Source of the DNA: Lunularia cruciata
Lineage: Eukaryota > Streptophyta > Marchantiopsida > Lunulariales > Lunulariaceae
Assembly (NCBI GenBank): GCA_948567375.1
Contig: OX419756.1
Location: 47,754,333 to 47,818,332, forward strand
DNA length: 64,000 bases
Direction of reading: 5' to 3'
In this document: positions 1 through 64,000 of the stretch, piece after piece
How positions within the stretch are numbered: position 1 is the first letter of the stretch
Layout of the letters: each line of letters begins with the position of its first letter
Notes under the pieces: generated by a model
What the model saw: the letters and a program-made list of their open reading frames with translations, nothing else
What the model was told of the DNA's origin: nothing
The model's database searches: none
Program-made: the position numbers and the translations under genes

Positions 1-94
1 TTTACGCTATGCAACCATTCGAGGAGGAGGTTATAGACCCTCGATCCTTCAATTTCATCCAGGCGACTATGTATATCTACAACAGACAGCACCG

Positions 95-427
95 ATGACA
101 CTTGATGTTTTGACAGGCCGCACTATCTTGAGAGTGCGCAAGGTTTTGCCATCTGGAGTCCTTGTGTTAGAAGGACGTGATGGTGTTGTTTGGAAGGATC
201 ATGTGCACAATTGTGCGCCATGCCACCTCCCAAACATTGATGGTACTATGGACCCAAGCTTGGCACTTGTACGTGCAGGCTTGAAGTGTATGTTATGTGG
301 CTCTTCTGGTGGAGCTGCTACTATGTTAGTGTGTGATAGCTATTCGAGAGGATGGCATATGGCATGTATGACTCCTCCCCTCACGGTGGTTCCTCAGGGA
401 CAGTGGTTATGTCCTAGATGTACTTGA
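95..427 (+). other. Integrase C-terminal domain fused to a PHD finger (part of copy A)
   Basis: The frame runs from the SH3-like C-terminal part of a retrotransposon integrase into a C4HC3 PHD finger. The zinc ligands are visible in order: CMLCG, then CDSY, WHMAC, and a closing CPRC just before the stop. PHD fingers read histone H3 tails in the nucleus. By analogy with chromodomains at the same place in chromovirus integrases, this one may steer integration to a chromatin state. That role is inference. The coding frame begins upstream of 95, since the integrase fold is already under way at position 45; the first ATG is not a real start. Confidence 0.78.
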
Positions 428-596
428 CCTATAGCTAGTTCATTCTTGATATGGTATAGATTGCAGACAGGCGACTAACGATGGGGCTCCATAGCACCCG
501 GCCTCCTGATCTTTGTCCATTAGAGGGTATACCATATACTTAGAGTAGATGGCTATTTGGAGTTAGAGGGACCTAACCGCCAGCTAGGGGGGCGAT

Positions 597-701
597 TGTG
601 GCACTTTAGAGTCTATGTATGACTTATGTGTGAGTTGTGCTTCTATAGTGTATGATGTTGACAACGATGTATGTTGTGTAGCGATGTATATACGCACGAC
701 A
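597..701 (+). repeat. 105-bp unit R1 upstream of the copy A LTR
   Basis: The unit starts TGTGGCACTTTAG and ends CGCACGACA. It recurs almost unchanged at 1156-1260, 16463-16567 and 17021-17125, and with a few more differences at 34171-34275. It lies between the polypurine tract and the LTR, where no sequence is expected in a normal element. Confidence 0.9.
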
Positions 702-703
702 AC

Positions 704-1260
704 TGTCACGCCATTTGTAGTTCCGCATCTAGATGCTCGGACACTAGAGTTCCAATGATAGTAGTTAGAGTTATTCTAGCAGTTTCTTAGAGACTACTTT
801 CCAACGGTTAGATTTTGTGTTTGGGGTACTGACTTCACGGTGGGGCCCACCGTCACTTTGCACTGTTTGCACCGTCGAGTGTGCCGTCAACGGGACCGTT
901 AGGGTTTCAATGCTAGCTCGAGTCCAGGGGGTATAGTTTTGAAGTGAGCTCCAGAGAGCTCACTTCTCTGATGTTGAGCCTTCGAGTTCTTGGCTATGGT
1001 GGACAGAGGCCGGCGAGCGTCACCTGGATTCTCTATGCTTGAGTGGGTGTGGCTTGACTGTAATCAGTGCCCAGTTGTTGGTAGTTTATAGAGTGAGAGA
1101 TCAAGTACTGATCTCTCACTCTAGTTGAGTTGAGAGTGTTAAGCAATCTGATTATTGTGGCACTTTAGAGTCTATGTATGACTTATGTGTGAGTTGTGCT
1201 TCTATAGTGTATGATGTTGACAGCGATGTATGTTGTGTAGCGATGTATATACGCACGACA
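704..1260 (+). repeat. 3' LTR of copy A (557 bp)
   Basis: The LTR starts TGTCACGCC and ends CACGACA, so TGTC...GACA form the inverted termini. Its last 105 bp (1156-1260) repeat R1. The limits are set by the solo LTR at 34171-34726, which has the same two ends and flanking target duplications. Two internal inverted repeats (around GAGCTC and GATC cores) may fold into hairpins. Confidence 0.85.
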
Positions 1261-3992
1261 CCATCCTTCTGGTTCTCCTACGCAGTCTCTTTTCCCTAAC
1301 TACAAAATACTATAAGACATCTGATTTGGCTGTATTTATTCTTTCCCTCAAGTGGATAATTAATTACACGCTGAAATCTCCTGATGCCAGTCATCAGTAT
1401 ATCAGTTCATGATTAATGAATCTTGCTTGCAACTCAACATTTGAGGGTACCCAAAGATCAAATAGGTCTAATCCATTTGATGTCCTCTTTCCTATAAGGG
1501 TTACTTTCAGCCACTCTTTCAGTTTCTTTTCCTTATCTCTCAAGGGTAATCAAATAAGTTTGGTCTTAATTAAACACTAAATCTTCCTTTCAAATTTAAG
1601 AAAAAAGATCTTTGCACAGTATTGTGGTAAGATCTTTCATACCTTAGGTGCATGTATTTTGAACAGCAGAACTGCATGTCAAAAAATCTTCCAATTAATA
1701 GGACTCTTATGCAGTTAGATTCATCTTATAAATTTAGATATACGTCTACCATGGTACTCTCATGAAGGAGATCAATAAAAAGGCTGAAATTCTTTGTGTA
1801 CACGGAACTATTTTAATCTTTACTTTATATAAGATACTAAAGTCATATTCGAATTGTGCGACTTTAGATTATGTGCATTGAAGACAAAGCCAAATTCTCT
1901 CGGTTAATAGAGATAATAGAGAAACGGACGTGGGTATCACAAATCGTAGACTCAAGAGATTTTAAAAAGTTTCTTACGGAAGATTCTTTGGCTCAAGGAA
2001 GATCTCGAATACGTACGGACAAGACCTGATGAAGTGTTTTTCTGTGAAAGTCTGTTTTTGTGAAAATCAAAGGATTTGAAATGTTGAGTTTCATTCATTA
2101 TCTTGTCAAAAGTCATCTTGCAGATTTTTCGATGAAATCGGTCGTCATCTGATTATCACATTCTTGCAAATAGAGGTATAATTCCTTCTATTACTGGTAT
2201 AAACTTCTACTGGAAGAAGTGACAAAGGTAAGACGGAAGGCAGACACAACAACGACTAGGAACTTTGCATAGTGAAGAATGGTGGTAATCATCCGAACAG
2301 ACAACTTTCACTTCCAAACTTTCAGTTTCCAAACATGACATGACAACTTTCACTTCTGAGAACCATGCACATTGGTCGCACTGGTGGCTCTAGGTTGGAA
2401 GCATATAGTCACCTCATTCTTGTTCGTTGTCAAGCGATTCCTACAGAAGAAGGCATAATCAGCTGTCTCAGATGGCCAGAGATCCTTATTTCTGGACCTT
2501 CCCACCAAATTAATATAGTCATTTGTATATCATCAATCCTCGCTACGATATGCTATGCTAGCCTTTTTCGCTTGTTTCAGAATAGAGTCAGTCACTGGAC
2601 ACACTGTAAAGGCTCGATTTCGTATTTGAACGTCATTTCAGTGGTCACTTTATTTCATTTTCTGCGTGCGTAGTTGCCAATTATGTTTGCTTTGATGAAC
2701 CAGGCAATTGCTTGCCTCTATGTTAGGACACTTATACCCAAGTGCGAAAAGACATCCATATAATTGTGCTTGCATTCCAATGTCGACTGTCAGTTGTTGA
2801 TACTAGTCGATAGGGATACCACTTGAGAAGAGACTCACTAACCCGTCTTGTTACGAAGGAAAAAAAAATTTAAACGGGCGTTTTCTCTTCCTTTCATATT
2901 TCTATACCAATAGGAGACAAAAAAGGTTTAAGAGCGGTTATTATTGTACTAATTGGATGGTATGTTGTTTTTTTAATTTTTTTTGAAGTTAAGAAGATGG
3001 ATAACCGATACCGGGTCCCACGTCACCGTGTCAACATTATGAACACATGCTTACGTAGTCGTGTTTGGCACTATAAAAGAAGCTCTCGTCTTATAATGAC
3101 ATGCTCTTCCGGACGTTGAGTTCCAAGATGGCATCAAGTCGGGAAAGAGGCTGCATTTCTTTCGAGGCGTGGAAAGACATCTTTCTAGCCAAGTTCCGGA
3201 AACACGTCCAAGTGCACAGCCCGGGATCCACGGCCCCTCTGCGAGGATCGCAGGGTTGGTACGTTGGAGGTCCGCTTGTCTTCTCTTGTTGGCCAAACGA
3301 CAGTTTCGGGATTCCCTTTTCCTAATAAGGCCCGAAAATATTCTCTATTCGGGCACTGTCGGGTGGTATTTCTAAGTAAAAAGCGCAAGCTGAGAGACGT
3401 TTCTTGGTAGTGCTTTACGAGAATAGTAACTAAAAAGATTAAGATGGCTCACGGTAACATCAATTATTGCCAGAAGCGTGCATTATTAAAGGCTAATCAT
3501 GAACGCATTTCTAGTAAACTTAAGGCTCCACCAAAGCAAATGAGGAGTCCTCTTTTTCTCATAGTGGGATGACGAGGGTTGAATCTCTAGTAAGAGAAGA
3601 AAGGGGGAATGGTTGTAGAATTAGTTTCTCACAAGATGTTACAACTTTAAAACTCCCGACAGAAGAGCATAAAATTGTTGCGGACAAGAGACATTCGATC
3701 ACCTCAAAATGATGATCTGTCGCGATCACACCTTAATGAGAAGCAAATGAGTTTCCCTCTTTTGAAAAAAGTATATATATTATGCATGCCGTACGATGCA
3801 CCTTACTATGATGGGGTGGATTTCCATTAATAATATAAAACACTGCTTGTATCCTTAACCAAACATATGCTATCACAAATGCTGCAAACACAAAATCAAA
3901 ATCAGAATCAGTTCTTCACACTTCGAGCTTATGGATCCTAGAACTGTCTATCATAACAGGGAAGAGAAGTTTGGTCTTAATGTTTTTCGTAT

Positions 3993-4032
3993 CTCTCGTT
4001 GAGAACTTCACATGTGAAGTTCCCTACGAGAG
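3993..4032. repeat. Imperfect 40-bp palindrome
   Basis: A perfect 20-bp palindrome (4003-4022, centred on CACATGTG) is flanked by matching 7-bp outer arms, CTCTCGT on the left and ACGAGAG on the right, with 3-bp mismatched gaps. It could fold as a hairpin. No function is evident. Confidence 0.7.
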
Positions 4033-4159
4033 TTAGGTTAAGGCTTGGAGATAGTTCACTCTATATTGGGTAAGAGATCAGCCTTACAATATCCACAGTA
4101 GAGGGTTTCAGGTAGCCCATTTCGCTTTGGGAGGTCTATGGGATATCCCAGGCCTCTTT

Positions 4160-4181
4160 ATTTGCGGCGTGGGCCGCAAAT
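4160..4181. repeat. Short GC-rich hairpin
   Basis: Nine-base arms ATTTGCGGC and GCCGCAAAT are separated by 4 bases in otherwise AT-rich DNA. This could be a fossil foldback; no neighbouring gene ends here. Confidence 0.55.
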
Positions 4182-4266
4182 TAACTAATTGCGTGGTTCC
4201 AAAGGAAATTTAAATGCGGTCAAATGTGGTAATCATAGAAATCAACACGTATATTCATTTAGTTTC

Positions 4267-5655
4267 TTAGTGAAACTCGATTGCATGTAACTTTTTGAAC
4301 TGTTTTGAATGAAGAATGCCTTCAAGCAAGAAGTCACTTAAAAGAGGCTCAAGCATCATCTTTCTCCCATTTGACAATCCAAAAATCACTCTCAACAGTA
4401 TATGTACTGGGAAATGTTGTCGCAAGTCCACTGCAAAATTCACATAGCTGCAGGAAGCGATCTTGGGCCAGCTTCCAACCGCCCTCGAAGGACATTCAAT
4501 GATCACACTTATCCAAGACAACCTTAAAATTGCTCTCATGGTGGTATGCCGCCTGAAGGTCTTGGAACTCTTGCTTGATCTCATTGACCTTTAGTGAAGA
4601 TCAGCTATGCTGCAAGTGAAGAATGTGAACCTTCACAATATCGCCAAATTCTTGACCTCAAAGTGCTATCAATTGATGTGGAAGTACAAGAGGCATCTCT
4701 TTGGCAGCATCATTTGACGAGTCAAGCTCGGCAACAACAAAAATCATGCCTGCAATCAGGGTGACTGTGCAGTAAACAAAATCTTGTAGAAGTGTTGCCA
4801 TGCTTTCATTGTCGATTGCTGCCAACTTGTTGATCACAAACCCGCCAAGATCTTCAAGCACTTCCTTGACATGGGAAAGTAGTAGTGAATACATACGATC
4901 ATTGGAGACAACGACAACTTCCACATTGTCCATATTTGCCTTTGTAACAGATAGTGGACTTGTCGCATTGAACCAATGTACATAAGTACCATGCAAATTT
5001 TGCAATGCTTCACGCTGCTCCCGCATTGATTGAGGGTTTAAGGCACATACATATCTAGCATACACAACAACTTTTCCATCAGAGAGAGAGAGCCAAGAGA
5101 CCCTAAGCCAGTTTGCTCTTTTGTCATCTTCAGAATTCGTGCAACCACTCTGGAGGACACTCTCATGCTGAGATAATCAGAAATGAAATAGAATTGAGCA
5201 GGATTCATTAATCTAATATGGTATCTCAATGCAGCAACATCGGCTCCATTACCATCCATGGATTCCGATTTGTCTAGTACATCTTCAAAGGTATTGATAG
5301 CATTCCTTACTGGTGTCGTTACTATTGTCTTGCTCGTTAAATTTTTTGCCAATAATAACATCTATAATATCCTTGTCCACAAACAAATGAACAAGAGCAT
5401 GTGAACCACCAAAGTGCAATTTGATGGTGTTCTGGAAACAACAAGAGCATTGTCATCAAAAAAGTTTATCTTCTCGCAATTGTTGAGTGTCGAATAGTCC
5501 TTCCAGTGTAGGGGATGTTGGGCCTCCATGTATCTAGGATGCATGTCCGCACAAAATGGTTTCTTGAAATACATGACATTGGTCATCCGACTGCATTTTG
5601 CGCTCATATTCTCCTCACGGCCAAAGTGAATGCAGAACATGTAAGAGACTGACAT
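4267..5655 (-). pseudogene. Degenerate hAT-like transposase gene
   Basis: Minus-strand frames read as consecutive parts of one protein. There is an N-terminal part with HPRYMEAQHPLHWKDYSTL, a middle part, a helix-rich part (VLPHQLIAL), and a C-terminal stretch with FPSTYTVESDF, a WEKDD box and LEGILHSKQFKKL. The last block resembles the C-terminal dimerisation region of hAT-like transposases and transposase-derived proteins as I remember them; this is recall, not a search. The gene is broken: a stop codon lies at 5362-5364, the frame shifts near 5040-5060 and again before 4580, and further stops follow in the C-terminal block. No terminal inverted repeats or 8-bp target duplication were found, so the transposon borders are unknown. 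It could instead be a decayed host gene derived from a transposase. Confidence 0.5.
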
Positions 5656-7913
5656 ATTACCTTCGTCTCAGCATCAAGCTTGCAGATTTTGACGCCAAAC
5701 TGCAAACAATGTTCTTTCTTGAACTGAGTGGGAGCGTGACATTATTGGAGAATGATCGACAACCAAATGTATTTCTAGTTATTTTCAAGAAAAGAAAATT
5801 TGGAACGAAGTCTGGGGTTATGATCGAAACATATTAAAACTTGCTACCTTAATTTTCTATGGAGGATGTTCCGCTTACATGCGGCACCGCACAAAAACTA
5901 TATACGGCTAAATGCGACATTTCCATTGAAAAAGCCGCCAATAAAGAGGCCTGGATATCCCATAGATCTGTTCATGAATACACTAAAATTATTTTATTGG
6001 ACACCGTGGAAATACTTACCGGAGGTGCCCCTCTCCCGTAAATTTCCAAAGTGAAACCCCTAGTGTGTTTACCGACTTTACTATCTCCAAGCCCTATTTT
6101 AACCCAAAAGAAGCAAAAAATCATGGACAAAAGTGCAAATGTTCGTGTTTCGATTAACAGTGTCAACTTTTCTTTCCTACTTCCCATCTGGTCGCCTAAC
6201 CAAAGTTTTCACATTGAGTCGGTACTTTTAGAGGATAAGATTACCATGACTAGATACAATGTGTCGTAGGTCGCTGTATATCTCGTTACCACATGACTCG
6301 AGCATCGTTGGGATTCAGCACACCTTTACAAATCTAGTTGCAGCAGCACAGCAAAATCCAAACAGCTGAAATTTTTCCACTTCGCTTTAGAACCGACAAA
6401 ACGACGGTGATTGCGAAAACTTTCCGGCGAGTAAATTGTCCCATACACACATTTGTTTACAAATTGAGGCATAATTTAGTCACTGTCACACAATGAGAAG
6501 TACGTTCATCTATCAATGAATGTACTTTTAACACTTCACCGCTACGACACTCATCAGAGAATCAAAAACAAGAAGATATTCTAATGTAGAACAGTACTCA
6601 TCTGTTCATCTGCAACAAATAACAAAAGTGTTCTCTATTCCAAGTAATCTTTTGTTCGAAATCAAATACACATTTTCTTCACACAAAATTAAAGGATTTT
6701 GAGAATTTTGAGATTTTGAGAAATGTACACCAAAACGAAAACAGTTTGTTTGAGAACTTTACACCCCCAAAGGTTGACTTGCTCATGAAGTTGGAAGGGG
6801 CATCCTGCCTAGGACGGTCCAGATACAATGCACCTGGAGAAACCTCGGACAGAACGATTATCACAGTGAGTTTTGAGAAGGTGCATGCACGTGGTACAGT
6901 CGCAGGTTGGTCGTGCCACCTACGGTCGTGATCGTCCATGTGAATAGAACCATGCAGCACACAGCAGCGGCTGGATCGCTTGTCATGGACAATGTAAGAC
7001 AAGGTGACAACCTTATCCATGAACAATTGTTGACTTGTCTTGTCTTGTCAGCTGAGTGATTTTACAGTACATACAATACAATACTGTACTTACCATATCG
7101 ACCACACAGTTTAGTACGAACTTACATACATGGCGCTCGGTTTTCGTCATGTTCTTTTCTGCTTGGTTTGTGGTCCACGTACGCAATTTGCTCGACTTCC
7201 TTAAATATGCATAAGAAATTCAGAATTATAACCACTTGTTTAATCTCGAGGGAGAGAAGCTTTCTTTACATCGTATGATTGTATAAAGAAGGGTGGGAAA
7301 CTTCAACAACTGGAAAGATCGTGTGATTGCTTCCTTGACCCAACCTTTGACGCCCTGAAGATCCGTTCTATGCCAGAGAAGATATAGACTATTATGTGAT
7401 GGAATGCAAACAAAATGATCGTAACCACTAAGGGCTAATCTAGTGATTATAGCCTCTATCGATGATGGCATCATCATCGAGAATTTAAAAATGAAGATTA
7501 GGACGTGAGGAGATTCTGAAGAGCATCACCCAAACTCGTCACTCGAGAAGAGATATAAGTAAGAGCCAAGCCTCGGTTCGGTTGCATCTGAGAACATGGA
7601 CAGGAGCCCGAAGTCCCGAGTGCAGTCGATCCCATCTCCTCAGAGACTACCGATGGACTGATCAACGAACCTGGGGCCATTTTGCAGCAGTTCAGATCAC
7701 GTTGTAGGAGCAACCGGTTGCTCCTTGTCTCCCTCGGACATCCTCTCTACATGTGCTCAGTTTCCTTAGTTTTCTCATCCTGTCTCTCTACGGAGCCGAG
7801 GGTCACTTCTCGACAATCGACAAAAAATGGACCGGAAGGAAGAAGGTGCCCTCTGGTACCTTCACTACCACTCGTAGATTGAATTACAGTGACGAAATCA
7901 TTACCCGCGATGG
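5656..7913. other. Intergenic stretch with no recognised gene
   Basis: Short frames on both strands overlap each other in the manner of chance ORFs. I see no domain motif, no convincing splice structure and no TE terminus here. Confidence 0.45.
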
Positions 7914-8005
7914 GCTTGGGTGATGAACGCGAAGGGAGTGAAGGGAGTTTGTCACTTGATAGAATCCCTGCCTGGAGGAAACAAGCGCCGCAATCGAATA
8001 TTTGC
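7914..8005 (+). repeat. Arm 1 of an imperfect inverted, coding-like repeat
   Basis: About 92 bp that resemble the reverse complement of 8160-8258. Both arms translate, in their own orientation, to a similar peptide: LGDE then SLDRIP then NIC here, and LGDE then SIDRIP then NIC in the other arm. Similarity at the peptide level suggests that two copies of a once-coding sequence lie head to head. The family is not recognised. Confidence 0.5.
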
Positions 8006-8159
8006 ACTTCTGTTCGAAGAGGCGAACCACATGGGATAACAAAGAGGATAGGAAGATCCAGTCAATGTCCGTACAAGGTCAATCTATAGGAGAACCTGGA
8101 ACTCAATTAACTTCAAGGATAAAACCTTACAAGTAGATGGAGCTAGGCCCCAAAAAAAT

Positions 8160-8258
8160 GCAGATGTTTCGGTGGAGGCGCTTGTTACGCGAGGAAGCGA
8201 CCGGGATTCTATCAATTGACTTACTCTCTTTGCTCTTTTCTAACTCATCACCCAAGGT
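8160..8258 (-). repeat. Arm 2 of an imperfect inverted, coding-like repeat
   Basis: Partner of 7914-8005, separated by about 155 bp. It lies within a minus-strand open frame (8127-8315) that continues beyond the similarity on both sides. The arms are roughly two-thirds identical by eye with one short gap. Confidence 0.5.
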
Positions 8259-8379
8259 AATTGCATATTTATAACTTCCGAATCGTTTTAAAAGATTGTT
8301 CTTGAATGAAAGCAATAATTCAGTTTCTTATGTTCTTCTCTCTTCCAATTTGTGGCCTTCCTCCTAAAATACAAACATA

Positions 8380-10560
8380 AGCCGAGCTAGATTTCTTTGG
8401 TTTAAGTTTTTATCAAATTCAGCATCAAAATATTTCACCATAAAATTCTTTAGATTGGCACTGTAGTTAAGTGGCCAATCTTAAAATTTAAATAGAAGAC
8501 CAATTTTAAATAAATGAGAATTTTCTGTAATACCAACCAATGGCTTTTCCTAAAATACATTTGCTAAATAGACCTATGGTATAAGTCACATCAACCTTTA
8601 TACATATAGTCAAATATATAAGAATTCGAATCAAGTGAATATATGGCATTGATACCTTCTTTCTCAACTTCAGTCAATGGACGCATCTCTTTGATTGATG
8701 TGTAGACAAAGCTCCACTGGAGTGGTCGATAGATATGCACTTCCGTATTGAATCTCTCAATTATTTTTAATTGAATATATTGTGATTAAGACATAGAGAG
8801 CAAGTCCTTCCATCTCTTTCCTTTCCAATCCACACAACATAGAGAGTGAATATTTAGTTCCCGTTGAGTCACTCATCTCAAATCTTGCATTTAACTTCTC
8901 TTTCATATTCATCATAATTGCCATGCTATTGGGGAAAACTAAAGTGTCATCTACGTTGATTGAAATTATTGATACATCGTGTACTTCTCTCTTGAGGTAA
9001 AAAGCATGATCAAAACTGCTTCATATCAAACCTAAAGAAATTAAGCAATCATCCAATTTTTCATTGTGAGCTCTTCTCATACCAAGCTCCTGATGCTTGT
9101 GAATCCATAAATAAGTTTCTTGAGACAATATATTCCCCCCTTCTCAATAAATCTTTGTAGTTGCTCTATGTACATTTATTCCTCGAGACATCCTTTAAGA
9201 AAAACACACTTCTTATCATATCTGCCATTGCCATTGAATACCTTATTGTAGAATATTCACCATTAAAGAGAAGGTCTCTTTAAAATCATGCATTGAATTT
9301 GGCTGTATTCTTTGGCTCAAAACCTACTTTTGAACCCCAGAATTGTTTCTATCCTTCTTGATTTCAGTACTCACTTGCACCCGATGGCTTTTGGAAAATG
9401 AGTGAATATTTATATTTTATTGTTCAATAAAGACATTAAAATTTGTGTCCTTTATGAAAGTAATTTTGTGTATATAAATGTAAATGTAAATAAATATAAA
9501 ATCCTCCATTCTTTAGTCTATACATGAATATTGTCAAATCAATTTTATTCACATGACACAATCAGCCATAAAATTAACTGTTAGTCATTGTACTTCAAGT
9601 TTACTACTAAATATCCAAATTTATGTTGGAGTACAGGCACATTTAGCAAATATTTAATTTAGTGCTAGTAATAATATCTTCATTCTCAATATAATAATTG
9701 ATAAATAATTTACCAACTGCCAATGCTTCTTTCTTTGCATTGTACCCTATTGAAATAATCAACGAGGATTCACTTCTTCTAGTTCACTAGCATAGTTATA
9801 ATTCCACTCATTTGATGGCTTGGTCCATAATCATAAATCCGGTCAATTTGATAGTTTTAAAACTCCAACCATAAATTCAATTTTCTCATTGGGTTGCTTG
9901 AACCCAATAAGAAAAGTGAATATTTATTTTGTTGCACTCATTTCCTATTTGATTAGGAACCTTCTTGTTCTTCTACTTCTTGTGATGGAATAATACATTA
10001 TGAGAAAATCTCCTATTTGATTTCCAACACTTTTTGGTAATATGTTCTAGCATATTACAAGAAACACATATTATCTTCTCTTTATAACTCTTTGATTTGG
10101 AAATTTTTAAAATTTTTTCAATTCCTATGAGTAAATGGAGATTGCAAGTTTGAAAATTTGTGTGGGAGACTAACAGGACCTCATGTTGGATTTACATTTA
10201 AGTTTTTATACTAATCTTCACAGCCTTGTATTGAAGTTATGAGCTCCCTCACTCATTCAAAGCTTTTCATCAAGAATGTCTAATATAGAAGAAATATAAC
10301 TAGTGTCAAGAAGAAGACTATGCAAGAGTTTGATAAATATCTTCCTCTAGTCAACCTGAACCCCAGTAGGAGTGAGGTTACATAAGATCATTTTGATAAT
10401 AAGATACTTCTTTTAAGATAATTATCCACAATATATACTTTCTAGCTTTATCTAAAAAATCGTGCTATTGTTTAAACAAGTTATAGGCCATGCAAATATC
10501 TTCTTATCAAGAATCAAGATGTTACTAATCATTTAATGTGGAAGTCTACAATGAAGATTT
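8380..10560 (-). mobile_element. Ty1/Copia retrotransposon relic
   Basis: On the minus strand, a CCHC-type knuckle remnant lies at about 10020-10075, with a polymerase remnant carrying a VDD box at about 8948-8956. The order gag then polymerase fits an element running right to left. Both LTRs are unrecognised and the element is heavily broken, with more interruptions than can be counted, so it is old. The limits are approximate. Confidence 0.6.
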
Positions 10561-11345
10561 ATGTATATTCTATTCATAGTGATAGATGAGAAAAAAATGG
10601 AGTTTGTAGAGGAGTCAAAGCATTTGATGGTAAAGATAATGAAGCACTTCTTCAATTAATTAGAAATTTTTCCTCATCTAAATTTGATTTGTGTATCGGA
10701 GCAAAGATATCAAGGTATATATGAGATGCAGTTCAAGCTCATGGTAAAATATAAGAACTAGCAAAGCAAATAAAATTTGAGTATGAATACCATAATATGA
10801 AACCCCAGACACTTTTAGCACTCATGACGCCCCTCTCGAGTGTTCCTTTCCTCTCAACCTGTATACATTCACAATTTGAGTTAATAAGCTTGTCTTCGCT
10901 CATATATAAGACTATGGGAATGTTCTCTCTTCAATACTCAGACCCTACATCAGTCTCTTGACACTAATTGTTGACCTTGTCTTTTAATACTGATTATTCA
11001 TCGGGTCGTGCTATGCTCATTTATCACTAGCATAATTCATTCTTCAATGTATAGTATATCATATTCGTGGTCAAGTACGCTTAGGTTGTTGGAATACTTA
11101 GTTACGATCAAATATTCACAAGCAAGTCTATAAGCTACTCGTAGTTCGCCTTGACTTTTGAAGCACTATAGTTTGTCAATCAGAGTATGTCAGATCAAGT
11201 TTCTGCCAAGGGCTGAGCATGAGCTATGGTGGTGGAACGTGAACTAGCAATGGTAGACGAGCTAACAAAGTAATGAGAGTGCACAAGCATACACAAACAA
11301 CGCAAACAAAGTAGTGATAGTGCACAGGCTGGGCTGGGGCCAGCT

Positions 11346-11476
11346 GCATTGCAGTAATTATCCAGAGTCCAATTTGTGGTGAAGATCCTCCGGGGCATGT
11401 GGATTACTACTTCAAAAACATGCAGTTATTATCTAAAATTCAATTTGTGGTGGAAACCCTTGGGGGCATGTAAATT
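11346..11476. repeat. Tandem duplication of about 60 bp
   Basis: Two diverged copies start at about 11346 and 11418. They share GCAGT-ATTAT and CAATTTGTGGTG, and each ends in GGGGCATGT. About three-quarters identical by eye. Confidence 0.6.
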
Positions 11477-12082
11477 GCTAGAAAGCTGCACTTTGCGCTA
11501 AGGGCTTGGCGGCGAATTTAAGTATAGAAGGTTATTTCTGTTTCATGAATTCACTATTAAGAGTCGGTGTGACGTATTGACCACTTGTTGCTGGGAATTG
11601 TCGATGGCAACGGACTGGCCAAGCGCCTTGCCGTAGCTATCGTCTCCATTTTTCTCCCAGCTTCGGTACTGCTGAATTCGGTTCAAACTCACAATCCTTT
11701 GAATCACTGAATTCCCAGTAGCTTGTGTGATTGCTGGAGCTAAGCCAGTTTCGATAGTCAGGTACCGTCCGTCGCGACAGATTGTTCGGTTCTCGCACTT
11801 GCACGTGGAGCTAAGGTAAGTATATCATCTGATTCATCTTCTCTCATAGACATGATGGACTCTGTTCAGTCTTATTCCGGTAACGTGTTTATAAAGCTTC
11901 GTGTACACAAAGCTGCACGTGGTAAGTCTGTCGATTTCTCTCTACATATTGCAGAAGGTTTAGCCAGCCGTGTCGCCGGGTGGTGAATTGTTGTATGTGA
12001 TTGTGCTCAACAACATCGTGTAGACTCATCAATCCCGTATGGTAGTAATACCCTCTCAATTTGCCCAACAAATTAAGCCATC

Positions 12083-12440
12083 TTGTGCAGCAATCGCAGA
12101 TAGCGTCGAGCCTCTAAAAGCCTTGAAACTTCTTGTGCAGCAATCGCAGCATTTTCATTCAGAGCCAAATTTCAAATATTTTCTTCCCCAATTCAAAGCC
12201 AGGTGCCAGGTTGACTTAATCGGTACAACAGACATTTGAGATTTGAGAGAGCGTCGAGACTCTCAAATCCTTAAGTCTTCTTGAGCGGTCATCGCAGCAG
12301 TTTCATGTAGAACCAGTCGTACATCTTCTCTTTCCCTGTTCAGTTTTCATGTAGAACCAATCTTACATATTTTCTTTACCAGTTCAAAGCCCGGTCGACT
12401 TGGGCAGATCAACAGACATCTGGGACAACGTCGAACCTCT
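12083..12440. repeat. Degenerate tandem repeat, unit about 150-180 bp
   Basis: A GCGTCGAG-like mark recurs at about 12103, 12251 and 12429. CTTCTTG...ATCGCAG and CAAAGCC marks fall at matching offsets. The second unit carries an internal duplication of about 45 bp beginning TTTCATGTAGAACCA. It could be a decayed satellite or part of a TE. Confidence 0.6.
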
Positions 12441-14297
12441 TAAAGTCTCTTAGATGGGATGTAAGACTTAAAAGGCTTAGAGTCATACATCCCATCCGAA
12501 ACGCTTTAAGTTTGATGACTTCTCAAATGTATGTTGAACCGGCCAAATCAACTTGGATTTGAACTCGGAAAGAAAATATGTAAGATTGGTTCTAAATGAA
12601 CTACCTCTTTTGAAAACTTGAAATTGAAGATTCGATCAGAATGTTTTCTCTGGACTTGATACATAGGATCCAACTCTAGAAGAGATGTATTTTGCCTTGT
12701 TAGATATACACTTTTCTTGTCAAGCCGATATTAGAGCAAATGTTTGGTTTCAAGTTGGAATTAATAAAAGTAAGGATCGTGATTGGATCCTATTGAGTTT
12801 ATTATTGGACTTGAATTTGCTGTTGTTATTGGAATCAAGATGATTCATGATTTGAAACTAAATCCATGTTGTGATTGAGCGAATATTAGGGTTATGATTG
12901 GAGTGGATAGTGGTGTTGTTTCTAGTTGAAGGAGATCTTATTGGTCATAGATAGATAAATTTTTACATCAAATTTATTATTTTTATTTAGTTTTATTCCC
13001 TATATCTTATCATCTCTCTTTTTATTAGATTTATTTCATTGAATTGGAGATATATGGAGTAATTATTTATTTATTACAAAGCTGTTTTTCTCTTTGGTAT
13101 AAAGACTTAAAGGACTAAGATAGGTAATACTATTCAACTAATACCCAATATCTTTTAGGTGCGGTTAACAACTAGGACCCCTAGGTAACTTATCCAGTTC
13201 ACACCTATAGTTGCTGAAGTTCATCTAGACGGACTCTCTTCCATAGACTTTTTATATATTTTTTGCTCTTACAATCAAAGGGATCATATATTGATATTTC
13301 CATAGAGGACTTTACACTTGTTGATACTTTTATACTTTATCTCCCTACCATGGTCTTTATTTTTAGCTCTTTATCTAAGTACCATCTCCTCATGTTCAAA
13401 TTCTTGAGTCCGTGTATACCTCATCATTGGCACACATAATCTTGTCTTGTCTGGATCATTCGTGGGTAAAAGTTGGTTTAACACAACGAAGAGTGATATC
13501 TAGATGCTTATATATGATTGGAATTCATATCCCTTGCCCCTCCCTAAACCTTTAAACAACAATCCTTTCTATTCAATTGTCTCATCTGGCTATCTTTCAC
13601 CCAAGTTTAACCTTTGATGATTGTTCAAGAAATGCACCATGGACTAAGAAGGTAGAGAACCAAACTCCATACACTCAAAGCATTGTTCATTGGAACTCAA
13701 TAAGAGAGAGATAGCTACAAATTGAAGCATGAAAAGTATCTCTACCTCCTTATTTATATACTTGTATAATTCCTACACACCAAAATTACTAAAGTCCAAA
13801 CTCATGGATACAATTCAAATAAACATGTAGTCTTCACACAAGTATCTAAGTAAAGATTCATTCACATGAACTATCCTTGGACTAGATTAAAATTAGTACT
13901 AAAATGTCTTCTAGAGTGAAGAGTTCTCAACTCTTCACTCAAAGGTAAACATATAAGAATAATAAAAATTCAATACACTAAATTTCAAAAAAGTGTTTAC
14001 ACTCATGCTCTTCTAAAATTATACCACTTCTATTTTAACTATGATTAACTCTAGCTAATCATAGCCTAGTTAAAATTTATGAAATAATAATTTTCACCTA
14101 CTTATAATATCAAACTAGATACCTCAATATAACATATATAAACCTTATATAACCTTATATAACATATATAAACCATATATAAAGTAGTGGACGTGTTGCA
14201 TCTCTATATTAACTTAGATATAATTGCAACCAAAATTTTTGATAGAGTAGTAGTTATGACATTAAGCACAAGCTTACTTACATTAAGCACAAGCTTA

Positions 14298-14704
14298 CTT
14301 GTATAGCTTGCACAATATTCACTACTTCAAGAATTTCCAAGAAATTTCAACTTAATTGAACTTACTCTCTCTATTTGCATTGAAGAGAGGAAGTTGAATT
14401 TAATCTCTCAATTAATTTGAACTTTTAAGAATTGAACTTCAAGTTCAATTCTCAAAATATAAGGTATTTGGAGGCTAGAGTTTACTAAGTACAATATAGA
14501 AATTTTATTTTTGATTTTGAATTATATTTTGAAGCTACAAATCTTTTTGATATTTAGAGAGAAATTTTTTTGTTTTGAACCAATTAAAAAGGGTGAAAAA
14601 ATAATTTTTGGTGATTCCAAGTAGAGTAAGCTCAATGGAAACTTTTTATCCCAATCTCAACTTTAGAAGACTTCAAGTAGTGAATATTGTGCAAGCTATA
14701 CAAG
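14298..14704. repeat. Possible MITE-like unit bounded by 34-bp inverted repeats
   Basis: Arms at 14298-14331 and 14671-14704 are inverted copies with 33 of 34 bases matching; together they bound 407 bp of AT-rich, partly palindromic DNA. No clear target duplication flanks them. A direct repeat of about 19 bp, ATTAAGCACAAGCTTACTT, abuts the left arm in two copies. It could be a short non-autonomous DNA transposon or a chance foldback. Confidence 0.45.
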
Positions 14705-16015
14705 ATTGATTCCCAAAGTTGAAGCAAATAAGAAGTTATATGACTCAATTCTAGAATAGAATGATGTAAATTCTAGGAGATGCATGAAGGCAAAGCTCTA
14801 GATGGGTTTGCAAGAGAGTAAAAATTGCTCACCAATTGAAAGTAATAATACATAAAACCATACATCAGGAAGAAGCCATGCAATCAGCCAATCACTTTGA
14901 TTCTCTAGTTATTACAAGTAGATCTTAACCCAATCCTTCAAAAGACTTACAAACACATCAATAATTGGTGGATGAGCCAATACCAATAGAGATTGATTTT
15001 CATCTAATGGAGACCACCAAACATTGTAGATTATGGACAATTGAGATAAAATGATAGTTATTTTTATTTTTACCAAATTAAGCATTACATCATAGAATGT
15101 TTAAGCAAGAATGGATGACCTTAACCAATGATTCAAATGGAAGTCTTGAAACATGATGATTAAAGAAATAAAGTTTTTCAATAAGAGATATTGAGCCATT
15201 TATTAAGAACCTGATTAATTCCAATGGGTTGAAGGCTTTAGTTATGTCAATTTGATCCACTTGCAAGGTATGATATCAAATTATGATCAGAAGATTTTGA
15301 TCAATAGTGACAATTCTAAGAATTGCATGATCATGCAATTAGCAAAGGAATTATGTATTCATATCAAGCTAATATTAGATGTCAAGTTGGTGATGGCAAG
15401 GTAGATAAGGTTAGGCAAGGTTATGCATTTCATACTTCATATTTTATTGAAATTAAAGTTGAGAAACAATATTTAGAAAGCATGAGATTCATAGTAACTG
15501 TCCTACACTAGGATATCATTTTAGATCTTCCTTGCTTGAATTTCATAGGGTTTAAATTAATTAGGCACAACAACAAGATCAAAAACAACAAAAAGGTAAA
15601 TTTTTTTATTAGATTGTTTAGCAGCTTTGAGGAAGATACTTAAAAGCAATCAATCCCAAGAAATTTGTAAGTGGTATGACTATAAAATGAACTTTCAAGG
15701 AAGAAATTCTTGTTTTTGTAGTGTGCATTAAACTCATAGCAAAAGGAAAACTAGATGAGTATAATAAAACCTAAAAAAAAGTTGTCTAATGTAATATGAG
15801 TTTCTAATGTATTTTTTTTAATGATATTCAAAAAATGACATACTCCTATCAAGGTATGCTCTTCAAAATCAAGCTATTGCAAAATAATCAAGCTCTTTCA
15901 AAGTAAAAATACTCTAGGGAATAGACCAATCTATAGACTCTCACCAATGGAGTTAGAAAAACTCCAAACAACATTGATTGAGTTGTTGGAGAAAGATTTC
16001 ATACAAGATTACACA
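14705..16015 (+). mobile_element. Relic E, left part: old Ty3/Gypsy element (gag, protease, start of reverse transcriptase)
   Basis: Remnants occur in the expected order on the plus strand: a knuckle-like stretch at about 15080-15120, the end of a protease with an ILDLPCL-type motif at about 15510-15540, and the start of a reverse transcriptase (LLEKDFIQ) running to 16011. It continues at 32428 after the insertion of element D. No LTR was identified. Strongly decayed, with many breaks, and the oldest member of the nest. Confidence 0.7.
16011..16015. repeat. Left target duplication of element D (ACACA)
   Basis: ACACA directly precedes the TGTAATACC end of D. The same five bases follow the other end at 32423-32427. 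Five bases is the usual length for Ty3/Gypsy elements. Confidence 0.8.
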
Positions 16016-16462
16016 TGTAATACCAAGAGTTAGCCATATGATCTAGATGTGAAATTCGGTTTGGTAACATCTAGAATGATGTTATACATGATGGTCAAAA
16101 TAGATCAGATAGAAGTATCACCAAAAGAGTACTTCTACTAATAGGGCAGAAACCAAAATAGACTTGAGAACCTTAGAACAAATAGCTAGACATATGATTT
16201 AAAGGTGAGAATTGGTTTGGTAACATCTGGAAGGATGTTACACATGATGGACTAAACAGATCAGAAAGAAGTGTCACCAAAAGGGGACTTCTACTAATAG
16301 AGTAGGAACCGAAATATGCCTGAAATCTTTGAAGGTAATTTTGGAGGCCTAAACGGATGAATTAGGCCTAAAAAATGTGCAAACCCCCCCCCCCCCCCCC
16401 CCAATAAAGTGAAGGCTGGCCTTCCCTCCCCCCTACTTTGTCTTGTCGAGAGCTTTCCAACG
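16016..16462 (+). repeat. 5' LTR of element D, left piece
   Basis: It starts TGTAATACC and aligns with the first 450 bp or so of the 3' LTR at 31682. It contains a run of 19 cytosines (16384-16402), shorter in the 3' LTR. It ends at the insertion point of element B. Confidence 0.88.
16459..16462. repeat. Left target duplication of element B (AACG)
   Basis: AACG precedes the B terminus and AACT follows the other terminus at 26250-26253. The uninterrupted 3' LTR of D reads CCAACGGTACC at this point, so the site was AACG and one base of the right copy has changed. A 4-bp duplication agrees with the solo LTR at 34171. Confidence 0.72.
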
Positions 16463-17018
16463 TGTCGTGCGTATATACATCGCTACACAACATACATCGC
16501 TGTCAACATCATACACTATAGAAGCACAACTCACACATAAGTCATACATAGACTCTAAAGTGCCACAATAATCAGATTGCTTAACACTTTCAACTCAACT
16601 CAACTCAGATAAGTACTTGATCTGTCACTCTATAAACTGCCAACAACTGGGCATTGATTACAGTCAAGCCACACCCACTCAAGCATAGAGAATCTAGGTG
16701 ATGCTTGCCGGCCTCTGTCCACCATAGCCAAGAACTCGAAGGCTCAACATCAGAGAAGTGAGCTCTTTGGAGCTCACTTCGAAACGATAACCCCCTGGAC
16801 TCGAGCTAGCACTGGAACCCTAGCGGTCCCACTGACGGCACACTCGACGGTGCGAACGGTGCAAAGTGATGGTGGGCCCCACCGTGAAGTCAGTACCCCG
16901 AACACCAAATCAGACTGTCGAAAAGTAGTCCTTGAGAAACTACTAGAATAACTCTAACTACTATCACTGGAACTCCAATGTCCAAGCAACTAGATGCGGA
17001 ACTACAAATGGCATGACA
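16463..17018 (-). repeat. 3' LTR of element B (556 bp)
   Basis: Bounded by TGTCGTGCG at the low end and GCATGACA at the high end. The first 105 bp on the plus strand (16463-16567) are the R2 copy of the 105-bp unit. Length and ends match the solo LTR at 34171-34726 and the LTR of copy A. Confidence 0.85.
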
Positions 17019-17020
17019 GC

Positions 17021-17125
17021 TGTCGTGCGTATATACATCGCTACACAACATACATTGCTGTCAACATCATACACTATAGAAGCACAACTCACACATAAGT
17101 CATACATAGACTCTAAAGTGCCACA
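17021..17125 (-). repeat. 105-bp unit R1 of element B
   Basis: A near-identical copy of 16463-16567, two bases outside the 3' LTR and next to the purine tract. The same placement in copy A shows that this is a family trait rather than an accident in one copy. Confidence 0.9.
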
Positions 17126-17289
17126 ATCGCCCCCCTAGCTGGCGGTTAGGTCCCTCTAACTCCAGATAGCCATCTACTCTAAGTATATGGTATACCCTCT
17201 AATGGGCAAAGATCAGGAGGCCGGGTGCTATGGAGCCCCATCGTTAGTCGCCTGTCTGCAATCTATACCATATAAAGAATGAACTAGCT

Positions 17290-17681
17290 ATAGGTCAAGT
17301 ACATCTAGGATATAACCACTATCCCTGAGGAACCACCGTGAGGGGAGGAGTCATACATGCCATATGCCATCTTCTTGAACAACTATCACACACTAACATA
17401 GTAGCAGCTCCACCAGAAGAGCCACATAACATACACCTCAAGCCTGCACGTACAAGTGCCAAGCTTGGGTCCATAGTACCATCAATGTTTGGGAGGTGGC
17501 ATGGCGCACAATTGCGCACATGATCCTTCCAAATAACACCATCACGTCCTTCTAACACAAGGACTCCAGATGGCAAAATCTCGCGCACCCTCAAGATAGT
17601 GCGGCCTGTAGAAACATCAAGTGTCGTCGGTGCTGTCTGTTGTAGATATACATAGTCGCCTGGATGAAATCGACGGATCAA
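17290..17681 (-). other. Integrase C-terminal domain and PHD finger of element B
   Basis: The minus-strand frame starts with the SH3-like integrase tail (FHPGDYVYLQQ, TGRTILRVRE, VLVLEGRDGVIW) and runs into a PHD finger with CMLCG, CDSCSRRWHMAC and LTVVPQG. Copy A at 45-427 shows the same junction. PHD fingers bind histone H3 tails, most often methylated or unmodified Lys4. A role in target-site choice is inferred from the position, which is that of the chromodomain in chromoviruses. Confidence 0.78.
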
Positions 17682-17882
17682 GGGTCTATAACCTCCTCCT
17701 CAAATGGTAGCATAGCGTAAAGTATCTCTATGCTGAGCAATTGCCAAGTTCTCAAAGGCCATCGGCATCACTCTCCGAAAGATCTCTACCCGCTGAGAAC
17801 ATGCGCTCATCCATACATCGGGGTCATCCAAGTCCAAAACTATAGTAGCATCTTGACAAATGGCTGCAGGTAAATCTGGATC

Positions 17883-18650
17883 TCATCCATAGAGTAGAAA
17901 GTATGGAGAGAAGGATGCTAAGGAGGCTTGCCGGCTAAACCAATAGCCCATGGCTAACCAAGGTAACTGGAGATCCCAATCTCCCAAGTGGCCTCTCTGC
18001 AAACCATACTTTTGCAATCCTCTCTTCACCGTCTGAACCACTCTCTCTGCTAAGCCATCTGCCTCAGGGTGATCTCGGGATGTAGTATGATGATCAATCA
18101 AAGCCTTGTCACACAAGACCTGAAACTCTCCCAAGAACTTTGTACCCTGATCAGTCAAAACCTCAGCTGGTGCACCAAAATGACTAAGAACTCGATCCAG
18201 GAACGAGTAAGCTGTCCCTTCACTAGACTTGTCAAGAAGTGCCACCAACTCAATCCACTTGGAGAAGTGCTCCACCATCACCAAAACATATCGATGATGT
18301 CTCACAGTCAGCGGTAAAGGGCCGGCAAAGTCCAAACTCCAACGGTAACCCAATCCCATGATAGGTAATGGGTGTAATTGTGGCATAGGAGCATTGAATG
18401 ATGCTCTAACTCGGTCACAAACCATACATCTGGCAACAAACTGCTGTACCTCGGTCTGCATACCGTGCCACCAATAATGACTCTGAAGTAAGCTATATGT
18501 ATGCTTTACTCCAAAATGTCCTAGCTCCTCATGAGCATGACGGACCAACTGTGGTCTCTGTGATGGAAGTGGTACTACTCGCACTCTACCATCCTCCCAT
18601 ACACGCAAAAGGTGTCTACCCTCCAATCTGAACCGTTTGGCTCGCTGAAG
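17883..18650 (-). other. Integrase core of element B
   Basis: The frame shows the HHCC-like zinc region (HAHEELGHFG, then CMVCDRVRA) followed by the catalytic fold (WSLDFAGPLP, VLTDQGTKF, HPEADGLAERVVQTVKRGL). The Asp-Asp-Glu pattern of retroviral-type integrases is visible. It would act on element cDNA in the nucleus. Confidence 0.85.
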
Positions 18651-19115
18651 AACACGGTCTCTCTCCTTGGCCCCAACTGTGCCACCCACAACACCAGTGC
18701 GAAGATAGTCCATCACTAAGACATCATCATGAATGTCCTGCTGAACTGTACCAATATCTTCACTCTCTGGATCTGTGACCTCAATGACTCCTCCTGTATG
18801 CGCTGAGAGAGATACCACCAAAGTCTCTGCAAATATACACAGAAAGGCCGATGCATGCCAACCTGGCACCATCTCCTCATCTGTCTCACCATGCCAACGT
18901 GCTCCAGTCTGATCCTGCTGGCTGGGACATGGGTTTCTACTCAACCCATCTGCATCACGGTTCACCACTCCAGGTCTCTGAACAACCGTGAAATCATACT
19001 CCTGTAAAATCAGAGCCCATCGTGCAAGCTTCCCTGAAAGCTTGTCGGACTCCATCAACCACTTCAGCGGCTGATGATCAGTGATGAGAGTGAAGGGGTT
19101 ACCAAATAGGTAACA

Positions 19116-20300
19116 TCAAAAATGTGCTACTGCCCAAATTGCTGCCAAGCACTCTCCCTCATATGAACTATACTTCACCTCCGCTGAATTGTTGGAGCGA
19201 CTAGCATAGGCCACCACAAACTCCTTCTCCTCATCATCATGTTGGGTGAGCACCGCTCCAAGCCCCAACATACTCCAATCAGTGTGAACTTGAAATGGTC
19301 GTCCCTTGATTGGTCTCCTCAAAATAGGAGTAGATGTCAACTTCTCCTTGAGCTCTACAAAAGCTCTCTCCTGCTCATCTCTCCAACACCACTCTTGTGT
19401 AAGCTTGGTCAGCTTTGTCAAGGCCTTGGCAATGGCACTAAATCCTCTAACATAGCGGCGATAGAAGTTCGCCAACCCAAGGACTGCTCGCACTCTGCTC
19501 ACATCCGTAGGCCGAGGAATATGTGCAATAGCCTCCACCTTGGTCTGCTGGACACCAAGTCCTCCGGGGTAGATAGTGTGACCCAAATACTCAACCTGCT
19601 CGTGGAAGAACCTACACTTCCCAGGATGTAGTTTGAGTCCATGAGATCTCAACCTCTCAAACACCTCCAACAACTGTCTCTCATGCTCCTCCACAATAGT
19701 GCTATAGACCAAAATGTCATCAATATAACACCGAGCAAAATCCAATCCAGCTAGGATCCTATCCATGACCCTCTGGAACTCAGCAGGAGCATTCTTCAAC
19801 CCAAATGGTAAGTACCTCCACTGATATAACACATCCTTGCCGTGAGGATCAATAGCCCAAAATGCTATCTTGGACTTATCCTCCTCCCTGATTGGCAACT
19901 GATGATATCCCGCTCAAAGATCCAAAGTACTGAAGACCTTTGCATGCCCAATTGCATCAAAAATCTCCTCCGGTGTAGGCATGGCATACCGATCAGCCCT
20001 GGTCTATCGGTTGATAGGATGGTAATCTCCACACATCCGCCTATCTGTATAGTTGCCATGCATATCCTTCTTGGCTGGCATCACTGTCGCTGATGCATAC
20101 TCTCCATGTGAAATCTCCACCAAACCAGCCTCAAAAAGGTCACTACTCCGGCTCTGAATCAATGTCCTCTCCATATCACTATATTGATAAGGACGTCGGA
20201 AAATAGGTGTGTCGCTAGTCAGCTCAATCCGTATACCAGGTCCCTTCAAAGCACCCAAATCCTTCATACTGAAGGCAAAACAACTCGTGTGACTCCTCAA
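19116..20300 (-). other. Reverse transcriptase and RNase H of element B
   Basis: The reverse transcriptase is recognised from YLPFGLKNAPAEFQRVM, the YIDDILVYS catalytic box (about 19709-19735) and YLGHTI; the thumb shows VLGLANFYRRYVRGFS. The RNase H start is marked by FQVHTDWSMLGLGAVLTQ. The N-terminal fingers lie at 20004-20300. All features are typical of Ty3/Gypsy. The region is broken. Confidence 0.88.
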
Positions 20301-20739
20301 GAACCTCCAAACCCTCCGTCTTTCCTCTCCAGTAAGCTTGGGTCCAAGATCTGGCTCCCAAGTATCCTCTGTAACTGTAGTAGGAGTGGAAGACGTACTG
20401 ACTGGTTGCTACACTGGGCCCTTGGGAGCAATAGTGTCATGCTCCCGACCACTAGAGGTCCCAACCTCTGTGTGAAAAACTCCCTCCACTCTGGCTACAA
20501 GCTCCACATGTCCTCTGGCTGCATCCCATGTGGACCAAGGGTGTAATCCAAGTAGCCCACGCTCACCTGGATGGACTCCAAGTAGACCACTCTCCCTAAT
20601 AGCTACTGGATGTGTCCTAAGAATACCATGTCCACTCGATCCATCGCCCCCCGCATGTGCCTGAATTGTCTCGATAGGCACAGGGCTCACAAGTGTCCAA
20701 GTGGTGATGCCTATCAAGCACATCCTACGCTGCTCTGCC

Positions 20740-21701
20740 AAACCAAGGCTCACAATCCAGGTCAAACAATTCAAGTCCATAGCCTGACCTAACACCTGAT
20801 GCCTGGATGCCTCTGACACTGCTGGAACAGCGGTAATACCGGTGCAAAAACCCATCACCCGCTCTCTTTCATCAGCATTGAGCTCCACCAACTGCTGTAA
20901 CTGAGAGTCCCAAACAAGTCCAGGTCCTCCCTCTCAAAAAGCATGAGAGTCTGGGAAACTCATGAGTGTGGGAAATGCAGCTCTAGGCTGTCCAACTAGG
21001 TTCACCACTGCCATAGGTGACCTATCAGCCACTACCACTATCTGAGACTGACGTCCAACATCCAAGATATCATCAACAAGAATGTGGTCTAGTCGTTGAA
21101 TCCCATCATAACTACGCTGTAGAACCTCTTTGGGTAAGAGGTTCGTCCACCAAAGACGAAGACAATGAGCCTGTGATCCCACTCTGGCTGCATCTAACAA
21201 TACAGCAGGTCCCATCCATGAATGGACCTAATGTGTACTCGCCACCACTCTAGTGCAAGAATCACCCATCAATGGAACGTTCTCCAAAAGGTAAGCTGGA
21301 GAAATAGACTGATGAACTTGGAGATGTCGTAGTATCCGTAACATCTCCCAAAACACACCAAAACGAGGATCTTGAAGACCCAAACCACGGCCCGCACGTG
21401 TATGTCCCTGACATGGCCATCCAGAAATCACCAAGTGAATAGGCCCATGTCTCTCTAGGTCATGCGCCCCCAGTAAGGAAATGTCTCCTGGTAAGGCCTT
21501 CTGGTAACCTCTGACTGCTGACATCGGTAATAACTCTGGATACCAATAGGCCAAGTGTGCCACATGATGTAGAGAGACTCGCCTAGCAGTCTCATCTCTC
21601 TCTACATACAAGTACCTCTGTACTCGGGTACCCGCCTGTAACACCGCAGCAAGTCCGGTGCTGATCCCACCAAACAACTCCAATAGGCATATCCCCTCTA
21701 C
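20740..21701 (-). other. C5 cytosine DNA methyltransferase domain inside element B
   Basis: The order of C5-methyltransferase motifs is visible on the minus strand. Motif I is ELFGGISTG at about 21690. The motif II-like acidic step is YVERDE. Motif IV is SGWPCQG, with the catalytic Cys, at about 21410. Motif VI is LLENVP at about 21280. The motif VIII-like region is LRLWWTNL, and the motif IX/X-like end is ERVMGF followed by VLGQAMDL. Length (about 320 codons) and spacing suit a compact Dnmt3-type catalytic domain without N-terminal regulatory regions. The enzyme family transfers methyl from S-adenosylmethionine to cytosine C5 in DNA. It sits between protease and reverse transcriptase in the same orientation as the polyprotein. 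The region is broken in this copy. Subfamily (Dnmt3, DRM, Dnmt1 or bacterial-like) is undecided by eye. Confidence 0.85.
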
Positions 21702-22089
21702 TGGGTACTGCCAAGCAATGAGTGTGGTATCCAGAGGTGTCAAAGCAATCGCCTCTGGAGGCTCATCCTCACACTCATCCCTTGATGGTACAAAGGCTCC
21801 ACTCCAAGCCTGCTGCACCAACTGATCTTCATGCTGCTGCAATGCCTCCTCTGAACTCCACAATGGAACATCCAAGGTGGATGGAACAATCCCACTCGTA
21901 CTCCAAAGTTGAGTGATCTCCTCTGGTACTAGAGTATCCTCTGCATGGGCATTCCCCTCCAACAAGTCACCAGGCCAAGTAACTATATCGTTGAAAGCTA
22001 AAACTGATGCTACCATGGTCCCAGATTGTAGTGAGTCAGGACTGCCACTACTGAAGCGTACTGGTAGGCGACATACCCGTCCCTCAACA

Positions 22090-22440
22090 GACTGCCAACC
22101 AGGTCTATAAGAGGTTGTCTCCTCCCAATAGTCAATGCTAAAACCCATAGGGTATAACACTGCTCCCCCAACTAGCACATCATATGACTCAGCTATTGTT
22201 GCAATAGCCTGAGCTCTCACCACCGAGCTATCAGTCGGATGACCAGGCTGAACCTGGACAACAAGCTCTCCACGTGTGATGTACTGTGTCGAACCACCAC
22301 CAAGAGATGTCTGGATCTGAAATGGACACCTCTCCACATCGGTCTTCCGTAACTCCAGACCAACAACTGCAGCCTTCCCCAACATAAGGGGCTGTGCACC
22401 AGAGTCTAACAAGACTCTCTGTGGTATATAGACCTTCCCT
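22090..22440 (-). other. Aspartic protease of element B
   Basis: RVLLDSGAQPLMLG gives the active-site Asp-Ser-Gly of a retropepsin fold. A downstream ESYDVLVGGAVLY stretch corresponds to the second conserved strand. It shares one long open frame (21228-23288) with the start of the methyltransferase, so protease and methyltransferase were translated together. Confidence 0.78.
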
Positions 22441-23140
22441 GAAGGTCCCACCAAACGAAAGATCCCCCTCTGGTTATCCAATAGGACAACACCAGGTGTA
22501 AACCACACTCTCTCAAAGGCCGGTCTAGCTAGCAACTCCTCTAGTCTAGCCGCTGCTGCCTGCCATAAACCACTGGTCGCTGAACGGATCACATGCTCCT
22601 CAACCAAGTCAGATCCACTACCAACCACCTTTGCTCTAGTAGTAAGAACTGCACTATCCCTACTCTCACACAACGTGGCAGCCAACCGGAACACTGGGGC
22701 TGGGTCAACTCCTAATGTAAACATGTCATTAGCTAAAAACAAAGGATGCCTTATAATCAGCTGAGCCACCCCCAACATCATGCTAGACTCAGTTTGTGTA
22801 GTAGCAGGTGGCTGACTAGTAGGTACTCCATCAGGTACTCCATCACCACCTACCACACCTGCACTGGGACGTCTAGGAACCATGGATGTTGTCTGTAATG
22901 CCTCAGATAGCATGAAAGATTGGGGAAGTCTGACCTGTCTCCCAACCTCTCCTCTCTGCGGGTCCAACTCCACTGATGCTCCTCTAGGCTCTGGAGCACG
23001 TACTGCACTCCTAGTCACTACTGCAGATGCATCCACCTGTGCTGCTCCGCACATGAAGTCCAAAGCATCTCTATCACCCGCATATGAGGTGGAAGCCTCA
23101 GCACCCAAATCTGATCTCCTCTGAGCAATAGCCATACTAG

Positions 23141-24679
23141 TCAATCTCTGCTCCAACTGCTCAATCCGAGTAGCCATAGCTGTGTCAGAAGTAAGGGCAG
23201 GTACTGCACCCCTACTAGGTGTAGATCCTCTACCACCACCTCTACCACCTCGTCCTCCATGAACTGGAGCTCCTCTATTACCTGCCATAGCAGCCCTACC
23301 ACTCCGGAACTCTGGGTGTAGGTCGAAACACGGTCACTAGTGTGACCAAATCTGTGGCAGTGCTCACACTGCCTTTGTGCTGGCTGTGATGCACCAGAGG
23401 TATCAGGTCCGCTGCCCTGAGTACACTCTCTTCTATGGTGAGGTCCACTACAAGTCCAACAAGCAACACCACCACTCACTGGCTGCTACTGACCCAAAAA
23501 TGAGGGTAAGGGTCTAACTCCACTAGGCCCTCCACTTGCTCCATAGGATCTGGGCTGTCCACCCTGTCCTCAAAAACCAACTAGGCGTGGTGCACTCTGC
23601 TGCACTCTAGAAGAAGTCACAACCGTGGATGAGGTCTCTCTACCAAATCCAGCTGTCACCACTCTCTCCTCCACCATGTTGAGCTCAATACTCTCAGCCA
23701 AACCAAAGACTACTGCCAAAGTGGGCGAAGTAGCCTGCAACAACATAGCATCACGAACTCTACGTCACAACTCCTTGTCCAGTATCCCATACCAAAACTG
23801 GACTGCCTGGGCCTCAATAACTCCCTGAGTGAAACTGATCAGCCGCCTCATGCGAGTATATGCCTTGCGTAGGCTCTCTCCAGCCTTCCACTGGAACTCT
23901 TGCAAGCTCCTCAGCTTGTCAGTCCGCACTCCCTGGTAGTTCTGCCTCAAACACAAGAAGAACTCCACCATGGGGTTAAACCCCGGTACCACATCACCTC
24001 CTGTAGCGGTACCTCCACTTGTAGTAGCACTATCTCCAGCTAATGCACCTCCACTAGCTCCACCAACACTACTCAAGCTAGAACTCGTAGGTACAGCCGA
24101 TCTACTCCTGGCCACCAAGCCTGAAGTGATGGAGATATAGTGTGGAGACCAATACTGTCTCCATAACTCAATCTCCTCCAAATGAGCTCTCCTGAACTCA
24201 TGGTAGTCATCCATCAGCGGACCCTCCAGATGCTGTAAACAACCCCTTCCATGCCATGAAGGGTGTGAACAAAGTCGGGTTCCGCATCTGCTGCAGATCA
24301 CATCAACTATCAAACTCCTGGATGAAGTCATCCAACTCAATGGTACCCACTGTACCAAAGTAACGCCTAGGGCCTTTGGAGGCCCCATAAATCTTGTCCA
24401 TGTCCCACAACAATGGTGCGAACACACTAAGTGTGCTCTCAACTGAATCAGCTCCTATGTCAAACTCCAACTCAGAGTCAATCTCCTCCCTCACTGGGAC
24501 CTAAGATACAGGCTGATACTGAGCACCACTCCGAGTAAACCCATTGCGTACTGCAGGGCTAACTCCTCTGGAATCTCCAAAGAACTGGGTCGTGACCACA
24601 TAACTGCAATAGCAAACCCGAACCACCAACTGCAACCGCAAGTCGCAACCGCAAGTGCCCCACCAAGTGCCAACACCAA
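23141..24679 (-). other. Gag region of element B with zinc knuckles
   Basis: The frames hold a gag-like helical region (FFLCLRQNYQGVRTDKLRSL, then EFQWKAGESLRKAYTRMRRL, at about 23830-23970) and two knuckle-like motifs (CWTCSGPHHRREC and CEHCHRFGHTSDR, about 23330-23460). Gag would form the particle. The region is broken. Confidence 0.7.
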
Positions 24680-24989
24680 CTAGACACCACCCACTAATGT
24701 AACTCTAACCGAGATAACTACACTAGGGGAAAGGCAACTTGTAACTTGCCATCATAACACGCACTCTCACGGTCTGTAGGTCATCACTTCCTGCCTCACC
24801 GGAGAGAAACAAAGGTAGTCTGACTGGTCATCACTCCAACCTCACCACTAAGAGCACACCAGAGCACCAACGCTCAAAAGTCAGGGCACCTCACACAAAC
24901 ATGGTGCACAAACAGGAAGCAGAGAATGGAGGGGATCCAATCACAAGAAATCTAAACGAAAACCCTCCATCTCATAACACAACACAGGA

Positions 24990-25004
24990 CTGACTCTGCC
25001 ACCA
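24990..25004 (-). other. Candidate primer-binding site of element B
   Basis: The minus strand reads TGGTGGCAGAGTCAG, which begins with the TGG expected opposite a tRNA CCA end. It lies about 790 bp inside the 5' LTR edge defined by similarity, farther than normal, so either the leader is unusually long or the 5' LTR really extends to here. Confidence 0.35.
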
Positions 25005-25797
25005 TTTGGCATTTGACATAAGAGCAGTTCGTATCTAAGTCCTAAGCTACCAGGATCACCAAGAATGGGATCAAATTGCCTCTCCTAGCCAAAGCTACAT
25101 GTGTATAGATAACAGTGGCGCAATCACTAGGACAACAAGTGAGGGTGGACTAGTTGGCTAGGGCACCAGTCTAAGAACAAGAGATCTAGGGGTCAAACCC
25201 TGTTGCGCACAATCTAGCAAGATAGGCAGATTTTGCCAACCAATGACCAAGATCTACTCTAAACTAGCTAGTCTCACGCCAACAATCTGGCCCTTCTAGG
25301 CCTTCATAGCCCACAGCCCTATGCCTCAAAGCCTCTAAATGCCAAAATTCAGCCAAATGAGGCCTTTCTTGTTGCTACTTCGAACGTAAATCTGACGTAA
25401 ACCCTAAAGATGAATGTCCGCCAAATCCCCCTCTAACTTTCCACTCGAGCCAAATTGACAAAACGGGTTTTTCCAAATCACAATTTCATAAGAAGAGCTT
25501 CCCAACTCCACCTTCAATTTCACTTTCTGAGCCCAACTCGCAGCAAATTGGTCCTGCCTTCACCTCTTGAGCTCAAAATCACAACATTGCTCAAAAATTG
25601 CTCCTTCTTTGCTCAAAATTTGACCAGCGCTTCCGCACACCGTCCGCCTAACTGCCAAATTCGAATCACTTGAACGAGCTTCTACACACTAGGGAAACAC
25701 AGAACTTGAATTGAGCTACCACAATCCACCAAGCTTGGAGATACCACCAACACTCAACGTTCCTGCACCCGATTTCCCCCTGACTTCACTTCTCTGA
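25005..25797 (-). other. Leader between 5' LTR similarity and candidate primer site of element B
   Basis: About 790 bp with no counterpart in the 3' LTR, in copy A or in the solo LTR. No gene is evident. It may be part of a longer 5' LTR, an acquired leader, or the product of a recombination. Confidence 0.5.
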
Positions 25798-26249
25798 TGT
25801 AATCAGATTGCTTAACACTTTCAACTCAACTCAACTCAGATCAGTATTTGATCTGTCACTCTATAAACTGCCAACAACTGGGCACTGATTACAGTCAAGC
25901 CACACCCACTCAAGCATAGAGAATCCAAGTGACGCTCGCCGGCCTCTGTCCACCATCGCCAGGAACTCCAAGGCTCAACATCAGAGAAGTAAGCTCTCTG
26001 GAGCTCACTTCGAAACTATACCCCCCTGGACTCGAGCTAGCACTGGAACCCTAATGGTCCCGCTGACGGCACACTCGACGGTGCAAACGGTGCAAAGTGA
26101 CGGTGGGCTCCACCGTGAAGTCAGTACCCCAAACACCAAATCAGACTGTCAAAAAGTAGTCCCTGAGAAACTGCTAGAATAACTCTAACTACTATCACTG
26201 GAACTCCTGTGTTCGAGCAACTAGATGCGGAACTACAAATAGCGTGACA
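25798..26249 (-). repeat. 5' LTR of element B (452 bp, without the 105-bp unit)
   Basis: It matches the 3' LTR from its outer GACA end to TGATTA, then stops where the 105-bp unit should begin. About 30 of 450 aligned bases differ from the 3' LTR, mostly transitions. Plus-strand ends are TGTAATCAG and GCGTGACA. Confidence 0.82.
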
Positions 26250-26550
26250 AACTGTACCTTACGTGATTCTAAGATTCCTACAAGAAGATTCCCTAAAATA
26301 TTCCCTCCGGTCAAAGCTTGTTTGACCAACCAAATAGGACCTAGACCAAACATGTCACCCATCCAAGTAAGTAATCCAAGGGTAGAGCTTGCTGACATGT
26401 CACCTATCTGTGTCCCTAATCCTATGGTGGAGCTTCCTTGGCGGAGATCCTCTTTGTCTATATAATAAAGAGAAGGTGCTCCCTTGGGGCATCGATTGTT
26501 TGAGTGTGCAATCTGTGTTTTCTCTCTTCTCTTGTCCTTGGAGTATTACA
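26250..26550 (+). repeat. 5' LTR of element D, right piece
   Basis: It continues the D LTR after the B insertion and aligns with about 32126-32422. It contains a TATATAATAAAG stretch (promoter or polyadenylation signal) and ends GAGTATTACA. Confidence 0.88.
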
Positions 26551-26551
26551 A

Positions 26552-26563
26552 TGGTATCAGAGC
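26552..26563 (+). other. Primer-binding site of element D
   Basis: TGGTATCAGAGC immediately follows the 5' LTR. It matches the 3' end of plant initiator Met-tRNA, the most common primer of plant LTR elements. Confidence 0.85.
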
Positions 26564-27149
26564 GAGTGTTTTAGTCCAAGAGAGTGGATCACCCCTCTTG
26601 GAATAGCACGAACTACTGAAATTGAGTAATTTGAGGTGGAGAACATAGAGTAGTTGCTAGACTTAGGAAGGACTTTAGAGAGCGGATGGGATGGATGAGT
26701 CGGGAGGCCAATTTCCTACACCTAGCTTTCCATTCTAAAACCCATTCCACATCAAGGTTATGTATATCCAGCGTGAGCAGATGAGGGTATCGCTAGTTTA
26801 TCACTTTGGCGTAGAATTCATGGACAGAGTGATGAACTCACCAAACCCGGTGATTCTACCTGTGGTGATATATGACAAAGAGTGGGATTTGACAATCTAC
26901 ATTCTATTATGATAAAATGGATATGAATGTCCCAAATCCTCTCCCTTTCAACACTCAAGTAGAAATCCGTTATGTAGTGAGGCCAAAATTGATGTTTAGA
27001 GATTTTGTGGTTAAGAATTTTGGTGAGGAGTATTATCAACAAGTGATAGCTTCTAAGGTCTCAATGGTAGTTCCGATAGTTCGTGCGCCTTCTAGAGTGA
27101 TTATATTGACTCTATATTGAAGTAGACATTAGCAATTTAGTGTTGCAGG

Positions 27150-28640
27150 AACCATGGATCCGCAATTGCAAGAGTTGGTGCAAGGAATGCAAGGGATGTT
27201 GAATGAATTTTGAGAGATTAAGATGACCATGGAGACATTACAAAGTCAAGTGCAAATCCTCAGGAATGATCAAGCCATGCAAGAAGAAGAGCCATCTCAA
27301 AACCCAGTACCTGCGATTGAAGTACTTGGAGAGGCATCCGTGCCTACAAACCCTATCAAAAATGAAGCCACATTGCTACTCCGGATGAAGAAGACCTGCA
27401 ACATCAAACCTTACAAGGGGAAGCGTTTGATGGGAGTAGTGGAAAATTGGATCTCAAGAATGAATCGATATTTCCGATTGTTCTCAACAGAGATCACAGA
27501 GCATGTTGCAGGCGTGTTTGCATGTGGGTACTTGACCAATAAAGCACTCACATGGTATGATGCTTGGGAACGATCCATGCTGGTAGAGAGAAGGAAGGTC
27601 ACATGGACAACAATGCAAGAAGGACTGCTGAAGAATTTCCAACCGGTGGATTCTGTGCAGATGGCTCGAACCCGACTATGGGTATTGAGATAGAAGAATA
27701 GCGTACAAGAGTATGTGGAGGCTTTTCTGGATCTACAAGTTGCAATTATCGACATGAGCCCAGCAGAAGCTCTTGACAATTTCAAACAAGGGTTGAAAGA
27801 GCGGATTCGCCAAGAAGTCATGGTGCAAAATCCTCGCACGGTATTTGAAGCCATTGCTTGTGCGCAGAGAATAGCAGGAACATTAGGTGGAGGTGAAGGA
27901 GTAGCTCCACCTCAACATTATTGGGCAGAAATGCCACACATGGGTGGACCAGTACCAATGGAATTGGGCAACCTTTGATTCCGAGATCAAGGAGCACGAC
28001 CGCTTCAAGGGGAGCGGGGACGGGTAGAAGAACGAAGAGATGGAGTCCCACAAGGAGAAGGGACTCGAGGAGAACAATGCCGTTGTTACAATTGTGGCTG
28101 TATTGGACACATATCTACCAATTGTCACACTTGTTTCCCTAGAGGCCCTCGGCCTTCATTCTTGCAATCTTTGAACAACATGGAGAGGCACATTGATGAG
28201 GAGGAGGTGGAAATCACTTTGGAAAACAAAGATCGCTAGTAAATGTACCTCGCGGCCTTACTGGCTCAATAAGGAAGCAGGGAAGCAAGGGAAGGAAGAA
28301 GAAGAATGATGCGCAACAATCCCAAAAGGAAACCTCACAATTGATTGTTGTGAATGGAATCCTAGAAGGTAATCAAGTGAGAGTATTAATAGATCCGAGA
28401 GCAACAAAGAATTTCTTGTCTCGCTCTGTTGCAATAACATTGGGAATGGATCTAGAGAGAGATGGAAGTGAAGAAGTAGAGTTACCAAATGGGCAAATAG
28501 AGAGGATTGAATCATTACCTAGACGGGTAACCCTCTCTGTAGGAGAATATCAAAAAGCAATTGAGTGGCGAGTGATACAGTTAGCTCGTTATGATGTAAT
28601 TTTAGGCATGCCATGGATGGAGCAGTACAACCCTATGGTG
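27150..28640 (+). other. Gag and protease region of element D
   Basis: The gag domain is recognised from WISRMNRYFRLF and YLTNKALTWYDAW, a zinc knuckle at about 28078-28130 (CYNCGCIGHISTNC), and the protease from [15 protein letters not shown] with the later [10 protein letters not shown]. Order and motifs are those of plant chromoviruses. The region is broken. Confidence 0.82.
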
Positions 28641-28799
28641 GATTGGAGGAAGAAAGTAGTGAGAACCCACCAATGGTCAATCATTGGGGTTAAAGAAAAA
28701 TCACATAGGCAAAAACTGCCTCTATATGTTGTAGGGACGGCAATTGTCTGTAAGATTGATAGATGTTTTATGGGTCTAATAAGAGAAGTCAAGAGTGCA

Positions 28800-30150
28800 C
28801 AACTTGATAGACAAATTCCTGAGAAATTTAAGGATGTGGTGGATGAGTTTCAAGATGTCTTTCTCAATGATCTACCTTCAGGATTACCACCAAAAAGGCA
28901 AGTAGATCACAAAATTGAGACACTTCCGAAGAAGACGCCTCCTTGTAAGGCCCCATATTGCCTATCACCTCATGAGTTGGAGGAGTGTAAGACTCAAATT
29001 GAGGAGATGTTACAAAAAGGGTTCATCCAACCTAGCGTATCACCATATGGGGCCCCTGTCTTGTTTGTGAAGAAGAAGGATGGTACAATGCGCATGTGCA
29101 TTGACTATCGGGGTCTCAATCAGCAAACAGTGAAGAACAAATACCCCTTACCTCGCATGGATGACCTATTTGATCAACTCCATGGAGCGAGATACTTCAC
29201 CAAACTAGACTTGCAAAGCGGTTACAATCAAATCCAAATTGCAGAGGAGGATGTGCATAAAACTGCCATTTGAACCAAGTATGGCCACTTTGAGTATCTT
29301 GTGATGCCTTTTGGCCTCACCAATGCACCTGCCACTTTCATGAGTCTAATGAATGACATATTTCATCCATACTTGGATAAGTCTGTTATCGTCTTCTTGG
29401 ATGATATCTTAGTATACAATAGCACGATGACAGAACACAAACAACGTCTACGAGAGGTCCTCTAGATTCTAAGACAGAATTAGTTGTATGCCAAAATCTC
29501 AAAGTGTGAGTTTGGCAAGTCTGAAGTAGACTACTTGGGGCATAGAGTAAGTGCAGAGGGCATTCAAGTATTGACAGATAAAATAGAGGTCATTCAAAAA
29601 TGGAGTGCCCCAAAAGATCAGACTCAACTTAAGAGCTTCTTGGGGTTGACGGGATTCTATCATAGATTTGTCAAGGACTTCTCCAAGGTTGCATAGCCTT
29701 TAACGGCACTACTTGGCAAGGGGAAGAAGTGGACATGGGGAACTGCACAAGAATTGGTCTTTCAAGAATTGAAGGCCGCCTTGCTACATGCACCAATCTT
29801 GAAGTGGTATGACCCAAAACGTCCAATCAAGTTGGCTACAGATGCATCAGGCATAACAATAGGAGCAATCCTACAACAAGAGTGGCATGACGGATGGCAT
29901 CCAATTGCATATTTCTCTCGAAAGTTGTTACCAGCAGAGTGCAACTACCACACCACAAAACGAGAAGAGTTGGCGATCATTTCTAGCAACCAAGCATTGG
30001 AAGCACTACTTGGGCAAGAAGGCATTTGTAGTAGCGACAAACCACAAACCTCTAGTCTACCTCGAGACGCAGAAGGATCTATCTCGTCACCAAATTCGGT
30101 GGGCAGAGTGGCGACAACACTTCAACATGATAATCACCTACGTGGAAGGT
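28800..30150 (+). other. Reverse transcriptase and RNase H of element D
   Basis: [30 protein letters not shown] and the [11 protein letters not shown] catalytic box (about 29390-29420) give the reverse transcriptase. LATDASGITIGAILQQ and AYFSRKLLPAECNY give RNase H. The region is broken. Confidence 0.88.
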
Positions 30151-30379
30151 AAGAAGCAACTTGCAGATGCATTCACCTGCATGCCAATGGCCAACAACTT
30201 GGTGGCAGAGGTTAAGATTAACCCTGAATTCTGGCAAGAGATTCTGGCGGCTACAAAAACTGACCGACAGATTGTAGAAGCACAATCATCCAAAGGTGTC
30301 ACTAATACCCAAGGACTCACCTTTCAGGATGGCAGATTATGGATCACAAATGTCCTAGAATTACGCACCACCATTCTGG

Positions 30380-31668
30380 CGGAATGTCATGATTCGGCCA
30401 TTGCAGCTCATGTCCGAGTGGACAAGACCTTGGATGCAGTCAAGCGACATTATTGGCCCAAGATGAGCAACAACGTGATGGACTATGTGCGTAGCTGCCT
30501 ACTTTGCCAAGAGAACAAAGCTTCTAATCAAGCTCCTGCAAGGCTCCTTCAACCTCTCCCCACTCCTACCCAACGTTGGGAACAAGTGAGTATGGATCTC
30601 GTCTGTGAATTACCCAAGATCACCTCAGGGTTTGACTCCATTGTAGTCTTTGTGGACCGGATCAGCAAAATGATTCATGTACGCCCTACCACCAAGGAGG
30701 TGACCGCTCCACAACTAGCTCAATTATACTTAGATGCAGTCTTTGCTCACCATGGCTTGTCTAGAGTACTCATCACCGATAGAGGCACCCAATTCACCAG
30801 CTTGTTTTGGCAACCACTCTTTGGGTTCTTCCAAACCAAGTTGGCCTTGTCCACAGCTTACCACCCCCAAACAGATGGCCAAACAGAGCGGGCTAATTGC
30901 ACAATTGAAGACATGTTACGCGGCTTCACCTTAGAAGAGCAAGAGAGGTAGGACACCCTACTCCCATTGGTGGAATTCGCTTACAACAATTCAGTGAATG
31001 CATCCACCCAGGTCACTCCATTCTTCCTCATGTATGGTGAGCATCCCTTCACACCTTCTAGCTTGATGAAGATCCGTCCAGTGGCTACCAAGGTCAATGC
31101 AGTCAACACATTTGTTTCTAGAATCCAACAAGGTGTGGAGAGCGCCAAGCACAGATTATAGATTGTGCAAAATCGACAAAAGCAGTATGCTGATGCACAC
31201 AGTCGGCACATGGAGTTCAATGTTGGGGATCAAGTGTGGCTATCGACAACCAACCTCACATTAGTTGGACCTCGTAAGCTTAGACCTCGTTTTATTGGGC
31301 CTTTCTCGATTCTTCGTCACACTGGCGCTGTGGCCTATCACCTTGAGCTCCCACCACACATGAAGATCCATCCAGTGTTCCATGTCTCCCTACTACGCAG
31401 ATATGCTCCCCGATCAGGCCAAGGTCATTCCACACCAGACATTCGACCTTGTCCGACACTCATTGATGGCATAGAGGAATATGAAGTGGAGCGGATTCTC
31501 CAAAAATGCATGTGTGGTACTTGCCACCCGCGGGTGGACTATCTCGTACAATGGAAAGGTTACCCCCTCTATGAAGCCACCTGGGAGCCTGCTACCAATT
31601 TGGCACATGCAATTGTGTTGGTGCAAGCACTTGAGCAACAATTGCACAATGAGGACGTTGCGTCTTAA
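30380..31668 (+). other. Integrase and chromodomain of element D
   Basis: The integrase shows a zinc region (CLLCQENKA), a catalytic fold (MDLVCELPK, ITDRGTQFTS, YHPQTDGQTERANCTIEDML) and a GPF-type C-terminal module. A chromodomain follows at about 31470-31620 (VERILQ, then VDYLVQWKGYP and ATWEP). Chromodomains of chromoviruses bind methylated histone H3 and are known to direct integration to heterochromatin. The region is broken. Confidence 0.88.
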
Positions 31669-31681
31669 AAGGAGGGAGATC

Positions 31682-32422
31682 TGTAATACCAAGAGCTAGC
31701 CATATGATCTAGATGTGAAATTCGGTTTGGTAACATCTAGAATGATGTTATACATGATGGTCAAAATAGATCAGATAGAAGTATCACCAAAAGAGTACTT
31801 CTACTAATAGAGCAGAAACCGAAATAGACTTGAGAACCTTCGAACCAATAGCTAGACATATGATTTAAAGGTGAGAATTGGTTTGGTAACATCTGGAAGG
31901 ATGTTACACATGATGGAATAAACAGATCAGAAAGAGGTATCACCAAAAGGGGACTTCTACTAATAGAGTAGGAACCAAAATATGCCTGAAATCTTTGAAG
32001 GCAATTTTGGAGGCCTAAACGGATGAATTAGGCCTCGAAAATGTGCAGATTCCCCCCCCCCTCCCACCAGAGGAAAGGCTGGCCTTCCTTTCCCCCTTCT
32101 TTTTCTCATCGAGAGCTTTCCAACGGTACCTTACGTGATTTTAAGATTCCTATAGGAAGATTCCCTAAAATATTCCCTCTGGTCAAAGCTTGTTTGACCA
32201 ACCAGATAGGACCTAGACCAGACATGTCACCCATCCAAGTAAGTAATCCAAGGGTGGAGCTTGCTGACATGTCACCTATCTATGTCCCTAATCCTATGGT
32301 GGAGCTTCCTTGGCGGAGATCCTCTTTGTCTATATAATAAAGAGAAGGTGCTCCCTTGGGGCATCAATTGTTTGAATGTGCAATCTGTGTTTTCTCTCTT
32401 CTCTTGTCCTCGGAGTATTACA
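31682..32422 (+). repeat. 3' LTR of element D (741 bp)
   Basis: Starts TGTAATACC after a purine tract and ends GGAGTATTACA. It pairs with the split 5' LTR and is followed by the ACACA target duplication at 32423-32427. Confidence 0.9.
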
Positions 32423-32427
32423 ACACA

Positions 32428-33270
32428 TCACCTTAGGAGGCATTGGTACTATATGCCAAAGAAAGATGGAGAGTTTTTATTTTGTATTGATTACCATGAT
32501 CTTAATAAACAAAACTTGAAGGATGTGTATCCTTGATACCTTGTTAGATTGTTGGATTGATACCTTGTTAGATAAACCAAGTAGAGCGTGATATTTCTTT
32601 ATGTTGGATTTTCAAAGCAATTATTGGTAGATTTTATTTGATAGGAAAGATGTGCAAAAATTACTTTATGACAAATTTATGTACTTTTTAGATGGAAAAT
32701 TTTATCATTTGGCTCTCTAATACTCTAATACTCTATAGGATAATTTTTGTATATCAAATGCATTGGATGTTAGAATTTTTACTAGATCAATACATGGTAG
32801 TGATTTTGGATGACATTTTAATTTACAAAAAGATGGAAGTAAAACACAAGAACCATATAGAAGAAGTCTTGAGATGACAAAGGCAATGGAAATTCTATTG
32901 TAAGAAATCCAAGTGTGCCTTTTAGTACAAGGAAGTTACCTTCTTGGGCCTTAAGATTTAAGTAGAGAGATCAAGATGGAAGAGGAAAAAATCAAGACTA
33001 TTACCAAGTGATTCACTCATAAGACTTTTGAGAAAGTTTGTAGATTTAATGGATTGATGAGCCTTTACCAACAAATTGTACTTTACTATATTCATATGGT
33101 CATACCGCTAATGGATCTTGTAGAGAAGGTAACAAACTTCAAGTGGAATAAAAAGCAAGAAGAATATTAAAAAATGTAAGGATATGATATCTTCATGGTC
33201 TATTCTCCAACCATATGATCCTTAATTACATTGTGTGATTGATTTTGGAATTTAGATGATCTTTCAAAGA
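32428..33270 (+). mobile_element. Relic E, right part: rest of the reverse transcriptase
   Basis: It resumes the old Gypsy polymerase split by D. PKKDGEFLFCIDYHDLN begins at about 32455, the VVILDDILIYKK box is at about 32797-32832, and a thumb-like WNKKQEE stretch lies near 33150. Nothing recognisable as integrase follows, so the relic is truncated or too decayed. Heavily broken. Confidence 0.75.
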
Positions 33271-34166
33271 AGACCATCAAACTTCTATTAAAGATGAATA
33301 AAAATCTCCCAATGCAAGAAAAAAAAAAACATACATAGATATATATATATATAAAGATAAAGGTAGTAGTGGTGCATAATGATTCTCCTTACCCTTGGTG
33401 CCTATGGTTAGTGTTACTCTTTCTTGAATAGCTATTTATAACAAGAACTTTACTTGTAAGCAGGTTAGTAACACCCATAACAAGTAATACATCATTTCAT
33501 GAAAGTCATTATTGTACTTGTGAATCTCCATATGTATACCTTATGTATTATATAGAGAATCACAAGTAAAATAGTCTAATTGACCTAATGGGTTGAGTAC
33601 AATATGTTTTACCATAGATAAAGTACAGTAATACACTCTTGGAACAAGAAGTGAAAGTACTCAATCAAAAGAGAAGCATGGAGCCAAGATCTAAAACCAC
33701 TCCTCTTACACAAGAGAATCCTAGCTTTATGAAATACAAGCACATCAATGACGGTGCTAATAAGCATGTAGGTTTTTATAAGCTAATTGAGATATGCAAA
33801 ACTCCTCCAAGCGTTCAAAGATAAGAAGTCTATGAAAATAGAAAGTATAATACAAGCAAGGATAGCTAATATATCACTAGCTAAGGAAAGATATGACTAG
33901 AAATTATTCATCCTTGAATTACTATTTGTAATAGGTGCTAAAAGAAATGGATGATCATGCTATAATAACCTATTTAGCAACAAGAAGGTCACCAAAGACC
34001 ATGTTTCAAAAATTTTGACGGTGCAATAGACTACTTCCATATGAGAACACATTGTCATAAAATTATAAAGAGAACTATATGTAACCTACACAACTCTTTT
34101 GTGTGAACATGCTTGATCTTAGCAATGTAAAGATAATGTGATGTATAATACTACAAAATGAACATA
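33271..34166. other. AT-rich stretch, possible remainder of relic E
   Basis: No motif is recognised. It contains an A run, a short TA microsatellite (about 33336-33352) and chance frames. Confidence 0.4.
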
Positions 34167-34170
34167 GATT

Positions 34171-34726
34171 TGTCGTGTGTGTATACATTGCTACACAACA
34201 TACATCGCTGTCAACATCATACACTATAGAAACACAACTCACACATAAGTCATACATAGACTCCAAAGTGCCACAATAATCAGATTGCTTACCACTCTCA
34301 ACTCAACTCAACTCAGATCAGTACTTGATCTGTCACTCTATAAACTGCCAACAACCAGGCACTGATTACAGTCAAGCCACACCCACTTAAGCATAGAGAA
34401 TCCAGGTGACGCTCACCGGCCTCTGTCCACCATAGCCAGGAACTCAAAGGCTCAACATCAGAGAAGTGAGCTCTTTGGAGCTCACTTCGAAACTATACCC
34501 CCTGGACTCGAGCTAGCACGGAAACCCTAACAGTCCCGCTGATGGCACACTCGACGGTGCAAACGGTGCAAAGTGACGGTGGGCCCCACCGTGAAGTCAG
34601 TACCTCCGAACACCAAATCTGACCGTTGGAAAGTAGTCTCTGAGATATTGCTGAAATAACTCTAACTACTATCACTTGAACTCCAGTGTCCGAGCATCTA
34701 GATGCGGCACTACAAATGGCATGACA
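34171..34726 (-). repeat. Solo LTR of the A/B family (556 bp) with 4-bp target duplication
   Basis: It has the full LTR, including the 105-bp terminal unit at 34171-34275, and TGTC...GACA ends. GATT is repeated on both sides (34167-34170 and 34727-34730). It most likely arose by recombination between the two LTRs of a complete element. This copy fixes the true LTR limits for the family. Confidence 0.88.
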
Positions 34727-34730
34727 GATT

Positions 34731-36390
34731 AGATAAAAGTATCTCTATGCGTGTGTAAATACATACTTGAAAATAGTTGTTTATGAGAATTTTGAGTCAT
34801 AGTCATCGGTCTCTGTTAATTGACCTTGCATTCATTACACTTTTTTCATAATTGCATGTTTAGTTCATGAGGTAAGAGTCCGGTTCATGCCATAAACTTC
34901 AAATTCAACTTCTTAGCAAACATATTCAATTTGGAACTATAAAGTAGTGTCATATAATTTATAACATGCTAGTTGCAAATTTTTGTGAAGTGAGAGAGCT
35001 AGGCTTCCCTAATTAAGATCTTTGAGTGGCTCCTAGACTTTGATTTTTCTATGCCAAGTGTTCATATTTGGAGTGCATGTTTGTGTTTTTGACATATTTT
35101 GACCTTTTGACCATTAGCCGGATTAGAAGATTTTAAAGAACTATTGTACACTTACCCAAGAAAAGCTTTAGTTTACTCAAACCTACTTGAGACTCTTGTA
35201 AATTGCTTAGTTTGAAGGCTTGATGTGCACCACATGTCACCTTGAATAGGCTCCTTCATAATGATGACTGCTCTAACATACCCACATTGTGGGATATTTT
35301 GCCTTGCACAACTAGATACATTGCAAGGTGCATATTGGTTGGTATAGTTGAGATGCATTTCAATCTCCTTCCTAATGATGACTACTTTGACATACCCACA
35401 TTCTCTTGCTATAACAACAAGTAATTTTAACATCCTCATAGATCAAAAGATCTTGTTTAGTATGATCAAGAGATCTTGACTAGGATTAGTCATAATCAAT
35501 TACATCTATTCATATTGAACATATAGCTTGTATTTTGGTAATTGTTGGCTTATGCAGGTTCTACCTTTTAGGTTGCCAACACACAAGCATTCTATACTAA
35601 TTTTATTCTATGATCATGTTGTGATAATGAACTTGCACTCTCTTTTTGTGTCTTCTTTTATCATGGTATTAGAGCACTCTAAACTTTACAATTAGTTTCC
35701 TCAATTCCTCAAGTTCTCAAATTTACAAGAGGACAAGAAAGGAAACTTTTCTGTTCTTTGAAAAATATGTAAACTACAATTTATGGAGAGAAATTCTCCT
35801 AACTTGATTTCTTTGGACATTGTTTTCATAAGAAACTTTCTTTTCATTCATTTTTGTGCTTATTGATATAACTTGAAAATCAAAACATAGAATAGCCATT
35901 TACAACTTGCAACAACCCATTATCTTGAATTGGAGAAGATTTTCCATATTCAAGCAACTAACACCTAATTAAAGGCTCCACTCATTGCATAATCAATGTG
36001 TAGCATCCCCTTTTAATAAGTGTATCAAACACATTCAAAAAATATTTTTAATTTAATAAATATTGACTCCGATGCCCAATGCTTTGAAGCATTGACTATT
36101 CAATTGAAGTTCTTAACCAAGATCTAAAGACCAATTTCATGAATCTTGTTTCATCTAACATCTACCATGATGCTACAACAAACTACAATCTTAAAGGCTG
36201 AAGATATCCCAATTGATGGCCAAAAAGGCCATATTTCAAGTCAAGAAATATCATCTATGGGATTGTACCAAAGGCATAGGATAAAGAGCTACTATGTGAG
36301 CAACAAACAACATAATATGCAAGAGAAGGTTTTGTTGCAAGATCCAACATTATGGGATGTGTGGGTAAAGTCACCTATGGACTGACTAAG
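34731..36390. other. TE-like intergenic DNA without a recognised gene
   Basis: A diverged direct repeat of about 38 bp occurs at about 35249 and 35368 (CTCCTTC-TAATGATGACT, then ACATACCCACATT). A TGGTATTAGAGC-like primer site at about 35664 hints at the start of a retroelement whose LTR would lie upstream, but no coding remnant follows convincingly. Confidence 0.4.
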
Positions 36391-38765
36391 TGGAAATGTG
36401 GGATAAACCCTTTGAGGGATGTATATTTGTGCTATAATAGGATGAACCCTCTATGGGATATTTTGTTAGCAAAGTAGTTTGGTAGGCTACGATGGCACTT
36501 TGATTATGTCAGATTTGTAATCTAGTGGAGAAGATGAAGGGTTATGAGCCAATTAGCATGGATGGAGGAGGTAATATGAGGAGGAGACAGTGGCTGTACT
36601 AAAAGTAGTGTTAGGAGAAAAAAAATTCATTTTTTAGGGTTAGGTTGCCTAGTATAAGGAGTTCATGCCACTTAGTGGGGGTTTGTCTTTCCTATTTTGT
36701 AGACATTGCTTGTTATGAATCTTGTATAATCTTAGAGTGAGATTGGGATTCTTCTTATGTTCTTTGAGGAGAATCCTTCTTGTTTAAGTCAATTGAGGAG
36801 CTTGAGTAATCATTGTGTTTGTGGGTTGAAGCTATTTGCCAATTGTGGTTATAAGAGATGATCAATGTGAATTATTGTTTGTTTGCTAAACTAAGCAATG
36901 ATTATTATAAAGAAACCCATTCCATTTACTACAACAATTGAGTGTTGAGTCTTGTCCCCAACCTATGAATGTGTAGTGATGCTCCTTGTTATGCTCTTTG
37001 CATTCTTGTTAAGGGTGCTTTGCAATACTGCCCATAGCACTTCACTACTTATCAGGAGGATGACAACCAAGGAAGCCAAAGGACTCATAGAGGGACAGAC
37101 CTATGAGTCAATTCTTGGGTTAAGTATCCAAGGCTGAACCTTGTCATGTAGTAGAGCTAGGATTGCTACCAGACCTCCATCCATATGAACTCTATCCACA
37201 GATTTCTATGGGATCTTTTGCCCATAGACTGATCCAAGAACTTTTTCATGCATGTGTGACGGGATTGTCACATCCTTCCCCAATCCCATAGCCTTAACTA
37301 TAAGATTGGACAAACCCGCCAACATTTTTGGCACCATTGCTGGCTAACGTGTATGTTCTTTCCATTGCCTTCTACAACTTGCTTGGGCTGCAATTATTTT
37401 ACACATCTCCATGAGGATGCAATTGTTTTTAGTTTAGGAGATGGATTACTTCCCATTTCTTCAAGCATAGTTTTTTCCAATCCAAGGGAAGCAATACCTC
37501 TTATATTCTCAAACAAGGCTCTTAGTTTGGAGGAAGGACTACCTTCAATTTCCACAATTTCTATTGATCTCAATTTGGGAGAAGCATCACTCCTAGTTTC
37601 CCAAGCAAGATAACTTCCAATCCGGGAGAAGCATTTCCTCCCACATTTACAAGCATTCATTTAAATCTTCAAAGTTAGGTTTTTTTGCTATCCACGGCAA
37701 GCACTTCTGCCCAAGACACTATATCTACCTTGGCATTATACCCTACAGTTGTGCAAGCAACCTCTACTACAACATCTATCCTAACTCCTGTTGCCCTTAT
37801 AGCTACCACTACAATGGTATTGACTTCAAGAGGACAAAAAAATTTGTTTACTCCTTGGAACAATAATGTTCACAAGGCATGATGATTTCAAATCATTCCT
37901 TTGAATGTTTGAGAATATTTGCATGACACAAAATATCATAGATGATATTGCCATGGCACATCAATTGGCCAATGCTTCATCTTTATCATGCAATATTAGT
38001 TTACTAGCTTAGCCCCTACCATGAGAACAAGGTACACATTGATAAGAGCTGAAGTGCAACAAGAATACATTTTGCCAAGGCAACAAGAACAACTCAATTA
38101 CAAGATAGGCTCTCCAAATGACACAATGAAACCATGCAATCATTTGTTCAAAAATTTCAATACATATTATCAATGATCACACTAGCTCTAGATCTTAATA
38201 TCGCTCAATTAGTTTAAGGATGTGCTACTTGATGATATCCAAAAATTCCTCATCTACAACAAAGCTACCACTCTAGCTCAAGCATTTGAGGAAGCACAAT
38301 GTTGGTCTTAGGCTAACAAGAGGGAGATGGCCTTACCATCTCTATAATACCAAGACTTAAAGGGAATATAATGCACAACCTTTATGTTGCTACTCAAGGT
38401 TTCCAATAGCCAAATTACTTTTATGGAGGAATTATTGTAGTTGCACCAACTCAATATGAAATACCACAACCAATGCCCATGTATGATCTTTTACGACATC
38501 TACAATTACTCTTGTAACTCTTCTCACTCTACAAGAATTGACCACTCCTATAGCTACCAATGTTCTCATAGAAAATAGCAAGGTAGAGGACATCTTGGTA
38601 AAGTTAGAATGATTGGAGAACTTCTTAGCACACTTAGCACAACAACCTCAAGTTAAGAACCAATGAACAATGTGGCTAGAGGAGAGATCTCATTTACATG
38701 TTGTCCATGATGAGGACATATAAATGCTCAATGTGCAACCTCAAACATTCCCAATTTCTTTCTCC

Positions 38766-38813
38766 ATTGTAGGAAGTATGAACATATCATGAGATGTTCA
38801 TACTTCCTACAAT
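38766..38813. repeat. Perfect 20-bp inverted repeat with 8-bp loop
   Basis: Arms 38766-38785 and 38794-38813 are exact inverted copies. The 3' half recurs in part at about 38839-38858 (CATGAGATGTTCATACTTCC). It lies inside relic F and looks like a local duplication product. Confidence 0.75.
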
Positions 38814-41420
38814 TTCATGAGGATGTCAAGCATCATACATGAGATGTTCATACTTCCATTGCAGAACACTCAAGAGATGCCAAGAACCTCAAAAAGAAAT
38901 AACACATGTTGTGGATGTGGTCCCATAGCATAACAACTTCAACAACACTTGTAAGGTCTGACCTTCTGAGGAGGAAGAGGCAATGTAAGAGGAAGAACAC
39001 CTCCCAAACCACATATATGCTGTAACATTTGTAGTGAGAATCATTATGCAAAGTAATGCCCCAACAAGCCGACCCATTGCGCATTTTGCTCAAGAGCCAT
39101 ACCATAGTGCAATGCTTGGACTTTTGGAACTTTATTACTCAAGGTAAGAGAGTGCTCATGCAAAATGAACAGCACAACAATAGTGGCCCTAATGAGAACA
39201 TGCATTTCATCATGATTGAGGAAACTTCTCCTATGGATAATACATTGGCAACCACGTGAACATGTTATTACATAGGCAAATATGTTGATCCAAATATATG
39301 TACATGTACTTATGAAATACTTGATCTAGATAGCAAATCTACTTTTGAGAGTTACTCCTCAAAAGGTACGGATGAAAAAGCCATGCAAGATGAAACTCCT
39401 CATCTCGCTCTAGATTTAGTATGGAGCCATAGTCCCTATGTTTGAAACTCTAGCCAAATAACTACCAACTTTTGTAATACATGACTCTAACATTGTTGCT
39501 AATTTGGCTAACCTAAGAACCAATATCACTATCAAAAAAATTTGTAAATTTTTTCCTAGAGAATGAAGGAAGCTATAGAATTTCCTACAAAAATTACAAC
39601 CCATATTTCACTTCAAGGGTCTACTAATTGGGATTTTTCACCCATAAGGATACAATCCCATAGAAGCACCATAGACTCTAATTATGGGAATTATGCATAG
39701 TGATGTGATCAGCACAATTCCATCAATCATCATGTGTTTACACCAAGGTCTATGACCCAAACATTTCCATAACAATCTAAGGGAGTGTTATCCCAAATTG
39801 TTACATTAACTTGGGATTCTTGGTGAACATAATGACCAAGGGTGTGATGGAAACACTGGGCTTGCAGGTTATGGAAAAGACTTCCATCCTACTCCAAATG
39901 GTTGATGGGAGAAAACATTGCACCTCGGAGTGTTGTCCAAGGTCCTTACACTCATCAATGAGCAGACCTGTTTAGTTGACTACTTGATAACGGATACTCT
40001 TGCTCTAGCACAATTTTCACTTTTATTAGGAGTCTTATGGTTGGGGGATGCCAATGTGATCACCTCTTTGCAGACTGGTAAGTTAACATTTGGGAGAAAA
40101 TCAAATCACACTATGTTTCCAATGTACCCAACTGAATCTATATCAAGCTCAGATCATGAAAAGAATTAAGTTTTAACATTGATCCATGGAGCCCCGTGCA
40201 CGTTGATAGAAATGAGGGAAATCAGAAACACCATCATTACTTTTATTTTTATAATGGAGGAAGAAATGAGTTGTCATGCCATAGAACCACATGACAATAA
40301 CATCATTCTTCCTGTGAGTCTACAAAATGTTCTTGGCAAGCACGTTCCCAAAGCCCCAAGAGAAGTATTTTTGACTCAAAGGACTACTCTTGTGTCTTTG
40401 ACAATGGAGCTTTCCACAATGTAATGTTTCCACTACCTTACACCCAGAAACATACTCAAGAAACCTCAACTACCTCTTATTTCTATATCAAACATGATAT
40501 CAATTGTCAAGACTAAGAAATAGACAAGGAATGCTTATATTTGATGGGAATCTACATAACAACAATGTTATCTCTCAAACTAGTAAAAAAAATCCCACCA
40601 TGAGCAACATATTTCTTTTAGATATTTTTTAGAAGACAAGTCCTCCATTCCATGCCACTATTGCTTATATTGTAAGAAAATCCATGAAGAGAATTGAAAA
40701 GGGATTGGAAGTCCATCATACAATACTTTAGGACAAATTGCAACAACAATTCCTAGAAAAATCTCTAGAGTAGTCCTTTAAGATCATTCTTCTCCACTTA
40801 TAGATCATAGACAAGTTTCACAATCTTGACATCTCATGGATGTACAAAACACTTAAATATGTTAAGATCAACACCAACTTGTCCATAGAGGATAAGCCTT
40901 CTCTCAAGCCCATTTCTAAGAATTTTGAGATGTGTTTTCTTGTGACTACATGGAACCCTTGGGTGTTGATCCCCATACATGCTAACATCACATCTTACTT
41001 TATCCAGACGTTGCTCCAATAAAATCCAAACCATACTAGTTGACCCCACTTACTCTCAAAAAGTGCAAGATGAACTAGACAAACTATTGAAGTGGGGATT
41101 TATCTATTTGTAGGAGAGACTGCACAACTCCTCCAATAACCATATTAGTGTGCTAAAGGTTGCTCTCCACATTTTTAGGCAAGTGAAGCTTTCTCTAAAC
41201 CCACAAAAGTGTCTATTCACCATCTCTTGTGGGCCTCTCCTTGGTCATCCAGTCTATGAAAATGGCAAAATAGTGGAACCAAAGCAGATCTTGGTCATTC
41301 AAGAGTTACCCATCCCAAAGATCATGTGATAGATAAGAATTTTCTTAGGCTGTACAAGATACTATAGTTGATATGTTCATATGTATGCTAAGATAATCTT
41401 TACATTGATAGGCCTCTTGT

Positions 41421-42020
41421 TGTTATACCATTAGCTAGATAGATTATCTAGAGATGGAAATTGGCTTGGTAATATCTTTAGAGATTTTATATATGATATC
41501 AGGTAGATGTGTCACCAAAAGAGTATTTCTACCGATAGGGAAGAGGCCAAAAACACTCTAAACTTCAGAGCCAATTTTGGAGGCCTAAACAAATGAATTA
41601 TGCCTCAAAAAGTTGCTCAAGCTCCCCTTCCTTCAAGTGAAAAAGCATTGCCTTTTCCCTCCTATGTTTTCCTCACCAAGAGCTTACCAACAGTACCTCA
41701 CCCATGCTGTTTTGATCTTCATATAGGAAAATTCCCCAAAGATTCCCTTTGGTCAAACTTGTTTGACCATTCAAATAGAACAAGGATCAACATGTCACTA
41801 ATCCATGCAGCTAATCCAAGGGTGGAGCTTTTTGACATATCACAAATCCACATATTTGATCCAAGGGTATAGCCCCTTTTGAGTGAATACTCTTTGCTAT
41901 GTAATAAAGACAATGTGCTCCTATGGGGCATCAGAGTATTGAGTAAAGAAATTTTGTATTTCTCTTGTCTTTCTTCTCTTTCGTTTCTCTTAGGGTTTCT
42001 CCTATCCTTGGAACATTACA
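41421..42020 (+). repeat. Solo LTR related to element D, inside relic F
   Basis: It starts TGTTATACC and ends GGAACATTACA, and shares many blocks with the D LTR (TTTTGGAGGCCTAAAC, then GAATTA-GCCTC, and AATAAAGA-AA-GTGCTCC). Flanks CTTGT and CTTGA fit a slightly changed 5-bp duplication. It splits the RNase H/polymerase part of F. It is older than D, judging by its divergence. Confidence 0.72.
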
Positions 42021-45000
42021 CTTGAACCCCACAATTGACTTTGTGTGGACTGCTAAATGCACCAACACATTTGAAACCTCAAAGCAAAAATTGGCATTGC
42101 TCCAATTTTGGCAACACCAAACAAGGAGTTGATTTTTCATGTTTTTATAGATACCTCTAAAAATGCTATGAGCACTATTCTGGTTTATTAAAATGATGAA
42201 AAATGGGAGCACCCAATCTACTATGCTAGCTTGCAACTCAACTCAACTCAACTCAACTCAACTAAAAGAAACTACTCAACATCCAAACCGGAGTACCCCG
42301 GGCTGATTGTCATTGTCAAAAAGTTTTGAGACTATTTGATGTGCAAAAATTTTGTGTTCTATGTAGATCATGAAGAACTCAAATATCTAATTAATAAGCC
42401 AAGCCATGCTAGAAGATTGGCCCATTGGATGCTACTCCTACAAGAGTTTTCTTTATGGTGGAGTACCATTTAGGCAAGTCTTGTGATAACATAGACTTTT
42501 TATCATGTATTTGCAGATTTCTCACCATTTGTTCCCATAGTAAAAATTCCATAGACTTCCATCTTTTCTATGTTTGAGAAAACATGACTATATAATCATA
42601 CTAGATGGTCCAAATCATGCACTATCTCTCTATGAGAAACATGCTCTTTGACGTACAGTGGGCTAAACACAAAAGTTTTCTTATGTCCGCACTTCCCTTT
42701 ACTATTTTGTAGGGAGATCTCTACCAAATGAGGTAACCATTCAATAGAGGTCTCCCATGTTAGGCAAGAATAGAGTACATAAGGTGCATGTCTATACCCC
42801 ATGGATGTTCATACCCAATGGTATTCCATTCTTGGGATAAAGTATCTTATTAAAAGTGTGCCATGTGGATGAATCACAAGGGCACTCTAAAGTGAGCTTC
42901 CTTTATACAAGGTTTAGCTTGCAAGATATTGGCAGGCCTCTATTTTGGCAAATGCCAATTGATATGCCCGCATGTGTGATGATTTTCAAAGAATCAGCAA
43001 ATTCTTGTCATGATACAAGATGTACTTCCATCTTGTATTAGCAACCCAACTATTCTAGGAATGTAGACTTGACTCTGTAGGACCTATTAATCCCATGGCT
43101 GGATGGACTAGGCATTGCTACATTATTGTAGCTATGGACTATATAACAAAGTAAGTAGAAGTTGAATCCTTTGTAAACAATTCTACGGTCCCTATCTAAG
43201 TTATGTAGAGAAATATCATTTCAAGGTTTGGTGTTCCCTTCTCTATTGTCATGGATAATAGATCCCACTTTATCAAAAAAGTAGTATGGGATTTAATTAA
43301 TGCTTATGGGATCCAACGCCTCTAACCTACTCCATACTACCCACAAGAAAATAATCAAGTTGGATGTATCAATGGAATTCTCCTAACACTCTTGAAAAAA
43401 ATGGCAAGTCTAAACCCCATAAATTGGGATCAAATGCTCCTAGGTGCTCTCTGGGCTTACCATACCATAGTAAAGCTCACTACAAGATGCACCCAATTTT
43501 AAATTGTTTATGTGAAAGAGGTAATTTTTCCAATATAGTTTTTAATCCCATCACTTAGACTGCTCATGGGCGATTTGATGTGGACATCTCAACCTCTTGA
43601 TGTGCAGATAACAATGGAAGAAAGAGTTTTTGTACTGCATAATCTTAACCAAAAAGATTTATGTGCACTGTACACATAGAACATCACTCAAGTTAAGCAA
43701 ACAATGTACTTTGACCACAAAACCAAGGATATCTCACTTTACAAACAAGACTTGGTGTTAAAATTTAATAATAGAGTTGGCCAATTTTCCAACAAATTTG
43801 CTAAAAATTGACTTGGTATTTATCAAGTACGGAGACCGTTTCATAATAGGTCAATCTAATTGGAAATGGAAGATGGAGAACTCTTGGAATCCCTTGACAA
43901 TGGTGCAAAGTATAGATCATACATTTTGCACTACATCTCACTGAGGGATAAAGAAGAAAAGATACCTCAAAAAACTTGGTGCTTCTTCCTCACGGAGGAA
44001 GAGGATACAAGAACACCCTTGTGCAAAGATCTTTCTCCAAGATTTGAATGATTTCTTAACAACTATGAAATTATCTATGTGCTCCTTCCTATTGTAGGAC
44101 AGTCCTTCTCAGACCAACAATCCCAAAGGACAGATTCAAATGCATCTTTGAAAACCTTCTATGTCTCGATGTAATTAATGGTTGCACTGTTTCACATTCA
44201 AGGGCAAATGGTGCCACATAAATAGCCTCAAGTTTCCAAATAGCACAATAGGTACAATGGTTGCAATTTGTGTGCAAAAAATACCAAGTTCATGAAGATG
44301 TTTCCAGTCTTGAAGGAGGATGGCACAACAAGTGTAGGAAGGACTCACAATGTGCCAGACCTATGAGTCAATTCTTGGGTTAAGTATCCAAGGGTAAACC
44401 CTATCCTACAATTGGGCTAAGATTGTTGCAAGACCTCTCCTTGCAAATTGCTATGGGATCTATTGTAGATTATTTCAAGAAATTTTGCCTACAATGCATG
44501 ACAAGATTGTCGTATCATTCCCTTGTCCCATACCCTTAATTATAGGATGGAATGTATTATTTCATATAAAAATTATGTATGAGCCTATTTCTTCAAGCGA
44601 CAAGTCTCATGGGAGTAGTTGATGGAACTCAACCTTAACCCACTCAACCTCTTGCTATTGCTCCTGCACAAGCTGGTCAAACAAGTACTGCTCTAGCTTG
44701 AGCTTTGCCATTAACAAGCCTTAGAAACCTTGCCAAGTAATATTTTTGTACTATTGTTTAATATGAATAGACTGATGACAATCAGATTCATCATGTATTT
44801 GCCTTTGAGGCATGGAGTATTTTTGAGCAATTATATGAAACTCATGATGCAATCATGGAAGATGTATCTACAAGATGAGCTTCAGATGCTAAAAATGAAA
44901 GAAGGTGACAATGTTACTAAACATGTTTGTTGGTTTAGAGCTTTGGTTGATCAATTATCTTCTATAGGAATTTAAACTTATGAAAAAAATCAACTGCTTG

Positions 45001-47320
45001 CTATGATGCACAACATGCCTCAACATTTCCAAAATATTTTTGACTTTATTGCAAGGTCAATTTTGACCTTGCAAAAGCTTATAATATATCTCCTTAAGAG
45101 GAGAAAATGTTAAAGACTTAAAATTTAAGCACAAAATTGCATTGTAGTCTTTTAAGGGAATTTCCTTGCAAAAGAGAAGTCTAATACAAGGAATGTGAAG
45201 AATCAGAACTTTTAGAAAAGGAAAAAATGGATACTTTAATGCTTCAGTTCCTCAATCTAGTTTCTAACCAAATTATTCATTTTCATCAAGATCTTATATA
45301 ACTAATCAAAGAAATCCAAACAAGAAGATGAATTGTTTCTATTACCATCACTTCAAGGATTGTAGAAATGAATTATTGATGAATCTGTAGCAAATTACAA
45401 AGAAAAAGAGCTCAAGAAAACAACTTTTTTTATCTATATATTGTACTTGCCTATAGTAGTGCATCTTGTTCAAGAAAAGATAATTCTTGGTATCTTGATT
45501 CAAGAGCTACACACAACATGGATCACTCAAAAATAGTTTTCTTTCTTATGAACCTTATGCTATACCCAAAAGGTATATATTGGTGATAACTCCACGTAGG
45601 ATATACTCGGTTCAGGCCAAATAATTGTTCAACTTCCCCAAGGAGATTCAAACATTTTTGGAAAAGTTTTGCATATACCGTGCTTACGAAGAAACCTCTT
45701 CTCCATCAAGCAATTGGACCTTGCAGATGAATCTACTTTGATGAGCAACAAACGTTGTACATTGCTTGATCTTCATGGTAATTTAGCTAATAATTGCACA
45801 TTGATAGAAAAATCAACTTGGAGTAATCATTCTTCCTTCTCAAATTAGTAGTTGTCTCATTGTGCAGGTTAATCCTCCAGATTTCTCGCACAATTGGTTG
45901 GGCCATATTAGTATTGATCAACCACATCAATAATTTTTAAAGATATGATTATTGATTTTACAAATTACACTATCAAACACAAGCCTTCTCAATGTGCCAC
46001 CTATTTGTATGGGAAACAATCCGGAAAACCCTTCTCTACCAAACTTGCTACTCAAGCCAAGAAGTTACTCGGTCTCATTCATTCGGTCCTATATCTACTC
46101 CTATCCATTTTGGTTATTGATGCTTTATTTAATTTATCGATGATTTTTCTTGATTCTTTTTTCTACCTCATGTAGAACAAATCATGTAAAAAAAGTCATA
46201 GTCTTTAACCATTTTACTCAATATTCTACCCATGTTGAGACACATCATTTTCCCACACATATCCCCACACATATCAAAATGCTAAGATGTGACAATGTTA
46301 TAGAATAAAAAAGTGTTATAAAAGAATATGACTCAAACTTATCCAAGATCAAAGCTATTGTTGATGGACAAATTAGAAAAATACAAAGTTTGCTTGGTGG
46401 CAAAGGGATTTACACAAATCCTTGGTATTGATTATATGAAGATCTTCTCTCCGCATATTGAGACCTTCTCTCATTGTTAAACTTCAATCATTGCAGATTT
46501 TCTTTACCTTGGCTACACACTTCAATTTGGAACTGCATCAACTAGACATTGTTGATGCTTTTCTCTATGGAGAACTCCATGAGCAGATCTACATGACTCT
46601 ACCTTAATAATAAGGTTTAATAGTATCAGATCCTCCTCTTGTTTGTCTCTTAATTTAGCAAATTTTGAGCAAATTATGGTATGAAGCAATAAGCATGCAT
46701 GTGGAATGAACATCTATATTCTTAGACAAGACTCTACCATACTTGTTTTGGCATTATATGTCGATGACCTAATATTTGCTACTTCAAGACTTGCGTTGCT
46801 CAAAACGGTTCAAGATTATTCAATCAAGAATTTAAGATGACAGACTCAAGTGAAACCTATCATGTCCTTGGTATGCATCTCCAACGAGATAGAAAACAAA
46901 GGTGGCTGAAGATCAATCAGACCAACTACATTTTCGACAAGCTTGAACGATTCAATTTGTTGAATTATAAACCTGTTTCAACTCCTACTGCTCATCGCTT
47001 GTCTTTGAATATTGATCAATCACCCTCTACCCAAGTTTGAAATTGATTATATGAAGACCATTACCTATCAAAGTGCTGTTGACAATTTAATGTGAGTAAT
47101 GATTTGTTCTGGACTTGATATTGCCTATTCAGTTAGTTGTGTTGCTCAATACATGTCCAATTTCCAACCTCGGACCTGCACATTGGGTAGCAATTAAGCT
47201 AATTTTAAGCTATCTGCAAGGGTCCTACAAGTTCACCTCCGCATTTACAAGGGTATTCAGATTCTGCATATGGTGACAATGTGAATTCTCACAAGACCAT
47301 TGTGGACTTTGCTTTCTCCT

Positions 47321-47483
47321 TGCAAGGGTGCAGTAAGCGAAAAGAGAAAAAGGCGACCGCGTAGGAAAAATGAAGGATGGGAAGACCCCATCAAGCCGTA
47401 CAAGGGAGAGAAAAAAAAGGTAACATGGGGCTAAGCCCCAATAGAGTCTGTATGAGAAAGCTTACTGCAAGGGTGCAGTAAGC
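47321..47483. repeat. 127-bp insert flanked by perfect 18-bp direct repeats
   Basis: TGCAAGGGTGCAGTAAGC occurs at 47321-47338 and 47466-47483. The 127 bp between are purine-rich and unlike the surrounding Copia sequence. The right repeat is also part of a CTTACTGCA...TGCAGTAAG palindrome. The layout resembles a target-primed or repair-mediated insertion. Confidence 0.6.
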
Positions 47484-47578
47484 TAGACAAGTATATATGG
47501 ATAAGTCATCTACTTTCAGACATTGGTTATCCTCAAAAACAAGAAGTATTTTCTGTGATAACAAGAAAGGAAAAGTTG

Positions 47579-47710
47579 TTGCTTCTACTAGCAAGAATCA
47601 TGATAGGGCCAAGCATATTTATATTCAATATCATTCAACATCAAAGGTATTGAATGATATTGAATATAAATATGCTTGGCCCTATCATGAATTCTTGCTT
47701 GTAGAAGCAA
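47579..47710. repeat. Near-perfect 60-bp inverted repeat (foldback) in the Copia relic
   Basis: Arms 47579-47638 and 47650-47710 differ by one substitution and one extra base, with an 11-bp spacer. The left arm is Copia RNase H coding sequence in its normal place, so the right arm is a secondary inverted copy. Confidence 0.85.
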
Positions 47711-47740
47711 TAACTATTTCTCCACAGAGCAATTGACAGA

Positions 47741-48362
47741 TATATCCAGGTATACACTTACGCACTTTTGTCACGCGATTGTTAATACTTTTGTCAACAC
47801 AATTGTTAGAGGAAATAGCAAGCTCTGCGCGGCTGATGAGAACAGGAGTGTGGCGGAAAGTAGTCATAAAGAACCTGAATGGTTTTGGGTGTGAGATTAC
47901 AAACTCTGCATCTTTCCTGATTTAAACAATATGAGGCAGGACATAAGGGAAGAGGTGGACGAGCCAGTAGGAGACAATCATTTCGTTGAATAAGAAAGAG
48001 AAGAAAGTCGGAAAATTGGAGATGAAGAAAAGATATATACCCTGAGAAAAAATGCCAAGAGGGAGCAGTGCAAAGATTTGTACGACATCAAGTGAGGTAC
48101 TTTGCACCACAGATCCCGGGACCATATACAGCGAAAAGGAAACTAAGACTCTCGTGCCAACTTCTCCGGTTATTGATAACGAGTATAAGACGAGACTTCA
48201 CCACTAGCAGCAGAAGAGCTGCAATTTCTGATTTCTGATTCTGCAATTTCTGCAATTTCTGCTCCGTTCTACGAGTCACTAAGAGAACGGATCTGTTGAG
48301 GGCAAACAAGACACATTTCCAGGATAACTTATCAACAATTAATGTACAAGACAAAAGAGGGT
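47741..48362. other. Spacer between the TE block and the gene island
   Basis: Holds the 3' flank of the DUF3143 gene. No coding sequence is recognised. A GCAATTTCTG-type short tandem patch occurs at about 48211-48262. Confidence 0.5.
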
Positions 48363-49817
48363 TTAAGGACCACCCAGAATTGCATTCTCAAGGTCTTCTC
48401 TGCTCAGAGCATAGCTAAACTTCCTTTCAATGTCACGTTCCAGATTTCCAGGTCCAGTCTTCAAATATCTGTCGAGACAGTTCACGGGGTTAGTTTGAGA
48501 GGTAGATTTGGACCTGGAATTTCCCATCGTGCACTTTGCTCTGATCCAAGAAATGGAGCTATTCTAATTTGCAATGCTAAACTATTCCGCAAACAAATAC
48601 TTTGAGACTTGTCAACGCAAATATGGCACTCAGACAAAAAGATTATTCAACAGTACTCCTTTGTTATAATATGAAACTCCCCGAATTTAATGACAATAAC
48701 CAAGTAAAATTCAAGAGCCCCTGGAGATCAGTTCAACCAAGGTGTATGTGCAACAAACCTAGTGGATACTTCTCATCAAAGAGAAACTGCATAATCCGGA
48801 TATTTCCATTTACATGTATTCTTTCGCTTGGTTGGCCAATTTCACCTTTCTCGTTTGTTTAGTCGCAAACAAACTGAGACTCTATTGCTCGAATCTACAT
48901 GAAAGCAAATCCGAAATTCCCCACTTATTCGAAGAGCTGAGTTCAAATTCTGGTCGCCCTGCTATTTACACTACCGCATATTGGAAGAAGAATGGATGAT
49001 CGCTAAGGGACGGTCAATACGAGCTTTCAGCCGTAGATTCCATGGGATTTCTTTCACCAAACCACTATACGACTGTTGAAAAAACGTACATACACAATCT
49101 TCAACTTGGTAAATCACAGAAAGCTTTTTCTTCTCTCCCTCTCCCAATGAAGTAAACCCTCAGATGCAGAAAAGGCTCAGAACCAACCTCTACAGGAGAG
49201 AGAAAAAAATTCACCCAAAACCCGAATCTTGTCGAATAGGAAATTATTCCTCCTGAAGAAAGTCGAAATTCGTGACGTGCACAGACAGCTTAACTGGGTA
49301 CTATTTCGGTTGTTAGATAAAGACACTGGGAGCCCGTGATTAGTGAGTAAGCTGGGTAGAAAATTCACCTTATGTGGAGATCGGTAACGTCGAGAGAAAG
49401 TTGGGCATGCCAATCAGATCTCTCAATGTTCCACACTGAACGATCCTCCTTGCCCTGGTAGAAACCCAAACTCTGTAGCCAGGCCTCGATGCACGGGAGG
49501 CTGTGTGAATACAATGCCTTTCTCTTAGCAGGAAGCTTCCTAGTCCACTCTTCCACACTCAGTGCACCCCGTGCTTCTCCTCCTCCTTCGCAGTGAACCC
49601 TAAACTTCTGGTAAGACTTAAACACCTCTGAAACCCTTCCGACACGCCCCTGGCAATCCCTTCCTGACAAACTTGCTCCATTCAGGCGATTCAGCCTTGG
49701 GCTAAACTTGACTGAATTTGACGAAGCAAAACCTTCAACCTGGGCGCTGCTGCTGCTGCTACATGGTGCCCTGCTGTAGAGAGCCGGTGACCGACAGATC
49801 CCTGTGCACAGGGACAT
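48363..49817 (-). CDS. Chloroplast DUF3143-family protein (two exons)
   Basis: Exon 1 is 49369-49817 and exon 2 is 48363-48468, joined across a 900-bp intron (donor AAG/GTGAAT, acceptor CGACAG/A, phase 2). The product is 184 residues. Residues 1 to about 75 are rich in Ser, Arg and Ala with few acidic residues, like a chloroplast transit peptide. Residues 87-184 are the conserved domain, with LSVEEWTRKLPAKRKALYSH, CIEAWLQSLGFY, WHAQLSLDVTDL, YALSREDLENAI and a terminal LGGP. This matches the cyanobacterial and plastid DUF3143 family as I remember it; its biochemical role is not known. Met at 49817 is the first ATG in the frame and opens the transit-like segment. It is transcribed divergently from LTD. 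The gene looks intact. Confidence 0.85.
48469..49368 (-). other. Intron of the DUF3143 gene
   Basis: 900 bp with GT...AG ends on the minus strand. Open frames inside it on either strand match nothing and are taken as chance. Confidence 0.8.
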
Positions 49818-50780
49818 TTGAGACCCAAATGCCGAAGAAAGTGCCTCAAGCGAGGATGTTAAGTGCCCCCACCACGGCAATTACTCAGATATGAGGAATC
49901 TCGGACACAAGTTATTCCCAATTTCTTCTTCAGAACCCACAAGTGCTGCTTGAAAACGTTCTCTGCCACCTCTCCTCAATCGTCTCTAGAAATTTCTGAC
50001 AGGCGCCTGGTCTCTGTCTTTGTTTCTGAGTCCTCGTTGGGACGAAGATTATCCTGTATGGCCGAGATTCAACCTTCTTTCCTTCCCAATGATTGAACTC
50101 TGTTCTCACTCATCCTCCTTCCTCTCTGTCACAAATTTCTCTCAGATAAAAAAGCCCTCTAAACCATGATAAAACAGGCAGTCTGTAATTAGAATGCTGT
50201 TTACTTACGTAAAGAAGAATACGAGCTCCACAAAAACTCTAGATTTTAGCTGTCTCGTTAGTTCTTCTATCTTAAGAGAAGAGGACCGTCTTAACTTTGT
50301 TCAAACCATCATAATCTCTTTGACTCAGGGGCGAAATTCATTTCTGTTCTTGAAACTAAGGCCAGCCAAGGAAAAGAGCTATAGAGACTGGAGCTTCCTA
50401 AATTGGTGGCATGTTAGAACTGTAACGTCAAATATTAATTAAGATTAACATAACAAGATGAGGTACAAACTAAACTAGACATTCCGTCACCGGATTTAAG
50501 AAGGAATCTTCAGTGAGCATCTTTTTCCCCCGATGGGTATGGATATATTTACCTCGTCCAATTAACTGTGTAAAGACGAATCATCCTATCCAAATTTCAG
50601 GAGGCCGCCCCTTTCCCACCATAGCCATTGGTCATCGAAAGTTGACATATTCCTTCTAGCATTACGGGCCATATCCTCGTGAATCTGAATCGGGAATTTC
50701 GAACAGGAGGTGGGTTTAGTTGAGAACTGAGAACAGATCAGACAGTGGGTGGAGTGAAATTATCAAGTGGTAAAGCAGGA
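49818..50780. promoter_or_regulatory. Shared upstream region of the divergent DUF3143 and LTD genes
   Basis: 963 bp lie between the two start codons of genes for chloroplast proteins read in opposite directions. It must contain both 5' UTRs and core promoters. I see no unambiguous TATA box for either gene, so the exact elements are open. Confidence 0.5.
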
Positions 50781-52320
50781 ATGGCAGCCACCATAGCTGC
50801 CAACTCGTGCCCAATTGCTTCTGCAGTAGGTGCAGCGACGACATTATCGAGCAAGGAAGTTCGCCGTGTCGGAGCTGCTGCTGGCTTTAGAAGTTCGTTT
50901 CTGTTCTCAAGGGTTGGGTTGAGAAGCACCGCAGGGGGAGCTTTGGGGCGACAAAATGGGTCGAGATTAAATGCGTGGTTTAAATTTGGAAACAATGGAC
51001 TGGACTCGGAGGGCGCTGGAATTTACGGAAGCCAAGGACGGGATGATTTCGACCGTGATGATGTTGAACAGGTTGGTGGTTTCATCTCATTACTTGTTTA
51101 TGTAGTTCGTGTTCTGCCTGCGTTTCCTTTCTGGTTTCTCGAGGTAGACCATGCAGTGCGTTTGAAGAGAGAGAGAGAATGAGAGAAACTGATTCCCATC
51201 AACTGCTAACAACGTGCCTTGACTTTCAAAAGTTTTAAGTTCGGACATTTTTCTGGTAGCGAACTGCAGGGAATTCCCATTTCATTTGAGGGCAGATTCT
51301 GCTTCAGGTGCTACAGTAGTGTAGTGAACCCTCAAGTACTCTAGAGCTGCAAGTTGTCGAAATCTTTGGTTTTTCATCCGTTAGCAAGAACATGTTCTGC
51401 TGTTTCTGTGAGGAAACTTTCTCTAGAGCTCGATGAGGCTTTCTCTCATGGATATGTTGACGTACATCTCCGAGGAGGAAAACCTCTAGGTTTGGGTCAA
51501 TTAAGCAAAGAAGTTCCTGAGCTTGCTGAAATTCCCGATGCTGAGGACAATAACCTGGCTGTCAGTCTGATGCTTTATCTCAGTCTCGACTCCCACGTAA
51601 AACAGCATCCTGTTTCTTTTTCAATAGATTTGACCTTCAGCAATCTCCAGACTGAGTGCAAAGAGTCTCTTTATGGAAAGATTGGACTGGTTCCATTTAT
51701 GCTTTTGAACTCATGTATGTTTCCTGCTAGAAACATCTCTTCAGGACATCGTGTACAAATTATAATCGCGCCTTAGTCAAAGATGATGAAATCACTGAGT
51801 CGTCCACCTAGTCGGAAGCCGATCCTGTTACCTTGGTTTCTCTTTGCAGCATCGCTCATGACCATCCAGGGGAATTGGACCTCGTATGAACCAAATGCCT
51901 TACCCCTAAACCAATTACCCAGGAACTGACATGGAAATGTTAGGATCTCCATTCCTATCTTTTGATGCATCTAATTTGGTTTCACTAACCTAGGCTCCCA
52001 GTCTTTTTATTGCCATAGTCAACAGAATCTGACGGTGATTAGCCCCTTTTTGGTATGTGCAGTATTTCAACTACATGGGAATGCTGGCCTCTGAGGGTAC
52101 TTATGACAAGATGGAAAGCCTCTTGAGCACCGGAATTCATCCTGTGGACATCTTGTTGCTCTTGGCTGCCTCTGAGGGAGACGTTCCAAAAATTGAGGAG
52201 CTCCTTCGAGCTGGTGCAGACCCTAGAGTACAGGATGACATGGGACGGACTGCTTTGGATCGTGCTGCCGATGAGGACATCAAGAAGCTCATTCTCAGTA
52301 AATCAACAATCAAAGTGTAG
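50781..52320 (+). CDS. LTD: LTD/GDC1, chloroplast ankyrin protein for light-harvesting protein transport (two exons)
   Basis: Exon 1 is 50781-51071 and exon 2 is 52063-52320 (donor CAG/GTTGGT, acceptor GTGCAG/T, phase 0), giving 182 residues. Residues 1 to about 60 are a Ser/Ala/Arg-rich transit peptide. From residue 65 the LTD signature is clear: AWFKFGNNGLDSEGAGIYGS, RDDFDRDDVEQ, YFNYMGMLASEGTYDKM, then ankyrin-type repeats (HPVDILLLLAASEGD, IEELLRAGADP, GRTALDRAADEDI). In Arabidopsis, LTD (also called GDC1) binds light-harvesting chlorophyll proteins and inner-envelope import components and passes the cargo to chloroplast SRP43; loss gives pale plants with few grana. The ATG at 50781 has a good plant context (GGAATGGC); no upstream in-frame ATG exists. 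Length is close to the 172 residues of the Arabidopsis protein. The gene looks intact. Confidence 0.93.
51072..52062 (+). other. Intron of LTD
   Basis: 991 bp with GT...AG ends that splits the protein between DVEQ and YFNY. It contains an open stretch at 51354-51776 with no recognised similarity. Confidence 0.85.
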
Positions 52321-52847
52321 GCTTGATCAAGAGTACGCTCCTTTAGGTCTTACATATCCTTTTCCGCCATCACAGTAGTATGCGAGGCAAGCTGTTGTCA
52401 GCATTTAAGGAGTGGCTGATTTTGGAGCTGCAGGTCAGTTGAAAGTTTAACAAATGGAGTAGTTGGGGTTATAGAAGTCACTTCCCTGCATTACTTAGAG
52501 AGGACTGGTAAGCTTGTACAGGTTTTGATCTGAATAGGAACATGCCTTGTTCCTACGGGATGTTTTGCGATCTTTGTTTTGTGACTCTTGTTGAATTATT
52601 TTTCCTCCTGTTCTCGTGGGGATCTACAAGTCGCTGTTCTTTGTCCCTTGGTACCTTGCATTCTGGTGTCCACAAACTTGGACATCACTGTTTGGAATCC
52701 TTTTATTGGGTCAGTCACTTCCAAGATAATTCCCGCAGTGGCCGAAATCAGATTCTATAATCTATTTTAACGTCAATGCCGGACTGATGGTCCCATCTTG
52801 GGACATCTCAATGCCTTAAATGTCCAGTTGATTAGAACAAGAACTTA

Positions 52848-52853
52848 AATAAA
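52848..52853 (+). terminator. Possible polyadenylation signal of LTD
   Basis: AATAAA about 530 bp after the stop codon, followed by a TGT-rich and TATATATTTA stretch. It would give a 3' UTR of ordinary length; nearer plant-type signals cannot be ruled out. Confidence 0.4.
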
Positions 52854-55800
52854 TGTACCTGTTAGCATTATAGGTGTAATATATATTTAGGGTTTGGAAT
52901 CAGATTTTTGTTCACCCGTTCGTGGACTTATGTGTCCCATTGTGCCGCACTTCTTCCCATTCTTCACAAATGCAGGTTCCATCTCCTTTAAGTTTGTAGT
53001 CAAATCGAAGTTTTCTCTAATCTGAATTTGAACTATTTCTTACCAGTCAAGATGAACGTTCAGTCTTCGAACTGTTTCCTGTTCGTAATGTTCATTCTAC
53101 AAGCTGGCCTTACCGAAGAGGCTAATCGACATGGATCGGGCGTCTCACGTTCTGAGCATATTGTACAGGGTCATCGTACTATGCCTCTCTTTCAAGAAAA
53201 AATTTAGCTATTTTCTGGAATGTTCAGGGAATCTTAATCGTCGTGTACTGACTTTCGTTTCCCTGGATATAACTTGACCATGTCGCTCTTTCCTAGAACA
53301 AATTTGTAAGCTCTGTAAGCTCTTCTTTAAAGCCGTTGACTGCTACAGTAGATCTCCAAAGTTTACCTGGAAAATCACATTACAGTATGTGCTTGTTGGA
53401 ATAGAGTTCCGTTGTGTACCGACGATGTGCTCTCCTTTGTCAAGCAAGCAGGCAAGCTTGAGAGAAGCGGCAGCTTGTCTAGAGTCAGGCAGCAGGAAAA
53501 GTGAGGAAGCAAACTTGGTTCCAAATCTACACGCGCTGTTCCAGTCGGACGTTTTGCTCGTCTCAAGCATCGGAGATATAACAAGCGCTTTTTGGCCAGA
53601 GCTCCAGTTTTCACTTTTGCCCAACTTGAGTTTCTTGTTGCAGATGTGAGCCCTTTATTTCTGGGTTTCTGAGAACATACTTTACCGTGCTACTTTGGAA
53701 ACTAGATCAAGAATGTAAGTCAATTTGCCAAACTGCACATTATCCCGAATAAGAGGTTATCCGCACAGCTATAGTAATGCTTTGCTGATCTCCCATCGAT
53801 AACGCTGGACTTGTTAGGCGTAGATGCTAGAGATAGAGGCAATCACTGTCGGGATAATAGGAAGAGTACGAGGACCCCAAGGCACGTCCACCTTGCCTTT
53901 GGCAAAGACGATTGTTGAACAAGCTTATGGTAAATGTGACTGTTTCTGAAGGCGGGGTGCAGCCTTACATCGACTCTTATATGGCTCGAGATCGGAAGGT
54001 GGTAGCTCCATCCCAGGTGCCCTTGCAGACTTTGCCCACTGTTCTATGAACGGCTAAACTCTGCACATCATCTTCGCCACGGCACAGCCGAATTCAAGCG
54101 GAAGAATTCACGGCACTGCCGAGTATTAGAATTTACTGGGACAATACTGGGCAAGTTCTTGTGCTTAGGCTTCTTGACTTTTCGGTGCAAATTACGCTAA
54201 GCAGAATATATCAATGTTGTTCTGATTACATGGTACTGACTGTGCTAGATACCTGTCAGCTTTTACACTCTCACTTTCATGCTTAGTTTTTGTAGATGAC
54301 AATGCTAGGTGTTTTGGAACTTCAGATAGATTTTCCGTTTGTAGGGGCATGTTTCGTCAAAATTCTCCCAATATCTTCTTCGCTCTTTGCACTTGAAGAG
54401 TAGTTCTATCGACTGCTGTATGTGGAGCCAGGGGCTACTGTTGTTGATTAAGTTGGCAAAGAGTGACTGTGTGGTCTATTTGGAAATAGAAGACAACATC
54501 AAAACAATCACTTCGCCTACCAGAGATTCGATCCTCCCATTCAAGTGCAAACGTCACGTGTCTTTAATTCTTAGTGACAGATTAGAGTAAACTTTTGCAT
54601 TTTCTCGTCCGTCCCTTTCTGAATCTTCATCGGACTGTAAGAGACAAATGAACAGACTTCCACTTTCGCTGTGTGCAATCAGGAACAAGATACGTTCGCA
54701 GAGGCAAGATGCAGATTCCACACTTCAGAGCCGCGACGGATGTTACACATGTCTGTCATCGATCCCTCCCCTACCATCGAGTATGCTCTACGAAAAGTGC
54801 GAAATTGATATTAGTGTTTATTTTTCCTTTAACAGTCCATTTTTGAGTTCCAATGTTCCAATGTTTGCACACATGGGTTTCTTCTTCTAAGAGCGAGTGT
54901 AGAGTCTAACCACTCCTGGGTAATTTTAAAAGTGTTCTGATAGAAAGTAGACTGCAGGTTCACCAACGCCTTCTTTTGTGGCTACCTACTGCAGCTGAAA
55001 TTTCCTATGTCTGCCAGATTTTCCTACGAAGATATTTAACCCATCTAAATCATGCTGCCATTGGATCTGCAACGATGTGTGGACCTATTTCTTGATTCCA
55101 AAGGCGAGGGAGAAGGAGTTCAAAAATGGACTTTGTTAGATATCTACGGGCATATGTATCGCTGATGGGTAGAGACTTCCCAGGAAGGTGCTGGCACAAT
55201 GGAGTTTACAATCACCCAATTAATAATGATATTGTAAATTTGACAAGGATTTTGTGAGCGAAGTACTACTCGTCGTTCGTTCACTGCCCAAGCTCCCAAC
55301 TGAGCATTAATACTGCAACGATAATTAGCTGAGGTAGACATCTGAAATAGACCAGATCCATTTCATATCATGTGTTGGATGACACTCTGACCGGGTTTGC
55401 ATTGGGAAGTGCCATTCGGTCCATGTTGTTATGTAGAACAAATGGCTGTAGCAACTGAAATATGCAAGAGAGATTAAACAAAATACCATGCTACTACATC
55501 TTCTACTTTCTCACACTTCGCGGCCATCGAATTTGGAGGAAAGACGAGTCGTTTGAAAGACCTCCATCGTTTGATATCTATTAAACGCCGTAAGACAACC
55601 ATTCAAAATGAAGAAATTAACTCACAAGATAAATTGCCTTCAGAACATGCTGTTGTGATTCAGAGTGACCGTTCTGTGTAGATATGAAGATATCTCAAGG
55701 TCTCTGTGGCACTCTCTAGAGCAGGATGAGTGCTACGTTTAGATGACATCCAAATATCCGCTTCATTCGCAGTCGCTTGATCCCTGATTAGGTGGTTAAA

Positions 55801-56225
55801 ACCATAGAACGAATTCCACAGGCCTCGACCGATCATTCTTGGATCTGGAGGCAACCTTGGCCAAATAGTTGCTTCTCGTGCCCTCCGAAGATCAGAGCAA
55901 GAATATAGGGACACTAGCTTCCTCTTCCCCAATCTAAGTTCGTAAAGGAGAGATCAAATTTGACAACAACTCTTCTTATCAAAGTCTTAGTAATGATCAG
56001 TACATAAGCGGTACCCCTTGAGTCATTAAAACTTTGTAGTTTGCGCTCAGACTTTTAGCAATGTTGTCATTGACTACCACGTATTTACTCAATCATAACT
56101 CCAAATTGTGCAGACTAGTGGCACATCTTCCAAGACTGTAACCTTGCAACTTGCTTTCCGGCCGGCATACCTCCGCACAGAGGTGGGAAATGGAACAAGA
56201 GCAGATGAAAAGGTCGTTGCTCAGA
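52854..56225. other. Intergenic region between LTD and PLD alpha
   Basis: Contains the 3' flanks of both genes, which converge. Short open frames (for example around 53389-53649 on both strands and 55660-55932 on the minus strand) show no motif or splice context and mirror each other, so I do not call a gene. Confidence 0.5.
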
Positions 56226-59200
56226 TTAGGTGGTCAATATTGAGGGTAGCTTCTCCTGGAAACTTCCAAGAACAAGAGCCTCAGTGTCTGGGAAGTGGGA
56301 CTGACCTGGCAACTCTGTCACTTCTCCTTCATGACTGACAGTGATGGGGAAAGGAAGAAGGTGTCCTTCAAGATCCACAGATTCTTCCTGAACGTAGTCG
56401 GCCCATAGTTTATCTGCAATTGCATTCACGGTTTGGACACACTCCAAACTTGCTGGCTGGAAGAAGCAATCCTCGAGTTTGAGCATGTGTTCATACCACA
56501 AGGACATCCTGAAGCCATGAATCTGTCCTTTGGGCAAGCCATCATAGCCGGCAATACGGTTAGGCTGGTATGCACCGATAGCAATTTCTGAGTCTCGAGC
56601 TCCGTTCATAGATCGCTCGTTAATGTTAGCAGACCCCACGATAATGTACTCATCATCAACTGCAATAGCCAAAATATCTCACCATCAGCTAAAATCTTCT
56701 AACAAAGTTTACTAAAGAATTCATTCTCACGTAATCCATTCCGGAAATAGTGAACAGCTAAAAGTAGCAATTCAAGTTTAAGCAACGGCTTATCGTCATA
56801 TCATAAGTGCATTCCCATCTTGCGCGATATCTACTTCCCTTCCTGCTGCTTCTACTATCAACCAACTCCGATAATCAATCAGATGGTAGACCACAATGGT
56901 GCTGTATGGAAAATCTAACTCAGAGAAACAACTGCATCATATACTAGGCAGCAACAAACCGAGCTCACATTTCAAAACAGAGGTAGAAAGGAAGCGATAC
57001 TGACCAATCATCATCTTTGAGTGTACGTAGATCATGAAGCGCCGAGCAGACTGCGCTCTAATATAGTCTGTGCCCTCCTCGGGGTGATTCTCCGGTTGCA
57101 ACTCCCCATCTGAATACGCCTCACGGTTACCGAGGCAGTAGAAATTCAAGTAGTCTCGTGGACTCTCTTCACTTCCAGCGGCACGTAGAGCATCAGCAAT
57201 AAGTTTGTACATCATTTCCAATGTTCTGCGCATCCAGTCCAAAATAGCCTGCACTGAACCACTTTCAGGTGCACCTTCAGGCCACATTGGGCACACGACG
57301 TACACTGCAAACCGCTCACCAGCTTCGATCTTGCTCACAATCTTCAAGGCCAGCTCCCTTGGGATAAGATGGGATGCTCCGGAATCCTGCTTCGAATCCC
57401 AAGCAAATGCACTTCCGAGGAAGTACTGGTTCTCGATGTATATGTAATCCTTGGCTCTTCTGATGGCGTTGATGTATGCATCCTGGATGGATCGGTCGAT
57501 AACATTGTCCTTTCCACTAACAAGTCCTGCCTTGCAAGCCTCCTCGGGCTCCTCCGGGAAATCCACAGCACCATTATCGATGGATCTGAACAACTGGACA
57601 TTCCACGATTCGGGATCTTCCTCCTCGGTAACAGGAGTGGGTGGCTCCATATCTTCCAGGTCAGGAATGGCAACCAGCCTCTCCTGTCGTTCCTCTCCAG
57701 CCTGCTTCCTCCACCTCTGCTCAAAGTTGTACAGTATATCCCACGCGATAGGACCCTCAACTTGGGAATGAATATCGTGCCAGGGTTCACGAGGACCTCC
57801 ACACTCAATCGATGCTCCGGCGAAATTGGGTTGATGGAAATCGTCACGGTTCACAGTTGCCAAGGTACGGAAAATAGGGTGCTGCTGGGTGTCATATCGT
57901 CCATCGCAGAGATCAATACCTCCGACCATGCTAATAATTCTCCGAGGACCACCCTCATCTCCTCCTGGCACAGGAGCATCGACAATCAAAGTCTTCTGAT
58001 GATGAGTGAACATGGTACCGATCTGAATACCCTGAATAATGCTGAGACCATCGTCAGGGTTACGTGGGCAGAGGACACAGCTAACATCTGTGCCTTCGAA
58101 GAACTTCTCGGTGTCCTCGTCGTGAGTAGCCATCAGCCCATCTCTCTTCAAAAAGTCGATGGAAGTTCTGTCATCCCAAACCAAAAGGTTAACTTTCACT
58201 CCTTCTTCCGCCTTGCGCAACAACAATTGACCCAAAGTCACTCCTTCCGCCCCTTCAATCATCCTATCCTGGTCCCGGATGAGCGTGATCTCAGTATAAA
58301 CAGACCATCCTGTAATGTATATAATATGACGAGCATTGTTTATCATGTGGTAGACATCTTCCCAGCAGCGAGTAGGTTCTTTCACACTTCCATCATCCAG
58401 GTAAATTTCGGGCAAGAACCCATCATGCATATGACTGTCCTGGTAGAGCTTGACTCTACACCCTTTCCGCTGGGGGTAGAAGGTGTAGGGAACACCCTCG
58501 TAGTCGGACCTACTGATTCCGCGTCCCCAGTGCTCGTCATCAACAGCAGCGAAATACTGCATCCTGAAGCGGACTTTCCCTTCTCCGCCCCTGACAGGCT
58601 CACCATCATCCCTGAACAGATCATACCAGTCGTCAATCACCTCACCTCCGTTTATCTCTGTGGCTGGGACCTTAGCTCGGCCTATCAAAGAAGCACCGAT
58701 GGTGTTATCATCTTTGACAGTGATCACTACGTCGGTGACATGATGTGCAGCGTAAATCCGGAAAGACTCATTCCAAACTGGACGCTCAGGTTGGTCTTCA
58801 ATTATCCGAGTTCTTCCGACTCGAGTTTTGCCCAGATCTACCGTAGCATAAAGTCTGCTCTTGCCACTTCCAGTACCAAACGTGTCCTCCACGCTCTCCA
58901 CAAGCTGCAACAGAAAGGAGACATGCACTGCAGTTTAGTATCACTTTGATTCGGCGAATCAGCTGATACTTTATCTCAGTTACCTCCAACAAGACTTTGT
59001 GAACATTTCTCTAAGCAGGGCCAATCAGAGGTTCTGTTGGGCGATCAATCCACCTCCAACCAATCGATGGACGGCTTTCTCATCAGTTTTAAGTCCAAAC
59101 TCTAGCAGGAGTGAAGCCAGTTAAACATTGTCCTCCGTTAGCTGAGCTTCTATAAGTCCTGTACATATTCTCAAGGACCAGGTTTTCTCATGACACTGGC

Positions 59201-59666
59201 CATCAATTCTGCCTTCAGCTTCGTAAGATATGGGCTGAAAGCAGAGGAATCTAACGTACGCTAGATAGTTTCAGAACTAGCAGAAATGAGGGGCTTTCTT
59301 TGCCTTACTACACTGCAATTCCATCGAGGTTAGTGGGAAGACGTCGGTGACAGTAGATTAGATCAAAGCTATGAAATTTCATATTCGGCGATCCATGGCT
59401 GAGTTTGCTGGCTTCAGCTTGATAAGACCCACTGCAGCACCAGAGGAAGCAGAGATCTCGATCACCATGGTTGAACCAGTTGCTCGTCATGCTTTAGTAT
59501 TGGGATCAAAACCAACTCAAGAGTTGCACCTACGAGCTCTTCCGGACACGAAACTCACCTTGCGGAAGAACCTGCCGTGCCCCCCGGAGGCTCGATCTGG
59601 ATGATCCAATCCATCAGCTTCGTAGACTGTTACATGTAGTGTCCCGTGCAGCAGATAGGTTGCCAT
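56226..59666 (-). CDS. PLDalpha: Phospholipase D alpha (three coding exons)
   Basis: Coding exons 59559-59666, 57005-58904 and 56226-56659 (phases 0 and 1, GT/AG introns) give 813 residues, the usual length for plant PLD alpha. It hydrolyses phosphatidylcholine and other phospholipids to phosphatidic acid and the head group, moving from cytosol to membranes with calcium. A C2 domain occupies residues 1 to about 150 (start [20 protein letters not shown]). The two HKD catalytic motifs are HHQKTLIVD (His338, Lys340, Asp345) and HSKMMIVD (His664, Lys666, Asp671, the second split by the last intron), the latter followed by [15 protein letters not shown]. The end [10 protein letters not shown]...LPSILTT is the conserved C-terminus. 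The ATG at 59666 opens the canonical N-terminus. No break is seen. An ortholog of angiosperm PLD alpha 1-type enzymes is likely; the plant-lineage paralog cannot be fixed by eye. Confidence 0.96.
56660..57004 (-). other. Last intron of PLD alpha
   Basis: 345 bp, donor TTG/GTCAGT and acceptor TTGCAG/TT on the minus strand, phase 1, placed inside the second HKD motif. Confidence 0.9.
58905..59558 (-). other. First coding intron of PLD alpha
   Basis: 654 bp, donor AAG/GTGAGT and acceptor TTGCAG/C on the minus strand, phase 0, placed inside the C2 domain after residue 36. Confidence 0.92.
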
Positions 59667-59699
59667 GATTGATTATCCCTTCTCCCAACTCACTTCCTC

Positions 59700-59822
59700 C
59701 TGTGACAACCAGACTTCTGTTCACACACCAAAGACCACACCACATTCATGAGATCGCCCCCAAACAAACATGGCCGGCCGATGCGATAACGAAGCTGGCA
59801 AATAACATGGACAACACCGTAC
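59700..59822 (-). other. Possible 5' UTR intron of PLD alpha
   Basis: A donor-like GAAG/GTACGG and acceptor GTCACAG/GAGG lie 34-156 bases upstream of the start codon. Introns in the 5' UTR are common in plant PLD genes. The pyrimidine tract is weak, so this is tentative. Confidence 0.3.
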
Positions 59823-60077
59823 CTTCCTTCTTCGCAGCCAAACAGATATGTATCCGGTACTTTTTCTACTACTGAAGAGTTCAATCAACCGATCTGCGTT
59901 TCCCCGGATCGTCTCGTCAATAATAAGCTTCTTTCGGTTCAGTAGCTGTGGAGGTCGTCGTTCATATCCTCTGAAGACAGACTGACTGATAGATACTCTC
60001 GCTGATAGCACACTGACTCCACTTGGCAACGCGGGAATCCGATCCTGAACTCCCACTGCCCGTCCTCCTCGTCCAAT

Positions 60078-60088
60078 CTTATGTATAC
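60078..60088 (-). promoter_or_regulatory. Possible TATA box of PLD alpha
   Basis: The minus strand reads GTATACATAAG about 410 bases upstream of the ATG. A start of transcription 30 bases downstream would leave a plausible leader for the proposed UTR intron. Confidence 0.3.
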
Positions 60089-60099
60089 CCACCTGCCCC

Positions 60100-63000
60100 C
60101 CTTGTTACTCGTCTGTCACTCCCGTCGAATGTGGGGGGCAAGTGCTGGAACTCAGCTTTTGACCTCGGTGGGCCATAACTAAATATCTCAAGTCGTTCTT
60201 AACAACTGCTCGCTCTTTCAACCAAAACTGTGCCTAGTCCAGGACATAGCAATCTTTGTACCCACCAACGAAGGACTACACTAGAGAGACATTCTTCCAC
60301 CACAATACAGTGAAGAATTGGGGGAAAGGTCAAGATCTCCTAGAGCTCTATGTGGCAGTGACAGGAGGATGAGATTGAAATATATTGAGGAACTGATGCA
60401 TGCATCATTGTATGGTGCTAAGGCTAGCCACTTCATCGACCTTGGAGATTTTTCTTGGACCTCAGAAGAGATACGGCTTGTACAGTTTGATGCAGTTTTC
60501 CTTGTGTCTAGCTCAACATGGAGATCATTATCATTGAGAGGAGAACTTCTCCTCTTGGTCTTAATTAGTGTCAAAGTGTGGAGATCTTTATTGATTGATA
60601 CTTGAACATTTTTATTCAAGAGCTTTTATTTCTGTCAAGAGCTATCGGACAAGAAAATAAGGAAAGCAATTATACCAGCAATTACAACACACTCATGGAC
60701 AAAAGGTTGATTTCTGATACTGTGATGGTCTTGTCCCCAATCCCACGTTTGTGGCATTAATGCTGGTGAGTTTGAAGTGCAGCCAGCCTATCGATAAAGC
60801 CAAAATTAATTGAAGGTTTCCATTAGGGATATTATCTGCTGACAAGTCGAAGTTTTTCTGCACAGCTACAAATAAATACTGGGTTTATTTTAGCAAGATA
60901 AGAAGAAAGGATTAGGTTCCGCCTCACAGGGCTTAATGATTGCGTTTTTTAAGACTAACTTTCGCATACAACGAGGTGGAAGAGGGAAATCTACCTTTTT
61001 GACTCAGGAGGAAGAGACAGAAATTGCACCACGAGGACATAACAACATATCAACGTTTTCCATGGAGAAAATCCCACGTCCTTCAAGTGCTTTTGGTATT
61101 TCCTGAATTTTACAAGTCAAAGGTCCTCCCACTTTAGGGCCAAAAGTGGAACTAAACTCTACGAAGAAATTGGAGCACATGAAAGTTGTGCAACTAAATT
61201 GCCAATTGTCGAACAGCAAGAAGTGGATGGAGGAGAAACTTGAACAGGAACTTTCTGCGGTCAGAGTAGCATGACAAATCTAGCTAGACAAACTGAGAAA
61301 ATCACATACATTCTCCTCTCTAGTCATAGAGTATGGGCCCCTATGATGAGGCGACGGTTGTCATCATGAAGTTCTTTAAGTTAGAGATGTGTAAGCTATT
61401 CACATTTTGAAGAGATTTCTCATAACTCTAAACCAGAAATAAGATGTATTCGTAATTTTATCTGAATTATAAGTTATGCATAAAATCAGTTTTTTCACAC
61501 GAATTTATACCATAAGGTAGTTATTCAGCTTGAGCAGGGCTGCGTGATCTAGTTCAATTTTATCTAGATTTAAACGGGTGGTCTTTGTCGTACTCACGTT
61601 CTACTTTCGTGTCTAGCACTTTTAATTTAGATATATCACGTTCTGATTATTTGACATGGTTTTGGCAATGTTTATCTAGATTAAAATAGATCTCCAAAAG
61701 TTAGAAAATTTTGTAACTTTTGGAAGATCTCGTATAATCTTACAATTGAAGAGACACTATGGGTCTCAATATCTTCTTTGTGTCTATATATATGGTATGA
61801 AAGCGCAGGCTATATGATTTTTCTAGGAATGTAGATCCTAAATTACATTTCACTAGCTGAAAAAAATCATTTTGGAAGAAGTTGCATCTGGACACACTTA
61901 AAGACAAGGGCAACGAAGGAGCAAAGAGCACAATACCGGGTTCCAAAAACGATACTTATGGAAACTTTACTGCAATGGGTGCTCTCGTAAAATATTTTAC
62001 GTGATCTATAAAAAAAAACTAGCACAAAAATGAAAGGGTCGTGAACATTTATTACAGGAGTTGGAATTTTACGGCCCCTTTCATTTTTATGTGGGTACCG
62101 CGATGGGTTAAGTGAGACTTTCGAGTAATATATTCATGACTTACGCATGCTGAGGGCCAGATCGGGTCAAAATGTGCCCCGCCTCCAAGAAAGAAATAAA
62201 CCTAGTTTCGACCAGCAACTCATGTACCTTGATATCAAAATTGAACTCTAATTACGTTTTACAAGAGGATCCTTAACTCCATAACAAAACTACGGGTCAC
62301 CTTTTTCATACCCGGTAAACTTTTACGACTATAAACCATCGCCCGTAAGCCAGATTGCGTACACCCGTAAAGATTTCCCACGCCTCCCATAAGGTTTGTT
62401 CACGAGATCTTTACGGAAGGGAAAAGTTGTGCAGGGGATGAGTTTCGGTGGTCTAAGAATTTGATATGACTACAGTAGAGAAGCATAAATGCGTTGCACA
62501 CTGTTTAGGACAATCTCGAAGTCTTTGAAGGCATAAAAAACCGTTGTCTTCACGATTTGGATAAGAGGGAGGCACAAGCAGATCAGCAAAGTATCGATCG
62601 GGTGATGACAACCAAGTAGATATGGCTTTTGTTTTCAGTATCAGTACAGTAGGGGCCTGTGCTCCCATGAAGCTTGCATACTCATGCTCATTGCTACTAG
62701 TCGTCTGCAGCTCAAGAACTGCGTTCGGCTAATGTGCAGATTCATGGGTGAATAGGCTAAACACTGGAAGAATAAGAACCATATCCCACATCAAATCACA
62801 TACTTTTATCAGGTGGATAGAGGACCCCACAAAATTCAGAAAATCCGGGTTGTAATTGGATGCAGATTTCTCACCTTCCTCACTCTAGTCATGTGGTGTG
62901 CCCCAGCACCGTTCATGGCCCCGAACTTTCGTGGAGAGAGGTGGACCAGGAATCAGATCCCACGGTGATCTTTGTTACGAGCAGCTGCAAAACTAAATTA

Positions 63001-64000
63001 TGACTTCTTCGTATCTCGGCTAATTTTCATTGCTTTTTTGATGGGTAGTGTATAATCCGTTCCTTTGTATTAAGGATAAGATGAGTTTTACAAGAAGACG
63101 ATCAATTCATCTCCTACGAGTGTTTCGGTTTGGTGTGTAGCGATTCTTGGAGGCTCGGGTTTCTAATTTCTAATTCCTAATTTGGCTCGTAGTTTGATAC
63201 GATCCAAATTTGGTTTCATGGGGTCCTCCCATCCTTCTTGTGATCCTACGTGCGACGTTTTGGTTTTGTTTCATACGATCCAAGTATCATGTCACGCGTT
63301 TCATTCCAAGACCTCCCAAAAATATAAGGTCCCCAGATCTGACGATTACTGCACCATGAACAAGGGATGACTCAGTCGAATTCATTCAAGGCGATAATGG
63401 CTTTTCTGCAGGATAGGAGAAAGGGAGACGAACATAAGAATCTTGTGCTCTGCATTCTGTGAATCTTGCACGATGCCAAGGGCATCACACAAGATCCTGT
63501 CATTAAACATCACCATGTGCTTAACCAAAATGAGGACCCAGACGACACAGTACAGAGCTGTAAAGCCCCCCCGCCTCATTATCCACTCGTGTACATCATG
63601 CTATCACAATGCAGTATTCTCATGAGAACTGCCTGCTGTCAAGCTCAGTCGTGATGATCACAATCTAGTGCACGGGAAGTGAGACCATGTCTCTCGCGAA
63701 GCAAAATCACAAGATAAGATCAACATTTAGAGAAAGTCAGCGGGGAATATCACAGCCTTGAGGCTCGAAACACATCTGGGGGACTTTTAAAACAAATTTA
63801 CTGATATTTATTGAATCCGTGAAACTCAATAAACTTTAAGGATGCTTGTAAAACAAATGCCTCTCATTTGTAAACGCTTGTTGTAAAATTTTGGACGCTC
63901 GTAAAAATGTTGTATCTGCAAAAATTTCGGGCGAATGTTTAACATTAAGTCCAGTGGATGACGTAACCCCGTAAAAAGGTATGGGTCACATTTTTTGCAA
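60100..64000. other. Intergenic region with no recognised gene
   Basis: Only short frames are present, often on both strands at once (60281-60619). An inverted repeat occurs at 62026-62088. CGTAAA/TTTACG motifs cluster at about 61985-62420 and again at 63840-64000. No TE domain is seen. Confidence 0.45.
62026..62088. repeat. Imperfect inverted repeat
   Basis: Arms AAAAATGAAAGGGTCGTGAA (62026-62045) and TTACGGCCCCTTTCATTTTT (62069-62088) pair over about 17 of 20 positions, with a 23-bp spacer. It may be the trace of a small DNA transposon. Confidence 0.5.

Follow-up and report, generated by a model that had tools for sequence, protein, structure and literature searches.

The window analysed here, a stretch of 64,000 nt from the liverwort Lunularia cruciata, contains the motifs of a DNA cytosine methyltransferase inside an apparent retrotransposon. 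This raises the questions of whether a land-plant mobile element carries such an enzyme as one of its own, where the enzyme came from and what it would do for the element. The 580-Mb assembly of L. cruciata is described as inflated by Ty3/Gypsy bursts in the accessible text of PMC9985172. A land-plant host had been supposed in an earlier note, made from the letters of the window, and this was borne out by a phospholipase D gene (56226..58934, minus strand), whose exon at 56937..58934 shares 82 % identity with Marchantia polymorpha, 79 % with Riccia sorocarpa and 71 % with Calypogeia fissa. We read the focal element as a decayed member of a Ty3/Gypsy-type retrotransposon family that occurs in multiple copies, with the pol order protease, DNMT3-like methyltransferase, reverse transcriptase (RT), RNase H, DDE integrase and PHD finger, and give this reading a probability of about 0.7.

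A methyltransferase domain within a Ty3/Gypsy-type polyprotein

The whole of pol occupies one frame of the minus strand, between 23333 and its final stop at 17297, with nine in-frame stops (four TAG and five TGA) and no frameshift. The separate frame pieces of the earlier note were split by nonsense codons and not by frameshifts. The gag and pol features, with the names of the C5-methyltransferase motifs that we take the blocks to represent, are as follows.

23765..24454, minus: gag-like ORF piece of 229 aa (position and likeness to relatives, by eye)
23141..23485, minus: CCHC zinc-knuckle region (Cys/His pattern, by eye)
22140..22412, minus: retropepsin-like protease (motifs DSGAQ ... YDVLVG)
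20769..21686, minus: C5-cytosine methyltransferase domain (motifs I to X in canonical order, two in-frame stops)
21651..21686, minus: motif I, LLELFGGISTGL
21405..21428, minus: motif IV, ISGWPCQG
21273..21290, minus: motif VI, LLENVP
21141..21185, minus: motif VIII
20847..20885, minus: motif IX
20769..20804, minus: motif X
19116..20408, minus: RT and start of RNase H (region split by in-frame stops)
17883..19115, minus: end of RNase H and DDE integrase (H2C2, rve; PF17917 1.4e-10, PF17921 8.7e-18, PF00665 1.9e-11)
17297..17699, minus: C-terminal PHD finger of pol, in the common frame (PF00628 1.1e-7 at 17319..17699)

The claim of a C5-methyltransferase within a Ty3/Gypsy-type pol was upheld by the domain order, in which the methyltransferase stands between the protease and the RT of an otherwise standard series of protease, RT, RNase H and DDE integrase. 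Its motifs run in order from I to X along the minus strand, and the start of the domain shares one frame with the protease, as had been claimed. The profile check suggested at the time also gave a positive result, with the ORF piece 21228..23333 matching PF00145 at residues 616–689 (E=3.8e-6; 27 bits, cut-off 22); the 150-aa piece 21228..21680 matched DNMT3A (PDB) at 5.8e-5. The pieces 20934..21227 and 20409..20933, scanned singly, had no Pfam match. In the intact relative P0001, a single match to phrog_116, a phage family, extends from motif I to motif X (5.1e-22, residues 345–663). The enzyme of the focal copy is broken, and its motif VIII reads AHCLR versus AHRPR in relatives, which we count against our preferred reading.

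For the protease, the window piece had no Pfam match; PF13975 was matched by the relative P0057 at 7.1e-6, just under the family cut-off. The gag-like piece likewise had no Pfam match. RT was identified at 19116..19913 (PF00078 8.5e-25, PF17919 5.7e-28), while 20004..20408 had no RT match alone and was assigned by eye using the relatives P0003 and P0026. No tyrosine recombinase was present among the Pfam matches of the nine pieces scanned, and the rve integrase was. A chromovirus-type C-terminal chromodomain is absent, with a PHD finger in its place; this finger also ends the polyprotein of P0028 from Marchantia (4.4e-9), and its pattern was present in nine of ten other Lunularia copies (L051 had no match). 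A second Ty3/Gypsy-like element lies about 1 kb past the focal 5′ end (27214..31668, plus strand) and has, by eye, a chromodomain-like C-terminus.

Split repeats and target sites

The PHD finger, split direct repeats and a self-complementary primer site had all gone unmentioned in the earlier note. Two direct repeats, A of 450 nt and B of 107 nt, give the element the order A1–internal–B1–A2–B2.

25800..26249, minus: repeat A1, the 5′ end of the element (starts TGTC, ends CTGATTA; 93.3 % identical to A2 over 450 nt)
25786..25800, minus: putative primer-binding site (reverse complement of a repeat A segment)
17128..17140, minus: polypurine tract AGCTAGGGGGGCG, directly before B1 (pattern in eight of ten other copies)
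17021..17127, minus: repeat B1 (99 % identical to B2 over 107 nt)
16569..17018, minus: repeat A2 (B1–A2 joint GACA-GC-TGTC)
16463..16569, minus: repeat B2, the 3′ end of the element (last bases GACA; flanks AGTT and CGTT, three of four bases alike)
1..1261, plus: 3′ end of a second copy, which continues beyond the window edge (94.5 % identity), with PHD finger, polypurine tract, B1 (595..701), A2 (704..1154) and B2 (1154..1261)
34171..34727, minus: solo A–B repeat with TG...CA ends and an exact 4-bp target duplication, AATC

A 153-nt repeat in two tandem copies (80 % alike) lies just outside the focal B2 end, at 16022..16330.

The ends of ten other copies were compared, these being the first ten, by locus number, of twenty hand-picked places. 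A1 formed the 5′ end, with no B before it, in all ten, and B1–A2–B2 formed the 3′ end in nine (L047 had a cut A2). An exact 4-bp target duplication was found in seven of nine testable copies (L044, L045, L048, L049, L051, L052 and L053), for which the probability by chance is about 5e-16 at 1/256 each; it was absent in L046 and L050, and the focal copy has three of four bases alike. The duplication of L045 was read by hand, with a neighbouring repeat adjacent; the 3′ end (B–A–B) of another copy lies about 90 bp downstream of it (L067, 1792..2456). Short duplications with TG...CA ends, including those of the solo repeat, thus occur together with the split direct repeats that characterize DIRS elements, and the ends, A1 and B1–A2–B2, are not two equal LTRs. 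Because equal terminal LTRs are absent, the label Gypsy-type refers solely to the proteins of the element.

The A2–B2 joint GATTATTGTGG was exact in eight of ten copies and the B1–A2 joint fitted the pattern GACA-NN-TGTC in seven of ten, NN being GC in the focal copy and AC in the second copy of the window. A1 and A2 were modestly closer within than between copies (3.2 % versus 4.3 %, P=0.012), with a copy's own A2 closest to its A1 in only two of ten; for B1 and B2 the difference was not significant (1.5 % versus 2.1 %, P=0.06). In the focal copy A1 and A2 differ by 6.7 % and B1 and B2 by 0.9 %. We count both the modest likeness of repeats within copies and this mismatch against our preferred reading.

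An ordinary LTR pair, with B1 a tandem duplication or with the 5′ LTR truncated in the focal copy, would explain why the solo repeat consists of A–B with TG...CA ends and resembles a normal LTR. However, no copy with A–B at both ends was found among the ten examined, and the primer site adjoins A1 while the polypurine tract adjoins B1, which rules out an LTR composed of A–B. We regard this explanation as very improbable.

Putative primer site and proposed replication

Directly 3′ of A1, ACATCAGAGAAGTGA is reverse-complementary to a stretch within A. The complement covers 15 nt in A2 (16747..16761) and 12 nt in the focal A1 (25979..25990); among the ten other copies, it covers 15 nt of the copy's own A1 in seven and 13 nt in one, and is broken in two (L048 and L050), which we count against our preferred reading. 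Of 8,643 windows taken across the internal region and compared with A2, the one at offset 0 alone gave a match of 12 nt or more. The complementary A segment is preceded by a TATA-like box, recognized by eye, whose start lies 28 nt upstream. A complement adjacent to the 5′ repeat is present, and the RNA start at that segment, which self-priming of the Tf1 kind would require, is assumed; with this start, the 5′ end of the folded RNA paired with the primer site in both copies folded. Part of an initiator-tRNA site can be recognized by eye, and a tRNA primer was rejected as the self-complement accounts for the site. Self-priming is an established feature of Tf1/Sushi and has been proposed for the plant Tcn1 and TAR elements (PMC6317226, accessible text).

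In the replication cycle that we propose, transcription would start inside A1, and the RNA 5′ end would fold onto the primer site and prime reverse transcription. Synthesis of the ordinary LTR type, running between primer site and polypurine tract, would then yield a cDNA of the form B–A–internal–B–A, whose ends would become joined to give the exact A–B joint. Integrase would cut one internal B–A joint (GACA-NN-TGTC), producing the permuted integrated form A–internal–B–A–B. We infer this permutation because the A2–B2 joint corresponds to joined cDNA ends and the integrated ends to a cut B1–A2 joint. The cycle of self-primed RNA, end-joined cDNA and integrase cleavage at the internal joint falls slightly short of even odds in our estimation. 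Alternatively, the A–B joint could be inherited via a longer RNA instead of being remade by ligation. The fuller proposal, that a circular or end-joined cDNA integrates through the internal GACA-NN-TGTC, that every insertion is circularly permuted and that the methyltransferase marks the circle before integration, is more tentative, and we would sooner expect it to fail than to hold. Whether integrase can use joined-end DNA is an old question for retroviruses, and an element that combines split repeats with a DDE integrase is a natural system in which to test it.

Copies in the Lunularia genome and their decay

PF00145 scored at least 123 places in the host genome out of 2,161 loose candidates. 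Twenty-eight were examined, eight given as loci and twenty hand-picked along the list and thus not random; 24 were element copies. All twenty hand-picked places were element copies, and the eight loci comprised four element copies and four host-like genes, which from their motifs we take to be two DNMT3-like genes (L042 and L043) and DRM-like and CMT-like exons (L002 and L003). The DNMT3-like host genes L042 and L043 have introns. The count of further family members that the earlier note had called for thus gave 24 other copies with the methyltransferase, 93.0–96.1 % identical to the window over 1,086 nt. That the domain was inserted separately, the refuting case posed by the earlier note, or is an assembly artefact of one copy was rejected on the basis of these 24 copies, the frame shared with the protease and the relatives in other species; no point in its favour was found, and we give it practically no weight.

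WPCQG and LENV were conserved in all 25 copies including the window. In-frame stops were present in the methyltransferase of 18 copies, with none in this domain in the other seven, and 28 of 29 stops were a C-to-T or G-to-A change away from the codon otherwise commonest at the site. Transitions made up 221 of 253 two-state columns, and variable sites were distributed as CG 54/72, CHG 90/129 and CHH 77/356 (site numbers from one copy). The decay of the copies fits the loss of methylated cytosines in CG and CHG, whichever enzyme made them. Pairwise dN/dS was 0.42 (ratio of means, 300 pairs, stops excluded), which suggests constraint on the lineage. Counted without a reference sequence, synonymous and non-synonymous changes numbered 30/49 when private, 8/19 in two to three copies and 10/7 in four or more; the shift between private changes and those in four or more copies was not significant (P=0.17), which again counts against our preferred reading.

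Relatives and origin of the methyltransferase

At least 59 homologues were detected in a first search and at least 136 in a profile search, with the best 8,000 candidates scored in each. Hosts among the matches listed were Marchantia polymorpha, Calypogeia fissa, Sphagnum troendelagicum, S. jensenii, S. fallax and Closterium sp.; none of the matches listed (120 of the 136 in the profile search) bore a name from Klebsormidium, hornworts, ferns, lycophytes or seed plants. Catalytic motif IV reads WECQG instead of WPCQG, unusual among C5-methyltransferases, in P0044, P0054 and P0057 (Closterium and one further relative). With the window ORF as query, no relative turned up among viral contigs; a profile search of them, biased by the pattern AGW[PE]CQG, gave 28 loci with C5-methyltransferases.

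A phylogenetic tree of 29 rows, without Klebsormidium, was reconstructed from a set with nine of the 28 viral loci and five of 172 phage records. The window row, Sphagnum P0012, P0022 and two viral rows were removed beforehand as short or broken, and P0025 failed the motif filter. The element methyltransferases of liverworts and Closterium formed one clade (99/98), placed beside a group of DNMT3, DRM and phage enzymes (92/92). They did not fall inside the DNMT3 clade, which has just three rows in this tree, and because they form a clade separate from these rows the label DNMT3-like is used. Capture from a host DNMT3 is unsupported by this placement, and a DRM origin is excluded by the canonical motif order I–X. 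For P0001 the best scores were 97 bits with phage C5-methyltransferases, 67 with human DNMT3A and 47 with the host DNMT3 exon, these rows differing in length. The earlier note had left inheritance from an algal ancestor and separate acquisition side by side; the liverwort and Closterium clade favours one shared origin of these enzymes over a separate capture in land plants.

Possible roles of the enzyme

The methyltransferase would be released in the particle alongside the other Pol enzymes and would methylate newly made double-stranded DNA, which may be circular, with CG as the probable target; copies would thereby enter the genome already marked, and the PHD finger would help to choose chromatin at integration. 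We propose this pre-integration marking of element cDNA with some reserve, as a role somewhat below even chances. The enzyme may instead serve restraint, silencing the element's own insertions and so limiting damage to the host, with no protection of cDNA. The methylated-cytosine decay of the copies is in keeping with this, but in the CHG context the decay points to CMT-type enzymes of the host, in which DRM-, DNMT3- and CMT-like exons are present; the element enzyme is thus not needed to explain the decay. Slowed retrotransposition is raised as one option in the discussion of PMC5890265, in its accessible text. Restraint as the main role appears unlikely to us, yet it stands well above a role on RNA.

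An action on RNA in priming or packaging, as by DNMT2, would draw on the existence of RNA enzymes among C5-methyltransferase folds and on a weak match to DNMT2 rows. The nearest solved fold and sequence of the element enzyme are nevertheless those of DNMT3: the profile prefers DNMT3A/B by many orders of magnitude (2.1e-18 versus 0.0021 for DNMT2), and the fold search agrees, with DNMT2 not among the best 50 rows. An AlphaFold2 model of P0003 (10 rows) had a pLDDT of 39.7 and was not used. We consider an RNA substrate improbable. Pre-integration marking, our preferred role, has against it that no activity was seen in yeast for the Klebsormidium enzyme (PMC5890265, accessible text).

Novelty and comparison with known systems

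No report of a land-plant DNMT-bearing retrotransposon was found in the literature searched, which left most subscription papers outside its scope, and searches on PHD fingers or split repeats in Gypsy elements and on self-priming brought up none either. An opinion article of 2019 states, in the part accessible, that such transposons are absent from land plants such as tracheophytes; the bryophyte elements contradict a wide reading of this view. PMC12344493 (2025), with reference to the 2018 paper, repeats in its accessible text the occurrence of such elements in 'streptophytes and dinoflagellates'. A few proteins of Marchantia and Sphagnum are already annotated in database entries as cytosine methyltransferases, so parts of the family were already visible to others. 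Land plants thus carry mobile elements with their own DNMT3-like methyltransferase, which could potentially write epigenetic marks. Since the genetic model Marchantia polymorpha has relatives of the element and Lunularia many copies, the role of a mobile DNMT3-like enzyme is testable in a transformable plant.

The element methyltransferases share their fold with DNMT3A/B, plant DNMT3, DRM and phage C5-methyltransferases. Their motif order is that of DNMT3 (I–X), unlike DRM, in which motifs VI–X precede I–IV. PAT-type DIRS elements have split direct repeats in the arrangement A1–internal–B1–A2–B2, which is the layout of the focal family. DIRS elements integrate by a tyrosine recombinase without duplicating the target, whereas the focal family encodes a DDE integrase and is flanked by 4-bp duplications. 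Ordinary LTRs are typical of Tf1/Sushi and Tcn1. The primer site of these elements complements their own RNA and not a tRNA (PMC6317226, accessible text, in which the word methyltransferase is absent), as the putative site of the focal family would. They are chromoviruses, and the focal family ends in a PHD finger.

Retrotransposon-borne cytosine methyltransferases are likewise described from dinoflagellates, as SymbioDIRS-Dnmt3 and SymbioLINE-Dnmt, in other retrotransposon classes and by independent acquisition according to the authors (PMC5890265, here and below in its accessible text). The de novo CG activity to which the earlier note had referred holds for the Symbiodinium DIRS enzymes, SymbioDIRS-Dnmt3 methylating CG de novo in yeast, but not for the Klebsormidium Gypsy enzyme, which gave no methylation in yeast, a result that its authors call inconclusive. 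The closest system, compared by its description, is KnitGypsy-Dnmt3 of Klebsormidium nitens, for which that text describes no PHD finger, primer site, target duplication or joint. Both families have a Dnmt3-type domain in Gypsy Pol with conserved catalytic residues, and the purifying selection and DIRS-like repeats reported for KnitGypsy-Dnmt3, whose figure legend gives a DIRS-retrotransposon repeat structure with Gypsy domains, can be likened to those of the focal family. KnitGypsy-Dnmt3 resides in a charophyte alga, whereas the host of the focal family is a liverwort.
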